This document shows, in pieces, positions 1 to 36,325 of a stretch of 36,325 bases of DNA. The stretch comes from Acidimicrobiia bacterium (GTDB taxonomy: Bacteria > Actinomycetota > Acidimicrobiia > Acidimicrobiales > Bin134). Below the pieces are notes generated by a model. It saw only the letters and a list, made by a program, of their open reading frames with translations. It made no database searches and was not told the origin of the DNA. The number at the start of each line of letters is the position of its first letter. Within the stretch, counting starts at the first letter, position 1. The stretch is taken from positions 1 to 36,325 of the forward strand of contig JAJEDQ010000019.1 of assembly GCA_022821445.1 (NCBI GenBank), given 5' to 3'. A program made the position numbers and the translations under genes.

Positions 1-2120
1 ACGTCGTCGTCGGCCCCCTCGGCCTTGATGCCGTCGTCGATCATGATGTAGCAGAACGGGCAGGCGGTGGCGATCCGGTCGGCCCCGGTGGCCAGCAGCT
101 CTTGCGAGCGCTCCACGTTCACCTGCTTGCCGATGGTCTCCTCCATCCACATGCGGGCCCCGCCCGCCCCGCAGCACATGCCCTTTGTGCCGTTGCGCTC
201 GGCCTCCACCACCTCGACGCCGCCCAGCGAGCCCACAACCCGGCGCGGCGCCAGGTACACGTCTTTGTGGCGGCACAGGTAGCAGGAGTCGTGATATACC
301 ACCCGCTCGTCGAGGCGGGCGCCGGTCATGTCGAGGCGCCCGTCGTCGATCAGCGCCTCCAGGAACTGGGTGTGGTGGACCACCTCGTAGTGCCCGCCGA
401 GCTGGGGGTACTCGTTGGCCAGGGTGTTGAAGCAGTGGGGGCACTGGGTGACGATCTTGCGGACCCCCATCTCGTTGAGGGTCTCGATGTTCTGCATGGC
501 CAGCATCTGGAAGATGTACTCGTTGCCCGAGCGCCGGGCCGGGTCGCCGGTGCAGTTCTCGGCCGGCCCCAAGATGGAGAAGCTGATCTCGGCTCGCTGG
601 AGCAGCTTGGCCACCGCCTGGGTCACCTTGCGGTTCTTGTCGTCGAACGATCCGGCACAGCCCACCCAGTAGAGGTACTCGGACTCCAGCGGGTCGCCCC
701 CGTCGAGCACCGCGATGCCCTCGAAATCGGTGGCCCAGGCGCCGCGGTCGCCCTGGGACATGCCCCACGGGTTTCCCGAGTTCTCCATCGACCGGTAGGC
801 CTGGCCCAGCTCGGTGGGGAAGTCGGACTCCATCAGCGACAAATAACGCCGCATATCGAGGATCTTGTCGAGGATCTCGATGTTCACCGGGCAGATCTCA
901 TCGCAGGCCTTGCAGGAGGTACACGCCCAGATCTCCTCGCCGGTGATCCGCTCGAACAAAGAGTTGGCCCCCACCTTGATCTCCGGAACTGTGCCCAGCG
1001 GCGGCGTGGTGGCCGGCTCGCCGGTGGCGGCCATGACCTCGCCGGTCTTGAGCACGATCTCCCGCGGGTCGAGGGGCTTGCCGGTGGCGTGGGCCGGACA
1101 CACCGACGTGCAGCGCCCGCACATGGTGCAGGCGTCGGTGTCCAGAAGCTGCTTCCAGGTGAAGTCCTCCACGGTGGCCGCCCCGAACGACTCCAGGTCG
1201 GTCTCCATCAGGTTGGGCATGGGCTTCATGGCGCCCTTGGGCCGGTCTTTGTCCCGCAGGTACATGTTCAGCGGCGAGGTGACCATGTGGCGCAGCATGG
1301 TGATGGGCAGCAGCACCAAGAAGGCCACGAAAGCGATAACGTGTCCGGCCCACCAGAACTGGTGCCAGTGGTCGAGGCCCTCGAGGCCCCGCATCTGGGT
1401 GGCCACCTGGTAGCCGAGCACCGACCACTTCTCGAAGTCGGGCACCCCGTGATGGGCGATGCGGAACACCTCGGCGCCGAATCCGGTGACTCCGATGGCG
1501 AAGAACGTGCCCAAGATCACCGCGTGCTCGGGCCGCGACTTGATGCGGATGCGGTAGGGGCGCAGTCGCCGGGGGCCGTAGCGGCGCACGATGGCCCACA
1601 TCACCCCGACCAGGAAGATGGCCCCGGCGATGTCGCCCACCGCGGAGTACACCTGGTACACCCGGCCGTGGAGGAACTTCGCCCCGTCGGGTAGTTGCTC
1701 GTCGATCTCCAGGGTGGTGGTGACGCCCAACAAGATGACGAACCCCACGTAGATCATGGTGTGCATGACGCCGGCGCCGGGCTCCCGCAGCAAGGTGCGC
1801 ATGTACATGCCCCGCCGGAGGTCCTCGAGCCGGGTCTTGGCGTTGGAAAGGGTGGTGCGCCGGTTGTCGGGGCCGCCCCGCTCCCAGTTCTTCACCCGCT
1901 TGGCGAACTCCCAAGAGGCCCACACCAAGAAGATGGGGATGATGGTGTAGAAGGCGGCCTTCCACCCGCTGGGGATGTTCTCCCAGGGGTGACGGGTGAT
2001 CTCGGCCGGGTTCTTGAACTCGGTGATGGCCGAGGCGATGCCCGAGGCAATGGTGAAGGCGGCGAAACCCAGCCCGAGGCCGAGGACTATGTGGAAGGGA
2101 CGCAGGCGCTTTGGGTCCAT
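1..2120 (-). CDS. EtfD-like membrane-bound iron-sulfur oxidoreductase (C-terminus cut by window edge)
   Basis: The minus-strand frame is open from ATG at 2120 to base 1, about 706 codons, and the stop is outside the window. The N-terminal ~290 residues hold about six hydrophobic segments (for example FVILLGVTTTL and GHVIAFVAFLVLLPITM), as in NarI-like haem/quinone domains. Two 4Fe-4S ferredoxin motifs follow, CTMCGRCTSVCP near residue 330 and CTSCKACDEICP near 397. After them come cysteine-rich CCG-type segments, with VGCAGSF near 486 and CCGAGGARMW near 650. This order matches EtfD (Rv0338c of Mycobacterium tuberculosis), which is known to pass electrons from electron-transfer flavoprotein to the membrane quinone pool during fatty-acid oxidation. 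Other heterodisulfide-reductase-related proteins share the CCG domains, so the exact electron donor is inferred. It is divergent from the ammonium transporter gene. Confidence 0.82.
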   Translation of the reverse strand, partial: MDPKRLRPFHIVLGLGLGFAAFTIASGIASAITEFKNPAEITRHPWENIPSGWKAAFYTIIPIFLVWASWEFAKRVKNWERGGPDNRRTTLSNAKTRLEDLRRGMYMRTLLREPGAGVMHTMIYVGFVILLGVTTTLEIDEQLPDGAKFLHGRVYQVYSAVGDIAGAIFLVGVMWAIVRRYGPRRLRPYRIRIKSRPEHAVILGTFFAIGVTGFGAEVFRIAHHGVPDFEKWSVLGYQVATQMRGLEGLDHWHQFWWAGHVIAFVAFLVLLPITMLRHMVTSPLNMYLRDKDRPKGAMKPMPNLMETDLESFGAATVEDFTWKQLLDTDACTMCGRCTSVCPAHATGKPLDPREIVLKTGEVMAATGEPATTPPLGTVPEIKVGANSLFERITGEEIWACTSCKACDEICPVNIEILDKILDMRRYLSLMESDFPTELGQAYRSMENSGNPWGMSQGDRGAWATDFEGIAVLDGGDPLESEYLYWVGCAGSFDDKNRKVTQAVAKLLQRAEISFSILGPAENCTGDPARRSGNEYIFQMLAMQNIETLNEMGVRKIVTQCPHCFNTLANEYPQLGGHYEVVHHTQFLEALIDDGRLDMTGARLDERVVYHDSCYLCRHKDVYLAPRRVVGSLGGVEVVEAERNGTKGMCCGAGGARMWMEETIGKQVNVERSQELLATGADRIATACPFCYIMIDDGIKAEGADDD

Positions 2121-2150
2121 GGCGACTCCAAACCTAGTTGTTGACATCCC

Positions 2151-2216
2151 CCGGTTCCGTACTCAAGCTGGCACTACGAGTTCCGCCCGGTTCCGTGCTC
2201 AAGCAGGCAGTACGAG
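2151..2216. repeat. Two tandem 30-bp repeats (period 36) upstream of amt
   Basis: A 30-base unit beginning CCGGTTCCGT and ending TACGAG occurs at 2151-2180 and again at 2187-2216 with about three mismatches. It lies between the divergent EtfD-like and amt genes. It could be a pair of protein-binding sites or a simple duplication. No function can be assigned. Confidence 0.6.
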
Positions 2217-2237
2217 GCCGACGAGGCCTGCTTGAAA

Positions 2238-2264
2238 TTCACAGCGCAGAAACAATTGTGAAAC
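2238..2264 (+). promoter_or_regulatory. Possible GlnR-type boxes upstream of amt
   Basis: Three pentamers are spaced exactly 11 bp apart: TTCAC (2238), GAAAC (2249) and GAAAC (2260). The actinobacterial GlnR consensus is gTnAC-n6-GaAAC repeated, and the first two pentamers fit it apart from the first base. The site lies about 80 bp before the amt start, and amt is a classical GlnR target. Whether this organism has GlnR cannot be seen here, so the assignment is tentative. Confidence 0.35.
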
Positions 2265-2343
2265 TTGGCCCTCCTACCTTGTTCCCGACTGCGACAGCGC
2301 CGCAGTGGCGCGGGCGCAGAAGCGGCGAAGGAGGGCCGGTCAT

Positions 2344-3708
2344 ATGAATAGGAAATTCGGAATTGGAGCGCTGATTGCCGCCGGCACGGTGCTCATCGGG
2401 GCTGTTCCGGCCATGGCCCAAGACGGCGGCGCCGAGGCTGTGCAAGTCGTGTTGGACAACCTCTGGGTGTTCATCGCCGGAATCCTGGTGTTCTTGATGC
2501 AGGCCGGCTTCGGCATGGTCGAGGCGGGCATGACCCGGGCCAAGAACGTGGGCAACATCATGGCCAAGAACCTGGCCGACATGTGCATCGGCGCGCTGGC
2601 CTTCTTCGCGTTCGGCTACGGCATTGCTTTCGGCACCGACGGCGGATCGCTGATAGGCACCGACGGGTTCTTCCTGAGCGGCACTTTCACCACCTTTGGC
2701 GACGGGCTCAGCACCCCCACGTTCTTCTTCTTCCAGGTGGTGTTCGCGGCCACCGCGGTGACGATCGCCTCGGGGGCCATGGCCGAGCGGACCAAGTTCT
2801 CCGCGTACTTGGTGTTCAGCTTCTTCATGACCGCGCTGATCTATCCGGTGGTGGTCCACTCCTTCTGGCACGGCGACGGCCTGCTCTCCGATCTGAAGAT
2901 CGGCGACGCCAAGTTCGGCGACTTCGCCGGTTCCACCATCGTACACAGCACCGGCGGGTGGGCCGCCCTGATGGGCGCCATCTTCCTCGGGCCCCGCATC
3001 GGCAAGTACGACGAGAACGGCAACCCTCGGGCCATGCCCGGCCACAACATCGCCTTCGTGGTGCTGGGCGTGTTCATTCTGTGGTTCGGCTGGTTCGGGT
3101 TCAACCCCGGCTCGGAGCTGGCTGCGGATGACTTCGTGATGCGTGCTGCGGTAACCACGCTGCTGGCCGCGGCGGCCGGTGGCGCGACTGCCGGGGCAAT
3201 CATCTGGCGCAAGGTCGGCTCGCTGGATGTGGCCATGACCGGCAACGGCGTGCTGGCCGGTCTGGTGGGCATCACCGCCGGCACCGGAACCATGAACCCA
3301 ATGGGCGCAGTGGTGACCGGCGCTATCGCCGGAGCCATCGTGGTGTATTCGGTGCTGTTCTTCGACCGGGTCCGAATCGACGACCCGGTGGGCGCCATCT
3401 CGGTTCACGGTGTGTGCGGCGTGTGGGGGACGCTGGCCGTGGGCCTGTTCTCCCGCTATGACGATGCGTTTGTGGGCCAGGACAACGCCGGACTGTTCTA
3501 CGGCGGAGGCATCGACCAGTTGGCGGTGCAGCTCATCGGCGTGGTGCTGGTGTTCGCCTGGGTGACCATCACAACCGGCATCTTGTTCGCGGTCATGAGG
3601 AAGACGATGGGCCTGCGGGTGTCTCGTGAAGAAGAGATCGGTGGACTCGACCTCCACGAGCACGGAGTGCCCGGCTACGGCCCGGACACCTCCGCTTCTG
3701 TGGGCTGA
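2344..3708 (+). CDS. amt: Ammonium transporter, Amt family
   Basis: Encodes a 454-residue polytopic membrane protein that conducts ammonium/ammonia into the cell. The N-terminus has a basic start, a hydrophobic core and an alanine-rich end (AVPAMAQ), as in the cleaved signal peptide of many Amt proteins. About eleven further membrane segments follow. Family landmarks visible include FLMQAGFGMVEAGMTR and a conserved histidine in the STGGWAALMGA region. I chose ATG 2344 because AAGGAGG at 2328-2334 sits 9 bases upstream; a longer GTG start at 2305 would put charged residues before the signal peptide. No glnK gene follows, unlike the usual amtB-glnK pair; the next gene, gpmA, is convergent. Confidence 0.95.
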   Translation: MNRKFGIGALIAAGTVLIGAVPAMAQDGGAEAVQVVLDNLWVFIAGILVFLMQAGFGMVEAGMTRAKNVGNIMAKNLADMCIGALAFFAFGYGIAFGTDGGSLIGTDGFFLSGTFTTFGDGLSTPTFFFFQVVFAATAVTIASGAMAERTKFSAYLVFSFFMTALIYPVVVHSFWHGDGLLSDLKIGDAKFGDFAGSTIVHSTGGWAALMGAIFLGPRIGKYDENGNPRAMPGHNIAFVVLGVFILWFGWFGFNPGSELAADDFVMRAAVTTLLAAAAGGATAGAIIWRKVGSLDVAMTGNGVLAGLVGITAGTGTMNPMGAVVTGAIAGAIVVYSVLFFDRVRIDDPVGAISVHGVCGVWGTLAVGLFSRYDDAFVGQDNAGLFYGGGIDQLAVQLIGVVLVFAWVTITTGILFAVMRKTMGLRVSREEEIGGLDLHEHGVPGYGPDTSASVG

Positions 3709-3745
3709 CACTCCTACAGTCCACTGATCACAAACCCGTGGGCGC

Positions 3746-4504
3746 TCAGTCCGCTTGTTTGGCCACCGCCGCGGCAGCTTCGGCCGCCGCGGCGGGGTCG
3801 AGCGAGCGGGCGAGCGTCGTTTTGGCCTCGGCGGGCATCATGTCCGGTCCCAGCTCGTACACAAGCGGCATCCCGGTGGGGATGTTGAGCTCGGCGATGG
3901 CGTCTTCGTCGATCTGATCGAGGTGTTTGGCGAGGGCCCGCAGGCTGTTGCCGTGGGCCGAGATCAGCACCAACTGCCCGGCTTGCAGATCGGGCTCCAC
4001 CTCGTCGTACCAGTAGGGCATCAGCCGTTCCACCACATCGGCCAGGCACTCGCTCTTGGGCAGCAGCTCGGGAGGGATATGGGTGTAGCGGGGGTCGCCA
4101 TTGGGATTCCACGGGTTGTCGTCGGCAATGGGGGGTGGTGGGGTGCGGTAGCCCCGGCGCCAGGCGTTGAGCTGCTCATCGCCATAGCGCTGTCGGGTCT
4201 CGGACTTGTCCAATCCGGTGAGGTCGCCGTAGTGGCGCTCGTTCAGCCGCCAATGCTGCCTTATCGGCACTGATGCCCGACCCATCTCGGCCAGGGCCAA
4301 TTCCGCAGTGCGAATGGCTCGAGTCTGCGCTGAGGTGTGTACGACATCGGGCAGCAGTTCGGCCTCAGCCAGCGCCTGCCCGCCGGCTCGAGCCTCGGCC
4401 TCTCCTTGTTCGGTTAGGTCGCAGTCGTACCAGCCGGTGAACTGGTTGGATGCGTTCCACAGGCTTTGCCCATGTCGAAGCAGGATCAGCGTTGCTGGGC
4501 TCAC
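3746..4504 (-). CDS. gpmA: 2,3-bisphosphoglycerate-dependent phosphoglycerate mutase
   Basis: A 252-residue cytosolic enzyme that interconverts 3- and 2-phosphoglycerate in glycolysis and gluconeogenesis. The phosphohistidine motif LRHGQSLWN is at residues 8-16, and NERHYGDLTGLDK and the second catalytic histidine in SAHGNSLRAL are present. The length equals the usual ~250 residues of the cofactor-dependent family. The C-terminus is alanine-rich (about 15 residues) and divergent. It is convergent with amt (37-bp gap) and divergent from dnaK. It has no operon partner here. Confidence 0.95.
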   Translation of the reverse strand: MSPATLILLRHGQSLWNASNQFTGWYDCDLTEQGEAEARAGGQALAEAELLPDVVHTSAQTRAIRTAELALAEMGRASVPIRQHWRLNERHYGDLTGLDKSETRQRYGDEQLNAWRRGYRTPPPPIADDNPWNPNGDPRYTHIPPELLPKSECLADVVERLMPYWYDEVEPDLQAGQLVLISAHGNSLRALAKHLDQIDEDAIAELNIPTGMPLVYELGPDMMPAEAKTTLARSLDPAAAAEAAAAVAKQAD

Positions 4505-4528
4505 TCTGGGAAGCGTAGCGCCCCTAAC

Positions 4529-4549
4529 CCTTAGTGATCTTCACTCAAG
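4529..4549. promoter_or_regulatory. HAIR-like HspR operator upstream of dnaK
   Basis: The HspR-associated inverted repeat consensus is CTTGAGT-N7-ACTCAAG. Here the right half ACTCAAG (4543-4549) is perfect. The left half CCTTAGT (4529-4535) matches 5 of 7 bases at the correct 7-base spacing. It lies 17 bp upstream of the proposed -35 element, and the operon ends in an hspR gene, which supports autoregulated heat-shock control. Confidence 0.65.
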
Positions 4550-4566
4550 TTTTGGGATATGGCAAT

Positions 4567-4596
4567 TTGAGGGGTATCCTGAGAGTCGAAGATAAT
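4567..4596 (+). promoter_or_regulatory. Sigma70-like promoter of the dnaK operon
   Basis: TTGAGG (4567-4572) and GATAAT (4591-4596) are separated by 18 bp in an unusually A/T-rich stretch of this high-GC sequence. A 66-base leader then leads to dnaK, with the ribosome-binding site AAAGGAG at 4647-4653, 9 bases before the ATG. Confidence 0.6.
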
Positions 4597-4662
4597 CCCG
4601 AAAACCAAACTTCAACCTGAAAACCAATAGAACCTGTAAACCAAAAAAAGGAGTCAAACAAA

Positions 4663-6528
4663 ATGGCCAGAGTTGTCGGCATCGATTTGGGCACCACCAA
4701 CAGCGTGGTTGCAGTGCTCGAGGGCGGTGAGCCCACGGTCATCGCCAATACCGAGGGCTCTCGCACCACCCCGTCGGTGGTGGCCTTCTCCAAGGAGGGA
4801 GAGGTGCTGGTGGGAGAGGTGGCCAAACGCCAGGCCATCACCAACCCCGATCGCACCATCCGCTCCGTCAAGCGCCACGTGGGCACCGGCTGGTCGGAGA
4901 GCATCGACGGCAAGGCTTACAGCAGCCAGGAGATCTCGGCCCGGGTCCTGCAAAAGCTCAAGCGGGACGCCGAGACCTACCTGGGCACCGAGGTCACCGA
5001 GGCGGTTATCACCGTCCCGGCCTACTTCGACGACGCCCAGCGCACCGCCACCAAAGAGGCAGGCACCATCGCCGGCCTCGAGGTGCTGAGGATCATCAAC
5101 GAACCCACCGCGGCCGCACTGGCCTACGGCCTCGACAAGGGCGACACCGATCAGACCATTCTGGTCTTCGACCTGGGTGGGGGCACCTTCGATGTTTCCA
5201 TCATGGAGATTGGCGACGGGGTGTTCGAGGTCAAGTCCACCAGCGGCGATACCGCCCTGGGCGGCGACGACTGGGACGACCGGGTGATCGGCTGGCTGGT
5301 GGACTCGTTCCGCAACGACCACGGCGTGGACCTGAGCAAGGACAACATGGCCATGCAGCGGCTCAAGGAGGGCGCGGAGCGGGCCAAGATCGAGTTGTCG
5401 CAAACCCAGAGCACCAATGTGAACCTGCCCTTCATCACCGCCACCGACGCAGGGCCACTCCATATGGACTACGAGCTGAGCCGGGCCAAGTTCCAGGATC
5501 TCACCAGCGACCTGCTGGACCGGTGCCGCAAGCCCTTCGAGCAGGCCCTTTCTGACGCCGGCCTGTCGGCGGGCGACATGGACCATGTGATCCTGGTGGG
5601 CGGCTCCACCCGGATGCCCGCGGTGGTGGACCTGGTTACCGGGATGACCGGAACCCAGCCCCACCAGGGAGTCAACCCCGACGAGGTGGTGGCCGTGGGC
5701 GCGGCGGTGCAGGCCGGCGTGCTCAAAGGCGAGGTCAAAGACGTGCTGCTGCTGGATGTGACCCCGCTGTCGCTGGGCATCGAGACCAAGGGCGGTGTGA
5801 TGACTCGCCTCATCGAGCGCAACACCACCATCCCCACCCGCCGCACCGAGGTTTTCACCACCGCGGATGACAACCAGCCCACGGTGGAGATCCATGTGCT
5901 TCAGGGCGAGCGGGAGATGGCCGCGTACAACAAGACGCTGGGCAAGTTCCAGCTGGTAGACCTGCCCCCGGCCCCCCGTGGGGTTCCTCAGATCGAGGTC
6001 ACCTTCGACATCGACGCCAACGGCATTGTCCACGTGTCGGCCAAAGACCGGGCCACCGGCAAAGAGCAGTCCATCACCATCACCGGCCAGACCTCGCTGG
6101 ACAAGAGCGCCATAGATCAGATGATCGCCGATGCCGAGGCCCATGCCACCGAGGATGCCCGTCGCCGGGAGGAGGCTGAGGCCGTCAACAACGCCGACAG
6201 CCTGGTGTACCAGGTGGAGAAGTTGCTGGCCGAGGCCGGCGAGTCGGTGGACGCCGATCAGCGCAGCGAGGTTGAGGCCAAGCTGGGCGAGCTGAAGTCG
6301 GCCGTCGACGAGAAGGACCTCGACCGCATCCGCTCGGCCACCGAGGAACTGTCGGCCATCAGCCAGCAGATCGGGGCGGCCATGTACGAGCAGGCGGCCG
6401 CCGCGGGCGGGGATGCCCCGGGTGACTTCAATGTCCCTGGAGACTTCGACGCTGACGGCGCCTCCGACGACGACAGCATCGTCGACGCCGAGATCGTGGA
6501 TGACGAAGAAGACGGAAGCTCCCAGTGA
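4663..6528 (+). CDS. dnaK: Chaperone DnaK (Hsp70)
   Basis: A 621-residue ATP-dependent chaperone, first gene of the heat-shock operon. The actin-like ATPase domain shows [17 protein letters not shown] near residue 5, [14 protein letters not shown] near 145, [14 protein letters not shown] near 170 and [12 protein letters not shown] near 310. A substrate-binding domain follows ([16 protein letters not shown] near 365). An acidic, low-complexity C-terminus ends in DDEEDGSSQ, unlike the EEVID-type ends of many DnaKs. Length is normal for the family. Its stop overlaps the grpE GTG start (GTGA). Regulation is likely by HspR through the HAIR-like site upstream. Confidence 0.98.
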
Positions 6529-7100
6529 GCGGGGAGGCTGCGGCTGACCGGGCCGGGGAAGAGCAGGCTGGCGACCAGATTGCTGAAGAGCAGGCCGGCG
6601 AGCAGGTGGTTGCCGACGGGCAGCCTTCGGCCGAGGGGTCTGGCCACGAGCAGCCTCAGGAGGTCGACCACCCCCAGGCGCCCGCGCTCTCGGTGGAGGA
6701 GCTTGTGGTCCAGCGGGACGGCTATCTCAACGACCTCCAGCGGGTGACGGCCGAGTTCGCCAACTACCGGCGCAAGGCGGCCGAGCGCCAGCAGGAGACT
6801 AAGGCCATGGCCGCGGCCGACATCGTGGAGAAAGTGCTGCCGGTGCTGGACGCCTGTGATGCTGCCGTGGCCCAAGGCGCTGAAGACGTCGTCCCCATTC
6901 GAGACGCGCTGTTCGCGGCGCTGGAGAAGGAGGGCTTGGCCAAGCTGGACGATCCGGGCGCGCCGTTCGACCCCACTTGCCATGAGGCCGTCGTCCATGA
7001 GCCGGGTGAGGGAGAGGCGGTGATCGCCGAAGTGTTGCGGGCTGGCTACGAGTGGAACAGCCGTGTGTTGCGGCCCGCCATGGTGAAGGTCCGGGGGTAG
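6525..7100 (+). CDS. grpE: Nucleotide exchange factor GrpE
   Basis: A 191-residue protein that releases ADP from DnaK. The N-terminal ~50 residues are acidic and glutamine/alanine-rich (repeated EEQAG units) and probably disordered. The coiled-coil dimer region contains [20 protein letters not shown], a GrpE hallmark. The C-terminal beta domain has the [13 protein letters not shown] motif and ends RPAMVKVRG. Start GTG at 6525 overlaps the dnaK stop by 4 bp, indicating translational coupling. Confidence 0.97.
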
Positions 7101-7118
7101 GACGGAGGCGATCGAGGC

Positions 7119-8018
7119 ATGGAGGTGAAACGGGAATGGCTGGAGACCGACTATTACAAGGCCCTGGGCGTCTCCCCTTCGGCGTCTGACAAGGAGATCA
7201 CCAAGGCCTACCGAAAGCTGGCCCGCAAGCTGCATCCCGACGCCAACCCCGACGACGCCAAGGCCGAGGAGCGGTTCAAAGAGGTGACGGCCGCCTACGA
7301 CGTGCTGGGCGATGGCGAGCGCCGGGCCCAGTACGACCAAGTGCGCCATATGGGGCCGATGAATTTCCAGGCCGGACCAGGCGGCTTCACCATGGAGGGC
7401 GACCTGGCCGACATCTTCTCGGCCTTCATGGGCGGCGGCCGTTTCGACCGGGGCGGTCCCCCGTTCAGCGGCCAGACCCGCCCGGTTCGGGGCCACGATC
7501 TCAACGCCCACCTGACCCTGGATTTTGTCGAGGCGGTGCGGGGCGCCACCACCGACTTGACGCTGAGCGGCGACACTGCCCGAGCCGGGCGCTCCATCTC
7601 GGTGCGCATCCCTGCCGGGGTGGGCAATGGCCAGAAGATCAAGCTGGCCGGCAAGGGGGAGCCGGGAGTCAACGGCGGTCCGCCCGGCGATCTTTATGTG
7701 ACGGTCAAGGTCAAGCCTCACCCGGTGTTTGGCCGCCAGGGCAAGAACCTCACGGTGTCTGTGCCGGTGACATTCGCCCAGGCCGCACTGGGGGCGGAGA
7801 TATCGGTGCCCACCTTCGAGGGCGACCCGGTGACGCTGCGCCTACCCCCCGGCAGTCAGCCCGGAAGGGTATTGCGGGTTCGGGGGAAAGGCGTGGACAG
7901 CGCCAAGGGAACCGGCGATCTGCTGGTGACGGTGAACCTGGAGGTGCCCACCGAGCTGAGCGATGAGCAGCACCAGGCCCTGGAAGCGTTCGCCGAGAAG
8001 ATGGAGGCATCACCATGA
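7119..8018 (+). CDS. dnaJ: DnaJ-type co-chaperone without zinc finger
   Basis: A 299-residue J-domain protein. The J domain (about residues 10-70) has the HPD motif in KLHPDANPDD and the usual YKALGV and AYDVLGD boundaries. A short Gly/Phe-rich linker follows, then two beta-sandwich substrate-binding domains (RGHDLNAHLTLDFVEAVRG onward). The four CxxCxGxG zinc-finger repeats of class A DnaJ are completely absent, so this is a class B, CbpA-like protein although it occupies the dnaK-operon position. It stimulates DnaK ATPase. Its TGA overlaps the hspR ATG by 4 bp. Confidence 0.93.
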   Translation: MEVKREWLETDYYKALGVSPSASDKEITKAYRKLARKLHPDANPDDAKAEERFKEVTAAYDVLGDGERRAQYDQVRHMGPMNFQAGPGGFTMEGDLADIFSAFMGGGRFDRGGPPFSGQTRPVRGHDLNAHLTLDFVEAVRGATTDLTLSGDTARAGRSISVRIPAGVGNGQKIKLAGKGEPGVNGGPPGDLYVTVKVKPHPVFGRQGKNLTVSVPVTFAQAALGAEISVPTFEGDPVTLRLPPGSQPGRVLRVRGKGVDSAKGTGDLLVTVNLEVPTELSDEQHQALEAFAEKMEASP

Positions 8019-8347
8019 TCGATCCCCGAGGCCGTGATCGGGCGGTGTATGTCATATCGGTGGCTGCTGAATTGGCCGGTATCCATCCCCAGACCCTGCG
8101 GATCTACGACCGCAGGGGATTGGTCCAGCCGGCCAGAACTGGCGGGGGGAGCCGGCGCTACAGCGACGCCGACATCGAGAAGCTCCGCCGGGTACACGAG
8201 CTGACCAGCGAAGGCATGAACCTTGACGGAGTGGAGCGGGTGCTGGCCCTCGAAGCCGAGGTGGTCCGGCTCAGGGAACAGGTGGCGCGCCTCACCCGGG
8301 AGCTGGATTCGAAGCGGGCCGACATCGTGCTGTATCGGAGGGGCTGA
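8015..8347 (+). CDS. hspR: HspR, MerR-family heat-shock repressor
   Basis: A 110-residue regulator. The N-terminal winged helix-turn-helix shows YVISVAAELAGIHPQTLRIY and GGGSRRYSDADIEKLRRV, the standard MerR/HspR signature. A leucine-rich C-terminal coiled coil (about residues 70-103) follows. HspR proteins are known to bind HAIR sites and, with DnaK as co-repressor, shut off the dnaK operon. Here it is the last gene of that operon, with an ATGA overlap to dnaJ, which fits feedback control. Confidence 0.95.
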   Translation: MIDPRGRDRAVYVISVAAELAGIHPQTLRIYDRRGLVQPARTGGGSRRYSDADIEKLRRVHELTSEGMNLDGVERVLALEAEVVRLREQVARLTRELDSKRADIVLYRRG

Positions 8348-8418
8348 GGTCGAAGCAAACGAGCCGAGGCGGGTAGAGTTCAGCCCTACCGCCCTTGTGC
8401 CCTGCCGCCTACATAACT

Positions 8419-9711
8419 GTGACACCGACTCTCGCTCCCGATCTCTCCAACCTTTCCGTGGCCTATCAGGCCGTCCGGTCTCACACCGACGCGCTCGCCG
8501 CTCCCTTGAGCAGCGAAGACCAGTGCATCCAGTCGATGCCCGACGTGAGCCCCACCAAGTGGCACCGGGCCCACGTCACCTGGTTCTTCGAGACCTTTCT
8601 GCTCAAGACCCGCCTGAGCGGATATAGCGAATACGACCCGGCGTTCGGCTTCCTGTTCAACTCGTATTATGAGGCGCTCGGGGATCGCCACCCTCGGCCC
8701 GAGCGGGGCAACCTCTCCCGACCATCGTGCGATGAGGTGGCTGCTTACCGGGCCCATGTCGATGGGGCCATGGCCGAGCTGCTGGCTCGCCCGCTGGACG
8801 ACGCCACCGCCGATCTGGTGCTGTTGGGCCTTCACCATGAGCAGCAGCACCAAGAGCTGTTGCTCATGGACATCAAGCATGTGCTGTCGACCAATCGGGC
8901 GCTGTGGCCTGCCTATCATCACCTCCCCTCGCCGCCCTCCGGGATCGGGATGTTGAGCGACGGACAGCCATCTGGGCAACCATCTGGCGGCTGGACCAGT
9001 TTCGGCGGCGGCGAGGTGTGGGTGGGCCACGACGGCAAGGGCTTCGCCTTCGACAACGAAAGCCCCCGCCACCGAACCATCCTCCCTTCCTATCGGCTGG
9101 CCAACCGACTGGTGACCTGCGGACAGTGGCAGGAGTTCATGGCCGACGGCGGCTACGACACCCCCACCCTGTGGTTGTCGGACGGCTGGTACCAGCGGCA
9201 GGAGCACGGCTGGGAGGCGCCTTCGTACTGGGACTTCCACCCCGGCGACGGTTGGCGGGTGTTCACCCTCCGCGGCCTCCAACCGCTGGCGCCCAGCGAG
9301 CCGGTGTGCCACTTGTCGTACTACGAGGCCGACGCCTTCGCCCGCTGGGCGGGCGCCCGGCTCCCCACCGAGGCTGAGTGGGAGTACGCCGCTGCTGCCC
9401 ACGAGCCTATGGGCAATTTGGGCGAGCAAGGCCGCTGGCATCCTGCCCCCGCCCCGGCGGGCGATGGCCTGCACCAGCTCTACGGAGATGTGTGGGAGTG
9501 GACCTCTAGCCCCTACGGCCCCTATCCCGGATTCCGGCCCGCACCGGGCGCGGTTGGGGAGTACAACGGGAAATTCATGGTCAACCAGTTCGTGCTCCGG
9601 GGCGGAGCTTGTGTGACTCCACCGGGCCACATTCGGGCTGCCTACCGCAACTTCTTCCACCCCCACACCCGCTGGCACTTCTCCGGGATGCGCCTGGCCC
9701 AGGACGCGTAA
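8419..9711 (+). CDS. egtB: Ergothioneine biosynthesis sulfoxide synthase EgtB
   Basis: A non-haem iron enzyme that joins hercynine to a cysteine-containing thiol with O2. The N-terminal DinB-like domain supplies iron ligands: WHRAH near residue 48 and HHEQQHQE near 138, the HxxxH-type pair of EgtB. The C-terminal formylglycine-generating-enzyme-like fold is seen in PTEAEWEYAA (~316), GDVWEWTSSPYGPYPGF (~357) and RAAYRNFFHPHTRW. GTG 8419 gives about 430 residues, the family norm. An in-frame TTG at 8395 would add 8 residues, and neither start has a clear ribosome-binding site. The TAA overlaps the egtD ATG by one base. Confidence 0.93.
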   Translation: MTPTLAPDLSNLSVAYQAVRSHTDALAAPLSSEDQCIQSMPDVSPTKWHRAHVTWFFETFLLKTRLSGYSEYDPAFGFLFNSYYEALGDRHPRPERGNLSRPSCDEVAAYRAHVDGAMAELLARPLDDATADLVLLGLHHEQQHQELLLMDIKHVLSTNRALWPAYHHLPSPPSGIGMLSDGQPSGQPSGGWTSFGGGEVWVGHDGKGFAFDNESPRHRTILPSYRLANRLVTCGQWQEFMADGGYDTPTLWLSDGWYQRQEHGWEAPSYWDFHPGDGWRVFTLRGLQPLAPSEPVCHLSYYEADAFARWAGARLPTEAEWEYAAAAHEPMGNLGEQGRWHPAPAPAGDGLHQLYGDVWEWTSSPYGPYPGFRPAPGAVGEYNGKFMVNQFVLRGGACVTPPGHIRAAYRNFFHPHTRWHFSGMRLAQDA

Positions 9712-10721
9712 TGCCAGGACGCGCAGTTCCGGGAAGCCCGATTGTGGCGCCGGTGGTCGATATCCATCTGGATCCCGCCTGGATCGATCGAGCGCTCCGG
9801 GCCGACGTGGCCGAAGGTCTCACCTCCCAGCCCAAGGAGCTTCCCCCCAAGTGGTTCTACGACGACCGGGGCAGCGAGCTCTTCGACCAGATCACCCGGC
9901 TGCCCGGCTACTACCCCACCCGAAGGGAGCGGGAGATCCTGGAGCGAGAGGTCGACGTGATCGCCGAGCGGTCGGGTGCCGACACCGTGGTGGAACTGGG
10001 ATCGGGCACCTCGGAGAAGACCCGAATCGTGCTGGACTCTCTGGCCGCCACCGGACGGCTCCGCCGCTACGTCCCGTTCGACAACAGCGAGGCCACCCTG
10101 CGAAACGCGGCTGCGGAGTTGGCTGAGGCCTATGAGGGCCTGGCTGTCCACGGAGTGGTGGGCGACTTCGAGCACCACCTGGGCCACATACCTGATGGCG
10201 GCTGTCGGCTGATGATGCTCCTGGGCGGCACCATCGGGAACTTCCCCCCCGCGCCGCGGAAGGACTTTCTGGCCAGCGTGGCCGCCACCATGGTGCCGGG
10301 CGACACCTTCTTGCTGGGTTTCGACTTGGTGAAGGATCACGACCGGCTGATTGCCGCCTACGACGACCCCGAGGGCGTGACCGCAGCGTTCAACCGCAAC
10401 GTGCTGTCAGTGATCAACCACCGTCTCGATGCCGACTTCGACCTCGACCAATTCGAGCACGAAGCCCGTTTCGACCCCGACGAGGAGTGGGTCGAGATGC
10501 GGCTGCGCTCCCGCTGCGCCCAGCAGGTGACCATCCGCGGGTTGGGCATGACCGTCGACTTCGCCCGAAACGAGCGCATGCGGACCGAGGTCAGCGCCAA
10601 GTTCCGTCCCGAGAACATCGGCCCTGAGCTTGCTGGTGTCGGCCTGGCCATGGAGCGACTGTGGACCGACGCCCGGGGCGACTACGCCCTGACCCTGTCC
10701 CGCATGGTGGAAGGGCGCTAA
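9711..10721 (+). CDS. egtD: L-histidine N(alpha)-methyltransferase EgtD
   Basis: A 336-residue SAM-dependent enzyme that trimethylates histidine to hercynine, the substrate of EgtB. The N-terminus contains PPKWFYDDRGSELFDQIT and LPGYYPTRREREIL, characteristic of the EgtD family. The SAM-binding loop VVELGSGTSEKTRI is near residue 93. Start ATG 9711 overlaps the egtB stop (TAATG), which shows coupling; a longer GTG frame from 9609 would run inside egtB and adds no conserved sequence. egtA, egtC and egtE are not seen here. Confidence 0.95.
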   Translation: MPGRAVPGSPIVAPVVDIHLDPAWIDRALRADVAEGLTSQPKELPPKWFYDDRGSELFDQITRLPGYYPTRREREILEREVDVIAERSGADTVVELGSGTSEKTRIVLDSLAATGRLRRYVPFDNSEATLRNAAAELAEAYEGLAVHGVVGDFEHHLGHIPDGGCRLMMLLGGTIGNFPPAPRKDFLASVAATMVPGDTFLLGFDLVKDHDRLIAAYDDPEGVTAAFNRNVLSVINHRLDADFDLDQFEHEARFDPDEEWVEMRLRSRCAQQVTIRGLGMTVDFARNERMRTEVSAKFRPENIGPELAGVGLAMERLWTDARGDYALTLSRMVEGR

Positions 10722-10809
10722 GCCGCCCCGCTTTACTGATTCGAATCCCCTTTATTGCTCGTCAATCTCCGGGTGGGCGCGAGTAGTGTCAGTTCGTAAG
10801 CCACGCTGA

Positions 10810-13381
<2,572 letters not shown>

Positions 13382-13385
<4 letters not shown>

Positions 13386-13837
13386 GCTTGAAAGTCGCTG
13401 TCATTATGGGATCGTCGAGTGACGAGGACACCAAGGCCCCGGCCCGTACCACGCTGGAACAGTTCGGTGTGGAGTGCCACTGGGAGGTCATGTCGGCCCA
13501 CCGCACGCCGGAGAAGGTCCGCCAGTTTGTGTCCGGCGCTCGCGATGCCGGGTTCGGGGCCATCATCTGCGGGGCGGGCATGGCTGCTCACCTGGCCGGC
13601 GCCACTGCGGCCCAGACCACTCTGCCGGTGATCGGCGTGCCTTTGGGCGGCGGAGCGCTGAACGGGGTGGACTCCCTGTACTCCACCGTGCAGATGCCCA
13701 AGGGGATCCCCGTGGCCACCGTGGCCATCAACGGCGCCATGAACGCGGCTTTGCTGGCCATTCAGATTCTGGCCGTGACCGACTCGGGGCTGGCTGATCG
13801 GTTGGCCGCCCATCGCGCTGAGATGGCCGGTGGCTGA
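13382..13837 (+). CDS. purE: 5-(carboxyamino)imidazole ribonucleotide mutase
   Basis: A 151-residue PurE that moves or adds the carboxyl group on aminoimidazole ribonucleotide. It shows [13 protein letters not shown] near residue 8, the catalytic-histidine motif MSAHRTPEK near 40, and [18 protein letters not shown] near 62. No purK gene is in the window, so whether it works with PurK (class I) or takes CO2 directly (class II) cannot be told. It is coupled to purD (ATGA) and overlaps the purB start by 8 bp. Confidence 0.95.
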
Positions 13838-15230
13838 CAAGGACCTGATTCCCGACGTTCTGGCCGACCGCTACGCCAGCGCGGCGATGGCCGGCATCTG
13901 GTCGCCGGAGGGCAAGGTCAAGGCCGAGCGCCGCCTGTGGGTGGCGGCACTGGAGGCTCAGCGGGATCTCGGAATCGAGGTGCCCGACGGGGTTGTGGAG
14001 GCCTATCGAGATGCCATCGACCAGGTGAGCCTGGACTCCATCCGGGAGCGGGAGCGAGTCACCCGCCACGACGTGAAGGCTCGCATCGAGGAGTTCTGCG
14101 CGCTGGCCGGCCACGAGCACATCCACAAGGGAATGACGTCGCGCGACCTCACCGAGAACATCGAGCAGCTTCAGATCCGCGATTCGCTGCGATTGGTGCG
14201 CGACAAGATGGTGGCGGTGGTATGCGCTCTCGGGGCACAGGCCGGCACCCATTCCGAGTTGGTGATGGTGGGCCGCTCCCACAACGTGCCCGCCCAGGCC
14301 ACCACCTTGGGCAAGCGCTTCGCCAACTACGGCGAGGAGGCGCTGGCTGCTTTGGGGCGGATAGACGACCTGCTGGACCGTTACCTGCTGCGGGGTCTTA
14401 AAGGCCCGGTGGGCACCCAGCAAGACCAAATCGATCTGTTCCTCGGCGAGGCTGACAAGGCCGCAGCACTCGAAGACCGAGTGGCCGCCGGTCTCGGATT
14501 TGCCGCCACGATGGGCAGCGTGGGCCAGGTGTACCCGAGGTCGCTGGACTACGACGTGGTTACCGCACTGGTGCAGGCGTCATCGGCCCCGGCCAACTTG
14601 GCCCGGACTATCCGGCTCATGGCCGGCCATGGCTTGATCACCGAGGGCTTTCAGGCTGGACAAGTGGGCTCGTCGGCCATGCCCGGCAAGCGCAACGCCC
14701 GCACCTCCGAGCGCATCTGCGGGCTCTCGGCGGTGGTGCAGGGCTACGCCAACATGGTGGGCGCCCTGGTGGGCGATCAGTGGAACGAGGGCGACGTGAG
14801 CTGTTCGGTGGTGCGCCGGGTGGCCCTGCCCGGCGCGTTCCTGGCTCTCGACGGCCAGTTTGAGGCGGTACTGGTGGTGCTCAATGAACTCGCAGTGTTC
14901 GAGGACGCGATCGCCGCCGAGCTGACCGCCAACCTGCCGGCGCTCACCGCCACCCGAGTACTGATGGCCTCGGTGGCCGCCGGTGCGGGCCGGGAAGAAG
15001 CCCATCGCATCATCTCTGAGCATGTCCCCAAGGGAGACGGGTTCTTCTCGGCTGTTGCCGATGACGAGAGGTTGCCGGTTACTGCCGTCGTCGTCGAGCA
15101 GATCAAAAGCCAACACTTGGCGCTGACCGGGGCAGCCGCCGGCCAAGCCCGGGCTTTTGCCGCCAAGGCCCAAGAGCTGGTCACCCAGAATCCCAACGCT
15201 GCCGCCTACCAACCGGAGCCCATCCTATGA
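13830..15230 (+). CDS. purB: Adenylosuccinate lyase
   Basis: A 466-residue member of the fumarase/aspartase superfamily that releases fumarate from SAICAR and from adenylosuccinate, so it acts twice in AMP synthesis. Conserved elements include HKGMTSRDLTEN near residue 105, the substrate histidine in GRSHNVPAQATTLGKR near 148, and the signature loop GSSAMPGKRNARTSE near 280. The GTG start lies 8 bp inside purE. Its TGA overlaps the purC ATG. Confidence 0.96.
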   Translation: MADKDLIPDVLADRYASAAMAGIWSPEGKVKAERRLWVAALEAQRDLGIEVPDGVVEAYRDAIDQVSLDSIRERERVTRHDVKARIEEFCALAGHEHIHKGMTSRDLTENIEQLQIRDSLRLVRDKMVAVVCALGAQAGTHSELVMVGRSHNVPAQATTLGKRFANYGEEALAALGRIDDLLDRYLLRGLKGPVGTQQDQIDLFLGEADKAAALEDRVAAGLGFAATMGSVGQVYPRSLDYDVVTALVQASSAPANLARTIRLMAGHGLITEGFQAGQVGSSAMPGKRNARTSERICGLSAVVQGYANMVGALVGDQWNEGDVSCSVVRRVALPGAFLALDGQFEAVLVVLNELAVFEDAIAAELTANLPALTATRVLMASVAAGAGREEAHRIISEHVPKGDGFFSAVADDERLPVTAVVVEQIKSQHLALTGAAAGQARAFAAKAQELVTQNPNAAAYQPEPIL

Positions 15231-16117
15231 ACACCAAGAACATCAACCTGCCCCCAGTTCATTCCGGCAAGGTCCGCGACATCTTCGACGCCGGTGACGG
15301 CCGGCTGCTGATGATCGCGTCCGACCGCATCTCGGCGTTCGACGTGGTGATGGACGAGCCCGTCCCCGAGAAGGGACGGGTGCTGACCGCCATGTCGGCC
15401 TATTGGTTCGAGACCCTGGCCGATGTGCTGCCCAGCCACCTCATCTCCACCGACGTGGCCGACTTCCCACCCGAGGCCCAGACCAACGGGGTGGCCGGTC
15501 GAACCATGCTGTGCCATCGGGCTGAAATGCTGCCCATCGAGTGCATCGTGCGGGGGTATCTGAGCGGCTCGGCCTGGAAGGAGTACAAGGCCCAGGGCAC
15601 CATGCACGGCCAAGCACTCCCTGAAGGGCTCCGGGAATCCGACAAGCTGCCCGAGCCGGTGTTCACACCTTCGACCAAGGCCGAGTCGGGCCACGACGAA
15701 AACATCTCCTACGACCAGGCCGTGGAATTGGTGGGCCGAGGTCTGGCAGAACAGGCCCGCGACGCTTCATTGGAGCTATACAGCCGGGCGTCGGAGGCGG
15801 CCGCCGAGAAGGGCATCATCATCGCCGACACCAAGTTTGAGATGGGCATGGTGAACGGAACCCTGGTGGTGGCCGACGAGGTGCTCACTCCCGACTCCTC
15901 CCGCTTCTGGCCAGTGGACGGCTGGGCGCCGGGGGCAACCCCGCCGTCATACGACAAACAGCCGGTGCGCGATTACCTGAGCACCCTGGATTGGGACAAG
16001 CAGTACCCGCCGCCGCCGCTGCCCGATGAGGTGGTGACGGCCAGCGCGGCCCGCTATGTGAGCGCATACGAGATCATCACCGGCCGCAGCTTCGCCAACT
16101 GGCCTGGAGGCTCATGA
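15227..16117 (+). CDS. purC: SAICAR synthetase
   Basis: A 296-residue phosphoribosylaminoimidazole-succinocarboxamide synthase that couples aspartate to CAIR with ATP. Motifs seen are HSGKVRDIFDAGDGRLLMIA near residue 12, SDRISAFDVVM, ECIVRGYLSGSAWKEY near 104 and IADTKFEMG near 202. The length fits the longer monofunctional form. Coupled to purB and to purS by ATGA overlaps. Confidence 0.97.
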   Translation: MNTKNINLPPVHSGKVRDIFDAGDGRLLMIASDRISAFDVVMDEPVPEKGRVLTAMSAYWFETLADVLPSHLISTDVADFPPEAQTNGVAGRTMLCHRAEMLPIECIVRGYLSGSAWKEYKAQGTMHGQALPEGLRESDKLPEPVFTPSTKAESGHDENISYDQAVELVGRGLAEQARDASLELYSRASEAAAEKGIIIADTKFEMGMVNGTLVVADEVLTPDSSRFWPVDGWAPGATPPSYDKQPVRDYLSTLDWDKQYPPPPLPDEVVTASAARYVSAYEIITGRSFANWPGGS

Positions 16118-16374
16118 GTACAGCATTCGATGTGGCAGTTGAGGTGAGCCTCCGAGACGGGATAGCCGACCCGGAGGGCCTGACCATCGAGCGGGCGCTG
16201 CCCGCGCTCGGGTTCAGCGGCGTGAGCGGCATTCGGGTGGGAAAGAGCCTGCGCTTTGTGGTGGAAGCCCCAGACGAAGACGAAGCCCGTCGGCAGGTGG
16301 AGGCCATGTGCGAGCGGTTCTTGGCCAATCCGGTAATTGAAGATGTGGACATTTCTCTGAGTCCGGCGTCATGA
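16114..16374 (+). CDS. purS: FGAM synthase subunit PurS
   Basis: An 86-residue small subunit of the three-part phosphoribosylformylglycinamidine synthase (PurL-PurQ-PurS). It has the typical V-DPEG-TIERALPALGF pattern and the SGIRVGKSLRF segment, and ends with the short beta-alpha NPVIEDVDI. PurS dimers bridge PurQ and PurL for ammonia transfer. The ATGA overlap with purC and the position just before purQ fit. Confidence 0.95.
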   Translation: MSTAFDVAVEVSLRDGIADPEGLTIERALPALGFSGVSGIRVGKSLRFVVEAPDEDEARRQVEAMCERFLANPVIEDVDISLSPAS

Positions 16375-16408
16375 CGAGTCTGGCTGTTTGCTCTGTTTGG
16401 GGGCGAGG

Positions 16409-17071
16409 ATGACCACCAAGGTCGGCGTCGTCGTGTTTCCCGGCTCCAACTGCGAGCAGGATGTGGTGGAAGCGGTGGGCACGGTTGGGGGTTCTGGCGA
16501 GCTTCTATGGCATAAGGACACTTGCCTTGGAGATGTCGACGCGGTGGTATTGCCCGGAGGCTTTGCCCATGGCGACTATCTGCGCACCGGGGCTATGGCC
16601 CGTTTCTCACCCATCATGGGCGCGGTTGAGCGCTTTGCCCGCGACGGCGGGCCGGTGGTGGGTATCTGCAATGGATTCCAGATTCTCACCGAAGCTCAAT
16701 TGTTGCCCGGAGCCCTCTACAAGAATCGGGGACTCAAATTCCTGTGTCAGCCCGCGGTGTTGAGGGTGGAATCAATGGACTCAGTATTGACTCGGGGCCT
16801 AACCGTTGGCGACGAGCTCAACATCCCCATCAATCACTTCGAAGGCAACTTCATTTGCTCAGAACGAGTTCTGGATCAATTGCGCGAAAAAAACCAGATC
16901 GTGTTCACGTATAGGGACAACCCCAATGGGACCACTGCTGATATTGCGGGGATTTGCAACGAAAACGGCAACGTGGTGGGGATGATGCCCCACCCCGAGC
17001 GTGCCGCCCACCCGTTGCTGGGCAGCACCGACGGTGCGTTACTGCTGAAAGGGCTGGTCAGCGGTGATTAG
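16409..17071 (+). CDS. purQ: FGAM synthase glutaminase subunit PurQ
   Basis: A 220-residue class I glutamine amidotransferase that supplies ammonia to PurL. The nucleophile cysteine is in VVGICNGFQIL near residue 85, and the partner His and Glu are in MMPHPERA near the C-terminus. FPGSNCEQD at the N-terminus is conserved in PurQ. I use ATG 16409; an in-frame start at 16388 adds seven non-conserved residues. Its stop overlaps by 3 bp the stop of an antisense gene. Confidence 0.95.
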   Translation: MTTKVGVVVFPGSNCEQDVVEAVGTVGGSGELLWHKDTCLGDVDAVVLPGGFAHGDYLRTGAMARFSPIMGAVERFARDGGPVVGICNGFQILTEAQLLPGALYKNRGLKFLCQPAVLRVESMDSVLTRGLTVGDELNIPINHFEGNFICSERVLDQLREKNQIVFTYRDNPNGTTADIAGICNENGNVVGMMPHPERAAHPLLGSTDGALLLKGLVSGD

Positions 17072-17469
17072 CCAGTGGAACTTGTGCGGGCAACTCCGGC
17101 TGCTTTCAGCACACTCGCCGGAACTCCGACCTCACGCCATGCCGCATAGGAAATACCCTTGCGGCCACTGTACTCGGCGGCGATAGCAATGAATTCGCTC
17201 TCAATGCCGCTGATGTCAACCGTTTCCTCTTCCTTTTCGAGTTCGGCTTCCAAGTCCATGAGCTCTTGGATCAGATGAACTCGCTTCAACGGCTTGGCCT
17301 GGGCGATCTCACCGGGGAGCTCGGCAACCCGAGCCTGCATTCTCTCCGGAGAGCGCTGGCGTCCCCGCTTGGGCTTGCTCTGGTCAAGCGCATTCAGATA
17401 GCGGCTTACTGTGCGCCCCTGAGCCTGTCCGAGGGCCCGCGCCGATTTGGCTTCTTCAGATACCATCAT
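17068..17469 (-). CDS. Hypothetical protein, antisense between purQ and purL
   Basis: A 133-residue hydrophilic protein (or 132 from the second ATG at 17466). The N-terminal half is basic with a SKPKRGRQRSPERM segment. The middle (~55-95) is a charged helix rich in Glu, Leu and Lys (MDLEAELEKEEE), and the C-terminus reads SYAAWREVGVPASVLKAAG, which looks like a folded helical motif. I do not recognise the family. It is tail-to-tail with purQ (stops overlap) and divergent from purL, splitting the pur cluster into two transcription units. Its base composition is less GC-rich than its neighbours. Confidence 0.7.
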   Translation of the reverse strand: MMVSEEAKSARALGQAQGRTVSRYLNALDQSKPKRGRQRSPERMQARVAELPGEIAQAKPLKRVHLIQELMDLEAELEKEEETVDISGIESEFIAIAAEYSGRKGISYAAWREVGVPASVLKAAGVARTSSTG

Positions 17470-17493
17470 CGCTCCTTGATCTGTTTGATCAGC

Positions 17494-17561
17494 TTGTTGA
17501 TTGCCAACATTGAACTATATTCGGCGCGCTTGTTCAAACTGGGTGTCTCATCTAGTGAGAC
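17494..17561 (+). promoter_or_regulatory. Candidate purL promoter and leader hairpin
   Basis: An A/T-rich divergent intergenic stretch. TTGTTG (17494) and TATATT (17516) are 16 bp apart and could be -35/-10 elements for purL. A perfect inverted repeat GTCTCA-TCTAG-TGAGAC lies at 17545-17561, about 40 bp before the purL ATG, and could be an operator or an RNA hairpin. No T-run follows it, so a terminator is unlikely. Confidence 0.4.
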
Positions 17562-17602
17562 CTCTGGATTTTCCTCCCTAAAACCAATTCGGATGATCTG
17601 AG

Positions 17603-19858
17603 ATGAATGAGCCACTGCACCGATCATTAGGGTTGACAGACGAAGAGGCCGAGGCGATCGAGAAGCTCTTGAACCGCCCGCCCAATCATCTCGAGTTGGC
17701 GATGTATGCGGTGATGTGGTCTGAGCATTGCTCATACAAGTCCTCCCGCTTGCATTTGCGCCGACTGCCCACCGAGGCCCCTTGGGTATTGGTCGGTCCT
17801 GGCGAGAATGCCGGGGTGGTGGATGTGGGCGACGGCATTGCTGCTGCGATCCGGATTGAAAGCCACAACCATCCTTCGGCCATTGAGCCTTATCAGGGGG
17901 CGGCCACCGGAGTGGGCGGCATTCTGCGGGACATCTTCACCATGGGGGCCCGCCCGATAGCAGTAATGGACTCACTTAGGTTTGGCCGTCCCGAAGATCC
18001 CCGCAGTCGCTGGATCGCCGAAGGGGTGGTTTCGGGCATCTCCGGGTATGGCAACGCGGTTGGGGTGCCCACCGTGGGGGGCGAGACCGTTTTTGATGAA
18101 ACGTATTCCGGCAATCCACTGGTGAATGTTCTGTGCCTCGGGCTGATGCCGGCTGATCGGCTGGTGCTGGGGCAGGCCAGCGGCGAAGGCAACTTGGCGG
18201 TGCTGTTGGGTGCGTCGACGGGGCGTGATGGAATCGGCGGGGTGAGCGTGCTGGCGTCGGCTTCTTTCGGCGACGAGGAAGAAGAGGCCGAAAAGCGCCC
18301 GAGTGTGCAGGTTGGCGATCCCTTTGAAGAAAAGCGGCTCATCGAGGCCTGTCTGGCGCTGCTAGACGCTGGGCTCGTGGTGGGTATCCAAGATCTCGGG
18401 GGCGCAGGACTCACTTGCGCCACCAGCGAGACCGCATCGCGGGGCGGGGTGGGCATGGATGTGGACGTGGCCGCCGTCCCCCGCCGGGAGCCGGGCATGG
18501 CGCCTTTCGAGGTGCTCACCAGCGAATCGCAGGAGCGGATGCTGGCCATCGTCGCGCCCGACGGGCTCGACGACGTGTTGGCCATTTGCGACCGCTGGGA
18601 CGTGCAGGCCTCGGTGGTGGGGCGGGTTACCGGGGGTGGGCAGCTTCGGGTGAGAGACGGCTCAAGTGGGCCTAGTATCCCGGCATCGGCTGGCCGTTCT
18701 CCGGTTCCCGCGTTCGACGGCCCGGTGTTGGGCGAGCTGCCGGCGGCTTCCCTGCACGAGGAGGCACCCCTATACGACCGGCCCCGGCGTCGGCCGAGCG
18801 ACTGGGAGGCTGCTAGGGCTGACACTGCTGGTAATCTGCCGCCCCCCGCCGACGTCGGCACCGACCTGCTGAGCCTTTTGAGCGACCCGTCATGGATTTA
18901 CCGCCAGTACGACCACATGCTGTTCTGCAACACGGTGTTCGGTCCCGGCGGCGACGCCACCGTGCTGCGGCTCAAGCACCCCGCTTCCGGGGCTGACACC
19001 GGCCGGGGACTGGCCCTGACCACCGACGGCAACCATCACTGGTGCGCGGTGGATCCCCGGACGGGAACCGCCATGACGGTGGCCGAGGCGGTGCTCAACC
19101 TGGCCTGCGTGGGCGCCCGACCGCTGGCTTTGGTCAATTGCCTGAACTTCGGCAATCCCGAGCACCCCGAGGTGATGTGGCAGTTCTCCGAGGCGGTGGA
19201 CGGGATGGCCGAGGCCTGCGAAGCCTTCGGCATCCCAGTGGTGGGCGGCAATGTGAGCCTCTACAACGAGTCCAACGGCCACAACATCGATCCCACTCCG
19301 GTGATCGGCCTGCTCGGGGTGATCGACAGCTTGACGCGGGTTCCTCCTGGTTTGGCGTGGAGCGATGGCGACCGGGTGATTGTGCTGGGCGAGGGGGCCC
19401 CGGAGCTGTCAGGTTCGCGGTGGGCCGCCTCCACCGCCGGGCACAAACGGGGCCGACTGCCTGAACTGGACTATGAGAAGCATCGGCGGGTGGCCGGCCT
19501 GGTGGCCGGCCTGGTGGCCGACGACCGTCTGTCGGCGGTCCACGACGTGTCGAGCGGAGGACTGGGGGTGGCCCTGGCCGAGATGGCGGTCGTGTCTGAT
19601 GTGGGCTTCCGGGGTGCCCGAATCCATGACCACGCCGAGCTGTTCAGCGAGGCCCCCTCCCGGGTGGTGGCCGCGGTGGATCCCGAACTGCTGCCCGAGG
19701 TGGAGGAGGCGGCGGCTGCTTCTGGCGTGGCCGTCACTCGCATCGGCCTGGCCACTGGAGGCCGCTTCGCGATCAAGGGGCTGCTCGACCTGGAATTGGC
19801 TGCGATTGCTGATCGCTGGCGCTCGCCCATGTCAGGCTCAGAGGATCAGGCCCAATAG
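17603..19858 (+). CDS. purL: FGAM synthase large subunit PurL
   Basis: A 751-residue ATP-dependent synthase that converts FGAR to FGAM using ammonia from PurQ. This is the small-type PurL that requires PurS and PurQ, both present upstream. Visible motifs are [12 protein letters not shown] near residue 38, [19 protein letters not shown] near 92, [11 protein letters not shown] near 265, and the second half with [14 protein letters not shown] near 510 and [15 protein letters not shown] near 645. ATG 17603 starts the conserved [15 protein letters not shown]. Confidence 0.97.
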
Positions 19859-19886
19859 GCGGGGTTCAACATGTCAGACTTAAGCA

Positions 19887-21389
19887 GTGGCTGATCTCAT
19901 GGACGACTCTCCCCGGGAGGCCTGTGGGGTCGTCGGCATATATGCCCCTCATGATCCCGTCGCCCATCTGAATTATCTGGCCCTGTACGCGTTGCAGCAC
20001 CGAGGCCAGGAGTCGGCTGGCATTGCGGTGAGCGACGGAGAGAACATCACCGTGGTCAAGGACATGGGCTTGGTAGCCACCGTGTTCGACGACCGCACCC
20101 TGGCCACCCTTGAGGGGCGTCTGGGCATCGGCCACACCCGCTATTCCACCGCGGGATCGAGCTCGTGGCGCAACGCCCAGCCCGTGTACCGCAGTACCGG
20201 CGACCACCAGTTCGTGCTGGGCCACAACGGCAACCTCACCAACACCGCGAAATTGGCCGAGGAAACATCGATCTTGCCCGGCATGGTCGGCTCAGACAGC
20301 GATCTGATTGCCGAGCTGCTGGCCATCGAGATCTCGGCCGTGTCACCGTCGGATCGGGCGAAGGGACGGGTGCTCGAGCAGGCGTTGGAGCGAGTGCTGC
20401 CCCGCCTGGAGGGGGCATTCTCGCTGGTGCTGGCCGACGAGGAGCGGGTGATCGGCGTGCGCGACCCCAACGGCTTCCGCCCTTTGTGCCTGGGCCGGCT
20501 GGACCGGGGCTGGGTGCTGGCATCGGAGACACCCGCCCTCGACATCGTGGGGGCCCATTTCTTGCGGGAGCTCGCTCCGGGGGAGATGGTGGTGATCAAC
20601 GGAGAGGGCGTGCGGTCGGTGCGCCCGTTCCCCGAGGAGCGGGTGGATCCCCGGCTGTGCATCTTCGAGTTCGTGTACTTCTCCCGGCCCGACTCGGTGA
20701 TCTATGGCCAAAGCGTGCACCACGCCCGGGTGCGAATGGGGGAGATGCTGGCCAAACAGTCCCCGGTGGAAGCCGACTTGGTGATGGGAGTGCCCGAATC
20801 GGGGCTGCCCGCCGCCGAGGGATTCTCGCGGGCCAGCGGCATCCCCTACGGCCAGGGGCTGGTGAAGAACCGCTACATCGGCCGCACGTTCATTGCCCCC
20901 AGCCAGCAGATGCGGTCTATGGGGGTGCGCATGAAGCTCAACCCCCTGCGAGACAGCACCGAGGGCAACCGCCTGGTGGTGGTGGACGACTCCATTGTGC
21001 GGGGCACCACCACCAGGGCTTTGGTCACCATGCTGCGGGAGGCCGGCGCCGCCGAGGTTCACCTCCGCATCAGCTCGCCTCCCTATCGCTGGCCCTGCTA
21101 TTTCGGCATGGACACCGGCGACCGAACGGAATTGCTGGCCGCCCACCTCAGTGTGGCCGAGATGTGCGATTACGTGGGGGCCGACACGCTGGCGTTCATC
21201 GACATGGAGGGTTTGACCGAGGCCACCGGGGCGGTAGGGGCCGGATTCTGCAACGCCTGCCTCACCGGCGAATATCCGGTGGAGGTGCCGGTGGCGCCGC
21301 CCGGCTCGATCTCCTATCAGCGCAGTGCCGCGCAGTTCGCCGACGCCGACGAGGAGTCCGCCCCGTCGCTCTGGGCCACCGGCGGCTGA
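19887..21389 (+). CDS. purF: Amidophosphoribosyltransferase
   Basis: A 500-residue enzyme for the committed step, making phosphoribosylamine from PRPP and glutamine. The nucleophile cysteine is in EACGVVGIYA at residue 13, so a 12-residue propeptide is expected to be removed. The PRPP loop is in VVVDDSIVRGTTT near residue 370. Cysteines in CIFEFVYF, CYFGMDTG and CNACLTGEYP match the 4Fe-4S, oxygen-sensitive type known from Bacillus subtilis. GTG start, 28 bp after purL. Confidence 0.97.
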   Translation: MADLMDDSPREACGVVGIYAPHDPVAHLNYLALYALQHRGQESAGIAVSDGENITVVKDMGLVATVFDDRTLATLEGRLGIGHTRYSTAGSSSWRNAQPVYRSTGDHQFVLGHNGNLTNTAKLAEETSILPGMVGSDSDLIAELLAIEISAVSPSDRAKGRVLEQALERVLPRLEGAFSLVLADEERVIGVRDPNGFRPLCLGRLDRGWVLASETPALDIVGAHFLRELAPGEMVVINGEGVRSVRPFPEERVDPRLCIFEFVYFSRPDSVIYGQSVHHARVRMGEMLAKQSPVEADLVMGVPESGLPAAEGFSRASGIPYGQGLVKNRYIGRTFIAPSQQMRSMGVRMKLNPLRDSTEGNRLVVVDDSIVRGTTTRALVTMLREAGAAEVHLRISSPPYRWPCYFGMDTGDRTELLAAHLSVAEMCDYVGADTLAFIDMEGLTEATGAVGAGFCNACLTGEYPVEVPVAPPGSISYQRSAAQFADADEESAPSLWATGG

Positions 21390-21418
21390 GCTTTCGACGG
21401 AGGGGGTGGCATCCACCG

Positions 21419-22486
21419 ATGGTTGAGACCTACGAGTCGTCAGGGGTGGATATCGCCGCGGGCGAAGAGGCGGTGCAGCGCATCAAAGAGCATGTGCGCT
21501 CAACGTTTCGACCGGAGGCGATCGGCGAGATCGGCGGGTTCGGAGGGCTGTTCGACTTCACCCGTCACGGCTACAAGAAGCCGGTCTTGGTGTCGACCAC
21601 CGATGGGGTGGGGACAAAGGCGTATGTGGCTTCGGCGGCTGGGCGGTACAACACCATCGGCATCGATCTGGTGGCCATGTGCGTGGACGACCTGGTGTGC
21701 CAGGGGGCCGAGCCGCTGTTCATGTTGGACTACATATCGGTGCAGAAACTCGATCCCGATCGGATCGAGCAACTGGTAGTGGGGGTGGTGGAAGGCTGCC
21801 GCCAAGCGGGCTGCGCGCTCATCGGCGGCGAGATGGCGGAGCACCCTGCCAGGGAAGACGAATTGGACAATCAGTTTGAACTGGTGGGCTTTGCCGTGGG
21901 GGTGGTGGAGCGGTCGCGGCTGATCACCGGGGCCGACGTGCGCCCCGGCGACACGCTGATCGGGCTGCCGTCGCCCGGCTTGCGGAGCAACGGCTATTCC
22001 TTGGCCCGCCGCCTCTATTTCGAGGTGGCCAAGAGAGGATTGGACGACCCTGCCTGGGAGGGGAGCTCCCATTCGGTGGCCGAAGAGCTGCTGCTGCCGT
22101 CGGTGGTCTACGCCCCTGCGGTGCGGGACATGTTGGCCAAGGTGGAGGCCCGGGCCATCACCCATGTGACCGGCGGAGGCATTCCCGGCAATTTGGCCCG
22201 TGTGCTGCCCGACAAGGTCGATGCGGTGGTCGATCGGAGCAGTTGGGAGCAGCCGCCGGTGTTCGCTGAGTTGCAGCGCATCGGCGAGGTGCCCGACGAG
22301 GAGATGGCCAAGGTGTTCAACCTCGGGTTGGGCATGATTGTGGCGGTGCGAGACCGCGACGCCACCAAAGCCATCGACATTCTGCGAACCGGCGGGCATC
22401 GGGCGACCGTGGTGGGCGAAGTGGAGAAGGGTGACGGCCAGGTGCGTTTGGTTGGCGTACCTGAGCCGGCCGAGAGCTTGCCTTAG
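21419..22486 (+). CDS. purM: Phosphoribosylformylglycinamidine cyclo-ligase (AIR synthetase)
   Basis: A 355-residue PurM that closes the imidazole ring of AIR with ATP. It begins METYESSGVD-like (VETYESSGVDIAAGEEAV). Other motifs are VSTTDGVGTKAYVA near residue 60, CVDDLVCQGAEPLFMLDY near 87, ALIGGEMAEHP near 135 and HVTGGGIPGNLARVLP near 247. I start at ATG 21419, preceded by GGAGGGGG. A larger open frame that runs from inside purF lacks support. It is followed tail-to-tail by a P450 gene only 7 bp away. purN and purH are not in the window. Confidence 0.96.
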   Translation: MVETYESSGVDIAAGEEAVQRIKEHVRSTFRPEAIGEIGGFGGLFDFTRHGYKKPVLVSTTDGVGTKAYVASAAGRYNTIGIDLVAMCVDDLVCQGAEPLFMLDYISVQKLDPDRIEQLVVGVVEGCRQAGCALIGGEMAEHPAREDELDNQFELVGFAVGVVERSRLITGADVRPGDTLIGLPSPGLRSNGYSLARRLYFEVAKRGLDDPAWEGSSHSVAEELLLPSVVYAPAVRDMLAKVEARAITHVTGGGIPGNLARVLPDKVDAVVDRSSWEQPPVFAELQRIGEVPDEEMAKVFNLGLGMIVAVRDRDATKAIDILRTGGHRATVVGEVEKGDGQVRLVGVPEPAESLP

Positions 22487-22493
22487 GCGGGAA

Positions 22494-23780
22494 TCAGCGG
22501 TCCCGCAAAACGACTGTGCAGGGCTCTGCGGAGCGGGCGACTCCGCCGATTTGGTCGGGGCGCGGTCTGGCTTCATCGAACAGCGCCTCGAGGTGGAAGG
22601 CGTCGAAGAGCCGCTCGATCACCCGGGACATCGCGGTGACCGAGAAGGGCCGGGCCGGACAGGCGTGGGGGCCAACGCCAAAGGTGATGACCAATTCGGC
22701 GGGAAGCCCCGGGGGCGAAACCAGGCGGGGGCCCTTCCATCGGTCGGGGTCGTAGCGGTCTAAACCGGGGCCGGCTTCCATGTTGGTCAGCGGCAGGAAC
22801 GTTGCCAGCGAGGCTCCGGGGGAGACCTCGTAGGTCTGAGAGCCGTCGTCGATGGTCACGGGCTCGAGCACGGTGCGAAGCATTATGGAACGCTGGCCGA
22901 TCCGGGTGGACTCCAGCACGCAGCGCGACACCAAGTCGTGGTCTGCGTCCTGTTTGGCCCGCACTCGGGCCAGCACATCGGGATGCTGAACCAGATGGAC
23001 CAGCGACCAGCCCAGAGCCGCGAACAGGTTGGACATGGATCCGAGGTGGACCAGGATCACATCTCGGGCCACTCCGCTCAGCCGTTCGGGATCGGGGATG
23101 TCGGCCCACCGTTCGAGGATCATGTCCAGCAGGTCGCCCACTGGATTGCGGCGGGCGGCGATGGAGTCGGCCAGGATCAGCTCGGCCTTGGCCATGGCCT
23201 CGCGCTCGGCCGCCTTTCCCGACTGGGCCACCTCTTGCATCCGGGTGGGGGCCACGAATGCCTCCGACCCGTCGAGCACATCCAGCGCTTCGATCAGTTC
23301 GTCGAAGCGATCTGAGTGCAGTATCTCGCGCCCGCCCCAGCTGGCCAGTCCCAGGCGGTGGCCGAGGCGGCGGGTGAAGTCGAACAGATCGATCTCGTCG
23401 CCCAGATGCAGCTCGGAGAGCTGGATCGAGATGGCCTCCTCCAGCGCATCGAGGTAGCCGGCTACGTTGGGCCGAGTGAACAGCTCGTGCGGCAGGGTGC
23501 GCCGACCGTCGAAGAGCTCGTCGGGAAGCTTGCGGACCAGCATCTTCCAGTCGGCAATGCCCTTGCTGGCCTGCTGCTCGGGAACGGCATAGAAGTCTCG
23601 CAACCCGGCTGGCGAGAAGAGGAACAGATAGCGGTCGTCGCCGCCGTCGATCACGAAGGTATCGCCACAAGCCGATCGGGCCGCGCCGATGGCCGCCACG
23701 GTGTCGCTGACCGGCCCATCCCAAGGGAGCACGCAGTCGGCGACCGTGGGCATCGGGGTGATCAGAGGCAGTTCGGCCAT
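22494..23780 (-). CDS. Cytochrome P450 with atypical I-helix
   Basis: A 428-residue soluble P450. The haem-cysteine loop FGVGPHACPARPF is near residue 370, and the ExxR motif is ESTR near 287. The I-helix, where most P450s have (A/G)Gx(D/E)T, reads HLGSMSNLF, with Asn where the catalytic Thr usually sits; this resembles CYP7/CYP8-type enzymes that do not need the Thr. The substrate is unknown. Start ATG 23780 (MAELPLITPM) is chosen over a longer upstream frame that runs into the divergent gene. It shares a 48-bp A/T-rich divergent spacer with the next gene. No ferredoxin or reductase gene is adjacent. Confidence 0.9.
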   Translation of the reverse strand: MAELPLITPMPTVADCVLPWDGPVSDTVAAIGAARSACGDTFVIDGGDDRYLFLFSPAGLRDFYAVPEQQASKGIADWKMLVRKLPDELFDGRRTLPHELFTRPNVAGYLDALEEAISIQLSELHLGDEIDLFDFTRRLGHRLGLASWGGREILHSDRFDELIEALDVLDGSEAFVAPTRMQEVAQSGKAAEREAMAKAELILADSIAARRNPVGDLLDMILERWADIPDPERLSGVARDVILVHLGSMSNLFAALGWSLVHLVQHPDVLARVRAKQDADHDLVSRCVLESTRIGQRSIMLRTVLEPVTIDDGSQTYEVSPGASLATFLPLTNMEAGPGLDRYDPDRWKGPRLVSPPGLPAELVITFGVGPHACPARPFSVTAMSRVIERLFDAFHLEALFDEARPRPDQIGGVARSAEPCTVVLRDR

Positions 23781-23828
23781 GGATGTTGTTTTATCTGATT
23801 TGAGCTCGAAGCCTATTGTCGTTGCCTG

Positions 23829-24833
23829 ATGCCGCTCAGCAACTCTGACGAATACCTCCACAAGCCGCCGCCGGGCCGTGACGCGCTGTGGAGCGACAAC
23901 TTCTGGTTCTCGGTGTGCGACAGGGAGGCTGATGTCTATGGCATCAACCACATCCACGCCAGCCTCTCCCACGGCTACTTGCGGGCCAGTGCGTACTACG
24001 TGATCGACGGCGTGCCCGTGCAGTGGGCCTCCCGACAGCCGCTGGAGCCAGAGCCGGAGTTCTCGGTGCTGGGCGACGGCCGGGTGTCGTACTCGGTGGA
24101 GGAGCCGTTTGCCCGCTATCGCTGGCAGCTCGATGCCCCCCGCTTCGGCTTCGATCTGACTTTTGAAGACCGCTTCGGTGTGTTCGACTACAACGACTGC
24201 TTCGGGGGCAATCCGCTAGGGGCCTATGAGGGCTATGGCGGCCACTACGAGCAGGCGCTGGTGTGCCGGGGCGAACTGGAGACTCGGGGCGGGCCTCGGG
24301 CGGGGGAGCGCCGGACCATTGATTGCTGGTCACATCGGGACCACTCCTGGACGCATCGGTTCGAGCGGCCCGGCCCCTGGGACGTGCGGCACCGCCGCAC
24401 CCAGGCCGAGTCGTGGGGGCACTTCTGGCCGTCGGTGCAGCTGCCCGATCGGCATCTCAACTCCTTCGGGTGGATGAGCCCGACGCAGCCGCTGCCCGGT
24501 GACACCCCTTCGGTGGGCGGGTGGATCGGCGATGCCGGCGGAACCCGCGCGCTGCGGTCGGCCACCTGCGTACCCCGGCTGGAAGAGGACCAGCGCACCG
24601 CCATGGCCTTCGATATGGCCTTTGAGACCACAGACGGCGAGGTGCTCACCGTGCGCACCGGCCGCAAGCACGCCCACACCCGCAACGGGCTCATGCGGGA
24701 CGAGAACGACGCCGAGGTTCGCTTGGACTGCCACGAGCCGTTCTTCGATTTCGAGGTTTTGGAGACCGGCGAGCGGGGCTACGGGGTGGTGGAGTATTCA
24801 ATCCACCCGCCCTGGCCCCGGTATCGGTACTAG
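23829..24833 (+). CDS. CrtC/AttH-like (lipocalin-fold) protein of unknown substrate
   Basis: A 334-residue protein rich in Trp, Tyr, His and Asp. Segments such as NFWFSVCDREADVYG, CWSHRDHSWTHR and GHFWPSVQLPD resemble the family of carotenoid hydratase CrtC/AttH-type proteins, often found near P450 or steroid/terpenoid genes. I recall this resemblance by pattern and cannot confirm it. It has no signal peptide or membrane segments. It is divergent from the P450 gene with only 48 bp between starts, so the two may be co-regulated. Confidence 0.6.
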   Translation: MPLSNSDEYLHKPPPGRDALWSDNFWFSVCDREADVYGINHIHASLSHGYLRASAYYVIDGVPVQWASRQPLEPEPEFSVLGDGRVSYSVEEPFARYRWQLDAPRFGFDLTFEDRFGVFDYNDCFGGNPLGAYEGYGGHYEQALVCRGELETRGGPRAGERRTIDCWSHRDHSWTHRFERPGPWDVRHRRTQAESWGHFWPSVQLPDRHLNSFGWMSPTQPLPGDTPSVGGWIGDAGGTRALRSATCVPRLEEDQRTAMAFDMAFETTDGEVLTVRTGRKHAHTRNGLMRDENDAEVRLDCHEPFFDFEVLETGERGYGVVEYSIHPPWPRYRY

Positions 24834-24883
24834 ATGCTTCGCGGGCTGATGGTCGTGGGCATCATCAGCGGGAAGCTGGTCCC

Positions 24884-25777
24884 ATGAAGTGGGGCATCCA
24901 CCTGCCCCAACTCGGGCGGGCCGCCTCCCTGGAGCTGTTGGTGGAGATTGCCCAGCAAGCCGAGGCCGCCGGCTTCGACGACGTCTGGACCGCCGACCAT
25001 GTGGCCGTGCCGGTGGACTTGGAGGGGATGCCTTCGTTCTTCCCTGAGCCGGTGCCGTTGTTGTCGGCGGTGGCAGCTCATACCCAGCGGGTGGGTTTGG
25101 GCACGTCGGTGCTGATCCCCGCCTACCGGAACCCCATGCAGTTCGCCAAGCAATGGGCCACCCTCGACTGGCTGGCCCCCGGCCGCACCATCCTCGGAGT
25201 GGGCGCCGGGTGGCTGGAGCCGGAGTTCGAAGCCTGCGGCGTGCCCATGGTTAACCGGGCCCAGCGCCTCGACGACTACATTGCCGGCTGGCAGGCCGCC
25301 TGGTCGGGGGCCACTGAGTTCCAGAGCGAGTTCTTCAGCTTCACCGGCGTGCGAATCAACCCCCAACCCGCGGTGCCGATCCCAATATGGGTCGGCGGAT
25401 CATCCCCCGGCGCCCTCGGCCGAGCCGCAAGGTGCGACGGCTGGATGGGCACCTGGGCCCCACCCGAAGTCTTCGCCGAGCGCCTAGAGGTGCTGCGAGC
25501 CGAACAGATCCGCCTCGGTCGCGCCCCCGAAGACACCACCATCTCCATCCACATGGAGCTGAGACTCGGCGACCCCCTGGCCGACGCCGGCCGCTGGTCA
25601 GCAGTAGGCGACGGCTACGGCGACCGAGAAATGGTAATCGGCGACGTCGACCACGTAGCCGAAACCCTGGCCCCCTACATCGACGCCGGCCTCGAACACG
25701 TGCTGCTGGTGCCCCTCGCCCTATCGGCCGAAGAGTGGCGCAACCACGTCGACGCCCTCGCCGAACTGATCAGCTGA
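24884..25777 (+). CDS. LLM-class flavin- or F420-dependent oxidoreductase
   Basis: A 297-residue TIM-barrel enzyme of the luciferase-like monooxygenase superfamily. It begins MKWGIHLPQLGR and shows AGFDDVWTADHVAVP near residue 30, RVGLGTSVLIPAYRNP near 70, LAPGRTILGVGAGWLEPEF near 98 and IPIWVGGSSPGALGRAA near 168. These fit the F420-dependent subgroup common in Actinomycetota. The final 27 codons have a diverged second copy 860 bp downstream. Codons in the last ~130 residues favour A- and C-ending forms more than the first half. Confidence 0.88.
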   Translation: MKWGIHLPQLGRAASLELLVEIAQQAEAAGFDDVWTADHVAVPVDLEGMPSFFPEPVPLLSAVAAHTQRVGLGTSVLIPAYRNPMQFAKQWATLDWLAPGRTILGVGAGWLEPEFEACGVPMVNRAQRLDDYIAGWQAAWSGATEFQSEFFSFTGVRINPQPAVPIPIWVGGSSPGALGRAARCDGWMGTWAPPEVFAERLEVLRAEQIRLGRAPEDTTISIHMELRLGDPLADAGRWSAVGDGYGDREMVIGDVDHVAETLAPYIDAGLEHVLLVPLALSAEEWRNHVDALAELIS

Positions 25778-25810
25778 GTTCCCCTATGCAGTCGGCGCAG
25801 TCTCCGGCGA

Positions 25811-26337
25811 CTACCAAGAGGCATCCAGATCAATCTCCAGTTGGACGAGTTCCACTGCGCCGTCGGTGGCAAGTTGGCCGATCACTGAGAATCTGGGAAC
25901 GAGCATGCCTACCGCAATGGGAATCCGGTAGTCAGCACGACCGGGAAGGAGCTCTGGTAAATCATCAAGCGACACCGCAAATTGCTCGACGACGCGCAGC
26001 AATTCAAGTGATTGGAATCGGTGGTGATCCGGCTGTCAGTCAACGCCCTCCGAGCAGCCGGCAGCGATTCAAGCTGCTCGGCCTCGCGCATGGTCCGCTG
26101 GGCCTGCTGGCCCGACTGGCGCAACTCGGCTTTGAGTGCTTCGGCGGTGTCATAGGGGGTGGTCCGCCGCTTCTTCTCAGCGACGGCCTCGGCCAAGAAC
26201 CCGTCCAATTGATTGCGGGCCCGCCCAATCAGGCGCAGCCGCAGGTCCAGAGAAGCATCGTCCAATCCGGCCACGTCTACTGCATCAACGCGCACACCGG
26301 TCTTCGCATTTCCCCTGGTCAAAGTCCCAGATTCCAT
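25811..26337 (-). pseudogene. Frameshifted copy of the small divergent gene (collapsed cassette)
   Basis: From ATG 26337 the first ~75 codons match, with a few substitutions, the intact small gene at 27634-27876 (shared segments LDLRLRLIG, EKKRRTTPYDTA, ELRQSG). After about base 26040 the frame becomes cysteine-rich and unlikely (NHLNCCASSS). A different minus frame ending at 25811 reads plausibly (LLRVVEQFAVSLDDLPELLP and onward to EIDLDASW) and is blocked upstream by a TGA at 26036-26038. A single indel between ~26040 and 26000 would join them. I infer a broken gene of unknown function. Confidence 0.5.
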
Positions 26338-26530
26338 GCCACTAGTCTATTGAAGCCAGTGACAACTTCTCTGTGGCTCACATCCAGGCCTGTATCTGCT
26401 ACACAATGTCGTCATCACTTTGCGATCTTTCGAGACAAATCGAGCTGCGGTCAGGTAGATGGACGACTTCCTCGTAGACCGGGACCCCACTACGTGGTCG
26501 GCACCGGCAGGGTTTCCGTCATCGACAGCA
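26110..26530. repeat. Direct repeat, copy 1 (about 420 bp)
   Basis: Bases 26110-26530 closely match 27649-28069 in the same orientation, offset about 1,539 bp, with scattered substitutions. The repeat spans the start of a minus-strand small gene, the intervening divergent promoter region (for example ATCCAGGCCTGTATCTGCTA in both), and the first ~24 codons of the methylase gene. It shows that two copies of this cassette once existed. Confidence 0.85.
26459..26530 (+). pseudogene. Remnant: first ~24 codons of a second methylase gene
   Basis: ATG 26459 begins DDFLVDRDPTTWSAPAGFPSS after Met, nearly identical to the N-terminus of the methylase at 28003 (DNFLVDRDPTTWSAPSGFPSS). Homology stops after that, and the frame ends at a TGA seven codons later. 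The rest of the gene is missing, and the next sequence is the 5' end of a helicase gene copy. Confidence 0.75.
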
Positions 26531-26540
26531 CTGGACTGGC

Positions 26541-26634
26541 ATCACCGCAGTTGAGAAGCCGGAGCTGGCCGTCAACCGGGGCCAGGACACGGTGGCGGGG
26601 GCGCTGAACGGGTTCATTTCCCATGCCGCCACTG
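26541..26634 (+). pseudogene. Remnant: first 31 codons of a second PLD-helicase gene, start codon lost
   Basis: Bases 26541-26634 align without gaps to 33201-33294, the 5' end of the helicase gene, with about seven mismatches. The initiator ATG has become ATC (26541-26543). Homology begins at the GGC before the start codon and ends abruptly at 26634. The matching peptide segment is TAVEKPELAVNRGQDTVAG and onward. Confidence 0.8.
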
Positions 26635-26636
26635 CA

Positions 26637-26717
26637 CACGTCCTCCTAGTCCCACTAGCCCTCTCCCCCCAAGACTGGCGCCGCCACGTCGAAGCCCTCT
26701 GCGGATTGGTCAGGTAG
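26637..26717 (+). pseudogene. Remnant: last 26 codons of a second LLM oxidoreductase gene
   Basis: The frame encodes HVLLVPLALSPQDWRRHVEA and six more residues before TAG. The first ten residues are identical to the tail of the LLM gene ending at 25777, and W, R, HV and AL are also kept. At the DNA level most identical codons differ synonymously, so this is the end of an old paralogue and not a fresh duplicate. It is in frame with the preceding helicase remnant. Confidence 0.7.
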
Positions 26718-26767
26718 TTTCCCGTTCACGCATAACTGAACGGCTGGTTCTCGCGACAGACGAATCG

Positions 26768-27217
26768 TTAGGCCAAGATGGCTTTGCGGAGTGACTTCAC
26801 CGCTTGTTTGTCAGTGATCTGTTGTTGGGAAGTGTTCGGTTGAAAGACGAGTTCTTCGCTTCCGAAGCGGATGGTCATTGATGACCCTGGTTGCAGGATG
26901 CGCAGCAGATCTCCAACCGTGGTTGACGGGGTTGTAGGTAGGTGGTCTCCGTCCTCTTGGCTGTTTGCAGACTCGACAGCAATCCAACTGAGAACCAGCT
27001 CGTTCTTCTTCTGGGGTGGAGTGGCCGTAACGAGAACTCCTGAACGGAGGCCCTTGCCGTGGATGATTGAGATGGACTCGTTGAGACCGTCGTTCGGAAG
27101 AACAGGCACTATGAGCAGGTCTTCTCCTGCTCGCGAGGCCCATTCGACGAGGTGATCATCGGGGCCGCTCATAGAGGCCATCCGGCCGATGAGCTGTCGG
27201 AGGGCAATCTCGTTCAT
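26768..27217 (-). CDS. Hypothetical protein, third gene of a minus-strand operon
   Basis: A 149-residue protein starting MNEIALRQLIGRM at 27217. The middle reads EDLLIVPVLPNDGLNESIS and the C-terminal part GDLLRILQPGSSMTIRFG, suggesting a mixed alpha/beta fold, and the end is basic (KQAVKSLRKAILA). There is no signal peptide, membrane segment or recognised motif. Its ATG overlaps the stop of the preceding gene (TGATG), which shows coupling. A longer frame starting at 27247 lies inside the upstream gene and is less likely. I do not recognise the family. Confidence 0.65.
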   Translation of the reverse strand: MNEIALRQLIGRMASMSGPDDHLVEWASRAGEDLLIVPVLPNDGLNESISIIHGKGLRSGVLVTATPPQKKNELVLSWIAVESANSQEDGDHLPTTPSTTVGDLLRILQPGSSMTIRFGSEELVFQPNTSQQQITDKQAVKSLRKAILA

Positions 27218-27627
27218 CACATGATCTCCCTTGAGGCTTGGTCCCAAGCGTAATTCTTAGCCCAGGCCCAGGCCAGATCAATGTCGCGGCGGCACTCCCT
27301 GGGCACAACGTTTGCATCGTGCGCACCATCAAGATGGTGTACGTGCACGAATCGGTGGGAGGTGTCGATTCTCACCAGATCTTCCCACCGGCCGCCATCT
27401 CGGCTGACTTGGAGTATCACCGCAAAGTCTACAAGTTGTCCGTTTGATTCAAGTCTGGTCTCCCGCTGCACTATCTGTGCGCTGACCGAGGCATCGGAGG
27501 ATGGCACATGGCTGATCACTTTTGTCGGATGCCGAAGGTCTTCACGAGGCGGCAACTCGGACAAGTCTGGCTTAGGTGATATCTCCAAGGACGGAAGCCG
27601 GTCTTGCCTCGACGGACGTTTTGTCAT
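27217..27627 (-). CDS. Hypothetical protein, second gene of the operon
   Basis: A 136-residue protein. The first ~45 residues are proline- and charge-rich and probably disordered. The C-terminal ~90 residues look folded: QLVDFAVILQVSRDGGRWED, then VRIDTSHRFVHVHHLDG and a helical end DIDLAWAWAKNYAWDQ. The pattern of a strand carrying the substrate-like R-DT-H-F-H segment recalls short domain-of-unknown-function proteins of toxin-antitoxin-like pairs, but this is only a resemblance. Start ATG 27627 is 6 bases after the stop of the first gene, and its TGA overlaps the next ATG. Confidence 0.6.
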   Translation of the reverse strand: MTKRPSRQDRLPSLEISPKPDLSELPPREDLRHPTKVISHVPSSDASVSAQIVQRETRLESNGQLVDFAVILQVSRDGGRWEDLVRIDTSHRFVHVHHLDGAHDANVVPRECRRDIDLAWAWAKNYAWDQASREIM

Positions 27628-27633
27628 TGTCGA

Positions 27634-27876
27634 CTAATGGCCCAATGGGCCCGACTGGCGCAGTTCAGTCGTCAGTGTGTTGGCCGTGTCATAGGGGGTG
27701 GTCCGCCGCTTTTTCTCAGCGACGACCTCAGCCAAGAACCCGTCCAGGTGGTTGCATGCCTGCCCAATCAGGCGCAGCCGCAAGTCCAGGGAAACGTCAT
27801 CCAACCCGGCCACGTCTACCGTATCGACGCGCACACAGGCCTTCGCATTTCCCCTGGTCAAAGCCCCAGATTCCAT
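27634..27876 (-). CDS. Small hypothetical protein, first gene of the operon, divergent from the methylase
   Basis: An 80-residue protein. The N-terminus MESGALTRGNAK is followed by VRVDTVDVAGLDD and helical LDLRLRLIG, with a basic EKKRRTT segment. Two copies of its 5' half exist in the window, this intact one and the broken one at 25811-26337, so it travels with the methylase cassette. The copy here may itself be shortened: homology with the other copy ends just after ELRQSG, six codons before the stop. Function unknown. The 126-bp spacer to the methylase ATG is conserved in both copies and probably holds divergent promoters. Confidence 0.5.
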   Translation of the reverse strand: MESGALTRGNAKACVRVDTVDVAGLDDVSLDLRLRLIGQACNHLDGFLAEVVAEKKRRTTPYDTANTLTTELRQSGPLGH

Positions 27877-28069
27877 GCCACAAGTCTACTGACACCAGTG
27901 ACAACATCTCTGTGGCTCACATCCAGGCCTGTATCTGCTACACAATGTCGTCATTACATTGCGAGCACTTGAGACGTTTCGGGCAGTGGCAAGGCCTGGT
28001 AGATGGACAACTTCCTCGTAGACCGGGATCCAACGACCTGGTCGGCACCATCGGGATTTCCGTCATCAC
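27649..28069. repeat. Direct repeat, copy 2 (about 420 bp)
   Basis: Partner of 26110-26530. It covers the 5' half of the small minus-strand gene, the divergent promoter region and the start of the methylase gene. Conserved blocks in the non-coding spacer include CTCTGTGGCTCACATCCAGG and CTACACAATGTCGTCAT. Conservation of the spacer suggests regulatory content or recent common origin. Confidence 0.85.
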
Positions 28070-31000
28070 TGACACCGGCAGGGGTGTTTGTTCAAGGTGC
28101 TCCCAGCGGGTTGGAGGTGACGCTGGTTCGAGCGTCTAGTAAGCCCAGGGCAGCGGAACTGCGTGATGGGTGGTCGAAGCGGCGGGCCGGGCGGGCCAGC
28201 CCGGTGCTGCTCGTGGCGTTCTATCCCACTGCTGAAGGTCAGCGGGTTTCCTTGTGCGGCCCGGTGGGGGAGCCGCCCGTGGTGCACCGCGACCTCGAAG
28301 TGTCGCAGGCCGAGCGCCTGTCTGAGGTTGCGTTGAGCGAGCCCAGCCACCACGCCGCCACCCGGTTCCTGTTGGCGGCCATGCCCGAGCTGGAGTCGCC
28401 CTTCCCCGGGCTCCGCAACGTGGGCCTGTTGGCCACCCAAGAGCTAAGGGCCGGCGTACCCGATCGAACAGACTGGCCGACCGCCAGCCACAAGTCGCTG
28501 GCGCTTTTGGGGCGTCGGGGCCGACGACTGGTAGAGGGCTTGGGCTTTCACATCGAGACGCTGGCCACCAACGCCTCCGTGCTCACTATTGACGGCCGCA
28601 ATCATGCCGTGGCCGTGTTCTGCGACGAGGACGAGCCCTTCGAGGCGCCGTCGAGCCGGTTCGACAGCACCTCCCCGGTGTCGAGGGCTCTGGCTCTGGC
28701 CGACCAGCACCGGGTCGACTGGGTGATTCTAACCCGGTCGTCGGAGATCCGCCTCTACGCCGCCCGCCCCGACACCGGGGTGGGTCGCAAGGGTCGGGCC
28801 GAGACCTTCGTGGAGCTGAACCTGTCGCTGGTTCCCGACGAGTTGGCCGGCTACCTGCACCTGCTGTTCTCAGCCGATGCGCTGGCCGACAACGGCACTC
28901 TCGATCAGATTCTCGAGCACTCGGCCGATTTCGTCGCCGAGTTGGCCGTGCGACTGTGCGAGCGGGTGTACCACCAGACGGTGCCGGCGCTGGCCAAAGC
29001 GGTGGCAGCCCGGCTGTCCCCTGGTCGACACGGAGACGACTTGGGCGAGGGCGATCTGGCCGACGCCTATGAGCAGGTCATGGTGATTCTGTTCCGGCTG
29101 CTGTTCGTGGCCTATGCCGAGGACAAGGACCTGTTGCCCTACCGCACCAACGGGCGCTACGCCGACCACTCGCTCTCGCACATCGCCCGGCTGCTGGCCG
29201 ATGATCGCCGTTTGGGCCGCGCCGACTATGACGAGCGGGCCACCGACCTGTGGGACGACGTGAACCAGCTTTGGGATGCGGTCAACCACGGCAATGCCGA
29301 CTGGGGCGTGCCCGCCTACAACGGCGGCTTGTTCTCCGCCGATCCCGAGGTGAGCCCTTCGGGAGCGGCCATCGCCGACATCAGCCTCACCAATGCTGAG
29401 TTCGGTCCCGCTCTCTCCGCGGTGCTGGTGGACCAGAGTCCCGAGGGGGTGGGACCGGTGGACTTCAGGTCTCTTTCAGTGCGGGAGTTCGGCACCATCT
29501 ACGAGGGCCTGTTGGAGTCGAAGCTGTCCGTGGCCCAAGACGACCTCGCCATCAAGGCCATCAAGGGCAAAGAGCAGTACGTGCCCGCGGCCGGAGACGA
29601 CGAAGCAGAGGTGGAGGCCGGCGCGGTGTATTTCCACAACCGCTCAGGGGTGCGCAAGGCCACCGGCTCCTACTTCACAAAGCCTTTCGCCGTCGAGCAC
29701 CTGCTCGACAACGCATTGGAGCCCGCCCTCGACGACCACATTTCCCGACTCGACCAACTGCGAGAGCAGGGCGACGAAGCCGCGGTGGCCGAAGCGTTCT
29801 TCGACTTCCGCTGCGCCGACATCGCCATGGGCTCGGCCCACTTCCTGGTGGCCGCCGTCGACCGGATCGAGGCCCGTCTGTCGGCTTGGCTCACCCTTCA
29901 CCCCGTCGCCGCAGTGACCGCAGAACTCAACCGCCTGCGCACCACCGCCCTCGAAGCCCTGGGCGATCTGGCCGACGGGGTGCCGATCGAATCCGGCTCC
30001 CTGCTTCGTCGCCAAGTGGCCCGCCACTGCGTCTACGGCGTGGACAAGAACCGAGTAGCCGTCGAACTCGCCCGCCTAGCCATCTGGGTCCACACCTTCG
30101 TCCCCGGCCTGCCCCTCTCATTCCTCGACCACAACCTCGTCCAAGGCGACAGCCTGACTGGGGTTGGGACTCTCGACGAAGTGGTCGCTGCATTCGAGCC
30201 CGATGCCGATCCCCTGGCCCCGAGCCTGTTCCGCAGTCAGATTGAAGATCTGCTGTCTGTCGCTGAGTACGCGCTGCGCCGCTTGGCCCGCACTTCTGAT
30301 GCCAGCAAACGCGAGATCGACGAAGCCCGCGATGCCCATCGCGAAGCTCAAGCCGCAGTAGCGGGAGCAAAAGCCCTGTTTGACGTGATAACCGCCTATC
30401 GGGCCAAGAAGTGTTCACTGCCCGAGAACTTCGACCCTTCTGTGTTTCAGCGAATAGCCCACACCAGTGCAGCGGCAGAGGCGGTTGACATCCTTCAGCC
30501 CGTCCACTTTCCCGCCGCGTTTCCAGAGGTGTTTCTGCGAGCTCGCCCCGGCTTCGACTGTTTGATTGGCAACCCTCCGTGGGAGCAGGTGGTCGTACAA
30601 GAACACGTGTGGTGGGGTATCCATTTGCCGGGTATCAGGAGCCTATCGATCAAGCAGATGAACAACGCCATTGCCCGATTTCGTCGAGCCAGGCCTGATC
30701 TGGAGTCAGATTTTGAGCTGGAACTGGAGCGAGCAGAGGAGATGCGAACGGTCTTGCGCGCTGCCTATCCGGGTCTGGGATCAGGCCGGACCGATTACTA
30801 CCAAGCCTTTGCTTGGGCGAATCTGAGTTTGGCCTGCCAAGGAGGAAGAATCGGGCTGGTGCTGCCCCATACCGCGGTGAATGCCGACGGCATGGGCAAA
30901 TGGCGCACCGAGATCGTTGGCGCTCCAGATGTCGGCGAAGTCACGCGGGGGGGGGGGGGGGGCGGGCCCCGCCCGATGCGGTTGTCGGTGGCGACGGTCA

Positions 31001-31641
31001 TCAACCACAAGGGATGGGTGTTCGAAGGAGTCCACAATTCCTACACGGTGGCGTTGGTGGCAGTCACCCGGTGTTTTCCGCGGCTACCTGCCTCAACACC
31101 AAACAGTGGGCATTCGATGGAGTGGACGGCCGCTACACCGTCTCCCTCATCGCCGTCTACAAGGTCAACCCCCGAAGCGAGCCTCGGGGGTGGCTTTGAG
31201 GGCGACCCCGACGAGCCGCATGTAGCCATCTATCCGGGGCCAGCGAGTTCATTAGCTCAGTTTCACGAGCTTGTAGACGGCAAGCCCGAATCGGTGCGAG
31301 TGTCGGAGTTCGTCGGCTGGTCTACCAGTGCGTCGTTTCCGCAGCTTCCCACCCGGTCGGCAATTCGGGTATGGCGCAAGATGAAGCAGCATCCTCGTCT
31401 TGACGAGCCGAGCCGAGCCGAGCCGAGCCGAGCCGAGCCGAGCCGAGCCGAGCCGAGCCGAGCCGAGCCGAGCAATTCTACCGGATGTGGCGGGTCAGAC
31501 CCTTGCAAGGGGATCTCAACGCTACGACCGACAAGCCCCGGTTCATCCTGGACGGTGGAGAGTCCGCCCGCACCGGGAGCTCGACGCTACAGCCGACAAG
31601 CACAAATTCATCCTCGACGAGGGCAGAGCAGCCATGAGTGA
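28003..31641 (+). CDS. Eco57I-like N6-adenine DNA methylase, frame-interrupted (OFF state)
   Basis: The open frame is 1212 residues. Residues 1-~540 are a large N-terminal region typical of type IIG/BREX/DISARM-like methylases. SGVRKATGSYFTKPFAVEHL (~548-567) is the pre-SAM motif. CADIAMGSAHFLVAA (~604) is SAM motif I. The catalytic motif is IGNPPWEQ near 855. After residue ~980 the frame crosses a G16 tract (RGGGGGG) and later a (AGCCG)13 tract read as EPSRA repeats, then runs into an unrelated proline/serine-rich tail and stops at 31641. The genuine C-terminal continuation lies in another frame (31400-32383). As written the protein would have a methylase core but no proper target-recognition end. 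Confidence 0.82.
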   Translation: MDNFLVDRDPTTWSAPSGFPSSLTPAGVFVQGAPSGLEVTLVRASSKPRAAELRDGWSKRRAGRASPVLLVAFYPTAEGQRVSLCGPVGEPPVVHRDLEVSQAERLSEVALSEPSHHAATRFLLAAMPELESPFPGLRNVGLLATQELRAGVPDRTDWPTASHKSLALLGRRGRRLVEGLGFHIETLATNASVLTIDGRNHAVAVFCDEDEPFEAPSSRFDSTSPVSRALALADQHRVDWVILTRSSEIRLYAARPDTGVGRKGRAETFVELNLSLVPDELAGYLHLLFSADALADNGTLDQILEHSADFVAELAVRLCERVYHQTVPALAKAVAARLSPGRHGDDLGEGDLADAYEQVMVILFRLLFVAYAEDKDLLPYRTNGRYADHSLSHIARLLADDRRLGRADYDERATDLWDDVNQLWDAVNHGNADWGVPAYNGGLFSADPEVSPSGAAIADISLTNAEFGPALSAVLVDQSPEGVGPVDFRSLSVREFGTIYEGLLESKLSVAQDDLAIKAIKGKEQYVPAAGDDEAEVEAGAVYFHNRSGVRKATGSYFTKPFAVEHLLDNALEPALDDHISRLDQLREQGDEAAVAEAFFDFRCADIAMGSAHFLVAAVDRIEARLSAWLTLHPVAAVTAELNRLRTTALEALGDLADGVPIESGSLLRRQVARHCVYGVDKNRVAVELARLAIWVHTFVPGLPLSFLDHNLVQGDSLTGVGTLDEVVAAFEPDADPLAPSLFRSQIEDLLSVAEYALRRLARTSDASKREIDEARDAHREAQAAVAGAKALFDVITAYRAKKCSLPENFDPSVFQRIAHTSAAAEAVDILQPVHFPAAFPEVFLRARPGFDCLIGNPPWEQVVVQEHVWWGIHLPGIRSLSIKQMNNAIARFRRARPDLESDFELELERAEEMRTVLRAAYPGLGSGRTDYYQAFAWANLSLACQGGRIGLVLPHTAVNADGMGKWRTEIVGAPDVGEVTRGGGGGGPRPMRLSVATVINHKGWVFEGVHNSYTVALVAVTRCFPRLPASTPNSGHSMEWTAATPSPSSPSTRSTPEASLGGGFEGDPDEPHVAIYPGPASSLAQFHELVDGKPESVRVSEFVGWSTSASFPQLPTRSAIRVWRKMKQHPRLDEPSRAEPSRAEPSRAEPSRAEPSNSTGCGGSDPCKGISTLRPTSPGSSWTVESPPAPGARRYSRQAQIHPRRGQSSHE
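30947..30962. repeat. G16 homopolymer inside the methylase gene
   Basis: Sixteen consecutive G residues, followed at once by CGGGCCCCGCCC, which can fold back as a GC hairpin. The tract encodes a poly-glycine run between the conserved GEVT and the NHKGWVF motif. Long G tracts are classical slipped-strand sites in phase-variable genes, and they are also a known sequencing and assembly hazard. Confidence 0.9.
30997..31160 (+). repeat. Two diverged copies of one methylase motif in different frames (A1, A2)
   Basis: A1 (31000-31068, main frame) encodes INHKGWVFEGVHNSYTVALV and on. A2 (31092-31160, third frame) encodes LNTKQWAFDGVDGRYTVSLI and on. The two are homologous over 23 codons (W-F-GV-YTV-L-AV), 92 bp apart. 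A2 would read on correctly into the downstream main frame if the C5 run at 31169-31173 were C4 (KVNPEASLGGG). The arrangement suggests that an allele-like segment was inserted upstream of A2. Confidence 0.75.
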
Positions 31642-32383
31642 CGGGCACCGCAGGTGGCCTGTGTACAAAGGTGCCTCGTTCGACTTGTGGAATCCTGACA
31701 CCGGTGCTTACTACGCCTCAGTCGATGCTGAGGAGATCACCCATCACCTCCAGCAGAAGCGACTGCGGCAGCACCGAACATCCAAGTCGCCGTTCGCGGA
31801 GTTCTCGGGCGAACACATTGAAGACCCGCAAACCCTGCCGTGTCTGAGGCCACGTATTGCATTTCGCGACATAACCAATAGCACCAATACCCGAACGGTG
31901 GTAACTGCCCTTGTGCCTGGCGAGGTTGTCATAACCAATCAAGGGCCATACTTGCTGTGGCCGAAGGGCGACGTGCGAGATCAGGCATTCCTCCTTGGCG
32001 CGCTCTCGTCAATGATTCTGGACTGGTACGCCCGTCGAGTAGTTGAGCTGCATTTGAATTTCCACATCCTCAATAGCTTTCCTATCCCCGACCCTGGCGA
32101 GGGACACCCAGTCCGGGACCGTGTAGTCGTGATCGCCGGGCGCCTCGCTGCGGTGGATGAGCGGTTTGTGGAGTGGGCGGCGGAGGTGGGGGTGCCGGTG
32201 GGGTCGGCCAATGACGAGGCGATAAAGCAAGACCTCATCTGCGAGCTCGACGCCTGCGTCGCTCACCTCTACGGCCTCGACGAAGATGACTTGGCCGTGG
32301 TCTATGACACCTTCAGCGAAACCGTCGACTACTCCGACCGCCACGCCGCCGTCCTCGCCCACTTCAGAAGGCTCGCTGAGTGA
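31400..32383 (+). CDS. C-terminal (target-recognition) part of the methylase in a shifted frame
   Basis: The open frame begins at TTG 31400 within the repeat tract; the conserved part starts at WRVRPHRELDATADKHKF (31556), and an internal ATG lies at 31634. WPVYKGASFDLWNPDTG, EFSGEHIEDP, RIAFRDITNSTNTRT and LNSFPIP are typical of the C-terminal specificity region of Eco57I/PglX-like methylases, and NSFPIP is the usual motif near its end. It is therefore the missing end of the gene that starts at 28003. If expressed alone it would lack the catalytic core. It ends with TGA 32381-32383, convergent with the PIN gene 11 bp away. Confidence 0.8.
   Translation: MTSRAEPSRAEPSRAEPSRAEPSRAILPDVAGQTLARGSQRYDRQAPVHPGRWRVRPHRELDATADKHKFILDEGRAAMSDGHRRWPVYKGASFDLWNPDTGAYYASVDAEEITHHLQQKRLRQHRTSKSPFAEFSGEHIEDPQTLPCLRPRIAFRDITNSTNTRTVVTALVPGEVVITNQGPYLLWPKGDVRDQAFLLGALSSMILDWYARRVVELHLNFHILNSFPIPDPGEGHPVRDRVVVIAGRLAAVDERFVEWAAEVGVPVGSANDEAIKQDLICELDACVAHLYGLDEDDLAVVYDTFSETVDYSDRHAAVLAHFRRLAE
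31406..31470. repeat. (AGCCG)13 pentanucleotide tract inside the methylase gene
   Basis: Thirteen perfect AGCCG units, flanked by partial units (CG before, AGC after). The unit length is not a multiple of three, so each gain or loss of a unit changes the frame. With 13 units the incoming frame leads to an early stop at 31641. With 14 (or 11) units it would join the frame of the 31400-32383 C-terminal segment. Confidence 0.95.
31488..31621 (+). repeat. Two diverged copies of a second methylase motif in tandem (B1, B2)
   Basis: B1 (31488-31556, third frame) encodes WRVRPLQGDLNATTDKPRFI and on. B2 (31556-31621, second frame) encodes WRVRPHRELDATADKHKFIL and on. They abut directly, are alignable over about 22 codons, and differ at many bases, so they come from two diverged alleles. 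Only B2 is in frame with the C-terminal region. B1 follows the AGCCG tract just as A1 follows the G tract. Confidence 0.8.
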
Positions 32384-32394
32384 GCGGCGCTCAA

Positions 32395-32829
32395 CTACTC
32401 CTTTCGGCTGTCCAGCGGGGACATACCCAGTTTGCGCAGATCCCGCCGTTTCCAGGGCCCGGGCTTGTTCAGGTGCTTGTCTCCCGCCCACACCACGCCC
32501 CCGTGGGCCATCGCTGTGGCCGCAGCATGAGCATCAGCCCAAGGGATGCGGCTTGTGACCACCAGCCTTGCGGCGCTGCGGGTCACTTCCAAAGTGGGTG
32601 CTTCGACTTGGGCGCTTGCGCAGAAGAAGTCCCAGATGCTGTCCGCAGTCGCGAATCCTCTGCGGCGGGCCAATGTGTAGTGGACCTCACCCAGATTGAT
32701 ACTGCAGACGATGATGGAAACCGGCTCTCCGAGCAATCCCTCCAGTTCCTTCACGATCGCGGGTTCCCCGTTCGCGTAGCGCACGATCGGCCATGCGTCG
32801 AGGACGACAGGCGGACGATTCGATTTCAG
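32395..32829 (-). CDS. PIN-domain toxin, VapC-like
   Basis: A predicted metal-dependent RNase. The first conserved aspartate is in PPVVLDAWPIV, then the NLGEV glutamate, and late acidic positions WADAHAA and WAGDKHLN. The conventional GTG at 32784 would cut off the first aspartate. I therefore extend to CTG 32829, which overlaps the antitoxin stop (CTGA, like the usual ATGA), giving about 144 residues. That start is inferred and no ATG or GTG is available in frame. It is encoded opposite to and between the methylase and helicase genes. Confidence 0.7.
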   Translation of the reverse strand: MKSNRPPVVLDAWPIVRYANGEPAIVKELEGLLGEPVSIIVCSINLGEVHYTLARRRGFATADSIWDFFCASAQVEAPTLEVTRSAARLVVTSRIPWADAHAAATAMAHGGVVWAGDKHLNKPGPWKRRDLRKLGMSPLDSRKE

Positions 32830-33131
32830 GAATCCGCCTCTTCGCCGTCGGGCAAGAAGTACGACGATCCGTCTTCGCGGAAGACCCGCATTTTGATAAT
32901 CCCGGCGCGCCCTAGGTCAACCAGGGTGTTGGGGTATATCTCCCTCAGGGCTGCCCGTTCCTCGAGGTACGCAGACGTGATGTCGTCGCCTGAGCCGATG
33001 TTCTCCTCGCAGAATTTCCTGAACTCGGCGATTGCAGCCAGTTTTTCCTCTAGAGGCCGAAGATGGGGCGGCACTGGTTCATTTACAGCGGCATTTCCCT
33101 GCTCTACGTCCACGGGAGCCATCTCTTCCAC
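32826..33131 (-). CDS. Probable antitoxin partner of the PIN toxin
   Basis: A 101-residue acidic protein starting MEEMAPVDVEQ (second ATG at 33122). It has a helical centre (EEKLAAIAEFRKFCEENIG) and a C-terminal beta-rich part ending SSYFLPDGEEADS. I do not recognise a DNA-binding fold such as AbrB or RHH with confidence. Its role is inferred from its place immediately upstream of, and overlapping, the PIN gene. It is divergent from the helicase gene. Confidence 0.6.
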   Translation of the reverse strand: MEEMAPVDVEQGNAAVNEPVPPHLRPLEEKLAAIAEFRKFCEENIGSGDDITSAYLEERAALREIYPNTLVDLGRAGIIKMRVFREDGSSYFLPDGEEADS

Positions 33132-33163
33132 GCTTCCAACCCTACAGGAGTTTCATGCTATTG

Positions 33164-33187
33164 CAACCCCTTTTAATTCAGGGGTTG
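33164..33187. promoter_or_regulatory. Perfect 8-bp inverted repeat between antitoxin and helicase genes
   Basis: CAACCCCT (33164-33171) and AGGGGTTG (33180-33187) are separated by the A/T-rich loop TTTAATTC. It lies in the 69-bp divergent spacer, 13 bp before the helicase ATG. It could be an autoregulatory operator of the toxin-antitoxin pair, a control site for the helicase, or an mRNA hairpin in the helicase leader. Confidence 0.5.
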
Positions 33188-33200
33188 GTACGGAGGTGGC

Positions 33201-36200
33201 ATGACCGCGGTTGAGAAGCCGGAGTTGGCCGTCAACCGGGGCCAGGACACGGTGGCGGGGGCGCTGAACGGGTTTATTTCCCATGCTGCAACTGGGTTTG
33301 TGGGCGGGGCATGCTTGGACGTAGCCACTGCCTATTTCAACGTGGGCGGGTACTCGCTGCTGGCCGATTCGCTGGATCAGGTCACTGGCGTTCGGCTGTT
33401 ACTGGGAGCAGAGCCGACCCCGCCGGAGAGCCGTCGGCGGGCGCTGCGGACTGAATCGGCCAATCCGCAACGGGCGATCCGGGCTCGGCTGCGCCAGGCC
33501 CTTGAGGACCACGAGCAGAACCTTGTGGTTGAGCGAGACCACTTGGGGTTCACGTTCGAGGTTGATGCCTCCACTCGCCGGCTGGTGGAGTGGCTGCGCT
33601 CGGAGAATGTCCAAGTGCGCCGCTTGGAAGGACAATTCTTGCACGGCAAGGCCTTCTTGGTAGGGGACCGCTCCCACGGGGTGGTGGCCGGGTCGTCCAA
33701 CTTCACCTATGCGGGGTTGGCCACCAACTTGGAGCTGAATCTAGGCAACTACTCGCCCCATGTGGTGGGCCAGGTACGCGACTGGTTCGACGAGCTGTGG
33801 GCCGAAGCCCAGGAATACGACCTGGCCTCGCTGTTCGAGGCTCGGTTTGAGCCACACTCCCCTCAGCTCGTGTATCTGCGGATGCTGTGGGAGTTCTACG
33901 GCGAGGAATTGGAGGCTGAGGCCGCTGCTCAGGGTGCGCCGCAGATCCACCTCACCAATTTCCAGTCCGATGGGCTGTGGCGGGCCCGGCGCATCTTGGA
34001 TGAGCGCAACGGGGTCCTCATTGCCGACGAGGTCGGCTTGGGCAAGACGTTCTTGGCCGGAGAGCTGATTCGGGAGGCGGTGCAAGATCGCCGCCAGCGG
34101 GTGTTGGTGATCACCCCGGCCACGCTGCGCGACGGGCCGTGGCGGGCATTTGTTCATGAGCACCTGTTGGCGGTGGAGCTTGTGTCCTACGAGGAGCTGA
34201 TGGCCGACAATCGTCTAAACCCCGAGCACACAACTGCCAGCAAGCTGAGAGCCGACATCAACGAATACGCCATGGTGGTGATCGACGAGGCCCACAATCT
34301 CCGCAACCCCGGCACCCAGCGGGCCCACGCGCTGCGCCAGCTTTTGGCCGGTTCGCCGCCCAAGGAGCTGGTGATGCTCACCGCCACCCCGGTGAACAAC
34401 AGCTTGTGGGACTTGTATCACCTGCTGGGCTACTTCCTGCGCAACGACGCTGTATTTGCCGATGCTGGCATTCGCTCTCTGCGCGACCACTTCGCCAAAG
34501 CGATTGCTCTCAACCCCGACGACCTCACCCCCGAGCATTTGTTCGACGTGCTGGACGCGGTGGCGGTCCGCCGAACCAGGTCGTTTGTCAAGCGCTTCTA
34601 CCCCAACGACACCATCAAGGTCGGCGGGCAGGAACAGCAGATCGTCTTCCCCACTCCCCGGGTCCACAAGGTGGACTACAACCTCGATGAGGTGATGCCC
34701 GGTTTCTTCGACCGGTTCGCCCACGCGCTCGATCCCGACGCCAGCGTCGAAGATCCCGGCGTGCTCACCATGGCCCGCTATTCGCCGTCGCAGTTTCGCT
34801 TGGACCGAGTAGAGGATGCTTACGAGAAACAGCTCGCCGGGCTGTTGCGTTCCGGATTGCTGAAGCGGTTCGAGTCTTCGCCCTATGCCTTTGCTGAGAC
34901 CTGCGAGAGGATGGCCAAGAGCCACGACGCCTTTCTGTCGCTACTGGACAACGGCCGGGTGGCCACTGGCGAAGCTTTGGCCGACTGGATCGCTACGGAC
35001 TCCGACGAGATGGACGAAGACCAGGTCGACACCTTCCTAGGAGGCATCGTCGGGGTGTCCGATGACGCCGCCGAGTACGACCTCGAACATCTCCGAGGGT
35101 ACGTAGACAGAGATCGACACCTGCTGAGGTCGTTCGCCGCCGGGGCCCGCACCGTCACCCACCCCGACGATCCCAACCTGGCCGCGTTGGTCGAGGAGCT
35201 GGCCCAGATCGCCGCAGAGGCCGCCGCGGAGGGGATCGGTCCAGACGATGTGCGCGACCGGCGCAAGGTGTTGATCTTCAGCTATTACGCCGACACCGTC
35301 GACTGGGTTTTCGAGCATCTGGATACCACGGTTGAAACCGACGAGCGTCTGGCTCCCTATCGGGGCCGCATCGCCTCGCTGGCTGGCAACTCCGGGTTGG
35401 GAAGCAAGGAGCGAGTGCTGTGGGGGTTCGCCCCAAAAACCACCGACGCCCCCGAGGGTGCCGACGACGACCGGTTCGACATCGTGGTGGCCACCGATGT
35501 GCTGGCCGAGGGGGTGAACCTCCAGCAGGCCCGTCACATCATCAACTACGACCTGCCCTGGAACCCGATGCGGCTAGTGCAGCGCCACGGTCGCATCGAC
35601 CGCATCGGCTCGCACCACACTGAGGTGTTCCTGCGCTGCGTATTCCCCGACGATCGCCTCGACGACCTGCTCGGTCTTGAAGAGCGACTCCACAGGAAGA
35701 TCGCCCAGGCCGCCGCCAGCATCGGGGTTGGTGAGGTGCTGCCCGACCAGGCTGCCCAGGTCGAAATCAACTTCACTGAGACCAAAGAGGAAATCGACCG
35801 TCTCCGCAACGAGGACGCCGAGTTGTTCGAACGAGGCGGCACGGCCCGAGGCGCACTGTCAGGCGAGGAGTTCCGCCAAGAACTGCGCCAAGCCCTTGAA
35901 GACTCCGACCTGGCCCGCCAGATCAAGTCCCTCCCTTGGGGCTCAGGCTCAGGCATGGCCGTGGCAAGCTCCGATGGGCGCCCCGGCTACATATTCTGCG
36001 CCCGAGTAGGCGACCACAGCAAACCCCTATTCCGTTTTGTCGAAACCGGCTCCGACACCGATAGCCCCGTGGTCGACGAAACCCTGGCCTGCCTCCACAA
36101 GGCCCGCCCCCCAGATGGGTTCGGCACCGACCGCCAACTAGACGATGCCACCATCCAAGGCGCCTTTACCGCCTGGGAAACAGCAAGAGACGACATTGTG

Positions 36201-36325
36201 GCTCAGTGGAACGTCATGTCCGACAAAGCCAACCTCGAACCCAAAATCCCACCCCGCCTCCGCCGCGCCGCCGACATCCTCCGAGATCACCCACCCCCCG
36301 AGCTCACCCAAGAAGACCTCGACCG
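33201..36325 (+). CDS. PLD-domain plus SNF2-family helicase (C-terminus beyond window)
   Basis: The frame is open for 1041 codons from ATG 33201 to the window end. Residues ~20-210 form a phospholipase-D-like domain with one HKD-type motif (HGKAFLVGD near 148, then AGSSNFTYAG). A SNF2 ATPase follows: motif I ADEVGLGKTFLAGEL (~273), DEAH box VIDEAHNLRN (~359), motif III LTATPVNNS (~394), and C-terminal motifs DVLAEGVNLQQARH (~767) and QRHGRIDRIG (~794). Such fusions occur in defence loci beside methylases; DISARM class 1 uses a SNF2 helicase (DrmD) and an adenine methylase (DrmMI). GGAGGTGGC precedes the ATG. Confidence 0.88.
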   Translation, partial: MTAVEKPELAVNRGQDTVAGALNGFISHAATGFVGGACLDVATAYFNVGGYSLLADSLDQVTGVRLLLGAEPTPPESRRRALRTESANPQRAIRARLRQALEDHEQNLVVERDHLGFTFEVDASTRRLVEWLRSENVQVRRLEGQFLHGKAFLVGDRSHGVVAGSSNFTYAGLATNLELNLGNYSPHVVGQVRDWFDELWAEAQEYDLASLFEARFEPHSPQLVYLRMLWEFYGEELEAEAAAQGAPQIHLTNFQSDGLWRARRILDERNGVLIADEVGLGKTFLAGELIREAVQDRRQRVLVITPATLRDGPWRAFVHEHLLAVELVSYEELMADNRLNPEHTTASKLRADINEYAMVVIDEAHNLRNPGTQRAHALRQLLAGSPPKELVMLTATPVNNSLWDLYHLLGYFLRNDAVFADAGIRSLRDHFAKAIALNPDDLTPEHLFDVLDAVAVRRTRSFVKRFYPNDTIKVGGQEQQIVFPTPRVHKVDYNLDEVMPGFFDRFAHALDPDASVEDPGVLTMARYSPSQFRLDRVEDAYEKQLAGLLRSGLLKRFESSPYAFAETCERMAKSHDAFLSLLDNGRVATGEALADWIATDSDEMDEDQVDTFLGGIVGVSDDAAEYDLEHLRGYVDRDRHLLRSFAAGARTVTHPDDPNLAALVEELAQIAAEAAAEGIGPDDVRDRRKVLIFSYYADTVDWVFEHLDTTVETDERLAPYRGRIASLAGNSGLGSKERVLWGFAPKTTDAPEGADDDRFDIVVATDVLAEGVNLQQARHIINYDLPWNPMRLVQRHGRIDRIGSHHTEVFLRCVFPDDRLDDLLGLEERLHRKIAQAAASIGVGEVLPDQAAQVEINFTETKEEIDRLRNEDAELFERGGTARGALSGEEFRQELRQALEDSDLARQIKSLPWGSGSGMAVASSDGRPGYIFCARVGDHSKPLFRFVETGSDTDSPVVDETLACLHKARPPDGFGTDRQLDDATIQGAFTAWETARDDIVAQWNVMSDKANLEPKIPPRLRRAADILRDHPPPELTQEDLD

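Follow-up and report, generated by a model that had tools for sequence, protein, structure and literature searches.

Repeat tracts that probably select among alternative coding cassettes in a type IIG-like methylase gene of an Acidimicrobiia bacterium

A stretch of 36,325 nucleotides from an Acidimicrobiia bacterium (contig JAJEDQ010000019.1; hereafter the window) contains a gene that is probably a phase-variable type IIG-like methylase, in which two repeat tracts choose among alternative coding cassettes rather than only breaking the gene (Table 1). Switching is suggested by comparison with relatives, nearly all of them metagenome assemblies, and the variants may also differ in DNA target. 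In the proposed mechanism, slipped-strand mispairing would alter the unit number of both tract A (G16) and tract B (AGCCG). Depending on the phase in which tract A is left, translation would lead into copy 1 (frame X), into copy 2 (frame X+2), or into neither, as the third frame stops. On the copy 1 route translation would continue in frame X, and on the copy 2 route a putative +1 frameshift at CTT TGA, similar to that of release factor 2, would restore frame X. The frame leaving tract B would then lead into one of several homologous cassettes placed in successive frames, and the C-part would be made either as a fusion with the last cassette or by a fresh start at an overlapping ATG or GTG. 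The predicted product is a family of enzymes with two variable segments, one closing the methylase domain and one immediately preceding the probable target-recognition region, and these variants would most likely differ in activity or target.

Table 1. Coordinates and predicted roles of features of the methylase locus in the window.
Feature	Position	Strand	Description
N-part ORF as assembled	28003..31641	+	Type IIG-like methylase (Eco57I family), copy 1, and linker; no cassette at the end
Tract A, G16	30947..30962	+	Length predicted to select copy 1, copy 2, or neither; inside ORF 28003-31641
Copy 1 (VATVINHKGWVFEGVHNSYTVALVA)	30988..31062	+	Main frame X
Copy 2 (..TCLNTKQWAFDGVDGRYTVSLIAV..)	31080..31169	+	Frame X+2; 86 nt past copy 1
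GGGGGTGGCTTTGA	31186..31199	+	Putative release-factor-2-like +1 frameshift signal closing the copy-2 frame; a +1 shift leads to frame X
Tract B	31404..31473	+	(CGAGC)14 = (AGCCG)13
Cassette alpha (VRPLQGDLNATTDKPRFILDGGESA..)	31494..31577	+	Read with 12 or 15 units
Cassette gamma (VRPHRELDATADKHKFILDEG..)	31562..31645	+	68 nt past alpha, next frame; fusion to the C-part at 14 or 11 units
C-part (MSDGHRRWPVYKGASF..HFRRLAE)	31634..32383	+	Probable target-recognition region
PIN-domain gene and small upstream ORF	32395-33131	-	Toxin-antitoxin-like; between methylase and helicase
PLD and SNF2 helicase gene	33201..36325	+	Downstream of the methylase; open at the contig end

The gene encodes an amino-methyltransferase core of the Eco57I type with the NPPW motif (46.3 bits for the Eco57I family against a cut-off of 25.3). 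The PADLOC model REase_MTase_IIG matches both parts of the gene, with E-values of 9.8e-203 for the N-part ORF, where residues 52-1024 are covered, and 2.3e-61 for the ORF past the tract (31400-32383), which corresponds to the end of the model (positions 1097-1372 of 1378). For the N-terminal 366 amino acids no Pfam family was detected at an E-value of 0.01; the long PADLOC model is the one named REase_MTase_IIG. Matches of TaqI_C to the C-terminal region are weak (E-values of 0.21, in one of eight members, and 0.37), and TIGR02987 matches ORF 31400-32383 with an E-value of 6.1e-7 but only 28.6 bits against a cut-off of 353.5. The DISARM models DrmMI (2.1e-69) and DrmD (9.9e-45) match as well, yet neither is the best match, and none of the six neighbor genes scanned in three relatives (L109, L095, and L014) is DrmA or DrmB; the window itself ends within the helicase gene. 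BREX PglX was cited in a preliminary description of this DNA among phase-variable methylases with comparable logic; assignment of the gene to BREX-2 PglX was rejected, as NF033451 gives 14.9 bits against a cut-off of 400. A single-sequence search revealed no relatives with solved structures, and in a profile search against such structures the methylase end matched RM.BsaXI weakly (E-value 0.0031). No relative was found on viral contigs. Direct repeats at 26109-26523 and 27648-28067 (88% and 85%), about 1.54 kb apart, contain the methylase upstream region and first codons in duplicate, and the first copy looks like a remnant.

An exact-repeat scan of the window (units of 1-9 bases) revealed only two long tracts, tract B and G16, both within the same ORF. 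AGCCG is repeated exactly 13 times at 31406-31470, in agreement with the preliminary description, within a perfect array of 70 bases that can equally be read as 14 units of CGAGC; this array scores 140, the top of 21 repeat rows, and its length is far beyond chance. A 20-base piece of the tract has no second occurrence in the 3.4-Mb assembly of the same organism (completeness 92.7%). With G16 and 13 units, as assembled, the reading includes copy 1 and no cassette and ends after 1212 amino acids at the stop codon 31639-31641. The frame of ORF 31400-32383 is joined with 14 or 11 units, giving copy 1, gamma, and the C-part in a protein of 1461 or 1456 amino acids, respectively, and a third outcome, copy 1 followed by alpha, results from 12 or 15 units. 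At tract A, G17 or G14 opens the copy-2 route, and G15 or G18 leads to a stop after 1073-1074 amino acids. The earlier frame arithmetic, an early stop at 13 units and full length at 14 or 11, therefore holds, and the frame in which the C-terminal region of this type IIG-like methylase is read is indeed set by tract B. The earlier inventory was right about tract B, but G16, copy 2, and the two cassettes lying in different frames past tract B were overlooked. A single switch between early stop and full length is thus too narrow a description, given the second tract upstream and the conserved variant segments in other frames.

A contig scan with the methylase core yielded 37 loci. Whole-genome searches at an E-value of 0.001 gave matches for 19 of the family's 22 genomes, 14 of which have a close one (E < 1e-200), and at an E-value of 1e-90 matches were obtained for 34 of the 397 genomes in the order; 16 further regions were added from these searches. 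The comparison set comprised 48 sequences (the window, L010-L040, and L095-L110). The distant L041-L046 (26-31% identity) were excluded following the repeat scan, and exclusion of the duplicate L109 and the paralog L110 left 46 sequences for tract counts. Relatives of the PLD/SNF2 helicase were detected within the DNA retrieved downstream of the gene for 37 of the 48 sequences, a count in which distances differ and some contigs end earlier. PIN relatives also occur downstream of the methylase core in L037, L010, and L029.

The repeats cluster at site A, just past the core, and at site B, starting 297-639 nt past the core; a subset of sequences also has a G tract at site C, located about 550 nt past the VYKG motif. 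The window and 35 relatives (36 of 46) have a tract at A or B, 25 of them at A and 34 at B; one of the ten sequences without them, L022, ends at site A. The unit length among relatives is 1, 2, 4, 5, 8, or 10 bases and is almost never a multiple of three. The tract sites are conserved while the units turn over: the units G, C, GA, CT, ACGA, GGCAC, AACAG, GCCGA, and four decamers are found at site A, whereas site B is filled by C, G, CT/TC, GA, GTCC, CCGA, CAGC, ATCC, CCAA, CGGT, CGGA, CGAGC, GCCGA, CCGAG, CCGAA, CCGAC, CCCAG, or one octamer. In the 46 sequences, the variable region contains 84 tracts in 60,369 nt, two of them with a unit that is a multiple of three, and the rest of the loci contains 45 tracts in 468,418 nt, 25 of them with such a unit. 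The comparison of related genomes that had been proposed at the outset revealed unequal unit numbers among close relatives. L014, L015, and L016, which are 96.6-98.7% identical over the shared stretch, have 11.5, 18.5, and 14.5 units of CT at site B, G11, G22, and G12 at site C, and G9, G6, and G11 at site A, respectively. The tract at site C (G10-G24), which is absent from the window, lies within the C-part of L014-L017, L026, L027, L029, L095, L098, and L100, the end of which it would alter.

Past site A, two homologous segments, copy 1 (..INHKGWVFEGVHNSYTVALVA) and copy 2 (..CLNTKQWAFDGVDGRYTVALVA), are found in all 26 loci with this layout. Their spacing is 86 nt in each of the 26, which places copy 2 in another frame than copy 1, and the downstream region shares the frame of copy 1. 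A tract of at least 8 bases is present at A in 24 of these loci, L015 has G6, and L021 has none; L022 and L030 end before the copies. In a search by pattern, the 20 sequences lacking this layout gave a single segment (11 sequences) or no segment (nine sequences, two of them too short), never two. As assembled, tract A directs the reading into copy 1 in nine loci, into copy 2 in five, and into neither in 12 (n = 26). L021 carries a stop inside copy 2, as expected if copy 2 serves only the switching gene, a single case.

Copy 2 closes at a stop codon within the motif GG[GA]GGTGGC[TC]TTGA in 24 of 26 loci; L021 has a shortened form, and L100 retains tract A though the TGA of the signal is lost. 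This motif occurs 22 times in 1,057,172 nt, every time at the end of copy 2. Codons around it vary synonymously. In the copy-1 frame the motif reads Gly-Gly-Gly-Phe/Leu-Glu in uncommon codons: TTT accounts for 15% of Phe and GGT for 14% of Gly codons in the core, and at the motif GGT is used in 22 of 23 sites and TTT or CTT in 22 of 23 (17 and 5, respectively). In the signal of release factor 2 genes, three bases separate the G-run from CUU UGA. The Shine-Dalgarno-like G-run, short spacer, and CUU UGA in the methylase genes have the same type of layout, which is suggestive of +1 frameshifting.

The TGA past copy 2 might instead just terminate translation, so that the copy-2 phases yield a truncated methylase, a reading that we consider possible though somewhat doubtful. 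Simultaneous constraint in both frames could fix GGGGGTGGC, dual coding with a plain stop might suffice to keep the 14 bases constant, and the host's own prfB is a single ORF with no +1 frameshift, giving no sign that +1 frameshifting is used by this organism. In addition, CTT is replaced by CCT in five of 23 sites and in L021, the site is lost in L100, and the context is mostly UGAG, in contrast to the C that usually follows the stop in release factor 2. On the other hand, the layout matches the release factor 2 signal, and the +1 shift at the window site, CTT TGA, lands exactly in frame X. The sole variant of the G-run, GGAGG in L024, keeps the Shine-Dalgarno pairing, and the same change is described for release factor 2 genes, where CUU_U shows strong conservation and GG_AGG at times replaces GG_GGG (PMC5009743). 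The two kinds of site thus share a G-rich Shine-Dalgarno-like run and CUU before UGA, but differ in that the methylase site follows an alternative copy and would rejoin a frame set by a tract. Reinitiation in frame X past the TGA of copy 2 was rejected for the window, where no ATG, GTG, or TTG occurs within the next 14 codons. A rare Val codon, GTA, at 31222-31225 (7% of Val codons; 22 of 26 rows by eye) gives rise to a third-frame TAG stop right after the frameshift-like site, as if it were frame-specific punctuation.

Past tract B, the cassettes follow the pattern RP..(QGDLN / AELH / RELD)AT.D+..F..D.G. Two or three of them (five in L098) are found in each of the 29 tract-B sequences readable by pattern, and at least two in all 32 readable ones, three of which (L019, L105, and L107) were read by eye; the remaining L018 and L024 end before the cassettes. 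The patterns missed the cassettes of these three sequences and the third cassette of L021 (by eye two, two, two, and three, respectively), which are not part of the spacing count; L015 and L016 are included in the spacing, 26-locus, and phase counts. The spacings between cassettes are 65 (25 times), 68 (14 times), 74 (12 times), and 44 nt (once), and all 52 equal 2 modulo 3, so that consecutive cassettes occupy consecutive frames. As assembled, tract B leads into gamma in 12 sequences, alpha in six, beta in five, and none in six (n = 29). A few cassettes are disrupted in the very frame that they occupy (alpha of L015 and beta of L010 and L028), and L015 also has a frame-X stop ahead of tract B. 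In L098, at 694-963 nt past the core end, alpha, beta, and three near-identical gammas follow each other at 65 nt with cycling frames, apparently a recent amplification in which the phase rule was kept.

In the window, the ATG of the C-part at 31634 overlaps both the TGA of the alpha frame (31635-31637) and that of the assembled frame (31639-31641). The C-part is fused at 14 or 11 units, as the preliminary description had it for the full-length protein, but this does not extend to the whole family, since in 16 of 29 sequences (one being the duplicate L109) no cassette frame continues into the C-part. In 14 of these 16, ATG or GTG is located 18 nt before VYKG, and it overlaps a stop codon (ATGA or GTGA) in 12. 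The other 13 sequences have a cassette fused to the C-part, and nine of them have a start codon at position -27. A purine-rich stretch ahead of the C-part start was seen by eye in several sequences. Such an arrangement is suggestive of coupled reinitiation at the C-part start.

The cassettes cluster by class rather than by genome of origin: for 70 of 71 the closest counterpart from a different genome is of the same class, and for 62.5 of 71 when only bases outside the defining motif are used. Among eight aligned tract-free relatives, L108 is too diverged and the seven typable ones have one cassette each, which varies by species (QGD[LFM]N, RELN, AEFH, LEFS, and GDLH types). These observations bear on another explanation, that the staggered copies merely protect the frame, keeping a working enzyme in most phases at a high, low, or off level, with all variants equivalent in their job. 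Homology of the copies is in line with this explanation, and the overlapping starts and the frameshift-like site would each rescue expression. Nevertheless, the classes stay distinct over long divergence, and the single-cassette relatives differ by similar alternatives, and we regard frame protection as rather unlikely.

Selection on alternative segments, as the cassette mechanism would require, was analyzed in each frame, with the near copies L015, L016, and L109 and a few outgroups dropped from the conservation sets. In every class, own-frame variation peaks at third codon positions, with p = 3.5e-5 for copy 1, 2e-5 for copy 2, 4.4e-4 for alpha, 0.014 for beta, and 0.0076 for gamma, whereas the other two frames of every class have p >= 0.48. 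Third positions in the copies and cassettes are less variable than in single-frame controls (0.32-0.40 vs 0.58 differences per site), as predicted by overlapping constraint. Stop codons were compared with 500 synonymous shufflings of codons. Kinship among the sequences makes these comparisons look too significant, and it inflates the third-position contrasts as well. Among frames that are still needed, stops are absent from both frames of alpha (0/24 each), from the copy-2 frame of copy 1 (0/24), and from frame X of copy 2 (0/24), and they occur in 1/23 for the gamma frame of beta, with 12.9-21.4 expected. No depletion is observed in frames whose cassette has already been read (14/23 and 15/24, with 13.2 and 13.0 expected). 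Some frames not needed by the model are also stop-poor, namely gamma in the alpha frame (7/24 vs 16.3 expected) and both copy 1 and copy 2 in the third frame (3/24 each). Two control frames are mildly depleted, in the core (12/24 vs 16.4, P 0.038) and in the post region (9/22 vs 14.3, P 0.012), and the other two are near or above expectation (13/24 vs 14.6 and 17/22 vs 13.2).

Plain on/off phase variation of a methylase, with the extra copies being decaying tandem duplications, is very improbable in the light of these data, although on/off switching of methylases is well known (PMC3936762, PMC4889913), the window at 13 units has no cassette, and a few cassettes contain stops: every copy class shows codon-periodic conservation in its own frame, stops are depleted where the cassette model predicts, and the spacing is constantly 2 modulo 3. 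An assembly or binning artefact or a pseudogene is hardly credible, since the layout of tract B and cassettes recurs in about 30 genomes with purifying selection and also in very long contigs of 2.55 and 2.29 Mb (L028 and L039, both without tract A). In favor of an artefact, the sequences are metagenome contigs, site A of L027 contains a run of N, and five contigs (L018, L022, L024, L025, and L030) break off at or close to a tract site. Such breaks are also what long repeats, or repeats mixed in the population, would lead one to expect.

The closest precedents for selection of cassettes by repeat tracts are a Helicobacter pylori enzyme and pglX of Streptomyces. In H. pylori, the type IIG methylase JHP1272 / HP1353-HP1354 likewise has a pair of homopolymer tracts; on/off switching depends on the first, and the recognition site changes with the second (PMC3936762). 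In the available account of that enzyme an extra C-terminal domain is present or absent, whereas the family described here has homologous cassettes in successive frames, a frameshift-like site, overlapping starts, and units of one to ten bases. The preliminary description named no established case in this kind of actinobacterium; an actinobacterial example is in fact established, pglX of Streptomyces coelicolor (Pgl), a phage-defense methylase with a G tract of variable length (PMC4365076). It resembles the window gene as an actinobacterial defense methylase with a G tract and differs in being described there as on/off only, and the window gene falls far under the BREX-2 PglX cut-off. In C-terminal phase variation, reported for Helicobacter canadensis (PMC2823697) and Neisseria gonorrhoeae (PMC5320596), a tract deep in the gene similarly leads through three frames to different ends, sometimes with fusion to the next gene; those ends are not described, in the available parts of the two reports, as versions of one segment, whereas here the versions are conserved. 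In NgoAV hsdS1/hsdS2 of N. gonorrhoeae, a polyG tract shifts specificity via a frame change (PMC9577141), but this is a type I specificity subunit that is truncated or fused, and the accessible text of that report does not describe staggered cassettes. Judged by title or abstract of the matches listed, searches of open-access full text gave no earlier case of homologous cassettes in successive frames, which is weak evidence of absence.

The gene has a frame-shifting tract within the coding region, the length of which varies among near-identical sequences (L014, L015, and L016). We class it under SSR phase variation, as a variant; once tested, the cassette principle may merit a class of its own. 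In our judgement the case is evenly balanced for a new class of diversity-generating genes, in which hypermutable repeats select among tandem out-of-phase homologous segments, most tract lengths yield a designed variant, a +1 frameshift of the release factor 2 type and stop-start overlaps join the parts, and units are replaced freely while the frame logic is kept. The usual view of phase variation holds that one frame is good and two are dead, whereas here the other frames seem purposely written with alternative segments. If so, variable parts of an enzyme could be shuffled without recombination, and the DNA targets of a defense methylase could change in this way within a clone. It would also mean that a frameshift signal of the release factor 2 type is used outside prfB, and would be a strong bacterial example of overlapping reading frames under selection. 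Such genes are probably called broken by automated gene calling.

Runs of at least 12 G or C are found in 20 of 22 genomes of the same family, with up to 752 overlapping pattern matches (G018), and further switching genes may be hidden in the homopolymer-rich genomes of the same genus (for example, at G003:C27:33273-33384). Nine other G-tract loci were inspected, and eight of them have no methylase match. The ninth, in the same genome as the window (L124, G000:C200:10587-10599), is a G13 tract that interrupts a second methylase-like gene, with DPTVGSGAFLLAALDVLDPMY before the tract and the continuation in another frame, and this gene is likely another phase-variable methylase.
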